A stretch of 64,000 nt of DNA from the NCBI GenBank assembly GCA_905233245.1, contig CAJODK010000016.1, forward strand, positions 1 through 64,000, written 5' to 3'. A model generated the notes under the pieces. It worked only from the letters and a program-made list of their open reading frames with translations, ran no database searches and had not been told where the DNA came from. Each line of letters starts with the position of its first letter. The stretch's first letter is position 1. Shown here in pieces: positions 1 through 64,000 of this stretch. The translations under genes and the position numbers were made by a program. This DNA is from an uncultured Prevotella sp. (GTDB lineage Bacteria; Bacteroidota; Bacteroidia; Bacteroidales; Bacteroidaceae).

Positions 1-37
1 CGTTGACAAATACACCGTTGAGCAATGGTAAAATAGC

Positions 38-3000
38 ATGAGAAGAAACACAGAAATGAAGCCAAATAACATGTATATGAACATTAAGCGACACATACAG
101 ACTTTAGTACTTACAGCACTCCTGCTCATCGCTGGAGGCATGATGAACTATGTTACGGCAAAGAAGGTGACATACCACATCCTTACCAAGCCATTCAACG
201 TAAGGACATGGGACAACCAAGGCGATTTCAGGTCGAATATCCGTGTTGAAGCATTGCAGTGCATCAGCGAGGAAGCAAAGGTAGGACTGCCAGACCAGTT
301 CAAGAGTCCGCTTGCCACCAACTTCAGGTATTGGGGAAGTGCAACATATACCTATGCTAATCTATACGACAACCACACTGGTACAAAAATCATAAATGCG
401 AAATACTACATTTATCAGTGTGAAGAGGGAAACCAGTATGCATGTTTAAGTAATGAGATACTCAATCCTGAAGGTACCTCTTCAGATGCATATACCGACA
501 TATACGTAACCTACGACTACATCAACGACAGTCATGAACTCGGGTGGAAAAACGGCATCATGGAACTTGACGGTGCAACGAAATATAACCTTGCCATAAC
601 CTCTGGAGGAACGAAGAAATTCATGGCATTCAACCGTAGCCGTAACAACCGCGTTGCAAACGCCAACGCCGCAGCCTTGTCTGGAGAGCAACTGGCAAGC
701 GAAGACTTTGTTTTACCTCAAGAAGGAACAGGAACCAACCAACTTGGTTTCTATTACAGCAGTTGGGGTCCCAAGGGACTTTTCATGGGATTCGAACTTG
801 AAGGTAAAGATCCTTACAACATCACCATAAAGACCTCATACGAAGGAGAAGAGATACATATAACAGACAAGACCAGTGCGGATTCTAAAGCAACCATCAA
901 ACCGTACGCAGGTTCAACTCTCTTTTCCCAACTTGGTGCCAGTTCAATGTGGTTTGATGCCAGCGACAACAGGCATTACATACTTGAGGCTGGTAATGCC
1001 AGTGCCTCAGAATACACCTCTGCGAAATATGCTGAATACAAGCAAAAATGGAAAGACGCTGAAAGCGATGCAGAGCGATATCAGGTCTGGACGGGTTTCT
1101 ACCGAGGCGAGACTCCCACAATGAATTCATACGCCATACTGCCTAATATTGCTAATGGCGGATATATGTTCGTTGCAAGTAAAGCGAACCAAAATACTGG
1201 AGGTACAGCTCCTACCATTAAACAGCCAAATGCAAGCGGCCAATACTACGTCTATTATGATTATTTTGACACTGATGGTGGCAAAAGAAGAAGCCAGCCG
1301 TATTTTAAGCTACAGTCGCTCAACTCTGCCTACCCCACAAACTTCTATGAGATAAGGAACTATACCGTCAACATCAAGACACATGGCTCAGGAAGTACGC
1401 TCACTGCTACCATGAAGTGGAGTGATGCCATGCTTTCCGAGGATCCTGCCGACCACGTTCCTGATGCCCTCAAGCGTAAATACGTAACCTACAGCGCATA
1501 CAAGGACGAAGCCCTGACACAGCCTCTGACAACCTTTGACGAGGCTGCTGCCAATAGCTACGTGATATGGCTTGACTACACAGTTTCAGAATCGCTGCCC
1601 TTCGACACACTCGCTGCTACAAGCGGCACGTATGACTATAGGAATGCCCGTTGGTACACTATGCGTATGAACGGTACTGCAGAGCAGAAGAACATTGCCT
1701 ACAACTCTTCCAACAACCTCATAACTGGCTCAACCTCTATAGGCAGCAATAGCGACCTCCATACAGGAGAAGACCAAGGTGTCAAGGTGCAGGTGGCATT
1801 CATTGGCGATCCATACGAACTGAAAATCATTAGCCGCGAAGCGAGTGAGAATGCAAATGCCAACCGATACATAGGGTGTGCCACAGGTGCTACAGACGGC
1901 ACAACCCTCAACACCAACAAGACTGGTTCCTCCGACATCAGCACATGGGAAATAGTGTATGAGAACACAGACTTTGAGAGATTCGTGTTGAGACAATACA
2001 ACACATACGCCTCACCAAAATACATCGGCTGGAGTTCTGCTGGCGACCATCCCGTCACCTACAGCACCACAGAAAGCCGTATAAGGGTAGTCGAACTTAA
2101 ACAGGTTCCCTATACCTACCATATCGTACGCAACGATGCCGGTGACATAGCCGTAAAGGCTACAGTAAATCAGGACATGGGAAAGATGCTGAGAACATGG
2201 CAGGACATACCAGATATCATTCGCAGTCCGTTCCTCTCAACAGCCACCGTTACCTATTATGCTACACCAGAAAATGCCATGGCAAAAACGTCTGCCATAA
2301 AAAATGCAGCATACAGCAGCACAGGTGGCGACATATACGTAAGGTATGACGTAACAATATCAGGCTCTGCTTACAACGTAAGACTCAACAATGACTACAT
2401 CTATACTGACGAGGGAGATGCCATCAAAAGCAAGGCGAGCATAAGCGACTCCGAGAGGGATCAGAACCCATTCCAGTGGACTTTGGATTACAGCGATCCA
2501 TACCACATGACGATAAAGAACAAAGACAAAAACAAATATGTCAATGTCGAATTTACCGATAAGGCATCCATAAGTTGGAGTGATACTCCATCATATTTCG
2601 TAGCGAAAAGTGGTGCATTAACTGGCACATACGAGGTGATGGCTGCAACTGGCGAAAGCGTGAATGCCTCAACAACATACTACAACATTGGTCGCCCAGA
2701 GCAAGATGTCGTGAAGCTTTACAGTAATGCCAGTTATCTGCATGGTAACCAGACAATCCGTTTCCAGCTTATAGGCACAGAAGCTACGGTGGTGCAATAT
2801 CACCTTATCGACAAGGCAGGAAAAGTCCTTCTAAAGGCTGCGACACGACAAACCCAGACAGACCCCGTTGATTTCCCGCCAGAATTCAGAAGCCCGTTGG
2901 TAAGTGACTACCACTACTTTATTAAAAGTGATTTTACCGAAACCAACGGCATCTATACTCTCAATACACCGACACCGACAGAGGTGGCAACAGTAGGTGA

Positions 3001-6000
3001 GAACGGACACATCTACGTCACCTACGACGTAAATGACCTCGTGAACCTACAGCGCGGACAGCTATACCTGCTGAAATATGAGGCAGGTGAGAACTTCCGT
3101 CAAGAGGACGGCGGCGACAACCTGCTGCCATACGTAGCAGACATGTCAACTAACACATACAGATACAAAGCCATCTATCCCTACGTTAACGGTGACGGCA
3201 ACTTCTTCGTCTATGGTCAGGAACAGTATGACATTCAGCAGGAAGGTGCATCAAGCACACGTACCCGATGGGCTTGGTTCTTGCAGAGCGACTTAGGGGA
3301 GAAGGGCGACCCCTACCACGTAAAGATAAGGTCACGCCAGTCAGAATCTTATCCTATCACAGACAGCAAAGAGTACAATGCCTTCTTTGCAACCTTTAAG
3401 CCCGCCGGCTATGAACATGTGGTGACAAGTCTGGTGTGGCCTGGCATATCCGGCGAACCTGCAACTGATTATATGGTACTCGGCAGTGAAGGACAGTACC
3501 AGCTGATGACTTCCTACAAGGTGGATGTCAACGGAGACGGAGACACCGACGATGCCGAGGACGAACGACAAGTGGTAGATTCGTTCGAGCAGTACTGGAA
3601 GACATACGACACCTTAAAGAACAAACTGCTGTCAAGTATTCTGGACGAAGAGGACAAAGGAGCGAAACTCTCTGTCTCTATCACCGTTCCTGAAAAGGCG
3701 AAATACATAGACCTGTTGGAAGATACATACGGTTTCCACAAATATGAGAACTGGGCATACGCCAAGCGTTTCAATGGCTATAACAACGGCTACAGCAGCA
3801 CAGTAGGTACTCCCGAAACAAAGAAAGGTTGGGAACAGATAGAGCACTGGTATCAGACGGTAGATATGGGTGACGGCTACTTCGACTTCGTGCCTACCAC
3901 CATCGACCCTGTGCTGATACTCCTTGACCAGCACGGTTGGGAGATAATGCGTAAGCCTATACCTACAAGTGATGACGACCCCGAAAAGGAAGAAAAGTAT
4001 GATGCCATACGTCCATACAACAGCCCTATGGTAAAGGAATACGCTTTCTGGGCAACGGCAAAGAAACGTTCAGGCTTCCACCAGTACTACCTGCTGAGCG
4101 ACCGCATGGGAGACGACTATACTTCCACTGACCTTACAAGTCTTCCTCCGTTCAACGGCAAGAACGTACACGACAAGAAGGGCAACCTCAACGACCAGTA
4201 CGTCACCTACATAGTCAAGGACGAGTATGCACAGACATACAATCCTGCCGACAAAACGTCGAAGCCCTTCGTCATTGAACAAGGCACGAAATATGCCTCT
4301 ACATCAGACGGCTCCACTATTACCAAGAACAGTGTTCCTGCCAATGGCATGTTGGATTACATCACCAACAATGCCATTCCAAATACCGAAAAATGGTATA
4401 TCAAGCCTAACTGGAACATAGACTACGAAATGGGATACGGTGATGCCGGTCACAGTTGGGCTGCCAAGAATCCTAATGCATACGAGGATGCAAGATACAA
4501 GAACAACAGGACTGCCCAATACATATCAAACAAGGACAGCCTCGGCTACTTCTCTTTCTCCAATGGCTTCGACCCGTATAACATCCAGATAATGCCTGTT
4601 GACTATGACAGAAAGTTCATGAAGACCAATGCCACTGGCATGAACCTTGATGAAGGCGCACTGCATGGAGTATATTCTTCTACTGCTGCAATCTCATTAG
4701 GCGACAGCATTCCGGTTGTTGACAAGAATAACTCTATATGGTTTGACAGCAGAAAACTGTCTATCACCGACGCGACCTTCATGTTCGTGCAGGATGAAGC
4801 AGGCAACATGCAGCTGATGCCGCGCTTTGACCACGACTTGCGCATGAGTGAGTTCGGCACGCTTATTGCTCCTACTGATGCCAGCGCCTCAACGACATAC
4901 ACAACATTATATCGACCAGTGGTGTATGAATACCGTATCATTGACAACAGCGGTAAGGAGTCACTGCGCTACAAGTCAGGCGGCGACCTCATGCCACAGA
5001 CACCTGACCACTTCAAGAGTCCGTTGGCTATGAACTTCAAGTACTATGCCTCTGCGACTAAGGAAGGCGACACATACAATGTTGCCGATGAGATTGAGAG
5101 TTCACTCGACGGTGCCACCCTGACTGACGACATAGTCTATGTGCGCTATGAATTTGATGAGGAGTCTAACAACCTTGGCATACTGAAGGGTAAGTGGCTC
5201 ACCATGCAGATAGATGAGAAAGATGCAAAATACAACAGCGGAATAAAGCAAGGAACGGGCAAGCCTGCTACTATTGACAATGACGACAGGGAATGGCAGT
5301 GGAAGTTCCTCGAAACTCCACTGAGCGAGCCCGACCCATACGCGGCATATATCTTCAGCCGCAGCCAAAGTGAAGGAACCAAGGCTATTGAGGACAGGTT
5401 TGCCATTCTCTCCCACACCAGTGGAGGCTATGCTTTTGCTAAGGCTGGACGTGGAGACTACACTTACCAATTCCTTAACGGAAGCAGCATGGACACCGGC
5501 ACTGATGCCACGATAGAGACAGAAGAAGGCTTCACAAGTTCTGAAGGCACTTTCAGCGGAACAGACTCCCAGGTGGAGTTTGCCGACGAGGTACAGCACA
5601 CCTTTATATATAAGGTATATACCAACAATGGTGTGAATGCCATTGATGCCACGCAGACGCAGGATGAGGTGGACAACAACAACTGGATACCAGAACTGCC
5701 GGAAACCGCCCATACGCCTCTGCTCAACATGGATCAATACCGATACTATGAACAGAGTCTTGCCGGAACAATTGCAGAAAACGACACCCTCAACAAGTCT
5801 TTGCCTTTCCTCTATGGTCTGTATGACGATGTGGTCTATACACACTATACTCCATACAGCGATGCGAAGAGCACCTATCTGGTGCCTAACGTCAGAAATG
5901 CGACCAATGTTGACCCTGTTGCACGTGGCGTAGGTTCTAACGATGCTCCAATCGGAATTGACGGCACACGTCCGTACAACATCATCTGGTATCAGGACAA

Positions 6001-8905
6001 CATGATGAAGAGCAACGGCACTGCCATCGCTTCCGATGCGGATGAGTCATTGCAGGCAGTAGCCGCATACGAATGGTCTTTTGAAGGTGATGACCCATAT
6101 GCTATTAAAATTAAGAACTCAAGTACCGGAACATACGTACATGAGAATACAACGACTACTACAAATCTTAATGCTGAGGCAACCACCTTCATGCTTCTTG
6201 GCAGAGACAACTATGACTATGGAGTGTTTACAAAGACAGGTACAGCCATAACAGATGCAACCCCTGTCATGCTCAGCGGTCATGGCGATGTACTGACTAC
6301 AAGTGACCCGACGAAGTTTATAATCTTTGCACTTTCCACGTATAAGGTCATATATCACCTCATGATTAAAAATATAGGTCAAGACGTTATAATTCCATAC
6401 AGAAAGACTAAAAGCGATGAGGTTAAGCCCACTTGGAGAAAGTATGGCACTACCACGCGCGACCTTAAGACAAAAAATTCTGGCGATACTGGTATAGATG
6501 GCGACTGGTATCAGCTTGGATCAACCCTCAAAGGAATCGATGGAATAAGTCATGCCTCAGGAGTAGGTGCAAGGGATAGCATCTATTGCTATGACGCTGG
6601 TCATGTCAGCCTTGGTGCTGCTTTTACCGTACCTACTGTTTTCTATCGTCCAAACGTCACCTATGACTTCTACATAGAAGGTGTTTACAGTGAAGACGGC
6701 ACAACTGAAATCGCAGATATGAACGCTGAATACAAGGGCTTGCAGATGGCTAACATGGGCGAGAACAGCGAATTGCTGGGTAAGGTCGTTCTGGTGAACA
6801 TAGTCTATAACTTCATGGGCGGTCTGGACACCAACTCTGGTAGTGACTTCGTAGAAAGTGTCAGCCAGAACAAGTGGTACACGTTTGAAACAAGCGGTCT
6901 CACGCCGAAATTGGCACAATATACAGGCTCTCTCCAAACAGTGAGCGGATATGCAACACACTTCACCAATGACTACTTGTGGACTCCTGTAGGCGACCCT
7001 TACGGATTCAAGATGTATAACCGTTACATACAGAAGAATCTGGAAGCAAACATGGTGATGAGTTCCTCTGAAATAGGTAGCAGGGCTATAGAAATGGAAA
7101 CAGACGATGGCACGAATATCTATTCTCCTGCCAATTCTGTCTATGAACTGCTATCAAACAGTTCCACTACTCCAGGCTACTTCCGCATACACCCCGTTGT
7201 CAACAACTCAGGAGCGCAGTACTACATGTACGATAACAACGGTAGCATGGAACTGAGAACGACACCTACAGAATGGACCTTCGGACTGAGCGAGGACGTG
7301 ATGAGTCCATATTACACGGCTGCAGGCTATGTAGGAGGACTCAACGCTGCCGGCAAGGCTGCATATGATACAGAGGCAGCAAAGACCAATCCACTGGAAA
7401 GGCTTATGGGTATTCAAAACGTGGTCTATAATCATGATAACGACGACAGCGACCCTGAGAATCCTAACTACATCGTGCATTATGCTCCTGGCTACTATCG
7501 TCTGCACTCACAGTCTGGTTCATCTGGCATAAGTACACCACGCTATGCAAGTGGATATAAACATGCCATAGAGCTTGACCCTAATGGAGACAGCGATGAG
7601 GCTGATGCTATACCTATGCACTTCTACGAGCAGACAGAATACAATATAGACGAACCCGTATTCGGTGACCTCGGCGTAGCTGGTACAGACTTCACAGAAA
7701 CAAATGCCACACGAGGTGAAGTACCTATCACAACGGTGGATGAGGATCCCGCAAGCATCTTCCAGTTTACAGGAACAGCAACAGCAGCAAAGATGAGCAC
7801 GCAAGGACTGTATGTCGTAGGCAGTAAAAGGAATGCAACAGAAGGTGATGCAAAAATGACTGCAACAGAAGGATCTGCTACATCATTTAATATCGTTGAC
7901 ATCGGAGGTGCCATCGTGGCATTATCCAACGGCACCGATTATCTCTGCTACAATCAAACAGGGAAGAAGTATGACTTAAAATACGGTAATTACTCCGAAA
8001 AGGAGAGCGCAAGATGGTGCATGCAGCCAGTGCAGAAAGGCACGACGGCAGGTTTAGGCGAAATGGGACTGAGGGTTCGTACACACGATGACGGTAACGC
8101 TATCCGCTATGCAACTTTCTATGCTCCGTTTGACGTACTGCTAACCAATGCCTCTACGGACATGGCATACATAGTACCTACGGGCGAGATGCCTGCCCTC
8201 ACAGCAGATACTCAATACACAATACGTCCTAAGAAGATGGGCGACGAAGGAGTGAACACTGGTACGTATGCTGGCAACAACCAGTTCATACCTGCCGGCA
8301 CAGCAGCAATTATACGTACTAAGGCTACTTCCGGATACGTGACGCTTGCCTTGCCGACCGCGACACCTTCATCCTCTGTATCATGTGTATTTACAGGACA
8401 GTATCTGGAGCAGATGCTGGCACAGGGCAGTGACTACGTGTTTGTGTTCGGACGTCCTTCTTCCGGTACATTCACCGAGGATCCAAGCTTCAGCACCAAC
8501 GGTCTCATCACCGTATCTGCACCTGCATCAGACAGGGGTGTAGGTTTTTACAAGAATGCCAATCTGGATCGCGAGAGCAGTAAGGATGCCGCTGAATGGA
8601 CACGTAACAATAAGTATGTCTATGGCAACAAGATATACTATCGTGCAGAAGTGAATTCCGCAGGAGGCTCTGCCCTTGACCTTGCATTCGAGAAAGCTGA
8701 CTATATCCCTGTAATATTCGATGACGAAGATTCGGAGTTGCAGGAAGATGGTAACGGCTACAGAACAACCATCGGCGAAGGTCGTGTCTATGACCTGCAG
8801 GGCCGCTGCGTGGCTACTGAGCAGGAGGTCAACGATGGCTCATGGCGCAGCAACGTGGCTCCAGGCGTATATATAATAAAAGGTAAGAAAGTTGTGGTGC
8901 AGTAA
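38..8905 (+). CDS. Very large repetitive secreted/surface protein with C-terminal sorting-like tail
   Basis: 2955-aa ORF. N-terminal signal-like segment (IQTLVLTALLLIAGGMMNYVTA). Recurrent modules of the form YHIxD..G...-P..F.SPL...Y.YY, each followed by VYVRYD-like and DPY-I.I.N-like segments. C-terminus VYDLQGRCVA...APGVYIIKGKKVVV resembles Bacteroidota secretion/sorting tails. Confidence 0.85.
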   Translation: MRRNTEMKPNNMYMNIKRHIQTLVLTALLLIAGGMMNYVTAKKVTYHILTKPFNVRTWDNQGDFRSNIRVEALQCISEEAKVGLPDQFKSPLATNFRYWGSATYTYANLYDNHTGTKIINAKYYIYQCEEGNQYACLSNEILNPEGTSSDAYTDIYVTYDYINDSHELGWKNGIMELDGATKYNLAITSGGTKKFMAFNRSRNNRVANANAAALSGEQLASEDFVLPQEGTGTNQLGFYYSSWGPKGLFMGFELEGKDPYNITIKTSYEGEEIHITDKTSADSKATIKPYAGSTLFSQLGASSMWFDASDNRHYILEAGNASASEYTSAKYAEYKQKWKDAESDAERYQVWTGFYRGETPTMNSYAILPNIANGGYMFVASKANQNTGGTAPTIKQPNASGQYYVYYDYFDTDGGKRRSQPYFKLQSLNSAYPTNFYEIRNYTVNIKTHGSGSTLTATMKWSDAMLSEDPADHVPDALKRKYVTYSAYKDEALTQPLTTFDEAAANSYVIWLDYTVSESLPFDTLAATSGTYDYRNARWYTMRMNGTAEQKNIAYNSSNNLITGSTSIGSNSDLHTGEDQGVKVQVAFIGDPYELKIISREASENANANRYIGCATGATDGTTLNTNKTGSSDISTWEIVYENTDFERFVLRQYNTYASPKYIGWSSAGDHPVTYSTTESRIRVVELKQVPYTYHIVRNDAGDIAVKATVNQDMGKMLRTWQDIPDIIRSPFLSTATVTYYATPENAMAKTSAIKNAAYSSTGGDIYVRYDVTISGSAYNVRLNNDYIYTDEGDAIKSKASISDSERDQNPFQWTLDYSDPYHMTIKNKDKNKYVNVEFTDKASISWSDTPSYFVAKSGALTGTYEVMAATGESVNASTTYYNIGRPEQDVVKLYSNASYLHGNQTIRFQLIGTEATVVQYHLIDKAGKVLLKAATRQTQTDPVDFPPEFRSPLVSDYHYFIKSDFTETNGIYTLNTPTPTEVATVGENGHIYVTYDVNDLVNLQRGQLYLLKYEAGENFRQEDGGDNLLPYVADMSTNTYRYKAIYPYVNGDGNFFVYGQEQYDIQQEGASSTRTRWAWFLQSDLGEKGDPYHVKIRSRQSESYPITDSKEYNAFFATFKPAGYEHVVTSLVWPGISGEPATDYMVLGSEGQYQLMTSYKVDVNGDGDTDDAEDERQVVDSFEQYWKTYDTLKNKLLSSILDEEDKGAKLSVSITVPEKAKYIDLLEDTYGFHKYENWAYAKRFNGYNNGYSSTVGTPETKKGWEQIEHWYQTVDMGDGYFDFVPTTIDPVLILLDQHGWEIMRKPIPTSDDDPEKEEKYDAIRPYNSPMVKEYAFWATAKKRSGFHQYYLLSDRMGDDYTSTDLTSLPPFNGKNVHDKKGNLNDQYVTYIVKDEYAQTYNPADKTSKPFVIEQGTKYASTSDGSTITKNSVPANGMLDYITNNAIPNTEKWYIKPNWNIDYEMGYGDAGHSWAAKNPNAYEDARYKNNRTAQYISNKDSLGYFSFSNGFDPYNIQIMPVDYDRKFMKTNATGMNLDEGALHGVYSSTAAISLGDSIPVVDKNNSIWFDSRKLSITDATFMFVQDEAGNMQLMPRFDHDLRMSEFGTLIAPTDASASTTYTTLYRPVVYEYRIIDNSGKESLRYKSGGDLMPQTPDHFKSPLAMNFKYYASATKEGDTYNVADEIESSLDGATLTDDIVYVRYEFDEESNNLGILKGKWLTMQIDEKDAKYNSGIKQGTGKPATIDNDDREWQWKFLETPLSEPDPYAAYIFSRSQSEGTKAIEDRFAILSHTSGGYAFAKAGRGDYTYQFLNGSSMDTGTDATIETEEGFTSSEGTFSGTDSQVEFADEVQHTFIYKVYTNNGVNAIDATQTQDEVDNNNWIPELPETAHTPLLNMDQYRYYEQSLAGTIAENDTLNKSLPFLYGLYDDVVYTHYTPYSDAKSTYLVPNVRNATNVDPVARGVGSNDAPIGIDGTRPYNIIWYQDNMMKSNGTAIASDADESLQAVAAYEWSFEGDDPYAIKIKNSSTGTYVHENTTTTTNLNAEATTFMLLGRDNYDYGVFTKTGTAITDATPVMLSGHGDVLTTSDPTKFIIFALSTYKVIYHLMIKNIGQDVIIPYRKTKSDEVKPTWRKYGTTTRDLKTKNSGDTGIDGDWYQLGSTLKGIDGISHASGVGARDSIYCYDAGHVSLGAAFTVPTVFYRPNVTYDFYIEGVYSEDGTTEIADMNAEYKGLQMANMGENSELLGKVVLVNIVYNFMGGLDTNSGSDFVESVSQNKWYTFETSGLTPKLAQYTGSLQTVSGYATHFTNDYLWTPVGDPYGFKMYNRYIQKNLEANMVMSSSEIGSRAIEMETDDGTNIYSPANSVYELLSNSSTTPGYFRIHPVVNNSGAQYYMYDNNGSMELRTTPTEWTFGLSEDVMSPYYTAAGYVGGLNAAGKAAYDTEAAKTNPLERLMGIQNVVYNHDNDDSDPENPNYIVHYAPGYYRLHSQSGSSGISTPRYASGYKHAIELDPNGDSDEADAIPMHFYEQTEYNIDEPVFGDLGVAGTDFTETNATRGEVPITTVDEDPASIFQFTGTATAAKMSTQGLYVVGSKRNATEGDAKMTATEGSATSFNIVDIGGAIVALSNGTDYLCYNQTGKKYDLKYGNYSEKESARWCMQPVQKGTTAGLGEMGLRVRTHDDGNAIRYATFYAPFDVLLTNASTDMAYIVPTGEMPALTADTQYTIRPKKMGDEGVNTGTYAGNNQFIPAGTAAIIRTKATSGYVTLALPTATPSSSVSCVFTGQYLEQMLAQGSDYVFVFGRPSSGTFTEDPSFSTNGLITVSAPASDRGVGFYKNANLDRESSKDAAEWTRNNKYVYGNKIYYRAEVNSAGGSALDLAFEKADYIPVIFDDEDSELQEDGNGYRTTIGEGRVYDLQGRCVATEQEVNDGSWRSNVAPGVYIIKGKKVVVQ

Positions 8906-8948
8906 TGCAATGCATAATTCATAATGCATAATGCATAATACATAGTTA

Positions 8949-8990
8949 TCCCCTGAGTCTTCTTAAGATGGATGGTTTAGGGGATTTTCT
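8949..8990 (+). terminator. Putative intrinsic terminator after the giant CDS
   Basis: ATCCCCT ... AGGGGAT inverted repeat followed by a T-rich stretch. Confidence 0.5.
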
Positions 8991-9110
8991 ATGACTAATT
9001 TCGTAAAAAAGAGTAAATTATGAATTGTGAATTGTGAATTATGAATTATTTTTATTACCTTTGCAGGCGATTTTTAGATGTACAGTTAAAACAATAAGAA
9101 ATTTTTTAAG

Positions 9111-11366
9111 ATGAACGTAATCACAAAGACCGTTTCACTGCCTGATGGACGTACCATCACCATTGAAACCGGAAAACTGGCAAAGCAGGCCGACGGTTCA
9201 TGTACCCTCCGTATGGGCAACACCGTACTGCTCGCCACCGTTTGTGCAGCAAAGGATGCAGTGCCTGGCACAGACTTTATGCCACTGCAAGTAGAGTATC
9301 GTGAGCAGTATGCCGCAGCAGGTCGCTTCCCTGGCGGCTTCAACAAGCGCGAAAGCAAACCTAACGACGACGAAATCCTGACATGCCGTCTCGTGGACCG
9401 CGCACTGCGCCCACTCTTCCCAAGCGATTATCACGCAGAAGTATTCGTAAACGTAATTCTCTTCAGTGCCGATGGCGTTGATCAGCCTGATGCCCTTGCC
9501 GGCTTCGCTGCTTCATGCGCCCTGGCTTGTTCAGATATTCCTTTCGAGTGCCCTATCTCTGAGGTTCGTGTAGCTCGCATCAATGGCGAGTATGTCATCA
9601 ATCCTACCAAGGCACAGATGGCCGAGGCTGATATGGACCTCATGGTAGGTGCTACGGCTGAGAACATCATGATGGTAGAGGGCGAGATGAAGGAAGTGCA
9701 GGAGGTTGACCTGCTCAATGCCCTCAAGGCTGCTCATGCAGCTATCAAGCCTATGTGTCAGTTGCAGGATGAACTGATGAAGGAACTCGGCACCGACACC
9801 AAGCGCGAGTACTGCCACGAGGTCAATGATGACGACCTCAAGGAGCAGGTGCGCAAGGACTGCTATGACAAGGCTTATGCTGTAGTTAAGCAGGCTCTCG
9901 ACAAGGACGGCCGTGCAGAGGCTTTCGAGGCTATCATCACTGAGTTCAAGGAGAAGTATGCAGAGGCACACTCTGACCTCACTGAGGAGGAACTCGAGGA
10001 GAAGAACACTCTCGCTGACAAGTACTACCACGACGTGGAGCGCGACGCTATGCGCCGTTGCATCCTCGACGAGGGCATCCGTCTCGATGGTCGTAAGACT
10101 ACTGACATCCGTCCTATATGGTGCGAGGTATCTCCACTGCCACAGCCTCACGGCTCTTCTATCTTCACTCGTGGTGAGACACAGTCGCTGACTACCGTTA
10201 CTCTGGGCACCAAGCTCGACGAGAAACTGGTGGACGACGTACTGGACCGCTACTATCAGAAGTTCCTTCTGCACTATAACTTCCCTCCATTCTGTACTGG
10301 CGAGGCTCGCCCACAGCGTAGCGTAGGTCGTCGTGAGATAGGTCACGGACATCTGGCTTGGCGCGGTCTGAAGGGTCAGATACCTGAGGACTTCCCTTAC
10401 ACCGTACGTGTAGTATCACAGATTCTGGAGTCCAACGGCTCTTCTTCTATGGCTACCGTATGTGCCGGTACCCTCGCCCTCATGGACGCTGGCGTACCTA
10501 TGAAGAAGCCTGTCAGCGGTATCGCTATGGGTCTTATCAAGAATCCTGGTGAGGACAAGTATGCTGTGCTCTCTGATATCCTCGGCGATGAGGACCACCT
10601 TGGCGATATGGACTTCAAGACCACTGGTACCAAGGATGGTCTGACCGCTACACAGATGGATATCAAGTGCGACGGTCTCTCTTACGAGATACTGGAGAAG
10701 GCACTCATGCAGGCAAAGGCCGGTCGTGAGCACATCCTCGGATGCATCACCGACACCATCGCTGAGCCACGTGCCGACTTCAAGCCACAGGTGCCACGCA
10801 TCGAACAGATAGAGATTCCTAAGGAGTTCATCGGTGCTGTTATCGGCCCTGGCGGTAAGATTATCCAGCAGATGCAGGAGGACACCGGTGCTACCATCAC
10901 CATCGACGAGATTGACGGCGTAGGCAAGGTACAGGTCAGCGCTCCTGACAAGGAGAGCATCGAGGCAGCCCTCAAGAAGATTAAGGCTATCGTCGCCGTT
11001 CCTGAGATTGGCGAGGTTTACGATGGTATCGTACGCTCTATCATGCCTTACGGTTGCTTCGTAGAGATTATGCCTGGCAAGGATGGTCTGCTCCACATCT
11101 CTGAGATTGACTGGAAGCGTCTCGAGACCGTCGAGGAGGCTGGCATCAAGGAGGGTGACACCATCAAGGTGAAACTCCTCGAGATAGACGACAAGACTGG
11201 CAAGTACAAGCTCTCTCACCGTGTGCTCATCGAGAAGCCGGAGGGTTACGAGGAGCGTCAGCGTCGTCCTCGTCCTGAGCGCCGTCCACGTCCTGAGCGC
11301 GGAGAGCGTCGCAGCGACCGCCCACGTCGTTTCAACGATAACGGGAACGAAGAGAACAATGCATAA
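9111..11366 (+). CDS. pnp: Polyribonucleotide nucleotidyltransferase (PNPase)
   Basis: 751 aa; RNase PH domains, KH ([21 protein letters not shown]) and S1 ([33 protein letters not shown]). Confidence 0.98.
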
Positions 11367-11393
11367 TTCATAATTCATAATGCATAATTAATT

Positions 11394-11432
11394 AAAGCTG
11401 AAAGGTAGCAATTGCACTTTTCAGCTTTTTTT
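11394..11432 (+). terminator. Intrinsic terminator after pnp
   Basis: AAAGCTGAAA...TTTTCAGCTTTTTTTT hairpin plus T run. Confidence 0.75.
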
Positions 11433-11490
11433 TGCGTAAAATTAAAAAGTTATTATTAACTTTGCACTCAGAACTAAAACCACAACGCAA

Positions 11491-13062
11491 ATGAAAAAAA
11501 TATTATTGCTAATCCTAATTCTCAATTGTCAATTATCAATTATCAATTTGTCACACGCTCAGTTTGAGTCCGCTCCCGCCTTCCCCGGCGCAGAGGGTTT
11601 CGCTCGTCTCACCACCACTGGTGGTCGCGGAGGCAAGGTGCTGCATGTGACTACCCTTGAGGATTGTCCTGACAATGCCCTGAAGGAGGGCACCTTCCGT
11701 TGGGCATGCAAACAGAAAGGTCCTCGCACCATCGTCTTCGATGTGGATGGCACCATCTTCCTCACATCGGAACTGAAACTGAAGAACGGCGACGTCTCCA
11801 TCCTCGGACAGACGGCACCTGGCGATGGCATCTGCATCGCCGACTACCCCTTCTCGCTCTCTTGCGGCAATGTGATAATCCGTTTCATGCGCTTCCGTCT
11901 GGGCAACCGCCAGATAGCGTATCATGAGGGCGACGGACTGGGTGGCATGGACAAGGAGAATGTCATCATCGACCACTGCTCCGTCAGTTGGAGTGTGGAC
12001 GAGTGCCTCTCCGTATATGGTTCGAAGAATATCTCCATACAGTGGAATATCGTAGCACAGAGTATGGTCAACAGCGGTCATCAGAAGGGTGCTCACGGTT
12101 ATGGCGGCAACTGGGGTGGCGCTGGTGCTTCGTATCACCACAACCTCCTGGCTCACCACACCTCTCGCTGTCCGCGACTGGGTCCGCGTGTGGGCACTCA
12201 GACCGACGAACGTGTTGACCTGCGCAATAACGTGATGTACAACTGGGGTGGCAACGGTTGCTATGGCGGCGAGGGCCAGAAGGTGAATATCGTCAACAAC
12301 TACTACAAACCAGGTCCTGGCACCCTGACACGCGGCAAGATGCTACAGATGCGCATAGCATCCGTTGGCATACGCACAAGCGAATACACCCACCACAACT
12401 CCGCAGAGCCCAACAAATGGGACGTCATGTGGCATGTCTGGGGTAAGTTCTATGTCAATGGCAATGTGAACCCCATGTACCCACAGGTGACGGCAGACAA
12501 TGCCAAGTGGGGCGTGATAGCCCAGACCAATATGGAACAGGCTGAGGGCACCTTCACCCAGAAGACCAAGGACACCTTAATAATAAAGGAGCCTATCCCA
12601 TACGGCAATGTCACTACACACTCGGCTGAGAACGCCTTCCAGCAGGTGCTGGCATATGCTGGTGCTTCGCTGCATCGTGACCGCGTGGACAGCGACGTGG
12701 CTGACGATGCCGAGAAGGGCATTGCGAAGTACGGCAAGACGCTCAATGGCAAGAATAAGCACAGCGAGACTCTCACTGGTTTCATCGACTCTCAGGAGGA
12801 GGTGGGCGGTTGGCCCGAACTGAAGAAGGGCACTCCCCTGTCCGACTCTGACGGCGACGGTATGCCCGACGAATGGGAGACCTCTCACGGCCTCAACCCC
12901 AACGATGCCACCGATGGCAATGCATACACCCTCGACAAGCGCGGCTTCTACACCAATGCCGAGGTGTACTTCAATAAGATAGTGGAACATATCATCAAGG
13001 CACAGAATCAGAATGCCGACACTTCTGTCAAAGGTTACTTCGAAGAGTATTATCCTATTTAG
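11491..13062 (+). CDS. Secreted pectate lyase-like polysaccharide lyase (PL1-like) with thrombospondin-3-like calcium-binding motif
   Basis: Signal peptide; FPGAEGFARLTTTGGRGGKVLHVTTLED; ENVIIDHCSVSWSVDE; SDSDGDGMPDEWETSHGLNPND. Confidence 0.88.
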   Translation: MKKILLLILILNCQLSIINLSHAQFESAPAFPGAEGFARLTTTGGRGGKVLHVTTLEDCPDNALKEGTFRWACKQKGPRTIVFDVDGTIFLTSELKLKNGDVSILGQTAPGDGICIADYPFSLSCGNVIIRFMRFRLGNRQIAYHEGDGLGGMDKENVIIDHCSVSWSVDECLSVYGSKNISIQWNIVAQSMVNSGHQKGAHGYGGNWGGAGASYHHNLLAHHTSRCPRLGPRVGTQTDERVDLRNNVMYNWGGNGCYGGEGQKVNIVNNYYKPGPGTLTRGKMLQMRIASVGIRTSEYTHHNSAEPNKWDVMWHVWGKFYVNGNVNPMYPQVTADNAKWGVIAQTNMEQAEGTFTQKTKDTLIIKEPIPYGNVTTHSAENAFQQVLAYAGASLHRDRVDSDVADDAEKGIAKYGKTLNGKNKHSETLTGFIDSQEEVGGWPELKKGTPLSDSDGDGMPDEWETSHGLNPNDATDGNAYTLDKRGFYTNAEVYFNKIVEHIIKAQNQNADTSVKGYFEEYYPI

Positions 13063-13215
13063 AGGTGAGAGGTGAGATGTTAAAAAAAGCAAAACATAAG
13101 TAATCTTTCAACCTTCAACCTTCAACTTTCAACTAAAATTAGTACCTTTGCACCCGAATTCAGGGGAATGAGAGGCTCGAAAGAGCTTCTCATTTCTTTA
13201 TCTAGTAATGTAATT

Positions 13216-13683
13216 ATGATTGACAAGAACAGAGTTAAGAGTATCGTAGAGGAATGGTTAGACGGTAAGGAGTACTTCCTGGTAGATGTGGAGGTGACCC
13301 CCGATGACCGCATCGTAGTGGAGATAGACCATCACGATGGAGTGTGGATAGAGGACTGCGTGGAGCTGAGCCGTTTCATAGAGGAACGCCTCAACCGCGA
13401 CGAGGAGGACTACGAACTGGAGGTCGGCAGTGCCGGTCTGGGACAGCCCTTCAAGGTGGTGCAGCAGTACATCAACTGCATAGACAAGACTGTAGAGGTT
13501 CTCTCTGCTGACGGCAAGAAGTTCGTAGGCACGCTGAAGAGCGTAGAGGCACCCTCATTCACCATCCTCACTAAGGAGAAGCAGAAGGTGGAGGGCAAGA
13601 AGCGCCCCGTACTCGTCGAGGTGGAGAAGACCTTCTCCATGGACGAGGTGAAGTACTGCAAGTATGTAATCGACTTTAAATAA
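13216..13683 (+). CDS. rimP: Ribosome maturation factor RimP
   Basis: In-frame ATG at 13216 within ORF 13168..13683; VEVTPDDRIVVEIDHHDGVWIEDCVELSRFIEERLNRDEEDYELEVGSAGLGQPF; located immediately before nusA. Confidence 0.93.
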   Translation: MIDKNRVKSIVEEWLDGKEYFLVDVEVTPDDRIVVEIDHHDGVWIEDCVELSRFIEERLNRDEEDYELEVGSAGLGQPFKVVQQYINCIDKTVEVLSADGKKFVGTLKSVEAPSFTILTKEKQKVEGKKRPVLVEVEKTFSMDEVKYCKYVIDFK

Positions 13684-13696
13684 AAACAACAAAATA

Positions 13697-14962
13697 ATGG
13701 CAAAAACAGTATCACAACAACCAAGCATGATCGATACCTTCCGCGAATTCAAGGAGACGAAGAATATCGACCGTACAACACTCGTAAGCGTGCTCGAGGA
13801 GAGCTTCCGCAATGTTATCTCAAAAATCTTTGGCAGCGACGCCAACTTCGACGTCATCGTCAACCCCGACAAGGGTGACTTCGAGATTTACCGCAACCGT
13901 GTGGTAGTGCCTGACGGCGAGGTCAGCGACGACAACAAGGAGATTGCCCTCTCTGACGCACAGAAAATCCAGGACGACTACGAAGTGGGCGAGGACGTGT
14001 CAGAGCGCGTTGACTTCACCAAGTTCGGCAGACGTGCCATACTGAACCTGCGCCAGACCCTAGCCTCAAAGATCCTGGAACTGGAGCACGACACCCTCTA
14101 CAATAAGTATAAGGATCGCGTGGGTGAGATTGTCACCGGCGAGGTATATCAGATATGGAAGCGCGAGGTGCTCATCATCGACGATGAGGGCAACGAACTC
14201 CTGCTGCCAAAGTCTGGTCAGATACCTAACGACGTATATCGCAAGAACGAAAGCATCCGTGCCGTCATCGACCGTGTGACCAACGAGAACAACAATCCAA
14301 AGATTATCCTCTCCCGCACCTCCAACCTCTTCCTCCAGCGCCTGATGGAGGCAGAAGTGCCTGAGATAGCCGATGGTCTCGTTGCTATCCGCAAGATTGC
14401 CCGCATACCAGGCGAGCGCGCCAAGGTGGCAGTAGAGAGTTTCGATGACCGCATCGACCCAGTAGGCGCCTGCGTAGGCGTCAAGGGCAGCCGTGTGCAT
14501 GGCATCGTGCGCGAACTCTGCAATGAGAACCTCGACGTCATCAACTACACCGACAACACAAAACTCTTCATACAGCGTGCACTCGCTCCAGCACAGATTA
14601 ATTCTATCCAGCTCAACGAGGAAGAGCGCAAGGCAGAAGTATATCTGCGCCCAGAGGAGGTATCACTCGCTATCGGTCGCAGCGGTCAGAATATCAAACT
14701 GGCTTCTATGCTGACCGAATACACCATCGACGTATTCCGCGAACTCGACAGTCAGGACATCGACGAGGAGGACATCTACCTCGACGAGTTCAATGACGAG
14801 GTTGACCAGTGGGTTATCGATGCTATCAAGGGTATCGGCCTCGACACCGCTAAGCAGGTGCTCAATGCTCCACGTGAGATGCTCATCACCAAGGCAGACC
14901 TTGAGGAGGAGACCGTGGATCAGCTCCTCAGCGTACTGCGTGCCGAGTTTGAGAATAATTAA
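13697..14962 (+). CDS. nusA: Transcription termination/antitermination factor NusA
   Basis: S1 and KH regions (DPVGACVGVKGSRVHGIVREL; AIGRSGQNIKLASMLT); rimP-nusA-infB order. Confidence 0.97.
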   Translation: MAKTVSQQPSMIDTFREFKETKNIDRTTLVSVLEESFRNVISKIFGSDANFDVIVNPDKGDFEIYRNRVVVPDGEVSDDNKEIALSDAQKIQDDYEVGEDVSERVDFTKFGRRAILNLRQTLASKILELEHDTLYNKYKDRVGEIVTGEVYQIWKREVLIIDDEGNELLLPKSGQIPNDVYRKNESIRAVIDRVTNENNNPKIILSRTSNLFLQRLMEAEVPEIADGLVAIRKIARIPGERAKVAVESFDDRIDPVGACVGVKGSRVHGIVRELCNENLDVINYTDNTKLFIQRALAPAQINSIQLNEEERKAEVYLRPEEVSLAIGRSGQNIKLASMLTEYTIDVFRELDSQDIDEEDIYLDEFNDEVDQWVIDAIKGIGLDTAKQVLNAPREMLITKADLEEETVDQLLSVLRAEFENN

Positions 14963-14987
14963 TTTATTAAGGAGGTAAAAAGAATAA

Positions 14988-17666
14988 ATGAGTATAAGAC
15001 TAAATAAAGCAATCAGCGAACTCAATATCGGCCTGCAGACCGCCGTTGACTTCCTTGAGAAGAAGGCTGAGCTCGGTGAGGTGAAGAACGATCTGAACTT
15101 CAAACTCAACGACGCACAGTACGAGGCCCTCGTGGTCGCCTTCAAGGGAGACAAGGAGGTACGCACCCAGGCTGATAAAATCTTCCAGCGCAAGGAGAAG
15201 CCTGCGAAGAAAGAGAAGCCACAGCCCGCTCCCCAGCCAGAGCAGGCTACCACTGCTGGTGATGCCCTCATCGGCAGGCAGACAGCCACACCACTCGGCA
15301 AGATAGACCTCGAGCCCAAGAAGAGCGAGGCTTTACCCGTAGGCAACGGTTCTGCCGTTGCTCCGGAAAAGCCAGAGCCAGAGGCTCCTGCCGTAAGCAG
15401 CGACTCCGTCGCAGCTGCTCCCTCCGAACCCGAAATCTTCACCCTCAAGAGCGACCACAAGAAGGTGGAAGGCCCTACCGTGCTTGGCACCGTGGATCTC
15501 TCCGCTATCAATCAGAGCACTCGCCCTAAGAAGAAGTCCAAGGAGGAGAAGCGCAAGGAGCGCGAGGAGAAGTCGGCAGAGCGCAAGAAGCGCAACCGCA
15601 TCGGCAAGGAACGCGTGGATGTCAATGACACCGCAAACTTCCAGCAGGGCGGCAAGAACGGCAAGAATGCACGCACTACAGCTGGCAAGGTAGATCCTAA
15701 CCAGCAGGGCGGCGGCAAGAAGAATAAGAAGAAGAAGGGCAACCAGCCTCAGGAGGTCTCTGACGAGGACGTAGCACGTCAGGTAAAGGAGACACTCGCA
15801 CGCCTTACCAGCAAGACCACCCAGAACAAGAAGGGTGCCAAGTACCGTAAGGAGAAGCGCGATGCAGCAGCACAGCAGCGTGAGGAAGATATGCTCATAG
15901 GCGAAATGGAGAGCAAGACGCTCAAGCTCACCGAGTATGTTACCGTCAGCGAACTGGCTGCCATGATGGATGTGCCTGTCACCAAACTTATCGGCACCCT
16001 CATGTCAGTAGGCATCATGGTGTCCATCAATCAGCGTCTTGATGCTGAGACCATCAATCTCGTCGCTGACGAGTTTGGCTACACCACCGAGTATGTCTCA
16101 GCTGAGGTGCAGGAGGCCATCCAGGAGGTGGAGGATGATGAGAATGACCTCATCGCCCGTGCTCCTATCGTCACCGTCATGGGCCATGTGGACCACGGTA
16201 AGACATCGCTCCTCGACTACGTGCGCAATACCAACGTCATCGCTGGTGAGGCAGGCGGTATCACGCAGCACATCGGTGCCTACAACGTGAAACTGGAGGA
16301 CGGCCGTCGCATCACCTTCCTTGATACCCCTGGTCACGAGGCGTTCACCGCCATGCGTGCCCGTGGTACCCAGGTGACCGATATCGCCATCATCATCATC
16401 GCTGCCGACGACTCCGTGATGCCTACCACCAAGGAGGCCATCGCCCATGCCCAGGCAGCCAACGTACCTATGGTCTTCGCCATCAACAAGATTGATAAGC
16501 CAGGCGCCAACCCCGACAAGATACGTCAGGACCTCGCTGCCATGAACCTCCTCGTGGAAGAATGGGGCGGCAAGTACCAGTGTCAGGAGATAAGCGCCAA
16601 GAAGGGTATCGGCGTAGAGGAACTTATGGAGAAAGTGCTCCTCGAGGCAGAGATGCTCGACCTCAAGGCCAATCCTAACCGCAATGCCACAGGTTCAGTC
16701 ATCGAGTCCTCTCTCGACAAGGGACGCGGCTATGTCTCTACCGTACTCGTCTCCAACGGTACCCTCAAGGTCGGCGACATCGTCATCGCAGGCACAGCAT
16801 GGGGCAGAGTCAAGGCTATGTTCAATGAGCGTGGCGCCAATGTAGAGCAGGCACGCCCATCAGAACCAGTCATCATCCTCGGCCTCAACGGTGCACCACA
16901 GGCTGGTGACTCATTCCATATCATGGAGACCGAGCAGGAGGCTAAGACCATCGCCAACAAGCGTATGCAGCTACAGCGCGAGCAGAGCCTCCGCACCACC
17001 AAGACGCTCTCTCTCGAGGAGATAGCACACCGCGTGGCACTGGGCGAGTTCCACGAACTCAACCTCGTTGTCAAGGCCGATACGCAGGGTTCTGTCGAGG
17101 CACTCTCCGACTCCTTCATCAAGATGTCCACGGAGAAGGTACAGGTCAATGTCATCCTCAAGTCTGTCGGTCAGATATCCGAGAACGATGTCATTCTCGC
17201 CTCTACCGCAGAGAACGGTATGATAGTCGGCTTCCAGGTACGTCCTTCCGTAGCAGCCAAGAAACTGGCAGAGCAGGAAGGCGTGGAAATCAATACCTAC
17301 TCCGTCATCTACGACGCTATGGACGACATCAAGGCCGCCATGGAAGGTATGCTCGACAAGGTCAAGAAGGAAGTCTCCACCGGTCAGGTTGAGGTCAAGG
17401 AAGTCTTCAAGATTTCCAAGGTCGGCTCCGTGGCAGGCTGTATGGTCACCGACGGCAAGGTACACGCCAAGGACAAGGCACGCCTCATTCGCGACGGTAT
17501 CGTCATCTTCACAGGCGAGATCAATGCCCTCAAGCGTTACAAGGACGACGTCAAGGAAGTTGCCACCGGCTTCGAGTGCGGTATCTCCCTCGTCAATTTC
17601 AATGACATCGAGGCAGGCGACATCATCGAGACCTTCACCGAAATCGAGGTGGAGCAGAAGCTGTAG
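14988..17666 (+). CDS. infB: Translation initiation factor IF-2
   Basis: G-domain motifs [38 protein letters not shown]; preceded by a strong AGGAGGT Shine-Dalgarno. Confidence 0.98.
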
Positions 17667-17690
17667 CTCTAGTATATAGTATAAAATGAT

Positions 17691-17727
17691 TAAGAGCGGC
17701 GCCGCAAGGTGTCGCTCTTAGTCTTTT
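17691..17727 (+). terminator. Intrinsic terminator after infB
   Basis: TAAGAGCGGCGCC GCAA GGTGTCGCTCTTA hairpin followed by a T-rich tract. Confidence 0.8.
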
Positions 17728-17810
17728 GTTACTTAGCTATTCTCCCCCGTTCCCACAACCTTCGACCTTTGACCTTAGACCTTTGACTGTTTTTATGGTT
17801 TTTGCCTTCC

Positions 17811-17882
17811 GTTATCGTAGGCTCGCAGAGCCGTATCGTAGTCCGTAGGACGTATCGTAGTGAGCTCTGCTCACGTATCGTG
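17811..17882. repeat. Intergenic copy of the TACGAWAC/variable-palindrome repeat
   Basis: Reverse complement reads CACGATAC-GTGAGCAGAGCTCAC-TACGATAC-GTCCTACGGAC-TACGATAC-GGCTCTGCGAGCC-TACGATAAC: a constant 8-mer alternating with different palindromes. Confidence 0.8.
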
Positions 17883-18178
17883 GAAAAATTGTGGCAATTT
17901 TTTCTTATTTTCCTTGCAAGTTTCGAAGAAAAATTGTAACTTTGTCCCGCAAACTTTGATTCATTAACTAGATTTATTAACATTTTGAAAAGATTTTACG
18001 TCCCGCTCTACGCCCTTATTGGCACTGAATGAGTAGGTACAGTCGCTCCCCAGAGAGCCTCTGCACCCAGTAGAGTCGTATCGTAATTATAACTTTCGCA
18101 CGCGCGTATAAGCGTGTAAGATGACAGACAAAAATAAATAAACAAACATTTTCATTAACTAATTAATTTATTAACAAC

Positions 18179-20509
18179 ATGAAAAAGATTTTATCTTTAT
18201 TGATGCTCTTAGTAGCGATAGTCACGGGAGCACAGGCAGCAGACACCACCATTTTTGAATATACGGTGGGAGAAGGTCACAGCAGTTCGTCTGCAACTGC
18301 AACTACAGGCACCGTAAAACTTGGTGCAGACAAGGTTGAATCACAGACTTGGTCATCAAGTGGCTATGCCTTCAAGTCTGATGGTGATTTGGGGGGTAGT
18401 AAGTATATTAAAGCTACTGCCACACAGGCATTGCAGGCAGGTGATGTTATTTCTGTGACGATTGGTGCAACTTCAAATCCAGGTGGTTCAGATTATGGTG
18501 TTGTTCTATCCGCAGATAATTCAGCAGTTGTAACAACTTTGTATCTCGAAGCAAAAGCAAAGAACGTAGAGAAAGAGTATTCATATACAGTACTTGCCAA
18601 TGATGCTTTCAATGGGAAAACTGACATATATGTAGCGCGTGCTGCAGGAAAGTCAACTTACATTGTATCTATCAAAGTGGTACACCCAGCTCCCGCAGCT
18701 CCTTCCATCACTACTCAGCCACAGGACGCAGCATATGTCTCTGGTGCAACAATGGATGCTTTGACCGTTGAGGCTACAGCTTCTGCTGGTACACTCGCTT
18801 ATCAGTGGTATTCTTGCGATGATGCTGACAAGACAAATGCGTCAGCTATTGATGGTGCAACATCTGCTTTTTACACACCTTCTGCTGCAGGCTTCTATTT
18901 CGTAAACGTAACGGATGATAACGGCAATGTTGATTCTGATGTCGCTCAGATTACAGTATCTGAGGCTGAAGCTCCAACAATCAGCGTATCAGGCACTCCT
19001 GCGGAGGTTGTAAAGGTAGGTACAGAGGTTATTCTGACCGCTACAGCTACAGGTGTTCCTACTCCTACAATTACATGGTATAATGGTAGTGATGAAGCAG
19101 TTGCCACAGTGGAAGGTACAGAGTTGGCTTACACAGTTCCTACTAACACTGCTGGAACTTATACATTCTATGCTGTTGCTTCAAATGGTGTAGAGCCAAA
19201 CGCTACATCTGCTGAACAGACAGTAGTTGTTAAGGAGCAGGTTGCAAAGCCAACAATCACTCCTAACGGAGCATACTTCGAGGAGTCACAGAGTGTAGAA
19301 ATCGCAAGTGCAACAGAAGATGCTGTAATTGAATACTCAACAGATGGTGGTGAGTCATGGACAGCTTATACTGAGGCTCTGAACATCACAGAGACAACAA
19401 CCATTATTGCAAAGGCAACAAAGCAGGATTACCTTAATAGTGAGACTGCTACAGCAACATTCACAAAGGTTACTCTCGACCCACAGGTTGACGTAACAGG
19501 TGCAGCTTCATGGGATTGGTCAAAATTTGGAACAAAGGAAATCAAGTTGACAGACCAAACGACTCCTTCAAAGACTACAGAATTTGTTCTCTCTAATGCT
19601 GTAAATTATGGTCTTTGTGCTTCAATAGGTTCTGAATTCGGCAATGCACAGCAGTTGAAGGTTACAACAGAGTATGTTGTTCGTGATACAAAATACTTCC
19701 AGGGTCCATCTATCAAGTTCAACACTACTGTTCCTGGAAAGATTACTGTAGTTTATTCTAACACGGGCAATCGTACTGCAGAGGCAGACCGCAGATTCCT
19801 TAACGTAAACGGTATCAACTATGGCGTGGGCGCAATGAGGTCAGACGAGACAACAACAACAACAGTTTCTGTTGCTGCAGGCGAGGTCGCTATCACAGGT
19901 AAGTTTGGTCCAAGCGTGGAAGATCAGACTAACCAGTATCTCCGTATCAATTCTATCACATTTACTCCAACTACGACAGAGACTGTTACAATCCCAACAG
20001 AGGGTGTTGCAACATACGTAACAAAGAGTGCACTCGACTTCTCTACTGTTAATGGTACTATCAAGGCATACGCTGTAACAGATATCAAGACAGAGTCTGT
20101 AGCAACTGCTGAGGTAACACAGGTTCCTGCTGGTACTCCTCTTCTCATCAAGGGTGCAGAGGGAGACTATGATATAGAGATAGTAGAAAGCGCAAGTCCT
20201 GTCGATAATCTGCTTAAGATTTCTACTGGCACGGTAACAGGTGAGGCGGGCAACGTATATGCTTACTCAAAGAGTGCCCTGAAGTTCAAGAAGGTTGCTG
20301 AAACTGTTAAGGTTCCTGCAGGCAAGTGCTACCTCCAGATTGCTACTCCTAATGCACCTGCATCTCTCGACATCGACTTCGATGGTGCTACAGCAGTAGA
20401 GTCTATCGCTGAGGCTAACGAGGCTAACGCTGCTGCTCCAGTAAAGGTTATCAAGAACGGTCAGCTGTTCATCGGTAACTACACAGTTGCAGGCGCTCGT
20501 GTTAAGTAA
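18179..20509 (+). CDS. Secreted protein with Ig-like domains, a chitobiase C-terminal-like module and a Prevotella-style C-terminal tail
   Basis: Signal peptide MKKILSLLMLLVAIVTGAQA; PSITTQPQDAAYVSGATMDALTVEATASAGTLAYQWYSCDD (Ig-like); YFEESQSVEIASATEDAVIEYSTDGGESWTAY; tail PVKVIKNGQLFIGNYTVAGARVK. Confidence 0.82.
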   Translation: MKKILSLLMLLVAIVTGAQAADTTIFEYTVGEGHSSSSATATTGTVKLGADKVESQTWSSSGYAFKSDGDLGGSKYIKATATQALQAGDVISVTIGATSNPGGSDYGVVLSADNSAVVTTLYLEAKAKNVEKEYSYTVLANDAFNGKTDIYVARAAGKSTYIVSIKVVHPAPAAPSITTQPQDAAYVSGATMDALTVEATASAGTLAYQWYSCDDADKTNASAIDGATSAFYTPSAAGFYFVNVTDDNGNVDSDVAQITVSEAEAPTISVSGTPAEVVKVGTEVILTATATGVPTPTITWYNGSDEAVATVEGTELAYTVPTNTAGTYTFYAVASNGVEPNATSAEQTVVVKEQVAKPTITPNGAYFEESQSVEIASATEDAVIEYSTDGGESWTAYTEALNITETTTIIAKATKQDYLNSETATATFTKVTLDPQVDVTGAASWDWSKFGTKEIKLTDQTTPSKTTEFVLSNAVNYGLCASIGSEFGNAQQLKVTTEYVVRDTKYFQGPSIKFNTTVPGKITVVYSNTGNRTAEADRRFLNVNGINYGVGAMRSDETTTTTVSVAAGEVAITGKFGPSVEDQTNQYLRINSITFTPTTTETVTIPTEGVATYVTKSALDFSTVNGTIKAYAVTDIKTESVATAEVTQVPAGTPLLIKGAEGDYDIEIVESASPVDNLLKISTGTVTGEAGNVYAYSKSALKFKKVAETVKVPAGKCYLQIATPNAPASLDIDFDGATAVESIAEANEANAAAPVKVIKNGQLFIGNYTVAGARVK

Positions 20510-20558
20510 AGATAGTCTAAACAACCAAACAACTAAACAACTAAAAGACTATAAGACA

Positions 20559-20710
20559 ATGAAAAAGAAAGAATATATACAGCCAGAGGCTAAGGAAATC
20601 AAGCTGAGACTGCAGTCTGTAATCCTTGCAAGCAACTCGATCCCGAAGAGACCATCACAAATGAGGATGACATCGCTTCATTCGATGCAGAATTCGAGGA
20701 TGACTTCTAA
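20559..20710 (+). pseudogene. Small acidic-tailed peptide gene with an apparent 1-nt frameshift
   Basis: Frame 1 gives MKKKEYIQPEAKEIKLRLQSVILASNS. The adjacent frame gives DPEETITNEDDIASFDAEFEDDF* ending at 20710. Joining them requires one added base near 20640. Confidence 0.55.
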
Positions 20711-20758
20711 ATGACTCACTCAAACCCTCTCTGCACAGGGAGGGAGGTAACAATAACG

Positions 20759-20796
20759 ATGTCCCGATCACACTCCTGTGGTCGGGACATTTTTTG
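20759..20796 (+). terminator. Strong intrinsic terminator
   Basis: ATGTCCCGATCA CACTCCTG TGGTCGGGACAT followed by TTTTT. Confidence 0.85.
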
Positions 20797-20908
20797 TGGA
20801 TTTTACTTGGATAATAGGGTTTCTTTGTTAATAAATACTAAAAAGGAGAAATCTTTCAACTTTCAACTTTCAACTTTCAACTTTTCTTTGTACCTTTGCA
20901 CCCGCTTT

Positions 20909-20982
20909 GCTTCCTTAGCTCAGTTGGTTAGAGCATCTGACTGTTAATCAGGGGGTCCTTGGTTCAAGCCCAAGAGGGAGCG
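20909..20982 (+). tRNA. tRNA-Asn (anticodon GTT)
   Basis: Acceptor GCTTCCT/AGGGAGC, D arm, anticodon arm CTGACTGTTAATCAG, T arm CTTGG TTCAAGC CCAAG. No encoded CCA. The gene is reconstituted across attL. Confidence 0.95.
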
Positions 20983-20984
20983 CA
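20938..20984 (+). repeat. attL: 47-bp direct repeat within tRNA-Asn
   Basis: TGACTGTTAATCAGGGGGTCCTTGGTTCAAGCCCAAGAGGGAGCGCA, identical to 25257-25303. Confidence 0.93.
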
Positions 20985-20994
20985 AAAGAAAATC

Positions 20995-21027
20995 AAGCAG
21001 TTACGAGAAATCGCAACTGCTTTTTTC
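20995..21027 (+). terminator. Terminator-like hairpin after the reconstituted tRNA-Asn
   Basis: AAGCAGTT-A-CGA-GAAA-TCG-C-AACTGCTT followed by TTTT; GNRA-type tetraloop. Confidence 0.7.
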
Positions 21028-21032
21028 TTTTA

Positions 21033-21056
21033 TTTGCGAACGATTTGCGAACGATT
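21033..21056 (+). repeat. Left copy of tandem TTTGCGAACGA (candidate recombinase arm site)
   Basis: TTTGCGAACGATTTGCGAACGATT, identical to 25094-25117. Confidence 0.75.
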
Positions 21057-21194
21057 GACAATCGGTTTCGATAATCTATTTCGAGGCTGAAAGCAAAGAA
21101 ACAAAGAACAAATTAAAGTAATTTGATAAATCAACGCAGTACTGCTAACTTATCAAGTGCGTGTGCGCACGTGTACGTGTGTGTGTATGAAAAA

Positions 21195-21220
21195 AGGTTG
21201 CCTTTGCTTTGAGGCAACCT
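21195..21220 (-). terminator. Hairpin at the end of the element's minus-strand transcript
   Basis: AGGTTGCCT TTGCTTTG AGGCAACCT, perfect 9-bp stem, with a T run on the minus strand (AAAAAA on plus). Confidence 0.65.
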
Positions 21221-21323
21221 AAAATTTTGATTTTGACAAAAGGGAAAGGTTAAGAGCATTTACAATGCGACGGACTGTTTCTATGCTACCATCATATTTT
21301 TTAATTGTGAGCCTGCGAGCAAT
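21219..21323 (-). pseudogene. Possible remnant of an XRE-type HTH protein C-terminus
   Basis: Minus-strand frame reads IARRLTIKKYDGSIETVRRIVNALNLSLLSKSKF*; resembles HTH_3 C-termini but has no start in frame. Confidence 0.35.
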
Positions 21324-21658
21324 TCAAGAAGCGGCGCAAATGGGTACCCGGCATGGGTACCCATTGTACGCCCGTCGTGGGTGCCCAATGGGTACCCAAA
21401 GACACTTCTTGCTAAGAACCTATTCAATGGCAACTACTGGGCGTTGATATTATTCTTTCCCTTCTGTCGCAATCTGGACGACAGACCCTGTCTGTCCCAC
21501 GTTGTATCACAACGTCCTCCGACTATGATATGATAGCCGTCGGAAATTTAGTTCTTAGCAAGAAGTGTTTTTGTGATACAAAAACCGAATTGTATCACCT
21601 GTGACACAATGTGTCACGTGTGATACATTCTTCTTGAATTGCTCGCAGGCTCACAATT
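21303..21658. repeat. Nested inverted-repeat region next to rep (candidate replication origin or structured RNA/ssDNA)
   Basis: Outer IR 29 bp (21303-21331/21630-21658); inner IR 18 bp (21402-21419/21551-21568); compound hairpins 21354-21398 and 21591-21627; small hairpins in the centre. Confidence 0.85.
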
Positions 21659-22670
21659 TATTCTCTCCCTTTTTGCTCATTATGCGCTGTTCGCTGTCGC
21701 TAATGAGGTCGAAAAGTTTGCCAGCCTTAGGGAGTTCTGTCAGCACTTCTCCACTCTCTATGTCATAGTAACCAAACTCCTTCTCGAACTCTGCCCAGCC
21801 GTAGAATGATGGTGTAGCATCAGTCTCGATGGTGGCAACCTGGTCTTCATCCTCTTCGGTAACCTCTGCCACACCCCACACCTTGCCTTGCCCCAGACGG
21901 AAATACACCTTCCTACCCTGCATCGCCTCGAAGATAGTATTCATGTGAACCGCATCGAAGAAGCGTTTACCGCTACTGTCTTTGGCGATGAGCTTCGTGA
22001 AATACTTGAATATTTCCAAGATACCACCATCGCTATTTACCTTCTCGCACTTTTGTGCCTTCTCATTGCTGCAGGGGTTCAGTAGGAGCCACTGGAAGAG
22101 GATGAATTTGGCGAGCTCTTCACTTGATACCAAGAGATGAAAATGCGGATGGTAAGTGTTGAAGAGTGGGTCGGGAGAGCCATCTTTTAGGAACTGCTTC
22201 CCGTGGAAGGTGCACTCTATTTTTCGGATGCCTATGACACCTTGTTTCATGGCTTTTCGATATTCGCTGGTGTTTGCTATTTGTCGCCAAAGTTCTTGAT
22301 AGCGAGAAATCTCTTTCTTCAGTTCCTCTGCCGTCACGTTGGGGCGTGTCAGAGTGATAAACCACAGCTCCTTTTCGAGCTTAAGGCGTTCCGAGTACGC
22401 ATTTATCATCGCCCCCATCTTGTTGCGCTGGCAGATTGGACACCACCTATTCTTGCAGTATTTTGACTTAGCAAGCCCATCAGCAGTAACCTCTATAACG
22501 TTGCTGCAATAGAAGGTATTGCGATACGCTTGCGCTAACAGACTATGGGGATTTTGATAATACAACATCCCAGTTAAGTGGTAGCCAAACCACTTTAATT
22601 TATTCCTTTTAAGGATTTTTCCTTCAAAAGATTTGGAAGTTTTAGATTTATTTTCTACCTTTGCAGTCAT
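21651..22670 (-). CDS. Rolling-circle replication initiator-like HUH protein (Rep_1-like)
   Basis: CxxC-type KYCKNRWCPICQRNK; motif I LWFITLTRPN; HUH motif YHPHFHLLV; ILEIFKYFTKL with candidate catalytic Tyr. Confidence 0.85.
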   Translation of the reverse strand: MTAKVENKSKTSKSFEGKILKRNKLKWFGYHLTGMLYYQNPHSLLAQAYRNTFYCSNVIEVTADGLAKSKYCKNRWCPICQRNKMGAMINAYSERLKLEKELWFITLTRPNVTAEELKKEISRYQELWRQIANTSEYRKAMKQGVIGIRKIECTFHGKQFLKDGSPDPLFNTYHPHFHLLVSSEELAKFILFQWLLLNPCSNEKAQKCEKVNSDGGILEIFKYFTKLIAKDSSGKRFFDAVHMNTIFEAMQGRKVYFRLGQGKVWGVAEVTEEDEDQVATIETDATPSFYGWAEFEKEFGYYDIESGEVLTELPKAGKLFDLISDSEQRIMSKKGENKL

Positions 22671-22739
22671 AATAGAGAAGAATTTACTGAATTTTAGTAT
22701 TTTCTAAGTCCCAGACAGTTTGCGCCTGTCTGGGATTTT

Positions 22740-22931
22740 TCATTTTACTGTAGATATTCCGTAATGTCCATTATTGGGATGGCGCACATAGTCGGTGAGG
22801 TTATCAATCACCTGGCTTGCCTTCTGCAGCACCTTGTAGTCTTCATTACCCATGTTGTGTTGCATAACCTGATGCATACACATATCGACGTATGCCAGGC
22901 GATTGATTATGTGTTCTTTATCCAGTTTCAT
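22740..22931 (-). CDS. Small hypothetical protein translationally coupled to the xis-like gene
   Basis: MKLDKEHIINRLAYVDMCMHQVMQHNMGNEDYKVLQKASQVIDNLTDYVRHPNNGHYGISTVK; its ATG overlaps the upstream stop (ATGA, 22928-22931). The longer ORF in the track is probably over-extended. Confidence 0.7.
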   Translation of the reverse strand: MKLDKEHIINRLAYVDMCMHQVMQHNMGNEDYKVLQKASQVIDNLTDYVRHPNNGHYGISTVK

Positions 22932-23248
22932 GCCTCGACACCTCCTTTCATCACCTTTTTCACGTCCTCGTAGTCGTAGAGGATGCGCGAACCGACCTTT
23001 CGGTACTTTAACTTTCCGTCTCGGTTCATTACCCACAGTGCAGGGTACTTCACGCCCAGGAGCGTCTGCACCTGCTGACACGTCAGCAGCTTCTCACCCC
23101 CGAAAGCAAAAGGTGTAATAACTTCACCATTCGGAGCTATGTCCGAAGGCATTTGCGGTTTCTTCATGGCTGCAACCATTTCCGCAGCCAACGCTCTGGC
23201 GCGAGACTCTATCTCGCGTTCCATCAATTCCAAGAGTTCTGTACTCAT
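22928..23248 (-). CDS. Excisionase-like helix-turn-helix (HTH_17/MerR-type) protein
   Basis: EKLLTCQQVQTLLGVKYPALWVMNRDGKLKYRKVGSRILYDYEDVKKVM; start taken at MSTELLELMER. Confidence 0.8.
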   Translation of the reverse strand: MSTELLELMEREIESRARALAAEMVAAMKKPQMPSDIAPNGEVITPFAFGGEKLLTCQQVQTLLGVKYPALWVMNRDGKLKYRKVGSRILYDYEDVKKVMKGGVEA

Positions 23249-23253
23249 TTTAA

Positions 23254-23378
23254 AACATAACCATACGACCGTTTGATTAAAAACATGACAAAAAGACATC
23301 CTTCTCACATCAATTTAATGTAAGGAGGAAGCGAGAGCCCATTTAAAAAGCTGGATGCTGCGGTCGTATGGTTATGTT
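23254..23378. repeat. 18-bp perfect inverted repeat upstream of the xis-like gene
   Basis: AACATAACCATACGACCG (23254-23271) / CGGTCGTATGGTTATGTT (23361-23378). Confidence 0.8.
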
Positions 23379-23630
23379 ATTTGCGCTTACCGAGTGGCTA
23401 TGCCCTCAGCATGAGGCTGTCCAGCCAGCCAAGATATTCCCGAAGGAGTTGACCCTTTTGGTCAGATGTTAGCTCTCTTGACGTGGTTCCGCTATGTTTT
23501 CACGCCCACTAAATTTTTTGCGCAGACTAAATCTGCTTAGATGTGCCAAAATTACTGAAAATATTTCAAACCACCTCTAATTGTTGAATATTTTTAACAA
23601 ATTTTCCTCAAAAATGCTCGAAAACAATAA

Positions 23631-25085
23631 TCACCCGAGCAGTTTCTCCAGCAGAGCCTTCATTTCTGCTTTGGTGAGTTTGTCGAGATTGGGCTTTTCG
23701 GCAGGAGCCTCTTCCTCTATATTGAGCAACTTCATATTATTGCGATAGCGAATTTCCAAGGGGTATGCGTCCATGTACCCTGCAGTCACATCGTTGCCGT
23801 GGGAGTGCCCCATGCTTTCTGCGATGTATTCTTCCTCCACCCCAGCGAGCTTTAGGTTGGTTGCGAAAGAGTGTCGCGCCCAGGTACCAGACACCTCCTT
23901 CTCCCAGCCAAGAATTTCAGTGCATATTCTGCGCACTCTCTCACGGACGTTGCAATTCTCCATGAGGATTATTCTCCTTCGTTCATCCTCGTCCTTTACA
24001 TCATGAAAAATGAAAGGAAAGAGAAATCCTCCTTTTGTCGGCTTATCCGCTATTTCATCCAACACTCTTTTGAGTGGGGGGATGATAGGTACTATTACTA
24101 CAGAGTTGTCGTTGCTGCGTGCTGCTGTCTTCCTGCGTTGAAATTCTAACGCTTTGCCTTTGTCACTCCAATATGCCTTATTATAGGTAAGTCGTGCAAT
24201 ATCCGTGAGGTTGCAACCGTTGCAAAGATATTGTGCCAGGAATAGCCCCAACGATTGATGGGCGCGCTCGATGTAAAAAACGCCCCATTCCATAGGGTAT
24301 CGCTTTTCCATAAAAATCTTATATAGTTCAGTCCATTCCTCCACGCTGAGGTATGACTTTTGACGACGCTTGCCTCGAGGTATCGAAACCAGGTCGTTAC
24401 TCTTGTTGCTAAACGGGTATTCGGCTTCTGCCAGAAAACCTTGTTTAACACATTCGTTCCAAATAACGCGACAAGCACGAAGGTATATGCCTCTTGTCGT
24501 GTCCGACATCTTCTTTATGCTATTTCCCTTTGCATCTACCCCGTTCTTCATTCCTTCACTCCATTGGGCAATTACGCTCTTGTTAAGAGAAAAGCCCTCT
24601 ACATCCCCAACAACCCTTCGGAAGGAGCGTAAGGCGCATTCGTAGCTTTCAGCGGTTCCTGCACGTCCTTCCTTACGCCTGGCTGCAATAACGCCCTCCC
24701 ATATTCCGATGAAAGACTTATTCGCCTCTCCGTCTATATCCACTCCAGAAAGAATAGCACGAATAAGTGGCATGGTAAGTTGTTGCTTCTCGGCAACCTT
24801 AACAAGACGTGCCCTATACCCTTCCAATACAGCTTCCCATTTCTTTTTTATCGGGAATAGGGCACTCCTGCTTGCACTCACGCTGCACACCTCGTTAAAA
24901 TATTTCTCCGTATAATACTCATTAAGATGCTGGAAATAGCGTTCCTCCTTGCCATTAGCTGACCTGTAGAAACGAACAGACAAAGGATATTCATCTGAAC
25001 TTCGATTACTGCGCTTGTCAAGCAGCAGAGAGATATTAAAGTCTCCTACTCGATTTGTCGTTAATGATGTGACTTTTTTACCCAT
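23631..25085 (-). CDS. Tyrosine recombinase/integrase
   Basis: 484 aa; phage-integrase core with FLAQYLCNGCNLTDIARLTY, GTWARHSFATNLKLAGVEEEYIAESMGHS and a C-terminal Tyr (TAGYMDAY). Confidence 0.93.
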   Translation of the reverse strand: MGKKVTSLTTNRVGDFNISLLLDKRSNRSSDEYPLSVRFYRSANGKEERYFQHLNEYYTEKYFNEVCSVSASRSALFPIKKKWEAVLEGYRARLVKVAEKQQLTMPLIRAILSGVDIDGEANKSFIGIWEGVIAARRKEGRAGTAESYECALRSFRRVVGDVEGFSLNKSVIAQWSEGMKNGVDAKGNSIKKMSDTTRGIYLRACRVIWNECVKQGFLAEAEYPFSNKSNDLVSIPRGKRRQKSYLSVEEWTELYKIFMEKRYPMEWGVFYIERAHQSLGLFLAQYLCNGCNLTDIARLTYNKAYWSDKGKALEFQRRKTAARSNDNSVVIVPIIPPLKRVLDEIADKPTKGGFLFPFIFHDVKDEDERRRIILMENCNVRERVRRICTEILGWEKEVSGTWARHSFATNLKLAGVEEEYIAESMGHSHGNDVTAGYMDAYPLEIRYRNNMKLLNIEEEAPAEKPNLDKLTKAEMKALLEKLLG

Positions 25086-25093
25086 ATTATTAC

Positions 25094-25117
25094 TTTGCGA
25101 ACGATTTGCGAACGATT
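25094..25117 (+). repeat. Right copy of tandem TTTGCGAACGA, directly upstream of int
   Basis: Identical 24-mer; ends 9 bp from the int start codon on the minus strand. Confidence 0.75.
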
Positions 25118-25256
25118 TGAGCCATTAAAAGACCTTTTAGGGTCTAAAATCGATTCGGTTCTGGAATACGCTGCAAAGTTACTAAATAGTTTGTAATCAA
25201 GCAAATAAATGTAAAGTTTTTTGATATTTTTTAATATGAGAAAATATTTATTTTTT

Positions 25257-25303
25257 TGACTGTTAATCAGGGGGTCCTTGGTTCAAGCCCAAGAGGGAGC
25301 GCA
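25257..25303 (+). repeat. attR: 47-bp direct repeat, displaced tRNA-Asn 3' half
   Basis: Identical to 20938-20984; lies upstream of the minus-strand integrase start. Confidence 0.93.
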
Positions 25304-25305
25304 TC

Positions 25306-25330
25306 AACCTCAGCAATTGCTGAGGTTTTT
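25306..25330 (+). terminator. Hairpin immediately downstream of attR
   Basis: AACCTCAGCAATTGCTGAGGTT perfect 22-bp palindrome followed by TTTT. Confidence 0.7.
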
Positions 25331-25407
25331 TCTTGGGCTTTCACCAAGGTTCTTTCAGTCGCCCGAAGGCTTGGTGAAAGCGTAGCACCTGAAGGTGCGT
25401 CCGATTA

Positions 25408-25432
25408 CAAGCCCAAGAGGGAGCGCAAAAGA
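25408..25432 (+). repeat. Third tRNA-Asn 3'-end remnant
   Basis: CAAGCCCAAGAGGGAGCGCAAAAGA matches the tRNA tail plus the first flanking bases at attL (20966-20990). Confidence 0.8.
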
Positions 25433-25455
25433 CAGCTTAGGCTGTCTTTTTTTTG
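25428..25455 (+). terminator. Terminator hairpin downstream of the third tRNA tail
   Basis: AAAGACAGC TTAG GCTGTCTTT followed by TTTTT. Confidence 0.75.
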
Positions 25456-25524
25456 TTTATTTCATAACTATTTGTTAACTTTGCACTCAGAAATAGTATA
25501 AAGTATAAAGTATAAGGTATATAT

Positions 25525-27267
25525 ATGTATAAGGTACTGATAGGAATATTGCTGATGGCGGTAACATCGGCAATGGGTGAGGAGAAAAAGAATCATAACT
25601 TCACGGTAGCGAAGAATATGGATACGTTTACGGCTATCTACAAGAATCTGGACTTGATGTATGTAGATACGCTGGATGCTGACGTGACGATAGGTAACGG
25701 CATACAGTCAATGCTGCGCTCGCTGGACCCCTACACGGAGTATTATCCCGCAAGCGAGATGAAGAACCTGAAGCAGATGCTGACGGGTAAGTATGCTGGT
25801 ATAGGCGCCTTGATAAAGAAGGACCTGAGCACGGGCAACGTGGTGATAGACGAGCCCTACGAGGGTATGCCTGCTGATGAGGCGGGACTGAAGAAGGGTG
25901 ATGTCATCGTGGCTGTGGATGATACAACGATGCTGGGAAAGGATGTGTCGTACGTGAGCAGTCATCTGAGGGGTGACCCTGGAACGACGTTTAAACTTAC
26001 GTACGAAACGGGGGCAAGCTCCCTACGAAACGCTAACGCTACGAAACGTGGCAAAGCCACTACGAAAACCGTGATGATAACGAGGAAGGCGATACAACTG
26101 CCTAGCGTACCTTACTATGGGATAATCAACGAAACGGGAGCGAACTCCCTACGAAACGCTAACGCTACGAAACAGCCTTCGGCTTACGAAAACTACAAGA
26201 TAGGCTATCTGGTGCTGACGCAGTTTACGGAGAACTGTGCAAGGGACGTGAGACGTGCCCTCGTGGATATGCGCAGCAAGGGTATGGAGAGCCTCATCCT
26301 GGACCTGAGAGGGAATGGCGGCGGTTCGCTACAGGAGGCGATAAAGATAGTGAATATGTTTGTACCAAAGGGTGAGACCATCGTCACCACCAAGGGAAAG
26401 ATAAAGCGTACCAACAACGTATATAAGACGGAACAGGAACCGCTGGATACCGTAATGCCCGTAGTGGTGCTGGTGAACGGCAATTCGGCATCGGCAAGTG
26501 AGATAACAGCAGGGTCACTGCAGGACCTGGACCGCGCCACGATAATGGGTACCAGAACCTACGGTAAGGGACTGGTGCAGCAGACGGTGGAGCTACCTCA
26601 TGACGGTTCGCTGAAACTGACGGTATCGAAATACTACATACCGAGCGGGCGATGCATACAGGCCATAAACTACAAACACACGGGCGGAGGATATAAGGAG
26701 CATATCCCTGACTCGCTGACGAAGGAATTCAAGACCAGAAAGGGCAGGATAGTACGCGATGGCGGTGGCATAAAGCCCGACATAGAGGTGAAGGCGGACT
26801 CGCTGCCAAATATCGCCCTCTATCTGGGACAGGGTGGTCTGGACTCTACGGAGGTGGCATTCCACTACGTGGTGGACTATATCAACAGCCATCCTACGAT
26901 AGCCCCTGCGGAGGACTTCCGCCTGAGCGATGCTGACTATGCTGATTTCAAGCAGAGGGTGCTGAAGAGTGGTTTCAAATATGACCGCGAGACGAGCAAG
27001 GAATACAAAAAACTTGTGGAATTTGCGAAGTTTGAGGGTTACTACGACGATGCCAAGGCGGAGTTTGAGGCTCTGGAGAAGAAGTTGCAGCATAATCTGG
27101 AACGCGAGCTGGACAATAATCGCAAGGTCATCAGTCAGATGCTGGAGCAGGACATCGTGACGCACTACTACTATCAGCGTGGTGCCATAGCGAATATGAT
27201 ACAGAGGGATAAGGTGGTTATAGCTGCTATAGAGCAGCTACGAAACGCTGACGCTACGAAACGCTGA
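25525..27267 (+). CDS. S41 family C-terminal processing peptidase with repeat-derived insertions
   Basis: PDZ (GIGALIKKDLSTGNVVIDEPYEGMPADEAGLKKGDVIVAVDD) and S41 core (LILDLRGNGGGSLQEAIKIVNMFV; VVLVNGNSASASEITAGSLQDLDRATIMGTRTYGKGLVQ). Confidence 0.93.
   Translation: MYKVLIGILLMAVTSAMGEEKKNHNFTVAKNMDTFTAIYKNLDLMYVDTLDADVTIGNGIQSMLRSLDPYTEYYPASEMKNLKQMLTGKYAGIGALIKKDLSTGNVVIDEPYEGMPADEAGLKKGDVIVAVDDTTMLGKDVSYVSSHLRGDPGTTFKLTYETGASSLRNANATKRGKATTKTVMITRKAIQLPSVPYYGIINETGANSLRNANATKQPSAYENYKIGYLVLTQFTENCARDVRRALVDMRSKGMESLILDLRGNGGGSLQEAIKIVNMFVPKGETIVTTKGKIKRTNNVYKTEQEPLDTVMPVVVLVNGNSASASEITAGSLQDLDRATIMGTRTYGKGLVQQTVELPHDGSLKLTVSKYYIPSGRCIQAINYKHTGGGYKEHIPDSLTKEFKTRKGRIVRDGGGIKPDIEVKADSLPNIALYLGQGGLDSTEVAFHYVVDYINSHPTIAPAEDFRLSDADYADFKQRVLKSGFKYDRETSKEYKKLVEFAKFEGYYDDAKAEFEALEKKLQHNLERELDNNRKVISQMLEQDIVTHYYYQRGAIANMIQRDKVVIAAIEQLRNADATKR
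26002..26069 (+). repeat. TACGAWAC palindromic repeat, CDS copy 1
   Basis: TACGAAAC-GGGGGCAAGCTCCC-TACGAAAC-GCTAACGC-TACGAAAC-GTGGCAAAGCCAC-TACGAAAAC. Confidence 0.85.
26128..26193 (+). repeat. TACGAWAC palindromic repeat, CDS copy 2
   Basis: AACGAAAC-GGGAGCGAACTCCC-TACGAAAC-GCTAACGC-TACGAAAC-AGCCTTCGGCT-TACGAAAAC. Confidence 0.85.
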
Positions 27268-27298
27268 CGCTACGAAACGGCCCACGGCCTACGAAAAC
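27239..27298 (+). repeat. TACGAWAC palindromic repeat, copy 3 (contains the CDS stop codon)
   Basis: TACGAAAC-GCTGACGC-TACGAAAC-GCTGACGC-TACGAAAC-GGCCCACGGCC-TACGAAAAC. Confidence 0.85.
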
Positions 27299-27325
27299 GA
27301 GAAATCACATCAACGATATAAAGTT

Positions 27326-29485
27326 ATGGGCAAAAAGAGTGGAAAGAAAGGCGGGAAGAGAATTACCCGACCTGAACTGGCAGAGAGAATCGAGAATTTC
27401 TTCAGGGGAAGACCCGATCAGGTGGTTCCCTTCAAGGAACTGTTCAGACAACTGCGCCTGGACACCCATCCCATGAAGATGCTCGCCATCGACATCATGG
27501 AAGATATGGCGTGGGATGACTTCCTCGTCAAGGTGACTGACTCCTCATACAAACTGGCGGACAGTACGCAGGTGATGGAGGGCATATTCCAGGCGAAGTC
27601 GAATGGCAGAAACAGCATCATGCCCGATGGCAGCGACAAACCTATCTTCGTGGCTGAGCGCAACAGTAAATGGGCAATGACGGGCGACAGGGTGAGATTC
27701 TGCATCATGGCTCGTCGCCGTACCCATATCCGTGAAGCCGAGGTGCTAGAGATAATCCAAAGGAAGAAAGACCAGTTTGTGGGAAAACTGATGGTGGAGG
27801 AGGATATGGCATTCCTCGTGCCACAGGAACCCGTGAGCGTCAATATCATAGTGCCGCGCAAGAAACTCAAGGGCGGCAAGACGGGAGACCGCGCTGTGGT
27901 GAAGGTGATAGCATGGCCTGACGGAGAGCACCGAAGCATTCTGGCTGAGGTGGTGGACATCCTCGGTGAAATGGGAGAAAACAATGCCGAGATGAATGCT
28001 ATACTGGCGCAGTATGGTTTGCCTTACAAATATCCGCAGGAGGTGGAGGATGCTGCCAATAAAATCAGCGACCAGATACCTCAGGAGGAGATAGACCGGA
28101 GAGAGGACTTCCGTCAGGTATTCACCTGCACCATAGACCCACACGATGCCAAGGACTTCGACGATGCACTGTCCATCCGCCGTATGGACAACGGACTGTG
28201 GGAGGTCGGAGTGCATATCGCCGATGTGAGTCACTACGTGACAGAGGGGTCCATAATAGATAAGGAGGCACAGAAGCGTGCCACGAGCATATACCTCGTG
28301 GACCGCACCATACCGATGCTGCCCGAGAGACTGTGCAACTACATCTGTTCGCTCAGACCTGACGAGGATAAACTGGCATACTCCGTCATCTTCGAGATGG
28401 ACGATGAGGCACAAATCAAGGCACACCGCATAGTGCACACGGTCATCAGGAGCAATAGGAGGTATTGCTATGAGGAGGTGCAAAAGGTAATCGAGGATAA
28501 CGGGAACGGGAACGGGAACGACCCTTACACTGAACAGTTGCTCACCCTCGACCGCTTGGCTAAGAAACTGAGGGAAGAGAGGTTTAAGAACGGTTCGGTG
28601 AAGTTTGACCGCGAGGAGATGCGCTTCGACATCGATGAGACGGGCAAACCGCTGAGGGTGTATTTCAAGCGTTCGCAGGATGCCAACAAACTAATCGAGG
28701 AATTCATGCTCGCCGCCAATAAATGCGTAGCGGAAAGCGTCGGCAGGGTGCCTAAGGGCAAAAAAGCGAAGACTCTACCCTACCGCATACATGAGCAACC
28801 AGACCCTATCAAACTGGAACAGCTGAAGCAGTTTGCCGTGCGCTTCGGATACAAGATGAAGTCAACCAGCACGAAGGGCGCTACGGCACGTGCCATCAAT
28901 GCCCTGATGGACGAATGCGAAGGCAGAGTGGAGAGCAATACCATACAGCGCGTGGCACTCAAGGCGATGATGAAGGCTAAGTACTCCACACATAACGTGG
29001 GACACTTCGGACTAGCCTTCGACTACTACACCCACTTCACCTCACCCATACGACGCTATCCTGACACGATGGTGCACCGACTCCTGACACGCTACGAGCA
29101 GGGTGGTAAGAGCGCCAACCAGGATAAGTACGAGGAACTGTGCGAGCACTCCAGCGACATGGAACAGATAGCTGCCAATGCAGAGCGTGACTCCATCAAA
29201 TATAAAATGGTGGAGTACATGGGGCAATTTATCGGAGAGGAATATGACGCCCATATCTCCGGTCTGATGAGCTATGGCATCTACGCCGAGATAGACGAGA
29301 ACCACTGCGAGGGTATGATAAGCATCCATGACCTGAAGGATGACTACTATGAGTTTGATGAAAGAAACTTCTGCCTCGTAGGGCGCCGCCACCATAACAC
29401 ATACCAACTGGGTGAGGCAATCCGCATAAAGGTGGTAAAGGCGAATTTGGAAAAGAGACAACTTGACTTTGTGATTGTAGAATGA
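27326..29485 (+). CDS. rnr: Ribonuclease R
   Basis: RNB domain (DPHDAKDFDDALSIRRMDNGLWEVGVHIADVSHYV; FTSPIRRYPDTMVHRLL) and C-terminal S1. Confidence 0.96.
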   Translation: MGKKSGKKGGKRITRPELAERIENFFRGRPDQVVPFKELFRQLRLDTHPMKMLAIDIMEDMAWDDFLVKVTDSSYKLADSTQVMEGIFQAKSNGRNSIMPDGSDKPIFVAERNSKWAMTGDRVRFCIMARRRTHIREAEVLEIIQRKKDQFVGKLMVEEDMAFLVPQEPVSVNIIVPRKKLKGGKTGDRAVVKVIAWPDGEHRSILAEVVDILGEMGENNAEMNAILAQYGLPYKYPQEVEDAANKISDQIPQEEIDRREDFRQVFTCTIDPHDAKDFDDALSIRRMDNGLWEVGVHIADVSHYVTEGSIIDKEAQKRATSIYLVDRTIPMLPERLCNYICSLRPDEDKLAYSVIFEMDDEAQIKAHRIVHTVIRSNRRYCYEEVQKVIEDNGNGNGNDPYTEQLLTLDRLAKKLREERFKNGSVKFDREEMRFDIDETGKPLRVYFKRSQDANKLIEEFMLAANKCVAESVGRVPKGKKAKTLPYRIHEQPDPIKLEQLKQFAVRFGYKMKSTSTKGATARAINALMDECEGRVESNTIQRVALKAMMKAKYSTHNVGHFGLAFDYYTHFTSPIRRYPDTMVHRLLTRYEQGGKSANQDKYEELCEHSSDMEQIAANAERDSIKYKMVEYMGQFIGEEYDAHISGLMSYGIYAEIDENHCEGMISIHDLKDDYYEFDERNFCLVGRRHHNTYQLGEAIRIKVVKANLEKRQLDFVIVE

Positions 29486-31128
29486 CATTTAGTGAATTAG
29501 GGATACAACAGGAGATTTGCAGTGCAGTAGAGGAACTGGGCTTCGAGCACCCCATGCCCATACAGGAGGCGGTGATACCGAAGTTAGTTGAAAGTAAAGA
29601 CCTCATCGCACTGGCACAGACGGGAACGGGAAAGACGGCAGCCTTCGGATTGCCTCTATTGCAGATGGTGGATGCAAAAGACCGTACCACACAGGCGGTG
29701 GTGCTCTCGCCCACTCGTGAACTGTGTCTGCAGATAACCGATGACCTGCGCGACTTCTCCAAATATCTCAAGGGGGTGAAGGTGGTAGCCGTATATGGCG
29801 GCACGAGTATCAGCGACCAGATACGTTCGCTGAGGCACGGAGCACAGATTATAGTGGCTACACCTGGTCGTCTCATAGACCTCATGGAAAGAGGCAAGGC
29901 TCATCTGGAAGACGTGCGCCACATAGTGCTCGACGAGGCTGACGAGATGCTCAACATGGGTTTCTCTGACAGCATCAATGCTATCTTCGACGCCCTGCCA
30001 GAGGAACACCAGACGCTACTCTTCTCTGCTACCATGAGTCGTGAGGTGGAACGAGTGGCAAAACGCTACCTGCACAACTACGAAGAGATAGTGGTGGGCT
30101 CGCGAAACGAGGGGGCAGAGAATGTCAACCACATATACTATATGGTGAATGCCAAGGACAAATACCTCGCTCTGAAACGTATCGTGGACTACTATCCCCG
30201 CATATACGGCATCATATTCTGTCGCACCAAGGTGGAGACACAGGAGATAGCCGACAAACTCATCAAAGAAGGATATAATGCCGAAGCCCTGCATGGTGAC
30301 CTGTCGCAACAACAGCGAGACCTCACGATGCAGAAATTCCGCAACCACATAACACAACTCCTCGTGGCCACCGACGTGGCAGCACGCGGACTGGACGTCA
30401 ATGACCTTACGCACGTCATCAACTACTCCATGCCCGATGACACGGAGTCATACACACACCGTTCGGGGCGTACTGGCAGAGCAGGCAAAAAAGGCACAAG
30501 CATCGCCATCATCCACACCCGTGAGCGTCATAAGATACGTGATGTGGAGAAGGCGATAGGCAAGAACTTCGTGGCTGGCCGCGTACCTTCTGCAGAGGAG
30601 ATATGCACCAAACAACTGTTTCGCGCTATCGATGAAATCGAGAAAACCGACGTTATCGATGAACAGATAGAGCCATTCATGACGGAGATACGCCGCCACT
30701 TCGAATATGTCGATAAGGAGGAGATACTCAAAAAGGTGGTAAGCAGAGAGTTTGGCAGATTCCTGAAATACTACGCTAATGCGCCAGAGATAGAAGAGGT
30801 GTCTGTAAAGAAAAGGGATGAAGGAAGAGGGATGAAGGGTGACCGCACGGACTGGAAGTCAAAGAAACCACGTGAGGGCGTACAGAAAGGCTACACCAAA
30901 CTCTTTATAAATCTCGGCAGAAACGACCGTTTCTTCCCTGGCGAGGTGATGCAGTTTATCAATCGCAACGTACCCGGCCGTCAGGAGGTGGGGCATATCG
31001 ATATCATGCCAGCCTTCTGCCTGATAGAGGTGCCTAAGCGAGACGCCAAGAAAGTCATCAAGGCACTCAGTCATGCATACTATCATAACAAGAAGGTGGT
31101 GTGCAGAGAAGATAGAGGTAAGTGGTGA
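29482..31128 (+). CDS. DEAD-box ATP-dependent RNA helicase
   Basis: AQTGTGKTAAF, PTRELCLQI, DEADEML, SATMS, HRSGRTGRAGKKG; start overlaps the rnr stop. Confidence 0.95.
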   Translation: MTFSELGIQQEICSAVEELGFEHPMPIQEAVIPKLVESKDLIALAQTGTGKTAAFGLPLLQMVDAKDRTTQAVVLSPTRELCLQITDDLRDFSKYLKGVKVVAVYGGTSISDQIRSLRHGAQIIVATPGRLIDLMERGKAHLEDVRHIVLDEADEMLNMGFSDSINAIFDALPEEHQTLLFSATMSREVERVAKRYLHNYEEIVVGSRNEGAENVNHIYYMVNAKDKYLALKRIVDYYPRIYGIIFCRTKVETQEIADKLIKEGYNAEALHGDLSQQQRDLTMQKFRNHITQLLVATDVAARGLDVNDLTHVINYSMPDDTESYTHRSGRTGRAGKKGTSIAIIHTRERHKIRDVEKAIGKNFVAGRVPSAEEICTKQLFRAIDEIEKTDVIDEQIEPFMTEIRRHFEYVDKEEILKKVVSREFGRFLKYYANAPEIEEVSVKKRDEGRGMKGDRTDWKSKKPREGVQKGYTKLFINLGRNDRFFPGEVMQFINRNVPGRQEVGHIDIMPAFCLIEVPKRDAKKVIKALSHAYYHNKKVVCREDRGKW

Positions 31129-31697
31129 AACTTCATACAACATACTTTGGAAGTGTAAACTGGTATCGGCAACTGATAACTGCCGATGAGCCCGTCGTAA
31201 TAGACGATGAGGAGAGATATGTAAAACAGACTTCCCGCAATCGTTGTGAGATAGCAACTGCCAATGGCAAACAGGTGCTGACAGTGCCTGTCACGGTTCA
31301 AGGGGCTCAAAAGGTTCGAGAGGTTTTGGTGAGCGAGCACGGCAACTGGCGTCATCACCACTGGGAGGCACTCAAGAGCGCCTACGGCATGTCGCCCTTC
31401 TTCGACTATTATCAAGACGACATATATCCCTTCTTCGACGAACAGGCTTTCCATGATAACCACTGGGAGCACCTCTATGACTACAATATGGCTATCATAG
31501 AAAAGATTAAGGAATTACTGGGAGTCACAAATGTCCCTATAACTCCCCTATCACTCCACATTACCTCCCCTATACCTCCCATAAAATACTATCAGACCTT
31601 CCAGAAAAAAAACGGTTTCATCGCTGGTCTCTCCATCCTCGATCTGCTTTTCAACGAGGGACCAGAGTCTATACTATACCTCACTTCTTCTCATTAA
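31122..31697 (+). CDS. WbqC-like family protein
   Basis: YFGSVNWYRQLITADEPVVIDDEERYVKQTSRNRCEIATANGKQVLTVPV is typical of the WbqC family. Confidence 0.8.
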   Translation: MVKLHTTYFGSVNWYRQLITADEPVVIDDEERYVKQTSRNRCEIATANGKQVLTVPVTVQGAQKVREVLVSEHGNWRHHHWEALKSAYGMSPFFDYYQDDIYPFFDEQAFHDNHWEHLYDYNMAIIEKIKELLGVTNVPITPLSLHITSPIPPIKYYQTFQKKNGFIAGLSILDLLFNEGPESILYLTSSH

Positions 31698-32115
31698 GGT
31701 ATCGCCACGCACGATGATACTTCTGCAAACGACGGAGGTCAGCATCGGTAAGAGTAGGAAGACGACGTATGTCCATATTGTCCTCCAGGTCTGCAAGTTT
31801 CACGACCTTGGCAAGCGGATGCCGCGCAACGCGATGGATATAGTCATCATAACTCTCACCACTCCTGCGAGTCAAGACCTCTACGACTTCTACCACTTCA
31901 CCGGGAACACCCTGTCGTAGCAAATACTCAGCAGTAGCTGTGGTATCTTCGATGACATCATGGAGGAGAGCTACGAGTTTGGCTTGAGGGTCGCTACAGC
32001 GTGCTGCTACCCTGACAGGATGGTCTATATAGGGTTTGCCACCCTTGTCTGTCTGGCCAAGGTGGAGAGTGGCGGCGAGAGTATGTATTTGGTCCTGAGT
32101 CACCTGTATTAACAC
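31681..32115 (-). CDS. HD-domain (p)ppGpp hydrolase-like protein
   Basis: LHLGQTDKGGKPYIDHPVRVAARCSDPQAKLVALLHDVIEDT is a MESH1/SpoT-like HD signature. Confidence 0.82.
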   Translation of the reverse strand: MLIQVTQDQIHTLAATLHLGQTDKGGKPYIDHPVRVAARCSDPQAKLVALLHDVIEDTTATAEYLLRQGVPGEVVEVVEVLTRRSGESYDDYIHRVARHPLAKVVKLADLEDNMDIRRLPTLTDADLRRLQKYHRAWRYLNEKK

Positions 32116-32237
32116 GAATGATTAGTGCAAAGGTACTATTTTTAATTAAGAATTAAGAATTAAGAGTTAAGATTTTTTCTTTGTTGGATTTTTTTTAGTA
32201 ACTTTGCGCCATTATATAGAAAAATACGTCATAGAAT

Positions 32238-33185
32238 ATGAACGACGAACAGACTAAAGCACTGCAGGCGGAGATACGCCAGATGTGCAAAGAGAAGAAT
32301 GCCGTAGTGCTGGCACACTACTACACTACAGGTGATATACAGGAAGTGGCAGACTTCGTGGGCGACTCACTCGCACTGGCTCGCAAGGCTGCTGAGACGA
32401 GTGCCGACATTATCGTGATGTGTGGCGTACACTTCATGGCAGAGACTTGCAAACTGCTCTCGCCAGAGAAACTGGTACTGGCACCAGACCTGGAGGCAGG
32501 TTGTTCGCTGGCAGACTCTTGTGATGCAGAGGACCTGTGGCGATGGAAAAAGGCACACCCCGACTTTATGATAGTGCAGTACGTGAATACTACTGCAGCC
32601 ACAAAGGCACTCACCGACGTGGTAGTGACATCGGGCAATGCCAAGAAAGTAATAGACCAACTGCCAAAGGATGCAAAAATACTCTTCGGTCCAGACTACA
32701 ATCTGGGATCGTATATCAACAGTGTGACAGGACGTCAGATGGAACTGTGGAACGGCGGTTGCCATGTGCACGAGCGTTTCTCGGTGGAGGCAATAGCAAA
32801 ACTTAAGGCAGAATACCCCGAAGCAAAGGTGATGGCACATCTGGAGTGCAAGGCACCAGTACTGGCAATGGCTGACGTGAAGGGTTCCACAGCAGATATG
32901 CTGAAGTACGCACAGAACAATCCTCCACAGACATATATCGTGACGACGGAGGCTGGCATATTGCACGAACTGCAGAGAACATGTCCAGAGTGTAAGTTTA
33001 TACCTGTGCCACCAGAGACAACAGAGGGCGTGGGTTGCTCATGCAACGAATGCCAGTATATGAAGATGAATACCCTTGAAAAGCTTCGCGATTGTCTCAA
33101 GAATGAGGCACCACAGGTGGATGTACCTGAAATGATAGCTCGCGATGCAGTAAAACCAATAAACCGTATGTTAGAACTTTCATAA
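32238..33185 (+). CDS. nadA: Quinolinate synthase A
   Basis: [56 protein letters not shown]; conserved Cys ([15 protein letters not shown]). Confidence 0.96.
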
Positions 33186-33189
33186 GAGA

Positions 33190-34683
33190 ATGGAAAAGAC
33201 ATTACTGATATACAACACGCTGACAAGACAGAAGGAAGCGTTCAAACCAATCAACCCTGGACACGTAGGCATGTATGTCTGCGGTCCTACCGTTTATGGC
33301 GATGCACATCTGGGACACGCACGTCCAGCCATCACCTTCGATATTCTCTTCCGCTACCTGAAGCATCTGGGCTACAAGGTGCGCTACGTGAGAAACATTA
33401 CCGATGTAGGCCATCTGGAGCACGACGCAGACGAGGGCGAGGACAAGATAGCCAAGAAGGCTCGCCTGGAACAGTTGGAACCAATGGAGATAGCACAGTA
33501 CTATACCCGTCGCTTCAACTCTGCGATGGAGAAACTCAACGTGCTTCCACCATCTATCGAACCACATGCCACTGGTCATATCATAGAGCAACAGCAGTTG
33601 GTGCAGCAGATACTGGACAATGGCTACGCATACGTCAGCAACGGTTCTGTATATTTCGACATCGAGAAATACAATAAGGACTATAAGTACGGCATACTCT
33701 CTGGTCGCACACTGGAGAACCTGAAGGATGCCAGTCGTGATACTCTCGCTGGTGTGGGTGAGAAGAAGAATCAGGCTGATTTCGCACTGTGGAAGAAGGC
33801 ACAGCCAGAGCACATCATGCGTTGGCCAAGCCCCTGGAGCGATGGATTCCCCGGCTGGCACTGCGAATGTACCGCTATGGGCAGGAAGTATCTTGGCGAT
33901 GAGTTTGACATACATGGTGGCGGCATGGATCTCGTGTTCCCTCACCATGAGTGTGAGATAGCTCAGGCACAGGCTTCGATGGGACATCAGGCCGTGCGCT
34001 ACTGGATGCACAACAATATGATTACCATCAACGGACAGAAGATGGGTAAGTCATATAACAACTTCATCACCCTCGACCAGTTCTTTAAGGGAGAGCATGA
34101 ACTGCTCAGCAAGCCGTTCTCGCCTATGACCATACGTTTCTTCATCCTCTCGGCGCACTATCGTGGAACGGTGGACTTCTCAAGTGAGGCTCTGGAGGCT
34201 GCAGAGAAGGGTTTTGCACGCCTGATGCAGGGATTGAAGGACCTAAAGCGCATACAAGTGGCAAAGGGAAGTTCGCCTGAAGTGGAGAAGTTTGTCAAGG
34301 AACTGCCCGAGAAACTCTACGACGCAATGAATGATGACCTGCAGACTCCTATCGTCATCTCTGAACTCTTTGAGGCTTGTCACCAAGTGAACCTGTTGGT
34401 GGACCGCAAGGCGAAGATTAGTGCTGCTGACCTCGAGAAACTCTCAGAGACCATGCACCTCTTCACAGAAGACATACTGGGGCTTACTAACGCTAACCCT
34501 AACGGGAACGGGAGCTCTGAAAAGGACAAGGCTCTGGACAAGGTGATGCAAATGGTGCTTGATATGCGCGCCAAGGCTAAGGCAGAAAAGAACTGGGCTG
34601 TCTCTGACCAGATACGTGATGAACTCAATGAGGCGGGTATAATCATTAAAGACACTCCTGATGGCACAGTCTGGGAAATCTGA
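33190..34683 (+). CDS. cysS: Cysteinyl-tRNA synthetase
   Basis: [41 protein letters not shown]. Confidence 0.97.
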
Positions 34684-35911
34684 ATATGAAATAATGGCTC
34701 CCGTGGGAAGCAGAGAGAGTTTCGCTGCTGCTATCAATGCAGGAGCAGACTCTATATACTTCGGTATCGAGAAACTGAACATGAGGGCACACTCCGCCTC
34801 TACCTTCACTATCGACGACCTGAAGGAAATTGCCGCCACATGCAAGGAGCACGGCATAAAGTCGTACCTCACTGTCAACACCATTATCTACGGTGAAGAC
34901 TTGGAGCAGATGCGCGAAATAATCGATGCTGCCAAGGAGGCGGAAATCTCTGCTGTGATAGCCAGTGACGTGGCCGTGATGATGTACTGCCGTGAGGTGG
35001 GACAAGAGGTGCACCTCTCTACGCAACTTAACATCTCAAACATTGAGGCACTGCGCTTCTATGCTCAGTTTGCTGATGTAGTGGTACTGGCTCGCGAACT
35101 CCGTATAGAGCAGGTGAAGGCCATCCACGAACAAGCCGTCAGGGAGAATATCTGTGGTCCGTCGGGACTGCCTATCCGCATAGAGATGTTCTGTCACGGA
35201 GCACTATGCATGGCCATTTCGGGCAAGTGTTACCTGTCACTCCACAATGCCAATCGTTCTGCCAATCGTGGCGAGTGTGTACAGATATGCCGTAGGGCAT
35301 ACAGGGTGGAAGATGTGGAGACGGGCAACGAACTGCTTGTTGACAATAAGTACATTATGTCGCCGAAGGACCTCAAAACTATCCGTTTCATCGACCGTAT
35401 GATGGATGCTGGCGTGAGGGTGTTCAAGATAGAGGGACGAGCCCGCGGTCCCGAATATGTCGATACCGTAGTACGTTGTTACAGGGAAGCTATCAACGCA
35501 GTGCTGGAGGGAGGTTTTACCGAAGAAGCCAAGGACAAATGGGATGAACGTCTCGCTACCGTCTTCAATCGTGGATTCTGGGATGGCTACTACCAAGGAC
35601 AGACTCTTGGCGAGTGGAACGACAGCTATGGTTCGAAGGCTACTGAGAAAAAAGTATATGCTGCCAAGGTAATAAAATACTTCTCCAAACTCTCGGTGGC
35701 AGAGTTGCAGGTGGAAGCTCATGAGATAGAAGTGGGCGACAAACTGCTATTCACCGGCAATACTACTGGTGCTATGTACATAGAAAATGTAGAAGAGATA
35801 CGCTATGACCTAAAACCCGTCAACCGCGCAGAGAAAGGCCAACGCATCAGCATCGCCGTGCCAGAAAAAGTGAGACCTAACGACAAAGTATTTGTAATAG
35901 AGAAACTATGA
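34661..35911 (+). CDS. Peptidase U32 family protein
   Basis: [70 protein letters not shown]. Confidence 0.93.
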
Positions 35912-36327
35912 CGATAAACGAGATACAAGACGAAGTAATAGAGGAGTTCAGCGCCCTCGATGACTGGATGGACAAATACCAGATGCTCATCGATATCGCT
36001 GGTGAGCAGGAACCGCTGGATGACAAGTACAAAACAGAACAGAACCTCATCGATGGTTGCCAAAGCCGCGTATGGATACAGTGTGATAAGGAGCAGGAGG
36101 GCACTCTGTCTTTCCTCGCTGACAGCGATGCACTGATAGTGAAGGGCATCATAGCCCTGCTCATACGTGTCATCAACCACCAACCAGCCAAGGATATTCT
36201 TGATGCAGACCTCTACTTTATTGAGGAGATAGGTCTCAAGGAACATCTCTCCCCTACTCGCAGCAACGGCCTTCTCGCTATGGTGAAGCGCATCAAGGCC
36301 TATGCACTGGCGTATTCCAATTCATAA
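35908..36327 (+). CDS. sufE: SufE family Fe-S cluster assembly protein
   Basis: NLIDGCQSRVWIQCDKEQEGTLSFLADSDALIVKGIIALLIRV. Confidence 0.92.
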   Translation: MTINEIQDEVIEEFSALDDWMDKYQMLIDIAGEQEPLDDKYKTEQNLIDGCQSRVWIQCDKEQEGTLSFLADSDALIVKGIIALLIRVINHQPAKDILDADLYFIEEIGLKEHLSPTRSNGLLAMVKRIKAYALAYSNS

Positions 36328-39300
36328 ATGCAAGAAAACATTCTGCTATGCATATACACACTGTTTCATGTTGAGGGAACTCAGCAGGAGAGGGTGCGTA
36401 GCATAGTAGAACAACTCACAGGGCAATCCTTCGTGGACCTCAAAGCTACACTGGCAGCAATGAGGAATAGGGGCGAACTGGAACAGAAGTCCTACAACTG
36501 GCGCACCGACTCGTATGACTACGTGATAAGCCCTAAGAGGCTCATCCCCCTGATGATACATTACTACGAGGAAGAGCCAAAACTCACCATACAGGTACTG
36601 GAAGCAGCGCGAAGCATGGAGACAACTTCCGTGCAGAGAATGCTGTGGCAATTTATCAGTACTGGATATAGTGACATCAATATCGAAATCATCAGTGACT
36701 ACCAGATTAGCGAACGGTTGCCATACTTCATGCCTGCTGTCGCAGACAAGCGCTTTGCACCACTACTGATGGTCTTCAGCCTTGGCAATTTCGCTGACCT
36801 GCTGACACAAACCATCATGGAGGCAATAGAGGATGAGGGTATCATTGACGCACAGCATATACGCCAATTGGTAGTGCTGTTTCGCAGGGATGACGACAGC
36901 CTGGAGGAGGAAATGATACTCCACGAAGTGCTATGCCTCTGCGGCCTGTACACCTATTTGGCAGATGGCAGGATGCCCGACTACGTGCATCTGGATGATA
37001 AGTACCACGAAATACTGGCAGGCATACGCGACACATATCGTGGCAATATGAAAAATGCCCTGACCATGTTTCGCAGGTCACTGAAGAAGTTTAACAGTAC
37101 CAACGGCTTCTACGTCAGCACCAAGAGTTATCTACCACTCTCCATAGCCAATTTCTACTACATTCTGGCTTGTTACAAAGACGGGTCTGATGATTCCAAC
37201 AAAAAAGCTCTCGCCATCGCTAAGTCAACTGACACCAGAGTCACCGCAGCTGCCAAAGTACTCTACAATATCCTTTATGGCAGTGCCACCGATAAACAGA
37301 TACTCGACCGTCTGAATCTGCTGTATGCCAGCCGCCATGGCATCAATCGCGTGCTGGCTACACTGATGTGCCGCTACGTAGGTAAGGACTTCTCGCAGAA
37401 TGCCAAACCTCAATGGGCCATATTAATACATGAGATGAGTCCGTATTTCAATGATCTCTCCATGCCTATACTGAAGAAGACTCCCTTTGGGGAAGCTCCT
37501 CTGTTGTCTGCCATACACCATCGCAAACAGTGGGAGAACGTGCTGAGTGATCTCACAGGACTCAACGACAAGGGTATTGATGTCCCCATCCGACAAGTGC
37601 GCGTCTCACGAGTAGCTTACTACCTGAGTAATATGAAGGCCAACAACGTCACACCACGACTGCAGACGATACTGAAGAATGGCACTTGGGGCTCAGGCAA
37701 ACTACTCAATATTAACAGTTTTATGCATGGCGGAGCCGACGGCATGTGCGACGCTGACCACCGCATAGCAGACAGGGTGCTGATGAGGTCGGATGAGAGC
37801 ACGTCCGATGGCGACACTATCAAACTGGAGGATGTACTACCAGAGATGACAGAAGAGAGCCGTCTCTACGTAGGTCGCTATGCCCCCTACTCTATCGTGG
37901 AGGTGATAGAGGAGGTTCCCTATATCTCCATGCATCATGACAAAGAGGGATTCCTAATCTCCAGCAATGTCAACCCTTCCGAGGTCGAGCAGGATATCAT
38001 CATCACCCACCGGGGAGCAGCGAGCATCAATTTTATACACATGACCGACCGCCAGAGGCCGTACTACCGCCGACTGCTCTCCATTGATCGTTTCCCCAAC
38101 GAGGCTGAACCGCAATTGCGTCGTTTCCTCTCAGGTCTGGGGGGACAGATAGAGGTGCACAGCGACCTCATCGAGGGAGGCAGTACGCTACCCATCTGCG
38201 ACGGCGACTCACGACTGGTCTTGCAAATGCGTCCCGACCGCAACACTCGTGGTGGTGAGTCCTTCTACAGCGTCTCCCTCTTCGTAAGACCTCTGCAAGG
38301 TGGACGTATCAAATGCACCCCTGGCGAGGGCAATGAGGTTATCATAGACAATGCTGACATCCGCACTCGTGTAAAGCGCGACCTTGCCAAGGAAAAGGAA
38401 AACCTTGACCATTTACAATTTACAATTGACAGTTTCCAATTGGAAGAAAACCTGTTGGACAGCGCCTCTCTCCTCCCCCTCATCGAGTACGCCCAGGCCA
38501 ACCCAGACCGTATATCATGTGAATGGCCTGAGGGAGCCAAAATGCGCATCAAACAACGCAACAGCACCATAGCATGGAATGGAACGATAAAGAAGAACGA
38601 CAACGGATGGTTCGAACTGGAAGGTGACATACAACTTGATCAAGAAAAGGTTATTAGCATGGCACAACTGTTGGAGTTGGCTCGTCAGTCCAAGGGACGA
38701 TACATACCACTGGGCAATGGCGACTACCTCGCTCTCAGCGAGAAACTGCGCCGCCAGCTGAATCAACTCTCCGCCATCGTATCACGCCATCACGGACATC
38801 TCCAAATGTCACCCTTCACGGCAGCACTCCTCGAACCAGATATCACCAATGGCGAACTCACCATCACCGAGGATGCCGAACTCAAGCAGATACGACAGCG
38901 TATCAAGGAGTCCAGTACCTACTCACCAGAGGTGCCTGCCACGCTCCACGCCACACTACGTGAATACCAACTGGAGGGCTACCAGTGGATATCACGCCTC
39001 AACTACTGGGGAGCCGGAGCCCTGCTTGCTGATGATATGGGGCTCGGCAAGACCATACAGACCATCGCCTTTCTGCTCGCCAAGGCAGAAGAAGGCCCTG
39101 CCCTCGTCGTTGCACCAGCCTCTGTAGCTCCCAATTGGAAAGTGGAATTTGAAAAATTCGCACCTTCGCTCCGTGTCACCCTGCTCAATTTTGAGCAAGA
39201 CCGCAACGAGGCCATCTGCCAAGCCAAGGCAGGCGATGTCATCGTCTGCACCTATATGCTGTTGCTTAGTGTCAAAGATACCCTCGTCAAGAAGGAATGG

Positions 39301-40281
39301 ACCACCATATGTCTCGACGAGGCTCACATTATAAAAAATCGCGGTGCCAAGACCTCTGCTGTAGCTATGAAACTAAAGTCACGCAACCGCATTATGCTCA
39401 CTGGTACTCCCGTGCAGAACCACCTCGGTGAACTCTGGAACCTCTTCCAGTTTGTCAATCCCGGCCTGCTCGGTTCCTTTGAGGAATTTAACCGTCGCTT
39501 CATCATACCCATAGAGCAAAACAAAGACCAGAAAGTCCAGCAGTTGCTGGACAGACTTGTCAAACCCTTCATGCTCCGTCGCACCAAGGATAAGGTGGCC
39601 CGCGAACTCCCAGATAAAGAGGAAATCTACCAGCATGTCACAATGAGCGAAGAAGAGCAACTCACCTATGAAGCCCTCCGACAGCGAGCAGAGGCTATGC
39701 TTGATGCTAACCTGAATGTTAATGTTAACACTCTGGCAGAGATAACACGACTGCGCCTCGCTGCCTGCGGCCAGTCCAAAATCACTGCCATGCTTGAACT
39801 CTTGCAAACGGTACTCGAAGGAGGAGACAGCGTTCTCATCTTCTCCCAATTCACCACTTACCTATCACAGATACAGCAGGCACTCAAAAATTTCTCTATA
39901 CCTTATATATATATAGACGGCACAGTACCTATCAAAGAACGCCAGCGTCTCGTGGAGAAATTTCAGGCTGGTGAATGCCCCGTTTTCCTCATCTCTCTCA
40001 AGGCTGGCGGTCTCGGTCTCAACCTCACACGTGCCAACTATGTCATCCACATGGACCCATGGTGGAACCCCGCCATCGAGGCACAAGCCACCGACCGCTC
40101 ACACCGTATTGGACAGCGACAGGCCGTTACCGTCTATCACCTCATCTCTCAAGGCACCATCGAGGAGAAGATACAACGCCTACACCAACGCAAACAATCT
40201 CTCGTCAGCGATATACTATCTGCTACCGACACAAGTCATCGTCTCACTGGTGAAGAACTTCTCGAGATGATAAGATTGTAA
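36328..40281 (+). CDS. SNF2/RAD54-family DEAD/DEAH helicase
   Basis: LLADDMGLGKTIQTIAFLLAK; DEAHIIKN; LTGTPVQNHLGELWNLFQF; FLISLKAGGLGLNLTRANYVIHMDPWWNPAIEAQATDRSHRIGQ. Confidence 0.95.
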   Translation: MQENILLCIYTLFHVEGTQQERVRSIVEQLTGQSFVDLKATLAAMRNRGELEQKSYNWRTDSYDYVISPKRLIPLMIHYYEEEPKLTIQVLEAARSMETTSVQRMLWQFISTGYSDINIEIISDYQISERLPYFMPAVADKRFAPLLMVFSLGNFADLLTQTIMEAIEDEGIIDAQHIRQLVVLFRRDDDSLEEEMILHEVLCLCGLYTYLADGRMPDYVHLDDKYHEILAGIRDTYRGNMKNALTMFRRSLKKFNSTNGFYVSTKSYLPLSIANFYYILACYKDGSDDSNKKALAIAKSTDTRVTAAAKVLYNILYGSATDKQILDRLNLLYASRHGINRVLATLMCRYVGKDFSQNAKPQWAILIHEMSPYFNDLSMPILKKTPFGEAPLLSAIHHRKQWENVLSDLTGLNDKGIDVPIRQVRVSRVAYYLSNMKANNVTPRLQTILKNGTWGSGKLLNINSFMHGGADGMCDADHRIADRVLMRSDESTSDGDTIKLEDVLPEMTEESRLYVGRYAPYSIVEVIEEVPYISMHHDKEGFLISSNVNPSEVEQDIIITHRGAASINFIHMTDRQRPYYRRLLSIDRFPNEAEPQLRRFLSGLGGQIEVHSDLIEGGSTLPICDGDSRLVLQMRPDRNTRGGESFYSVSLFVRPLQGGRIKCTPGEGNEVIIDNADIRTRVKRDLAKEKENLDHLQFTIDSFQLEENLLDSASLLPLIEYAQANPDRISCEWPEGAKMRIKQRNSTIAWNGTIKKNDNGWFELEGDIQLDQEKVISMAQLLELARQSKGRYIPLGNGDYLALSEKLRRQLNQLSAIVSRHHGHLQMSPFTAALLEPDITNGELTITEDAELKQIRQRIKESSTYSPEVPATLHATLREYQLEGYQWISRLNYWGAGALLADDMGLGKTIQTIAFLLAKAEEGPALVVAPASVAPNWKVEFEKFAPSLRVTLLNFEQDRNEAICQAKAGDVIVCTYMLLLSVKDTLVKKEWTTICLDEAHIIKNRGAKTSAVAMKLKSRNRIMLTGTPVQNHLGELWNLFQFVNPGLLGSFEEFNRRFIIPIEQNKDQKVQQLLDRLVKPFMLRRTKDKVARELPDKEEIYQHVTMSEEEQLTYEALRQRAEAMLDANLNVNVNTLAEITRLRLAACGQSKITAMLELLQTVLEGGDSVLIFSQFTTYLSQIQQALKNFSIPYIYIDGTVPIKERQRLVEKFQAGECPVFLISLKAGGLGLNLTRANYVIHMDPWWNPAIEAQATDRSHRIGQRQAVTVYHLISQGTIEEKIQRLHQRKQSLVSDILSATDTSHRLTGEELLEMIRL

Positions 40282-40436
40282 TTTCTTGATATATGATAAG
40301 AAATTATGTTGTTATAAATATTCCTTATACATTATAGTATGCAATTTGCGTAAAAAGCAGTACCTTTGCACCTCGAAACGTGTTTGTTGCGCTGGCAGTA
40401 GGCTATCAACACACTGAAAAAGAAGAACTTGAGTGT

Positions 40437-40498
40437 ATTTTCTTTCTGTGTGTAAGCTTGTCTGAACAGCAAAACTTCACACAGAAAGAAAATTTTTT
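40437..40498 (+). promoter_or_regulatory. Leader hairpin/attenuator-like structure ahead of rplC
   Basis: ATTTTCTTTCTGTGTG (40437-40452) / CACACAGAAAGAAAAT (40478-40493), perfect 16-bp stem followed by TTTTT; downstream of a TACCTTTGCA promoter-like box. Confidence 0.75.
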
Positions 40499-40525
40499 AT
40501 ACACATTATTAATATTTAAACAGAA

Positions 40526-41140
40526 ATGCCAGGATTAATTGGAAGAAAAATCGGAATGACATCCGTATTCAGTGCCGACGGTAAGAATACACCGTGCACT
40601 GTTATCGAAGCTGGTCCTTGTGTCGTAACTCAGGTGAAGACCGTCGAGAAGGACGGTTACGCCGCTCTGCAGCTGGGCTTCGGCGAGGCTAAGGAGAGCC
40701 GCACTTCAAAGCCCCTGATGGGTACCTTCAAGAAGGCAGGCACAACACCAAAGCAGCACTTGGCTGAGTTCAAGTTTGACGAGGAGCACAACCTCGGTGA
40801 CACTATCTCTGCTGAACTCTTCGCAGATGGCGACTTCGTTGACGTAGTCGGCACATCTAAGGGTAAGGGTTTCCAGGGTGTTGTAAAGCGTCACGGTTTC
40901 GGTGGTGTCGGTCAGGCTACTCACGGTCAGGACGACCGTCTTAGAAAGCCAGGTTCTATCGGCGCTTGTTCATACCCTGCGAAGGTGTTCAAGGGCATGC
41001 GCATGGGTGGACACATGGGTAACGAGCGTGTTACCACACAGAACTTGAGAGTGTTAAAGGTTATCCCAGAGCAGAACCTGATTATCGTGAAGGGTTCAGT
41101 GCCAGGATACAATGGTTCAACCGTATTAATTAAGAAGTAA
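40526..41140 (+). CDS. rplC: 50S ribosomal protein L3
   Basis: [30 protein letters not shown]. Confidence 0.98.
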
Positions 41141-41145
41141 GCGAC

Positions 41146-41778
41146 ATGGAAGTAAATGTATTGAATATACAGGGCAAGGAGACAGGACGTAAGGCTGTTC
41201 TTAATGACGCTATCTACGCTATCGAGCCAAACGACCATGTTCTCTACCTCGATGTAAAGCAGTATCTGGGCAATCAGCGCCAAGGTACAGCAAAGGCTAA
41301 GGAACGCTCAGAGATGAGTGGTTCTACTCGTAAGCTTGGTCGTCAGAAGGGTGGCGGCGGCGCACGTCGTGGTGACATCAACTCACCTGTACTGGTAGGT
41401 GGTGCACGCGTGTTCGGTCCACGTCCTCGTGATTATCGCACTAAGCTGAACCTCAAGACAAAGCAGCTGGCACGTAAGAGTGCTCTCTCTTACAAGGTGC
41501 AGGAGAATGGTCTTATCGTTGTTGAGAATTTCAACATCGAGTCACCAAAGACTAAGGAGATTCTTGCAATTGCCAAGAATCTGAAGGTAGAAGGCAAGAA
41601 GCTGCTTTTTGTTATGCCTGAAGAGAATAAGAATGTTTATCTTTCTGCACGCAACCTGAAGGGTGTAGAGGTAATGGGTGCTCAGAATATCAACGCCTAC
41701 AAGGTGATGAATGCTGACGTGCTCGTTATGGCCGAGGGTGCTATTGAGAAGATAGACGCAGTTTTAACCAAAGCTTAA
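41146..41778 (+). CDS. rplD: 50S ribosomal protein L4
   Basis: [33 protein letters not shown]. Confidence 0.97.
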
Positions 41779-41795
41779 AATAGGAGAAAAGAATT

Positions 41796-42089
41796 ATGGC
41801 ATTTATCATTAAGCCCATAGTCACCGAGAAGATGACTAAGATTACTGAGAAGCAGCCAAACCGCTATGGCTTCATCGTTAAGCCAGAGGCTAACAAACTC
41901 CAGATTAAGCAGGAGGTTGAGGCTCGCTACAATGTGACAGTAGAAGACGTTAACACAATGAAGTATGCTGGCAAGCGTTCATCACGCTATACTAAGGCAG
42001 GTCTCATTCGTGGTCAGCGTAACGCCTTCAAGAAAGCTATCGTTACTCTGAAGAGCGGCGATGAAATAGATTTTTACAGCAATATTTAA
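41796..42089 (+). CDS. rplW: 50S ribosomal protein L23
   Basis: IIKPIVTEKMTKITEKQPNRYGFIV; operon position. Confidence 0.97.
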   Translation: MAFIIKPIVTEKMTKITEKQPNRYGFIVKPEANKLQIKQEVEARYNVTVEDVNTMKYAGKRSSRYTKAGLIRGQRNAFKKAIVTLKSGDEIDFYSNI

Positions 42090-42097
42090 TATAAGAA

Positions 42098-42910
42098 ATG
42101 GCAGTACGTAAATTAAAACCAGTTACACCTGGTCAAAGACACAAGGTTATTGGCACGTTCGAGGATATTACTGCATCCGTGCCAGAGAAGTCTCGCTCTA
42201 CCGGCGGTCGAAACAACACCGGTAAGATGACCGTTCGCTACATGGGTGGCGGTCACAAGAGGAAGTTCCGTTTCATCGACTTCAAGCGAGAGAAAGATGG
42301 TGTTCCAGCTACAGTAAAGTCAATAGAGTACGATCCAAACCGCTCTGCGCGCATCGCACTCCTGTACTATGCTGATGGTGAAAAGCGTTACATCATAGCT
42401 CCTAACGGACTTCAGGTAGGTGCTACTCTGATGTCTGGTGCTGATGCTGTACCAGAGGTAGGTAACGCCCTCCCACTTGCTAACATTCCAGTAGGTACCG
42501 TAATCCACAACATCGAGCTCCGCCCAGGTCAGGGTGCTCTGCTCGTTCGTTCGGCTGGTAATTTCGCTCAGTTGACTTCTCGTGAAGGCAGTTACTGTGT
42601 AATCAAGCTCCCTTCAGGTGAGACCCGCAAGGTGCTCTCTGCTTGCAAGGCTACCATTGGTGCTGTAGGCAATTCTGACCACGCACTCGAGCAGTCCGGT
42701 AAGGCTGGTCGTTCTCGCTGGCTTGGTCGTCGCCCACACAACCGTGGTGTAGTAATGAACCCAGTAGATCACCCAATGGGCGGTGGTGAAGGTCGTCAGT
42801 CAGGCGGTCATCCACGTTCACGCACTGGCCTCTACGCTAAGGGTAAGAAGACTCGCGCACCAAAGAAGCAGTCTAACAAGTACATCATAGAAAGAGCTAA
42901 CAAGAAGTAA
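42098..42910 (+). CDS. rplB: 50S ribosomal protein L2
   Basis: [32 protein letters not shown]. Confidence 0.98.
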
Positions 42911-42935
42911 TCCACAAAATTAACAAGAGAAAATT

Positions 42936-43202
42936 ATGAGTCGTTCACTTAAAAAAGGTCCATATATCAACGTTTCTCTCGAGAAGAAGATTCTCGCTAT
43001 GAACGAGAGCGGTAAGAAGACTGTCGTAAAGACATGGGCTAGAGCTTCTGTAATTTCACCAGATTTCGTGGGTCATACAGTAGCTGTTCATAACGGTAAT
43101 AAATTCATTCCTGTCTATGTTACGGAGAACATGGTAGGTCACAAGCTCGGTGAGTTTGCTCCTACACGTCGCTTCGGTGGCCATGCTGGCAACAAGAAAT
43201 AA
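42936..43202 (+). CDS. rpsS: 30S ribosomal protein S19
   Basis: [35 protein letters not shown]. Confidence 0.98.
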
Positions 43203-43241
43203 TGACAGGCACCTAACCATTTAAAAAAGTAAATCCAAAAA

Positions 43242-43643
43242 ATGGGAGCTAGAAAACATATCGCGGCTGAGAAACTTAAGGAAGCTCGCAAGAATCAATA
43301 TTTTGCCAAGCTCATAGGTGTACCATCATCACCACGCAAGATGCGCTACGTAGTAGATATGATTCGTGGCATGGAGGTAAATCGTGCACTTGGCGTGCTC
43401 AGATTCTCTAAGAAGCAGGCTGCTGCTGACGTAGAGAAGCTGCTCCGCTCTGCCATCGCCAACTGGGAGGTCAAGAACGACCGCAAGGCTGAGGATGGTG
43501 AGCTGTATATATCAAAGGTATTCGTAGATGAAGGCGTTACGATGAAGCGCATGCGCCCTGCTCCACAGGGTCGTGGATACCGCATCCGTAAGCGTTCAAA
43601 CCACGTAACACTGTTTGTTGACACCAAAACTAATGATAAATAA
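43242..43643 (+). CDS. rplV: 50S ribosomal protein L22
   Basis: [42 protein letters not shown]-like C-terminus. Confidence 0.97.
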
Positions 43644-43651
43644 GGAATAGA

Positions 43652-44383
43652 ATGGGACAGAAAGTTAATCCAATAGCAAACCGCCTCGGCATTGTCCGCG
43701 GTTGGGATTCAAACTGGTTCGGTGGAAAGAACTTCGGAGAAAACCTCGTAGAGGACCAGAAAATCCGTAAGTATCTGAACGAGCGTCTCGCTAAGGCCAG
43801 CGTGTCTCGCATCGTCATCGAGCGCACTTTGAAGCGTGTCACCATCACTATCTGCACAGCCCGTCCGGGTATTGTCATTGGTAAGGGTGGTGAAGAAGTT
43901 GACAAACTCAAGGAAGAGCTGAAGAAGCTCTATAAGAAAGAGGTTCAGATCAACATCTTCGAAATCAAGAAGCCAGACCTCGATGCTAATATCGTAGCAA
44001 ACTCTATCGCTCGCCAGGTAGAGGGCAAGATAGCTTATCGCCGTGCCATCAAGATGGCAATTCAGAACACCATGCGTGCTGGCGCTGAGGGCATCAAGGT
44101 ACAGATCTCTGGTCGTCTGAACGGCGCCGAGATAGCTCGCGCAGAGATGCTGAAGGAGGGTCGTACTCCTCTGCACACTTTCCGCGCAGACATCGATTAC
44201 TGCAAGACAGAAGCTCTCACTAAGGTAGGTATCCTTGGTATCAAGGTATGGATCTGCCGTGGTGAAGTATATGGCAAGAAGGATCTCGCTCCTAACTTCT
44301 CTCAGGAGAGCAAGGGTGCTGGTCGTTCAGCAGGCCGTCAGGGCGGTCGTGGCGGTAACCGTAAGAGAAACAATAACCGTTAA
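43652..44383 (+). CDS. rpsC: 30S ribosomal protein S3
   Basis: [36 protein letters not shown]. Confidence 0.98.
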
Positions 44384-44400
44384 AAAAGTAAGAATCTACT

Positions 44401-44829
44401 ATGTTACAGCCAAAAAGAGTAAAATATAGAAGACCGCAGGATGGTCGTGGCAATAAGGGCAACGCACATCGCGGTACACAGCTTGCTTTCGGTTCTTTCG
44501 GCATCAAGACTCTTGAGCCAAAGTGGATCGACAGCCGCCAGATAGAGGCTGCCCGTGTAGCTATCAACCGTTACATGAACCGTGAGGGTCAGGTATGGAT
44601 CCGTATCTTCCCTGACAAACCAATCACTCGCAAGCCTGCTGACGTACGTATGGGTAAAGGTAAGGGTGACCCAGCTGGATGGGTAGCACCTGTAACTCCA
44701 GGACGTATTCTGTTTGAGGTAGAAGGCGTACCTTTTGACACCGCTAAGGAGGCTCTCCGTCTCGGTGCTCAGAAGCTGCCAGTAAAGACAAAGTTTGTTG
44801 TACGTCGTGATTACGATAAAAACGCTTAA
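44401..44829 (+). CDS. rplP: 50S ribosomal protein L16
   Basis: [31 protein letters not shown]. Confidence 0.98.
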
Positions 44830-44832
44830 ACT

Positions 44833-45021
44833 ATGAAGATTAAAGAAGTAAAAGAACTCGAAACCAACGATTTGGTAGAGAAGTTGGAGAATGCAAAGGT
44901 AGCTCTCGAAACTCTGAAGCTCAACCACCAGGTTTCTCCACTTGAGAATCCATCACAGATTAAGGCTGCTCGTCGTGACATCGCACGTATGATGACAGAA
45001 CTCAATTCACGTAATAAATAA
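44833..45021 (+). CDS. rpmC: 50S ribosomal protein L29
   Basis: [53 protein letters not shown]. Confidence 0.95.
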
Positions 45022-45032
45022 TAATGGTCCAT

Positions 45033-45290
45033 ATGGAACAGCGTAATTTAAGAAAAACCAGACAGGGTGTCGTTACCAGTAACAAGATGGATAAGACCAT
45101 TGTTATTGCGTCAAAGTTCAAAGAGAAGCACCCAATCTATGGAAAGTTTGTGCAGAAGACCAAGAAGTATCATGCACATGACGAGAAGAATGAGGCACAG
45201 GTAGGCGATACCGTACTCATCATGGAGACCCGTCCACTCTCTAAGACTAAGAGATGGAGATTAGTTTCAATAATTGAAAAAGCTAAGTAA
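45033..45290 (+). CDS. rpsQ: 30S ribosomal protein S17
   Basis: [27 protein letters not shown] at 45033 preferred over 45024. Confidence 0.96.
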
Positions 45291-45292
45291 AA

Positions 45293-45658
45293 ATGATACA
45301 GGCAGAATCAAGACTTACAGTATGTGATAACAGCGGTGCACGCGAGGCTCTCTGCATCCGTGTTCTTGGTGGTACCAAGCGCCGTTATGCTAGCGTAGGT
45401 GACGTAATTGTCGTAGCTGTCAAGAACGTTATCCCTTCTAGCGACCTGAAGAAAGGTGCAGTATCTAAGGCTCTCATCGTACGTACGAAGAAGGAGATCC
45501 GTCGTGCTGACGGCTCTTACATCCGTTTCGATGACAATGCTTGTGTCCTCCTCAATAACGCTGGTGAACTCCGCGGCAGCCGTATCTTCGGCCCTGTTGC
45601 TCGTGAGCTCCGTGCCGTTAATATGAAGGTCGTTTCTCTCGCACCTGAGGTACTTTAG
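45293..45658 (+). CDS. rplN: 50S ribosomal protein L14
   Basis: [37 protein letters not shown]. Confidence 0.98.
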
Positions 45659-45689
45659 TTTCTCACACCTTAAAAGAGTATTTAAAACA

Positions 45690-46007
45690 ATGAGTAAGTT
45701 ACATATCAGAAAAGGCGATAACGTAATTGTACTGGCTGGTCGCGACAAAGGCAAGACCGGTAAGGTGCAGAAAGTGCTCGTAGAGGACAACCGCGCTATC
45801 GTAGAGGGCATCAATATGGTTTCTAAGAGCCAGAAGCCCTCAGCACAGAACCCTCAGGGTGGTATTGTAAAGCAGGAGGCTCCTATCCACATCTCAAACC
45901 TGAGCCTCATTGATCCAAAGAGCGGAAAGGCTACTCGCGTGTCTATCAAGCACGAGGGCAAGAACGTTATCCGTATCGCTAAAAAGTCAGGGGAGGAAAT
46001 CAAGTAA
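45690..46007 (+). CDS. rplX: 50S ribosomal protein L24
   Basis: [23 protein letters not shown]. Confidence 0.97.
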
Positions 46008-46552
46008 TGGATACAGCACAATTAAAGAAAGTATATAAGGAGACTATCGCTCCTGAGCTGAAGAAGCAGTTCAACTACACTTCAGCAATGCAGATTCCTG
46101 AGCTGAAGAAGATTGTTGTCAACATGGGTCTCGGTGACGCTACCCAGGACAAGAAGATTATCGAGGTAGCTATCAATGAGATTACAGCAATCACCGGTCA
46201 GAAGGCCGTTGCTACATACTCAAAGAAGGATATCGCAAACTTCAAGCTCCGTAAGAAGATGCCTATCGGTGTCATGGTAACACTGCGTCGTGAGCGCATG
46301 TACGAATTCCTTGAGAAGCTCGTTCGCGTTGCTCTTCCACGTATCCGTGACTTCAAGGGTATTCAGACAAAGCTCGATGGCCGTGGCAACTACAACCTCG
46401 GTATTCAGGAGCAGATCATATTCCCAGAGATCAACATCGATTCTATCGATCGCATCCAGGGTATGAACATCACCTTCGTAACATCAGCAAAGACCGATGA
46501 AGAGGGCTTCGCACTGCTCAAGGCATTCGGTCTTCCATTCAAGAACGCTTAA
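46007..46552 (+). CDS. rplE: 50S ribosomal protein L5
   Basis: [54 protein letters not shown]. Confidence 0.98.
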
Positions 46553-46567
46553 TAAAGACAAAGCACT

Positions 46568-46870
46568 ATGGCAAAAGAATCAATGAAAGCTCGCGAGGTA
46601 AAGCGCGCAAAACTCGTTGCTCGTTACGCTGAGAAGCGTGCCGCTCTCAAGAAGGTCATCGCTACCTCAGAGGATGCTGCAGAGCGCTACGAGGCAGCAC
46701 GTGCACTTCAGGCTATTCCAAAGAACGCCAATCCTATCCGCCTGCACAACCGTTGCAAGGTGACAGGTCGTCCAAAGGGTTACATCCGCCAGTTCGGCAT
46801 CTCTCGTATTCAGTTCCGTGAGATGGCTTCTGCAGGACTTATCCCAGGCGTTAAGAAGGCAAGCTGGTAA
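46568..46870 (+). CDS. rpsN: 30S ribosomal protein S14 (zinc-independent type)
   Basis: [45 protein letters not shown]; no CxxC pair. Confidence 0.97.
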
Positions 46871-46939
46871 ACAGAAGCGAAAACTATTTTTATTATTAAT
46901 ATTGTCGGGGAAGTCCCGATCAATTAACAATTCATTTTT

Positions 46940-47335
46940 ATGACAGATCCAATAGCAGATTATCTGACAAGACTCAGAAACGCCATCATGGCTAATCACC
47001 GTGTTGTGGAGGTTCCTGCGTCAAACCTGAAGAAGGAAATCACAAAGATTCTCTTCGAGAAAGGTTACATCTTGAACTACAAGTTCATTGAGGATGGTCC
47101 TCAGGGCGCTATCAAGGTCGCTCTCAAGTACGATCCTATCACAAAGAAGAACGCTATCAAGTGTTTGAAGCGCGTGTCAACTCCCGGTCTTCGTAAGTAC
47201 ACCGGTTACAAGGACATGCCACGAGTTATTAACGGATTGGGCATCGCAATACTGTCCACATCTAAAGGTGTAATGACAGACAAAGAGGCTGCCGAGCAGA
47301 AGATTGGCGGTGAGGTTCTTTGCTATGTTTATTAA
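46940..47335 (+). CDS. rpsH: 30S ribosomal protein S8
   Basis: MTDPIADYLTRLRNAIMANHRVVEVPASNLKKEI. Confidence 0.98.
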   Translation: MTDPIADYLTRLRNAIMANHRVVEVPASNLKKEITKILFEKGYILNYKFIEDGPQGAIKVALKYDPITKKNAIKCLKRVSTPGLRKYTGYKDMPRVINGLGIAILSTSKGVMTDKEAAEQKIGGEVLCYVY

Positions 47336-47350
47336 TTGGAGGATTACAAT

Positions 47351-47917
47351 ATGTCAAGAATAGGTAAATTGCCAATTAGCATCCCTGCAGGTGTTACAGT
47401 ATCACAGAATGATGGCGTTGTAACCGTAAAGGGACCTAAGGGTGAACTTTCTCAGAAGGTTGACTCTTCTATCATCATGAAGGTTGAAGATAATCAGATT
47501 ACATTCGAGATTGACGAGAACAACCCTGTAAACTACAAGCAGAAGCAGGCTTTCCACGGTCTGTACCGTTCACTTGTAAACAACATGGTTGTAGGTGTCA
47601 GCGAGGGCTACAAGAAGGTGCTCGAGCTCGTAGGTGTAGGTTACCGTGTGTCAAACAAGGGTAACATCATCGAGTTCTCTCTCGGCTATACTCACCCTAT
47701 CATCATCGAACTTCCTAAGGAGGTAAAGGTTGAGACCAAGTCTGAGCGTAACCAGAACCCACTCTTAATCCTCGAGTCATGCGATAAGCAGTTGATTGGA
47801 CTCATCTGTGCAAAGATTCGTTCTTTCCGTAAGCCAGAGCCTTATAAGGGTAAGGGTATCCTGTTCCAGGGCGAGGTTATCCGCAGAAAGTCTGGTAAGT
47901 CAGCTTCAGCTAAGTAA
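47351..47917 (+). CDS. rplF: 50S ribosomal protein L6
   Basis: MSRIGKLPISIPAGVTVS start at 47351, preceded by GGAGG. Confidence 0.97.
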   Translation: MSRIGKLPISIPAGVTVSQNDGVVTVKGPKGELSQKVDSSIIMKVEDNQITFEIDENNPVNYKQKQAFHGLYRSLVNNMVVGVSEGYKKVLELVGVGYRVSNKGNIIEFSLGYTHPIIIELPKEVKVETKSERNQNPLLILESCDKQLIGLICAKIRSFRKPEPYKGKGILFQGEVIRRKSGKSASAK

Positions 47918-47926
47918 ATTACGACT

Positions 47927-48271
47927 ATGACAACAAAGAAAGTAGAAAGACGAATCAAAATCAAGTATAGAGTTCGTAAGAACGTAAATGGCAATGCAGA
48001 GCGTCCACGTCTCAGCGTGTTCCGTTCTAACAAGCAGATTTACGCTCAGGTAATAAATGATGTAACTGGTACCACTCTGGCTTCTGCATCTTCACTCGGT
48101 CTGGAGGCTATGCCAAAGATTGAGCAGGCACAGAAGGTCGGTGCTCTTCTGGCTGAGAAGGCTAAGGCAGCAGGTATTACATCAGTAGTGTTTGACCGTA
48201 ACGGCTACCTCTATCACGGTCGCGTAAAGGCTCTTGCCGACGCAGCTCGTGAGGGTGGTCTTAACTTCTAA
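47927..48271 (+). CDS. rplR: 50S ribosomal protein L18
   Basis: [49 protein letters not shown]. Confidence 0.98.
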
Positions 48272-48285
48272 ACGATTATATAGCA

Positions 48286-48792
48286 ATGGATAAAGTAAAA
48301 ATAAACAGTGACGTTGAGTTGAAAGACAAGCTGGTTGCTATCAACCGTGTTACTAAGGTAACAAAGGGTGGTCGCACCTTCACATTCGCTGCTATTGTCG
48401 TTGTAGGTGACGGTAATGGTACTATCGGATGGGGTCTGGGTAAGGCAGGCGAAGTACAGCAGGCAATTGCTAAGGGTACTGAGGCTGCTAAGAAGAATCT
48501 CGTTAAGATTCCAGTAATCAAGGGTACTATCCCTCATGAGGTAGAGGTACGCTTCGGTGGTGCTCAGGTATTCCTGAGACCTGCTGCACAGGGTACAGGA
48601 CTTGTTGCCGGTGGCGCTATGCGTCCAGTGCTCGAGAGCGTTGGTATTACTGACGTGCTCGCTAAGTCAAAGGGTTCTTCTAACCCTCACAACCTCGTAA
48701 AGGCTACCATCAAGGCTCTCTCTGAGATGCGTGATGCCTACACAGTAGCTCACGAGCGTGGAGTATCTATGAGTAAAGTATTTAACGGTTAA
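48286..48792 (+). CDS. rpsE: 30S ribosomal protein S5
   Basis: [36 protein letters not shown]. Confidence 0.98.
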
Positions 48793-48812
48793 TATAATAG
48801 GAGGAATACACA

Positions 48813-48989
48813 ATGGCAACAATAAAAGTAAAGCAGATAAAGAGCCGTATCGGTGCTTCTGCAGACCAGAAGCGTACCCTTCTTGCACTGGGTCTCCGCA
48901 AGATCTCTCAGGTAGTAGAGGTTGAGGACAACCCATCTATCCGTGGTATGATACGTAAGGTGCATCACCTGACAACAGTAGTAGAGTAA
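48813..48989 (+). CDS. rpmD: 50S ribosomal protein L30
   Basis: 58-aa ORF (below the track cutoff): MATIKVKQIKSRIGASADQKRTLLALGLRKISQVVEVEDNPSIRGMIRKVHHLTTVVE; AGGAGG upstream. Confidence 0.96.
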   Translation: MATIKVKQIKSRIGASADQKRTLLALGLRKISQVVEVEDNPSIRGMIRKVHHLTTVVE

Positions 48990-49016
48990 TAACAACCAAA
49001 CTAAAACGACAAGATT

Positions 49017-49463
49017 ATGAAATTGAATAATTTGCAGCCAGCTGCTGGTTCAACCCATTCACGTCGTCGTATCGGTCGTGGTCCTGGTTCAGGTCTCGGC
49101 GGTACCTCTACTCGTGGTCACAAGGGTGCTAAGGCACGTTCTGGTTATAAGAGAAAGATTGGATTCGAAGGTGGTCAGATGCCTCTGCAGCGTCGCGTTC
49201 CTAAGTTCGGATTCAAGAACATCAACCACAAGGAATACTTCGCAGTAAACCTCTCTACCCTGCAGAAGCTTGCAGAGCGTAAGGGTTATGAGAAGATTGG
49301 CATAGCAGAACTGCAGGCAGCAGGTCTCACCAATGGTAAGGAACTCGTTAAGGTTCTCGCCAACGGTAAACTCACCGCTAAGCTGACAGTAGAGGCTAAC
49401 GCTTTCTCTAAGACTGCAGAAGAGGCTATCAAGGCAGCAGGCGGCAACGCTGTTGTACTCTAA
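49017..49463 (+). CDS. rplO: 50S ribosomal protein L15
   Basis: MKLNNLQPAAGSTHSRRRIGRGPGSGLGGTSTRGHKGAKARSG. Confidence 0.98.
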   Translation: MKLNNLQPAAGSTHSRRRIGRGPGSGLGGTSTRGHKGAKARSGYKRKIGFEGGQMPLQRRVPKFGFKNINHKEYFAVNLSTLQKLAERKGYEKIGIAELQAAGLTNGKELVKVLANGKLTAKLTVEANAFSKTAEEAIKAAGGNAVVL

Positions 49464-49493
49464 AGAAAACAACGTTTTTTACTCTAAGTAATA

Positions 49494-50834
49494 ATGAAGA
49501 AATTTATAGAGACACTGAAGAATTGCTGGAAGATTGAGGACTTGCGCATGCGACTCCTCATCACAATCCTCTTTGTCGCTATCTACCGCTTCGGTTCTTT
49601 CGTGGTTCTGCCGGGTATCAACCCAGCGAACCTCGAAAAACTGCAGCAGCAGACGGCAGGTGGTTTGATGTCCCTTCTCGATATGTTCTCCGGTGGTGCA
49701 TTCTCCAACGCATCTATCTTTGCGCTCGGTATTATGCCTTACATCTCTGCGTCAATCGTAATGCAGCTCGTAGCTATCGCAGTACCTTCTTTCCAGAAGA
49801 TGCAGCGTGAGGGTGAGAGTGGCCGTAAGAAGATTATGCAATATACCCGCTACCTGACAGTAGCCATATTGCTCTTTCAGGCTCCATCTTACCTCATGAA
49901 CCTTAAGATGCAGTCACCTGGTGCTTTGGCATCTGGTCTGTCATGGTCTGAGTTCATGGTTCCAGCTACGATAATCCTTGCTGCTGGTTCGATGTTCATT
50001 CTCTGGCTGGGTGAGCGCATCACCGACAAGGGCGTAGGCAATGGTATTTCACTCATCATTATGATTGGTATCATCGCTCGTCTGCCACAGTCTTTCTTCC
50101 AGGAAATCAGTAGTCGTCTGACTGCTATCACTGGTGGTGGTCTTATAATGTTCATCGCAGAGATTCTCATCCTGTATGCAGTAATTTGCGCAGCAATACT
50201 TCTCGTACAGGGAACACGCAAGGTACCAGTACAGTACGCTAAGAAGCTCGTTGGCAACACGCAGTACGGCGGTGCTCGTCAGTATATCCCGCTGAAGTTG
50301 TTCGCAGCCAATGTTATGCCTATCATCTTTGCTCAGGCTCTGATGTTCATACCGCTGGCTATCGTGCAGTACAGCAGTGACAACCTCGGTTGGTTCACCC
50401 GCTCTCTGCTCGACAACCGCAGCCTGTTGTATAATGTGGTCTATGTAATGCTCATCGTAGCATTCACATACTTCTATACTGCTATAACTCTGAACCCCAC
50501 ACAGATGGCAGAGGATATGAAGCGAAACAACGGCTTCATCCCTGGCGTTCGTCCAGGTAAGGACACAGCCAACTACATTGAGGAGATTATGTCTCGCTTG
50601 ACATTGCCTGGCTCACTGTTCATAGCCTTCATCGCCATCATGCCTGCACTTGCTGGTCTGCTTAATGTGCAGCAGGGATTCGCACAGTTCTTCGGTGGTA
50701 CATCATTGCTCATCCTTGTGGGTGTAGTAATAGATACACTGCAGCAGATAGAGTCTCACCTGATGATGCGCCACTATGATGGTCTGCTCAATTCAGGTCG
50801 CACGCGTCCACAGCATGGTTTGAGTGCTTATTAA
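49494..50834 (+). CDS. secY: Preprotein translocase subunit SecY
   Basis: Multi-TM; FGSFVVLPGINP; GERITDKGVGNGISLIIM; KRNNGFIPGVRPGKDTANYIEEIMSRLTLPGSLFIA. Confidence 0.98.
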   Translation: MKKFIETLKNCWKIEDLRMRLLITILFVAIYRFGSFVVLPGINPANLEKLQQQTAGGLMSLLDMFSGGAFSNASIFALGIMPYISASIVMQLVAIAVPSFQKMQREGESGRKKIMQYTRYLTVAILLFQAPSYLMNLKMQSPGALASGLSWSEFMVPATIILAAGSMFILWLGERITDKGVGNGISLIIMIGIIARLPQSFFQEISSRLTAITGGGLIMFIAEILILYAVICAAILLVQGTRKVPVQYAKKLVGNTQYGGARQYIPLKLFAANVMPIIFAQALMFIPLAIVQYSSDNLGWFTRSLLDNRSLLYNVVYVMLIVAFTYFYTAITLNPTQMAEDMKRNNGFIPGVRPGKDTANYIEEIMSRLTLPGSLFIAFIAIMPALAGLLNVQQGFAQFFGGTSLLILVGVVIDTLQQIESHLMMRHYDGLLNSGRTRPQHGLSAY

Positions 50835-50848
50835 TTAGTCTTTCGGAA

Positions 50849-51643
50849 GTGGCTATATTTCTAAAGACTGAGGAAGAGATAGAACTAATGCGCGCGGCCA
50901 ATCAACTGGTTGGTCGCACGCTTGGTGAACTCGCCAGGCACATTCAGCCGGGTGTTTCGACTGCAGAGCTCAACAAGATTGCGGACACCTTCATACGAGA
51001 TCATGGTGCAACGCCAACGTTCCTTGGTTTCCCCAATCCCTACGGCAGCGATTTTCCTGCAAGTATCTGTACTTCGGTAAATGAGTGCGTCGTACATGGA
51101 GTGCCAAGAGAAGACCAAATCCTAAAGGAAGGCGATATCATATCCATCGACTGTGGTACGCTGCTCAACGGATATAATGGTGACTCGGCATACACCTTCC
51201 CTGTGGGGGAGATTAGCGATGACGTTCGTCAGTTGCTCCGCACCACTAAGGAGAGTCTCTACGAGGCTATCAAGGTGGCAGTGCACGGCGGTCACGTAGG
51301 CGACATCAGTCAGACCGTACAGGACTATTGCGAGGCACAGGGTTACGGCATCGTCCGCGAACTGACCGGACACGGCATTGGCAAGAAAATGCACGAAGAC
51401 CCTCAGGTACCCAACTACGGCAGACGTGGTAACGGTCCCAAGTTGAAGGAGAATATGTGCATAGCCATCGAACCTATGGTGACACAGGGTGACCGCAAGG
51501 TATGGATGCTGGAGGACAAATGGTCTATCGTAACTCGCGACCAGAAACCAGCTGCTCACTATGAGCACACTATAGCAATCCGCAAGGGCGAGGCAGAGAT
51601 ACTCTCCTCATTCGAAGAAATAGAAAACATTTTCAAGATTTAA
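50849..51643 (+). CDS. map: Methionine aminopeptidase type I (GTG start)
   Basis: SIDCGTLLNGYNGDSAYTF; GHGIGKKMHEDPQVPNYG; SecY-Map-IF1 order. Confidence 0.96.
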   Translation: MAIFLKTEEEIELMRAANQLVGRTLGELARHIQPGVSTAELNKIADTFIRDHGATPTFLGFPNPYGSDFPASICTSVNECVVHGVPREDQILKEGDIISIDCGTLLNGYNGDSAYTFPVGEISDDVRQLLRTTKESLYEAIKVAVHGGHVGDISQTVQDYCEAQGYGIVRELTGHGIGKKMHEDPQVPNYGRRGNGPKLKENMCIAIEPMVTQGDRKVWMLEDKWSIVTRDQKPAAHYEHTIAIRKGEAEILSSFEEIENIFKI

Positions 51644-51671
51644 TTAATCAGATACACTATATAATAAAGGT

Positions 51672-51890
51672 ATGGCAAAGCAGTCTGCTATAGAACAGGA
51701 TGGTACCATCATTGAGGCACTGAGCAATGCAATGTTCCGTGTAGAACTCGAGAATGGTGTGCAGATCATAGCTCACATCTCTGGTAAGATGCGCATGCAT
51801 TATATCAAGATTCTCCCTGGCGACAAGGTCAAGGTAGAGATGAGTCCTTATGACCTGACCAAGGGACGTATAAGTTTCCGTTACAAGTAA
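51672..51890 (+). CDS. infA: Translation initiation factor IF-1
   Basis: [72 protein letters not shown]. Confidence 0.98.
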
Positions 51891-51917
51891 ACAATACAAA
51901 ATCCAAATAATAAGAAG

Positions 51918-52034
51918 ATGAAGACAAGAGCATCATTAAAGAAGCGTACTCCTGACTGCGTTATCGTACGTCGTAAGGGTCGTCTTTTCCTTATCAACAA
52001 GAAAAACCCTAAGTTTAAGCTTCGTCAGGGTTAA
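51918..52034 (+). CDS. rpmJ: 50S ribosomal protein L36
   Basis: 38-aa [41 protein letters not shown]; zinc-ligand Cys largely absent. Confidence 0.95.
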
Positions 52035-52167
52035 AAATTATTAAAAGTTAAAAGTTAACACCAAAATGTTAAATAACTTTGTGGTGTAGGGGTTTTTATG
52101 TACCTTTGCACCTCAAAATTTTGGCAATTGGTTAATTAACAAGTATTTTTATCATTTTAAAACATTT

Positions 52168-52548
52168 ATGGCAATAAGAATTGTTGGAGTAGATTTGCCC
52201 CAGAACAAGCGTGGCGAAATCGCATTGACCTACATCTATGGTATAGGTCGAAGTAGTTCAGCAAAGATATTGGATAAGGCTGGTGTCAGCCGCGACACGA
52301 AGGTGTGCGATTGGACTGACGACGAGGCTGCCAAGATCCGTGAAATTATCGGTGCTGAATTCAAGGTAGAAGGTGATCTCCGCAGTGAGATTCAGTTGAA
52401 CATCAAGCGCCTGATGGATATTGGTTGCTATCGTGGTGTCCGTCATCGTAATGGTCTTCCTGTTCGTGGTCAGAGCACTAAGAACAATGCTCGTACTCGT
52501 AAGGGTAAGAAGAAGACTGTTGCTAACAAGAAGAAGGCCACTAAGTAA
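52168..52548 (+). CDS. rpsM: 30S ribosomal protein S13
   Basis: [31 protein letters not shown]; promoter-like TACCTTTGCA just upstream. Confidence 0.98.
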
Positions 52549-52581
52549 AGTTTAAAGTTTAACGTTTAAAGTTTAAAGACA

Positions 52582-52971
52582 ATGGCAAAGAAAGTAGCAA
52601 CAAATAAGAAAAGAAACGTAAAGGTTGACGCTATCGGTCAGCTCCACGTTCACAGTTCTTTCAATAATATCATCGTGAGCCTTGCTAACTCTGAGGGTCA
52701 GGTTATCTCTTGGTCATCAGCAGGTAAGATGGGCTTCCGTGGTTCTAAGAAGAATACTCCTTATGCAGCTCAGATGGCAGCAGAGGATTGCGCTAAGGTA
52801 GCTTATGACCTTGGTCTGCGTAAGGTAAAGGCATACGTTAAGGGTCCAGGTAACGGTCGTGAGAGTGCTATCCGCGCTTGTCACAATAGTGGTATTGAGG
52901 TAATGGAGATTGTTGACGTTACACCACTGCCACACAATGGTTGCCGTCCTCCAAAGCGTCGTCGCGTATAA
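52582..52971 (+). CDS. rpsK: 30S ribosomal protein S11
   Basis: [43 protein letters not shown]. Confidence 0.98.
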
Positions 52972-53004
52972 TTTATTTATTTCATATATTTTTATTTTAG
53001 CAAA

Positions 53005-53610
53005 ATGGCTAGATACACAGGTCCGAAATCAAGAATCGACCGCAGGTTTGGCGAAGCCATCCTCGGTAAGGAAAAAGTTTTGTCTAAGCGTAACTTCGCG
53101 CCTGGACAGCATGGCAATAATCGTCGTCGCAAGACTTCTGAGTATGGTGTCATGTTGGCAGAGAAGCAAAAGGCCAAGTACACATACGGTGTACTCGAGC
53201 GCCAGTTCCGTAATCTCTTCGAGAAGGCTGCCAAGATGGACGGCATTAAGGGTGAGAACCTCCTCCAGTTGCTGGAGAGCCGCCTTGACAATGTAGTATA
53301 TCGTCTCGGTATTGCTCCTACACGTCGTGCAGCACGCCAGCTCGTTGGTCACAAGCACATCACTGTTGATGGCAATGTAGTTAACATCCCTTCTTTCCAG
53401 GTTAAGCCAGGTATGATTATTGCTGTTCGCGAGAAGTCTAAGTCTCTCGAGGTTGTAGAGAATGCACTCGCAGGCTTCAATCACAGCAAGTATCCTTGGA
53501 TAGAGTGGGACAACGCTATCAAGGGTGGTAAGTTCCTGCATCGTCCAGAGCGTGCAGACATCCCAGAGAATATTAAGGAGCAGTTAATCGTTGAGTTGTA
53601 CTCTAAATAA
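53005..53610 (+). CDS. rpsD: 30S ribosomal protein S4
   Basis: [22 protein letters not shown]4 domain [31 protein letters not shown]. Confidence 0.98.
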
Positions 53611-53621
53611 TCATTAAACTA

Positions 53622-54614
53622 ATGGCGATATTAGCATTTCAAAAACCCGACAAAGTCGTGATGTTGGAGTCAACAGACAAGTTCGGCAAGTTCGAATTCC
53701 GTCCGTTGGAGCCAGGCTTTGGTGTTACCATTGGTAACTCTCTTCGCCGCATCCTTCTTTCTTCACTGGAGGGCTTTGCTATCAATACCATCCGCATCGA
53801 GGGTGTTGAGCAGGAGTTCTCTTCCGTACCAGGTGTGAAGGAAGATGTGACAAACATCATCTTGAATTTGAAGCAAGTAAGATTCAAGCAGTTAGTAGAA
53901 GAATTCGAGAATGAGAAAGTTACTATCACGGTAGAGAACTGCACAGAGTTCCGCGCTGGTGATATTAACAAGTACCTTACTGGATTTGAAGTGTTAAACC
54001 CCGAGTTGGTGATTTGTCATTTAGATTCAAAGGCTTCTATGCAGATTACTCTCACCATCAACAAGGGCCGTGGCTACGTTCCTGCTGATGAGAACCGTGA
54101 GTTCTGCACTGATGCCACATCAATTGCCATCGATTCTATCTACACTCCAATCCGCAATGTGAAGTTCTCTGTTGAGCCTACCCGTGTCGAGATGAAGACC
54201 GACTACGACAAGCTCATCATTGAGATCACTACGGATGGTTCCATACAGCCTAAGGATGCGCTGAAGGAAGCAGCCAAGATCCTCATCTATCACTTCATGC
54301 TCTTCTCTGATGAGAAGATTCAGCTGGAGGATACAGGTCTTGACGTCAACCAGGAGTTTGACGAGGAGATTCTCCACATGCGTCAGCTCCTGAAGACCCG
54401 TCTTGTTGACATGAACCTCTCTGTTCGTGCTCTCAACTGCCTCAAGGCAGCTGACGTTGACACGCTCGGCGACCTCGTTCAGTACAATAAGACTGACCTC
54501 CTTAAGTTCCGCAACTTTGGTAAGAAATCGCTTTCAGAGCTTGATGATTTGCTCGAGAGTCTGAATCTGTCGTTTGGAACTGACATTTCAAAATACAAAC
54601 TTAATCAAGATTAA
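53622..54614 (+). CDS. rpoA: DNA-directed RNA polymerase subunit alpha
   Basis: [24 protein letters not shown]; alpha-[27 protein letters not shown]. Confidence 0.98.
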
Positions 54615-54620
54615 AGTCAA

Positions 54621-55163
54621 ATGAGACACAATAAGAAATTCAACCATCTCGGTCGTACTGCATCTCACCGCAGCGCTATGTTGACTAACATGGCAGTGTC
54701 GCTGATCATGCACAAAAGAATCACTACGACCGTTGCCAAGGCTAAGGCACTCAAGAAGTACGTGGAGCCACTGATTACACGTGCTAAGGAAGACACCACC
54801 AACAATCGTCGTGTCGTATTCTCTTACCTCCAGGACAAGTTCGCTATCAAGGAGCTTTTCTCTGTAGTATCTGAGAAGGTAGGCGACCGCCCAGGTGGTT
54901 ACACACGTATCATCAAGCTCGGTTCTCGTCAGGGTGACGCAGCAGATATCTGCTTCATCGAGCTCGTTGACTTCGACGAGGCTATGGCAAAGGCTCCTAA
55001 GGCTGCTAAGAAGACCCGCCGTGCTGGCAAGAAGGCCGCTGCTCCTAAGGCAGAAGAGGCTGCTGCACCAGCAGTTGAGGAGGCTCCTGTAGCTGAGGAG
55101 GCTCCTGCAGCTGAGGAGGCTAAGGCAGAGGAAGCTGCACCAGCAGCAGAGGCTGAAGCATAA
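54621..55163 (+). CDS. rplQ: 50S ribosomal protein L17 with long Ala/Glu-rich C-terminal extension
   Basis: [34 protein letters not shown]; tail [36 protein letters not shown]. Confidence 0.97.
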
Positions 55164-55189
55164 GCAACAATTTATACAGTATAAAGAAG

Positions 55190-55224
55190 AAGCGGAGCTC
55201 ACAGTTGTGAGTTCCGCTTTTCTA
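55190..55224. terminator. Bidirectional terminator between convergent rplQ and tRNA nucleotidyltransferase genes
   Basis: AAGCGGAGCTCAC AGTT GTGAGTTCCGCTT followed by T-rich tract; overlaps the 3' end of the minus-strand CDS. Confidence 0.75.
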
Positions 55225-56632
55225 TTAGTAGTTTCAGTAGTGGTTCACGTTCGTTAGGCACTATGCCGTCGAGCACCGCATCCTTGAGATATTGCTTCAG
55301 TTCGCCCACCTCGCGCGATGGTTTCAGGTCAAACATTTCCATTATCTCATTACCGTCTATGACGGGTTGCAGTAAGCGCTTGAAGTCACGTTGCTTCAGG
55401 TCTTCTATCTTCTCGCGCACCAGTACGTAGTTGTCGCGGAACCGCTGCTTCCTCACCTGATTCTTTGATGTGATGTCAGCCTCGCAGAGTATCATCAGGT
55501 CGTCAATATCATCACCGGCATCATTCACCAGTCGTCGCACGGCACTGTCCGTCACCACGTCATCAGCTATTGCTATCGGTCGCATGTGCAGTTCCACCAT
55601 CTTCTCCACGTACTTCATCTTCGTATCCATCGGCAGTTTCAGCCTTCTGAAGATATGTGGCACCATCTTCGCCCCTATGAAGTTATGCGAGTGGAACGTC
55701 CATCCCTGTCTGTTGTCCCAGCGTTTCGACTTCGGTTTGCCGATATCGTGCAGCAGGGCAGCCCATCTCAGCCATAGCGAGTCACTCTTGCGCGCCACAT
55801 TGTCCAGCACCTCCAGCGTGTGGTAGAAGTTATTCTTGTGTGCCTTGCCATTGCGCTCCTCCACCATGTCCATCACCGACAGTTCGGGGAGTATCAGTTG
55901 CAGCAGTCCGCAGCGCTGCAAATCTACGAATCCCCTCGATGGCGTCTTGGTCATCAGTATCTTGTTGAGTTCCTCACTGATGCGCTCACCGGAGATTATC
56001 TTTATGCGCTCGGCATTACGCTCCAGGGCGCTGAATGTCTCATCCTCTATCATGAAGTTGAGCCTTGTGGCAAATCGTATGCAGCGCAGCATCCTCAGCG
56101 GGTCGTCAGAGAATGTGATGTCGGGGTCCAGCGGTGTGCGTATTATGCCGTCCCACAGGTCGTCAAGCCCTCCGAAGGGGTCCACGAGTTCGCCGAATCG
56201 CTCCTTGTTCAGGCATATCGCCATAGCATTGATGGTGAAGTCGCGACGGTTCTGGTCATCCTCCAGCGTGCCGTCCTCCACTATCGGTTTTCGCGAGTCA
56301 CGCTGGTAGCTCTCTCTTCTAGCCCCCACAAACTCCACCTCCGTCTCACTGCCGTTCCCGTTGTATATCTTCACCTGCGCGGTGCCGAAGTTCTTGAAGA
56401 CAGACAGCGAAGCCCTCTTGCCCAGTTTCTTCTTCAGCTGTTTCGCCACTGCAATACCACTGCCTACCACCACACAGTCGATGTCGTCCGACGGGCGCTC
56501 AAGAAATATGTCGCGAACGTATCCGCCCACGACATAGCACTCCAGTTGCTGCTCGTCTGCCGCCTCTGATATTAGGTGAAATATGTCTTTGTCGAGTATC
56601 TCGGCCAGTTCCTCGTCGGTATATTCCTTCAT
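55199..56632 (-). CDS. tRNA nucleotidyltransferase/poly(A) polymerase family protein with HD domain
   Basis: YVVGGYVRDIFLERPSDDIDCVVVG; RRDFTINAMAICL; WAALLHDIGKP. Confidence 0.93.
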   Translation of the reverse strand: MKEYTDEELAEILDKDIFHLISEAADEQQLECYVVGGYVRDIFLERPSDDIDCVVVGSGIAVAKQLKKKLGKRASLSVFKNFGTAQVKIYNGNGSETEVEFVGARRESYQRDSRKPIVEDGTLEDDQNRRDFTINAMAICLNKERFGELVDPFGGLDDLWDGIIRTPLDPDITFSDDPLRMLRCIRFATRLNFMIEDETFSALERNAERIKIISGERISEELNKILMTKTPSRGFVDLQRCGLLQLILPELSVMDMVEERNGKAHKNNFYHTLEVLDNVARKSDSLWLRWAALLHDIGKPKSKRWDNRQGWTFHSHNFIGAKMVPHIFRRLKLPMDTKMKYVEKMVELHMRPIAIADDVVTDSAVRRLVNDAGDDIDDLMILCEADITSKNQVRKQRFRDNYVLVREKIEDLKQRDFKRLLQPVIDGNEIMEMFDLKPSREVGELKQYLKDAVLDGIVPNEREPLLKLLIEKRNSQL

Positions 56633-57135
56633 TACTTTGTTTTAGACTCCTCGTCATCCTTCTTCTGCCAGTCCGGCACGGTGCCTCCTATTCCCTTGGC
56701 AGGGATTTCGAATTCCACCTCTGGCTTCTCGTATGGCTTTGGTGCGTATGGTATCTCAGTTTCATTATACACCTCCACCTCCACCATTGCCACTCCTGCT
56801 GCTATGATACCCAGTCGTCGTGCCGCCTCGTGTGACAGGTCTATGATGCGTCCCCTCACGTGCGGGCCTCTGTCTATGACCTTCACCACTACCTGCTTGC
56901 CGTTTACAGGGTTCTTCACCAGCAGTTTTGTGCCAAACGGATGCGTCTTGTGCGCACAGACCAGCGAATCATTGTTCAGTCTTATGCCGCTGCTGGTCCT
57001 CGCTCCGTTGCAGCGTTTTGAGTAATATGATGCCTTGCCTCTCTGTTGTCCTTCGGCGAAAGCGCTTATTGTAGCCATCAGCAGTGCCATGATAGTTACA
57101 GCAAAGCGTCCGGCAGATTGTCGAATAATTGACAT
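56632..57135 (-). CDS. RlpA-like septal ring lytic transglycosylase (double-psi beta-barrel)
   Basis: GKASYYSKRCNGARTSSGIRLNNDSLVCAHKTHPFGTKLLVKNPVNGKQVVVKVIDRGPHVRGRIIDLSHEAARRLGI. Confidence 0.92.
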   Translation of the reverse strand: MSIIRQSAGRFAVTIMALLMATISAFAEGQQRGKASYYSKRCNGARTSSGIRLNNDSLVCAHKTHPFGTKLLVKNPVNGKQVVVKVIDRGPHVRGRIIDLSHEAARRLGIIAAGVAMVEVEVYNETEIPYAPKPYEKPEVEFEIPAKGIGGTVPDWQKKDDEESKTK

Positions 57136-57282
57136 AAGTGTGGGTGGTTTTAGTTACTGTAACTTGTGCAAAGTTACTTATTTTCATCAACATAGACAAT
57201 TAAAAGTGCAAAAATTTTGTCTATGCCAGAGAAATTTAGTAATTTTGCACCCAAATTACATCAATAAAGTAGTCAGAAGAAA

Positions 57283-57876
57283 ATGGCAGAAACTAAAAAA
57301 ATCAAGACAGCCCTCGTCAGCGTATTCCATAAGGACGGACTTGACGAATTGTTGGCAAAACTAAATGCAGAGGGCGTAAAATTCCTCTCTACAGGCGGCA
57401 CACAGAAGTTTATCGAGTCTCTCGGCTATGAGTGCGAGGCAGTAGAGAATGTCACCACCTACCCTTCTATCCTCGGTGGACGTGTCAAGACACTTCATCC
57501 TAAAATCTTCGGTGGCATACTCGGTCGTCGCGGATTGCAGGACGACCTCGACCAGATGGCTAAGTACGAGATACCTGAGATAGACCTCGTCATCGTTGAC
57601 CTCTACCCCTTCGAGCAGACCGTTGCCAGCGGTGCTTCTGAGGCCGACATCATCGAGAAGATAGACATCGGCGGCATCTCTCTCATCCGTGCTGGTGCCA
57701 AGAATTTCAAGGACGTTGTCATCGTACCTTCCAAGGCAGAGTACTCTGTGCTCCTCGACATCCTCAACAAGAAGGGTGCTCAGACCGACATCGAGGACCG
57801 TCGCATGTTTGCTACTCGCGCCTTTGGTGTTTCCAGCCATTACGACACTGCAATCCACTCTTGGTTTGCAAAATAA
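57283..57876 (+). CDS. IMP cyclohydrolase domain protein (PurH N-terminal domain only)
   Basis: KIKTALVSVFHKDGLDELLAKLNAEGVKFLSTGGTQKFIESLG; VENVTTYPSILGGRVKTLHPKIFGGIL; stops at 197 aa before any AICAR transformylase domain. Confidence 0.92.
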   Translation: MAETKKIKTALVSVFHKDGLDELLAKLNAEGVKFLSTGGTQKFIESLGYECEAVENVTTYPSILGGRVKTLHPKIFGGILGRRGLQDDLDQMAKYEIPEIDLVIVDLYPFEQTVASGASEADIIEKIDIGGISLIRAGAKNFKDVVIVPSKAEYSVLLDILNKKGAQTDIEDRRMFATRAFGVSSHYDTAIHSWFAK

Positions 57877-57914
57877 CTTTCAACCTTCAACCTTCAACTT
57901 TCAACTAAAAAAGA

Positions 57915-58940
57915 ATGGGATTCTTTTCTTTTGTTCAGGAAATAGCAATGGACCTCGGCACCGCCAACACCATCATCATTCAGGGTGATAAGATTGTTGT
58001 TGACCAGCCCTCCGTTGTAGCTATAGACCGCGACACCAACAAGATGATTGCCGTTGGTGAGCGCGCCAAGAGCATGTATGAGAAGACCAATGACCGCATC
58101 AAGACCGTGCGCCCACTGCGTGACGGTGTCATCGCAGACTTCTCTGCCTGCGAGATGATGATGCGTGGCCTCATCCGTATGGTCCACTCTGGTCGTCACC
58201 TCTTCTCTCCCTCACTCCGCATGGTGATAGGCGTTCCCTCTGGTTCTACCGAGGTAGAGCTTCGTGCCGTTCGCGATTCAGCAGAGCATGCTGACGGTCG
58301 CGATGTCTATCTGGTCTTCGAACCTATGGCAGCTGCCGTAGGCATCGGCATTGACGTAGAGGCGCCAGAGGGCAATATGATAGTCGATATCGGTGGTGGT
58401 TCCACTGAGATTGCTGTCATCTCCCTTGGCGGCATCGTCACCAACCAGTCTATCCGTGTGGCAGGCGACGAACTCACTGCTGACATCCAGGAGTACATGG
58501 CACGCCAGCACAATATCAAGGTCAGCGAGCGTATGGCAGAGCGCGTCAAGATTAACGTCGGTTCTGCCCTTGCCGAACTCCCTGAGGAGGAGGCACCGGA
58601 AGACTACGTCGTACACGGTCCTAACCGCATCACCGCACTGCCTATGGAGGTGTCAGTATGCTATCAGGAGATAGCCCACTGCATCGACAAGACAGTAGCC
58701 AAGATAGAGAACGCCGTACTTCAGGCACTTGAGAATACTCCTCCGGAGCTCTATGCTGACATCGTCAAGAATGGCATCTGGCTCTCTGGTGGCGGCGCCC
58801 TGCTGCGTGGTCTCGACCGTCGTCTGCAGGAGAAGATCGGCATCACCTTCCACGTAGCCGAAGACCCACTGCTCAGCGTAGCACGTGGTGCAGGCATCGC
58901 ACTGAAGAATATCGATAAGTTCTCATTCCTGATGAGATAG
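57915..58940 (+). CDS. mreB: Rod shape-determining protein MreB
   Basis: AMDLGTANTIII; MVIGVPSGSTEVELRAVRDSAEHADGRDVYLVFEPMAAAVGIGI; DIGGGSTEIAVISLGGIV. Confidence 0.97.
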   Translation: MGFFSFVQEIAMDLGTANTIIIQGDKIVVDQPSVVAIDRDTNKMIAVGERAKSMYEKTNDRIKTVRPLRDGVIADFSACEMMMRGLIRMVHSGRHLFSPSLRMVIGVPSGSTEVELRAVRDSAEHADGRDVYLVFEPMAAAVGIGIDVEAPEGNMIVDIGGGSTEIAVISLGGIVTNQSIRVAGDELTADIQEYMARQHNIKVSERMAERVKINVGSALAELPEEEAPEDYVVHGPNRITALPMEVSVCYQEIAHCIDKTVAKIENAVLQALENTPPELYADIVKNGIWLSGGGALLRGLDRRLQEKIGITFHVAEDPLLSVARGAGIALKNIDKFSFLMR

Positions 58941-58944
58941 ATAC

Positions 58945-59802
58945 GTGCGCAATCTCCTCGACTTCATAAACGCCCACTTCCATTGGTTTGTCTTCCTCCT
59001 GCTTGAGGTGATGGGCCTCACGCTGTTGTTCAGACACAACAGCCTTCAGAGTGCAGCGTTTATGTCCACCGCCAACACCGTGGCTGCCAAGGTCTATGAG
59101 GCAGAGTCCGCCGTGAAGCATTACTTCCATCTGGCTCACCTCAATGAGGAGCTCACCATGCGCAATGCGTACCTAGAGCACGAGGTACAGACACTTTCCG
59201 AGAAACTTGATGAGCAGAAAGGGGACTCTACCTACAGAGCCCTTTCTGCTTCTTCCGTTCTGCAGGGCTACCGTCTCACCCCCGCCAAGGTGGTGCAGAA
59301 CTCTATCCACGAGCGCGACAACTACATGACTATCGACAAGGGCACCGCCGACGGTGTGCACCCCGACATGGGCGTCATCAGCGGCAAGGGCGTGGTGGGC
59401 ATTGTCTATCTCTCTGCCGACCACTATTCCGTAGTCATCCCCGTGCTCTCCTCCAAGTCCAGCATCAGCTGCATGATACAGCGTCGCGGCTACTTCGGCT
59501 ATCTGCGCTGGGACGGCAAGGCGAGCAATATCGCCTATGTCGATGATGTGCCCCGCCATGCACGCTTTGCCATTGGCGACCGCATCGTCACCTCCGGCTA
59601 CTCCTCCGTCTTCCCTCCTGGCATCGCCGTAGGCAAGATAATCCATGTCTTCAACTCCGCCGACGGCCTCTCCTACAGCGTGCAGGTGCAGCTCTACACC
59701 GACTTCGGCAATGTGCGCGACGTCCTCGTTATCGATGACGCCCTCATGCGTGAGCGTCTGCGCATCCTCCGAGCCGCTCAGGATTCCATCAAGAAAGAAT
59801 GA
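58945..59802 (+). CDS. mreC: Rod shape-determining protein MreC (GTG start)
   Basis: TM near the N-terminus, coiled coil, then VVQNSIHERDNYMTIDKGTADGVHPDMGVISGKGVVGIV. Confidence 0.95.
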   Translation: MRNLLDFINAHFHWFVFLLLEVMGLTLLFRHNSLQSAAFMSTANTVAAKVYEAESAVKHYFHLAHLNEELTMRNAYLEHEVQTLSEKLDEQKGDSTYRALSASSVLQGYRLTPAKVVQNSIHERDNYMTIDKGTADGVHPDMGVISGKGVVGIVYLSADHYSVVIPVLSSKSSISCMIQRRGYFGYLRWDGKASNIAYVDDVPRHARFAIGDRIVTSGYSSVFPPGIAVGKIIHVFNSADGLSYSVQVQLYTDFGNVRDVLVIDDALMRERLRILRAAQDSIKKE

Positions 59803-60287
59803 AATTACTTATAACCATAATCACCCTCACCCTCCTGCAGGCGTTGTTCTTTGGTCGCATCCATCTCTTCGATGTGGCCACACCTCTCATCTACACCTAC
59901 TTCGTGCTGAGGATGCGTCGCGGCACGCATAAGATGCTCTCCATGGTGCTCGCCTTCATACTGGGTTTGGCAGTGGATATCTTCATGAACACACCAGGCC
60001 TTGCAGCCACCTCGATGACTCTCATCGCCTGTCTGCAGCCCTACACCCTCGAACTCTTCCTCCGTCGTGAGGACGATTCCCGCTTCCTTCCCTCCCTGCA
60101 TGGGATGGGCTTCACGCGCTATCTCATCTACTCGCTCATTCTGCTCCTCGTCTATACCCTCGTCTATTTCACCCTCTACATGCTGCCAGGCGCTGACCAA
60201 CTCGCCCACTGGGTGCTCTCCTTCGCCTCCAGCCTGCTCCTCACCCTTGCGATAATAATAGCGATAGAAGTGGCTAGAAAAAAGTAA
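59799..60287 (+). CDS. mreD: Rod shape-determining protein MreD
   Basis: Hydrophobic 162-aa protein overlapping mreC and mrdA; operon context. Confidence 0.88.
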   Translation: MKLLITIITLTLLQALFFGRIHLFDVATPLIYTYFVLRMRRGTHKMLSMVLAFILGLAVDIFMNTPGLAATSMTLIACLQPYTLELFLRREDDSRFLPSLHGMGFTRYLIYSLILLLVYTLVYFTLYMLPGADQLAHWVLSFASSLLLTLAIIIAIEVARKK

Positions 60288-62134
60288 TGACCAACGACTA
60301 CACAAAGCGCAAATACGTCATCGGCGGTATAGCACTCATCATAGTGCTCACCTATATCGTCAGGCTCTTTGTGTTGCAGATTATGAGTGACGACTATCGC
60401 AAAAGTGCCGATTCCAACGCTTTTCTCAAGAAGGTGGAATACCCCTCACGAGGCGCCGTCTACGACCGCAACGGCAAACTCCTCGTCTATAACCAGCCTG
60501 CCTTCGACATCATGGTCGTGATGAATGAGGCACGCGACCATATCGACACCCTCGACATCTGCGATGCCCTCGGCATCACCAAGGAATACTTCATCAAGCG
60601 AATGGCCGACATCAAGGACCGCAACAAGAACCCCGGCTATTCGCGCTACACCCAGCAGGTCTTCATGACCCAGCTCGACGAGCAGGACTTCTCCGTCTTC
60701 CGTGAGAAACTCTTCCGCTTCCCCGGCTTCTACATCCAGCGACGCACCATCCGTCAGTATCAGTACCCCTATGCCGCCCATGTGCTGGGCGATGTCGCCG
60801 AGGTCTCCAAGAAGGACGTCGAGGAGGACGACTACTACCAGCAGGGCGACTATATCGGCAAACTCGGTGTGGAGCGCTATTACGAGAAGCAACTCCGTGG
60901 CGAGAAGGGCATGCAGATACTCCTGCGCGATGCCCACGGCCGCATCAAGGGACGCTATCGCAACGGAGCCTACGACCGTCGCCCCATAGCAGGCAAGGAT
61001 CTCACCCTCTCCATCGACCTCCAGCTGCAGGCACTCGGCGAGCGACTCATGGAAGGCAAGATAGGCAGCATCGTAGCCATCGAGCCCTCCACCGGCGAGG
61101 TACTCTGCATGGTATCGTCGCCCACCTACGACCCCCGCATCATGACAGGCCGCAAGCGCGGCAAGAACCACCTCGCCCTGCAGCAAGACACGTGGAAGCC
61201 CCTCCTCAACCGCTCCATCATGGGACAGTATCCCCCAGGCTCCACCTTCAAGACCACACAGGCGCTGACCTACCTCACCGAGGGCATCATCACCCCCCAG
61301 ACACAGTTCCACTGCGCCCACGGCTTCTCCTTCAAGGGCCTCCACGTAGGCTGTCACGGCCACAGCTCTCCCCTCGCCCTCGTGCCCGCCATCTCCACCT
61401 CGTGCAACGGCTACTTCTGCTGGGGCCTCTACTATATGATAGGCAACCGCGAGAAATACGGCAAGCCCATCAATGCCATGAACCGCTGGCGTGACTACAT
61501 GGTCTCCATGGGCTTCGGCTACAAGACCGGCATCGACCTGCCAGGCGAGAAGCGAGGCCTCATCCCCAACGGCGACTACTACGACAAGCACTATAAAGGG
61601 TCGTGGAACGGCCTCACCATCATCTCCATCTCCATCGGACAGGGCGAGGTCAACCTCACCCCCCTGCAGATAGCCAACCTCGGCGCCACCATCGCCAATC
61701 GCGGCTATTACCGCGTGCCCCATGTAGTGAAGAAGGTGCAGGGCGAACCACTCGACACCCTCTTCCAGACCAAGCACTACACTATGGCATCCCGCGAAGC
61801 CTACGACTGGGTAGTGCAAGGCATGCGCGCCTCCGTCCTTGGCGGCACCTGCCACGCCCTCTCCGCCCTGCCTTTCCCCGTTTGCGGAAAGACCGGTACG
61901 GCCCAGAACCGTGGTGCGGACCACTCCGTCTTCATGGGTTTCGCCCCTATGGACAATCCTAAGATAGCCATCGCCGTCTATGTAGAGAACGGCGGCTTCG
62001 GCGCCGAGTACGGTGTGCCCATCGGAGGCCTCCTCATGGAGCAGTACATCACGGGCCATCTCTCCCCCTGGTCTGAGAAGCGCGCCTCCGACTTCCAGCA
62101 TCGCCGCATCTCCTACGGTTCATATGTCAGGTAA
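60287..62134 (+). CDS. mrdA: Penicillin-binding protein 2
   Basis: PBP dimer domain, GSTFKTTQALTYL, STSCNGYF, CGKTGTAQNRG. Confidence 0.96.
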   Translation: MTNDYTKRKYVIGGIALIIVLTYIVRLFVLQIMSDDYRKSADSNAFLKKVEYPSRGAVYDRNGKLLVYNQPAFDIMVVMNEARDHIDTLDICDALGITKEYFIKRMADIKDRNKNPGYSRYTQQVFMTQLDEQDFSVFREKLFRFPGFYIQRRTIRQYQYPYAAHVLGDVAEVSKKDVEEDDYYQQGDYIGKLGVERYYEKQLRGEKGMQILLRDAHGRIKGRYRNGAYDRRPIAGKDLTLSIDLQLQALGERLMEGKIGSIVAIEPSTGEVLCMVSSPTYDPRIMTGRKRGKNHLALQQDTWKPLLNRSIMGQYPPGSTFKTTQALTYLTEGIITPQTQFHCAHGFSFKGLHVGCHGHSSPLALVPAISTSCNGYFCWGLYYMIGNREKYGKPINAMNRWRDYMVSMGFGYKTGIDLPGEKRGLIPNGDYYDKHYKGSWNGLTIISISIGQGEVNLTPLQIANLGATIANRGYYRVPHVVKKVQGEPLDTLFQTKHYTMASREAYDWVVQGMRASVLGGTCHALSALPFPVCGKTGTAQNRGADHSVFMGFAPMDNPKIAIAVYVENGGFGAEYGVPIGGLLMEQYITGHLSPWSEKRASDFQHRRISYGSYVR

Positions 62135-62298
62135 ACTCCCCTCTCCTCCCTTGCCTCTTATCAATTTTTTCTACTTTTTTCACCATTTTTTACCTTCGTT
62201 ATTTGTCCATATTATTAATAATGAGTAACTTTGCACCAAATATGCTCATTTACAAAGCATAACGAAGGAAAAAAGATAAACAATTAGAGAATAGAGAT

Positions 62299-62430
62299 AT
62301 GGATAAGATGTTTGACATAAACACTGCGACAGACGAGGAAGTCGTGTCAATGGTGGAGGGAATGCTCGGAGCTAAGGAAAAGTGGCTTAAGTCTTTCCGT
62401 GAGCGTGAAAAGGAACTGGGCATCGCATGA
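62299..62430 (+). CDS. Small hypothetical ORF
   Basis: MDKMFDINTATDEEVVSMVEGMLGAKEKWLKSFREREKELGIA; downstream of a TAACTTTGC promoter-like box. Confidence 0.35.
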   Translation: MDKMFDINTATDEEVVSMVEGMLGAKEKWLKSFREREKELGIA

Positions 62431-62561
62431 GACTGTCTGTTGATGAAATAAACAAGAAGTCGCCATACTGGGTGATTCAGGCGTGTCCCAACTATATACG
62501 ATGTTCATCAGAAATGAGCTAACGAAGAAATAAGAATGAAAACTAAATACTAATAACAACG

Positions 62562-64000
62562 ATGAAAGAAGAAACGAGAAAATTGCAATTCTTGCACAAG
62601 GGCATGGCGACCCTTCTACTTCTACTACTCTCCACTATCGGAGCGTGGGCGGAAACGGTGACGTTCACCTATGGCAATTCAGATCCTTCAGCAAGTGTAG
62701 CTGATACAGGAATTACATCAACATCAACATGTGATTCTAAGTCAGGTTCAAACGGACACTCGCTTGCCAATGGAGAAGCTATAACTGTAACAGCAGAAAG
62801 TGGCAAAACCATTACAGCAGTGAACGTAACATTTAATCGTTATGACGGCTCAAAAAGCACTTTTGCAATAGATGGTAGTGGAACCACAACCACAGCTTGG
62901 TCTGTATCTAACAAAATAGGAACATGGGAAGGTACAGCATCAACTATTACCATTACGGGTACTAACGATAGCAGTCCAGACCGTATCACATCTATTGTTG
63001 TCACCTACACCACAACTACGGAACTGACTCTTGATCCAACCAGTGGCAGCGTATATGTAGGCAAGACCCTCGATATAAGCGGATACGTTGATACTAACTC
63101 TAACGCAACCGTAACATATACCTCTAATAACACAAGCGTTGCTACGGTAACGTCAGCAGGCGTAATCACTGGTGTAGCAGCTGGTTCTACGACAATCACC
63201 GTTGCACAGGAAGAAAACGCAAGTTATACAGCTGCGGAGGCAACATACACTATCACAGTCAACGCAGTTCCTACGCAATATACAGTAACACTTGCATCTT
63301 CACCTGCAGCTGGTGGTAGTGTAAGTGGTAAATATAATACAGCTGATGCATATAACGGCAAGGCAATAAATGATGACTTCAGTAGTGGTGATGAAGTGTC
63401 AGCAGATACGAAACTGACCCTTACGGCATCTCCTAATACAGGTTATCAATTTGCAGGTTCGTGGGGTGGTTCAAGTAATACTACTGCAACATTCACCACT
63501 GCGGCAACCACAAGTAATAAGACCTATACTGCAAACTTCACTGCCAAGACCTACTCTATCACCCTCAATGCAAATGGTGGTAGTGCTGCTGGTAGTGCAA
63601 CAGCTACATATAAGAGCAATGCTCTGACAAGCGTTAGCGCCCCAACATACGCAGACATGGTGGTAGAGGGCTACTACGAGGAGGCAGAATGCACCAACAA
63701 GATTGCTGATGCAAGCGGTAATCTCCAGGCAAACACTACTTACACAGACGCAAGTGGCAACTGGACTAACGATGACGCTGTTACTCTCTACGCTAAGTGG
63801 GAGGCAGCAGCCACCTACACTGTGACCTACAATGCCAACCTTGCTGGCGCGTCAGGCTCTGTTACAGATGCCAGCACATACGAGGCAGGTGCCAGTGTAA
63901 CAACGCAGGCTAACAGTTTCTCTAAGAGTGGCTATACCTTCCTTGGCTGGAGCACCACCTCTGGCTATAGCGCAGACCTTGTTGGAGAAACATTCACTAT
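62562..64000 (+). CDS. Secreted repetitive protein with Big_2-like and InlB B-repeat-like modules, truncated by window end
   Basis: Open frame from MKEETRKLQFLHKGMATLLLLLLSTIGAWAETVTFTYG to the window edge; LDPTSGSVYVGKTLDISGYVDTNSNATVTYTSNNTSVATVTSAGVITGVAAGSTTITV; KSGYTFLGWSTTSGYSADLVGETFT. Not in the supplied track because it has no stop in the window. Confidence 0.85.
   Translation, partial: MKEETRKLQFLHKGMATLLLLLLSTIGAWAETVTFTYGNSDPSASVADTGITSTSTCDSKSGSNGHSLANGEAITVTAESGKTITAVNVTFNRYDGSKSTFAIDGSGTTTTAWSVSNKIGTWEGTASTITITGTNDSSPDRITSIVVTYTTTTELTLDPTSGSVYVGKTLDISGYVDTNSNATVTYTSNNTSVATVTSAGVITGVAAGSTTITVAQEENASYTAAEATYTITVNAVPTQYTVTLASSPAAGGSVSGKYNTADAYNGKAINDDFSSGDEVSADTKLTLTASPNTGYQFAGSWGGSSNTTATFTTAATTSNKTYTANFTAKTYSITLNANGGSAAGSATATYKSNALTSVSAPTYADMVVEGYYEEAECTNKIADASGNLQANTTYTDASGNWTNDDAVTLYAKWEAAATYTVTYNANLAGASGSVTDASTYEAGASVTTQANSFSKSGYTFLGWSTTSGYSADLVGETFT

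Follow-up and report, generated by a model that had tools for sequence, protein, structure and literature searches.

A putative opposite-strand pair of oriTs on a relaxase-less tRNA-Asn element of Prevotella

We find that a 356-bp nest of inverted repeats in an uncultured Prevotella sp. is, with a probability of about 85% on the sequence evidence, a pair of oriTs on opposite strands, of the Bacteroidales mobC (NikA-like)/MOBP type, carried by a mobilizable element that is integrated in tRNA-Asn and has neither a relaxase nor a mobC of its own. The structure lies in a 64-kb stretch of DNA, which we call the window (Table 1). oriT mimicry of this sort is an already known kind of organization, of which the pair in the window appears to be a variant. 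The sequence of the sites, together with their linkage to mobC and relaxase genes elsewhere, gives good support to their identification as oriTs, and the element probably moves between bacteria by means of transfer machinery that other mobile elements supply.

Table 1. Features of the putative oriT pair and of the integrated element that carries it (positions are those of the window)
Feature	Position	Strand	Evidence or remark
Putative double oriT: two inverted oriT-like modules with a common central spacer	21303–21658		Inverted repeats, folds, PWM, profile
Left oriT module (candidate)	21303–21419	−	R1 match 21305–21414, 20.9 bits, E 6.6e-4 (whole genome); PWM 29.9 bits
Left module, core (reverse complement)	21306–21319	−	
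Left module, arm2 (CAAGAAG on +)	21325–21331	−	
Left module, compound hairpins	21354–21398 and 21339–21365	−	
Left module, arm1 (CTTCTTG on +)	21405–21411	−	
Central spacer with small hairpins at 21499–21515 and 21518–21544	21420–21550		Sequence
Right oriT module (candidate)	21551–21658	+	R1 match 21556–21656, 28 bits, E 4.3e-6 (whole genome); PWM 29.9 bits
Right module, arm1 CAAGAAG	21559–21565	+	
Right module, hairpin GTTTTTGTGATACAAAAAC	21567–21585	+	
Right module, compound hairpin	21591–21627	+	
Right module, arm2 CTTCTTG	21630–21636	+	
Right module, core CTCGCAGGCTCACA	21642–21655	+	
tRNA-Asn (GTT), integration site	20909–20983	+	
Left att repeat, 47 bp from the 3′ part of the tRNA	20938–20984	+	47/47 identical to 25257–25303, spacing 4319 bp
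Tandem TTTGCGAACGA repeat, left end	21033–21056	+	Second copy 25094–25117
rep: Rep_1 (PF01446) rolling-circle initiator	21651–22670	−	HPH at residues 174–176, YFTK at 223
HTH_17/excisionase-like protein	22928–23308	−	Weak match
Tyrosine integrase	23631–25085	−	
Right att repeat	25257–25303	+	Identical to 20938–20984

A sequence-only reading of the region had described an elaborate nested structure overlapping the 3′ end of rep, and its details proved exact. The outer repeat (21303–21331 and 21630–21658) is matched at 29 of 29 positions and the inner repeat (21402–21419 and 21551–21568) at 18 of 18, the latter being extendable to 21397 and 21573 with 22 of 23 positions matched; the sequences and coordinates of both compound hairpins and of both central hairpins were likewise correct, and the right outer arm covers the final 8 bases of the rep ORF. 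When 60 sequences of 360 nt were simulated with matching dinucleotide composition, their longest perfect inverted repeat was 12. Secondary-structure prediction agreed for both strands, with DNA folds of −106.1 kcal/mol for the plus strand and −109.2 kcal/mol for the minus strand, which lie 15.5 and 17.8 s.d. below shuffles (z −15.5 and −17.8), and with an RNA fold of the minus strand at z −16.1; no shuffle approached the observed energies. The nested repeats are as described, with one shift of emphasis: rather than a single symmetrical structure, they comprise two inverted copies of one module of ~100 nt, whose arms are identical and whose internal hairpins are unrelated in sequence. The 29-bp outer and 18-bp inner repeats would arise because two oriT copies with wholly different hairpins face opposite ways.

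The oriT reading draws on sites that were reached through relaxases: these were gathered first, and the sequence upstream of their mobC genes was then inspected. Of 29 mobC genes that have a MOBP relaxase as partner, 28 have the core CTCGCA[GA]GCTCGCA upstream with 0–3 mismatches; in shuffles the mismatches numbered mostly 5–6. Both modules of the window contain the form CTCGCA[GA]GCTC[GA]CA that occurs upstream of mobC. Well-matching sites from a family-wide core search adjoin mobC in nearly all cases, and the oriT of the relatives analysed lies upstream of the mob genes. Among the genomes searched, related cores were common and no relaxase-bearing element had an identical one; most mobC-linked cores are of the CTCGCA kind, and the nearest of the CTCACA kind (L034 and L035) differ from the core in the window. 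The window-type core had no exact match in viral contigs, in which the general core had four, one of them (L070) upstream of mobC and the other three apparently due to chance. We also set aside pattern matches in two genomes, G295 and G040 (L011 and L015, 3 mismatches), and at L054, L061 and L065, all of which fall in unrelated coding or non-oriT contexts.

Two scoring schemes built with the window excluded gave consistent results. A PWM trained on 20 distinct mobC-upstream sites (training range 23.8–38.2 bits) gave both window arms a score inside that range; the runner-up in the 64-kb window reached 10.6 bits, and the best score in 20 simulated windows was 19.1 bits. Profile R1 was made from 33 oriTs using an alignment (A1) over the whole ~87-nt site, which consists mostly of mobC-adjoining sites with a few core-pattern finds from other genera and includes one site, L063, that has no mobC alongside. 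Searching the host genome (1.93 Mb) with R1 returned exactly two matches, which are the two halves of the structure. The same search across 299 genomes of the genus gave 58 matches, 49 of them with a same-strand relaxase 393–843 bp downstream; the other nine are four at contig ends, the two window modules, two in a single genome (G181) and one weak match.

Each half of the structure follows one plan, namely an arm CAAGAAGTG, variable hairpins, the arm CTTCTTG and the core CTCGCAGGCTCACA, with the CAAGAAG/CTTCTTG inverted repeat standing 5 nt before the CTCGCA core in both. The hairpins are strong in the left (z −6.6) and right (z −7.3) modules and in the related elements L004 (−8.1) and L018 (−4.8), and their sequences are unrelated. 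Read by eye, the right module agrees with A1 at every invariant column as far as the core, including the GT/AC 3′ of arm1; the left module, read against the same alignment, departs from the invariant GT/AC columns beside arm1. In most oriTs arm1 CAAGAA is paired with arm2 TTCTTG, or CGAGAA with TTCTCG in one group, and inner stems show compensated changes in single cases (CCAATG/CATTGG, CCTATGT/ACATAGG and CCAGTG/TACTGG). The check that the earlier reading had suggested, whether stems are kept while palindromes change, gave a positive result, in that arm pairing is mostly held, a few variants are compensated and the hairpin sequences are wholly different. No consensus structure emerged when RNAalifold was run on the mobC-linked alignment; the profile is therefore sequence-only, and support for the hairpins comes solely from individual sequences and from the arms. 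Hairpin strength differed between relaxase-less and mobC-linked oriTs (p 0.01, on six partly related modules), a difference from which we draw no conclusion.

The element that carries the pair is 4.3 kb long, is integrated in tRNA-Asn and encodes an integrase, an HTH protein and Rep_1, all on the minus strand. The tandem TTTGCGAACGA repeats near its ends also occur at both ends of L004 (1342–1366 and 6530–6554) and are probable integrase arm-binding sites. tblastn with MobC and relaxase queries found nothing significant in the element, and the families PF03432 and PF21983 are absent from the host genome assembly (1.93 Mb, partial), in which a helper may have been missed at only 82% completeness. 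The features of an oriT-only element (iOriT) are hence present: an integrase, att repeats in a tRNA gene, and neither relaxase nor mobC. We know of no described iOriT member from Bacteroidota. The 3′ end of tRNA-Asn occurs a third time, incompletely, at 25408–25432 (CAAGCCCAAGAGGGAGCGCAAAAGA), ~100 bp past the right att repeat; this copy might be the relic of a previous insertion or serve as another att site. Elsewhere in the window, ARAGORN called a tRNA-SeC at 41343–41433 that is absent from the Rfam scan and is probably a false positive.

The nearest named relative of the window element is carried by the MAG of Prevotella sp. Tb.RUG.131. This sister element (L004) is associated with tRNA-Lys, and its Rep is 74% identical. 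It has a single half, consisting of TTAGCAAGAAGT, hairpins of other sequence and then CTTCTTGAACTGCTCGCAGGCTCAC, which scores 32.2 bits with the PWM; blastn detected no second oriT in its rep-proximal region. Since L004 has one oriT, the pair is not essential. When relatives were searched for that end, matches fell directly upstream of NikA-like mobC genes, and on a conjugative plasmid of B. fragilis a weak blastn match placed the other end upstream of mobC at a distance of 68 bp; both results suggested an oriT. L018 (G181:C22, 3480–10844) is a 7.35-kb tRNA-Leu element unrelated to that in the window, with genes for an integrase, a primase, a helicase-like protein and MobC but no relaxase. One oriT lies upstream of its mobC and an inverted pair stands beside its tRNA/att site, making up to three oriT-like sites; the second member of this pair is weak or degenerate (13.0 bits) and has its own stem, ATAAAGAC/GTCTTTAT.

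The sequence-only reading had left three functions open, of which the transfer site is upheld by recurrence of the module beside mobC and MOBP relaxase genes, and the other two, a replication origin and a structured RNA, are not. That the element's own Rep_1 uses the structure as its double- or single-strand origin, with TTCTTG in the arms as the Rep nick site, could be argued from the position of the structure, which abuts rep, from the HUH motif of Rep_1, from the co-occurrence of Rep and one module in L004, and from the resemblance of TTCTTG to the nick site of the pC194 group, TCTTG^ATA. The window Rep belongs to the same protein family as those of Rep_1 (pC194/pUB110-type) rolling-circle plasmids. 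We consider such an origin improbable, because dozens of elements that were identified by their relaxase, and not by Rep, have the module ahead of mobC and a MOBP relaxase, because L018 has the module and no Rep_1 gene among its ORFs, and because Rep relatives on other replicons (L005–L008 and L010) are without the module; L010 is plasmid pRGI00604, whose Rep relative is 48% identical and whose mob gene is of another relaxase type. A large RNA transcribed with rep, acting as riboregulator or attenuator, is very improbable. The RNA fold is strong (z −16) and promoter-like matches occur inside and close to the structure, but any perfect inverted repeat will fold strongly whichever strand is read, scanning Rfam at two thresholds returned no match at E ≤ 1, and no terminator-like site lies within the structure. 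Stems, loops and orientation to rep also vary freely among relatives, a pattern of conservation that follows oriT function. Insertion of a MITE or small transposon with 29-bp terminal inverted repeats downstream of rep would account for the perfect ends and the length of 356 bp; it is scarcely credible for a sequence that is single-copy in the genome, shows no evident target-site duplication and has ends matching oriT cores that occur singly elsewhere, for example upstream of mobC, the last of which largely refutes it.

A serious alternative, although not the one we favour, accepts the oriT identity but limits function to the right module, the left being a decayed or duplicated remnant of an inverted duplication. 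It is serious because the left copy misses invariant positions (20.9 versus 28.0 bits with R1) and because L004 does without a second copy; the degenerate second module of L018 also fits. On the other hand, the left and right modules still agree in arms and core at 29 of 29 and 18 of 18 positions while the hairpins have fully diverged, which suggests maintenance or recent conversion, and the stems of the left module are intact.

The favoured reading, an opposite-strand oriT pair, resembles the oriT mimics of the pWBG749 family in S. aureus (PMC4652767, PMC8136818), in which relaxase-less replicons carry copies of another element's oriT with a near-identical core and flanking repeat, a variable hairpin (IR2, which sets specificity in S. 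aureus) and two copies on opposite strands. The likeness is in arrangement only, as the window element is integrative, comes from Bacteroidota, has an unrelated core that goes with a relaxosome of the NikA-like MobC/MOBP type, and has its copies packed in 356 bp with a common spacer. Where an S. aureus plasmid has two mimics, their strands are invariably opposite, their cores near-identical and their IR2 hairpins often different, and the opposite placement is ascribed to relaxase-mediated recombination, which is thought to delete the DNA between same-strand copies (PMC4652767); IR2 is read by the accessory protein SmpO (PMC8136818). iOriT elements (PMC11389934) share the integrase, tRNA att site, oriT and lack of a relaxase with the window element, which adds a Rep_1 initiator and a second oriT. 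Unlike it, the Bacteroides mobilizable elements that have MobC and a MOBP relaxase, such as Tn4399 (MocA/MocB) and cLV25 (BmgA/BmgB) (PMC5704250), encode their own relaxase. A relaxosome of the Tn4399/cLV25 kind, compared here by relaxosome type, probably acts on the oriT of the window.

In the cycle that we propose, Int and the HTH protein would excise the element as a circle, and relaxase and MobC from a co-resident element would bind one of the two oriTs. The CAAGAAG/CTTCTTG stem would extrude with its hairpins, the relaxase would nick at or near a presumptive TTCTTG^A site immediately preceding the conserved core, and a single strand would leave through the type IV channel of the helper. 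In the recipient, the ends would be rejoined by the relaxase, and the circle, perhaps first amplified by Rep_1, would be inserted at tRNA-Asn by Int. We infer the nick position, the helper and transfer itself, as well as two specificities, to which the identical arms and core combined with unrelated hairpins point. Placement on opposite strands would prevent relaxase-mediated deletion between the copies. Compact inverted pairs with palindromes that are unrelated and change freely might even be a recurring device of relaxase-less Bacteroidota elements, offering two relaxosome specificities, one per strand, with the palindromes as a code read by NikA-like MobC, but this generalization is speculative and we hold it as rather doubtful.

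Knowledge of oriTs beyond Proteobacteria and Firmicutes is poor, which makes mobilizable elements without a relaxase difficult to spot. R1 offers a profile with which to search for the oriTs of a very common MobC/MOBP system, with relaxase relatives in 137 of the 299 genomes of the genus, and it marks a 4.3-kb element without any mob gene as probably mobile. The S. aureus rule that multiple oriTs lie on opposite strands would thereby extend to Bacteroidota. Some further sites were observed. The locus L063 (G623:C16) has a good oriT match and no mobC was found in it, perhaps reflecting another oriT-only element or a contig-end effect. On Enterococcus cecorum pEC67 (L021, ~2996–3040), a perfect palindrome, CAAGCAGTGTTTTTGTAATACAAAAACACTGCTTG, upstream of the relaxase operon is like arm1 of the right module and is possibly a distant oriT. 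B. fragilis pBFO18_2 (L052, 1144–1189) has AGCAAGAAGTGTCCTTGTCGGACAA just upstream of mbpA, with the same arm1 and no downstream core; arm1 of this type is found in small Bacteroides mobilizable plasmids.
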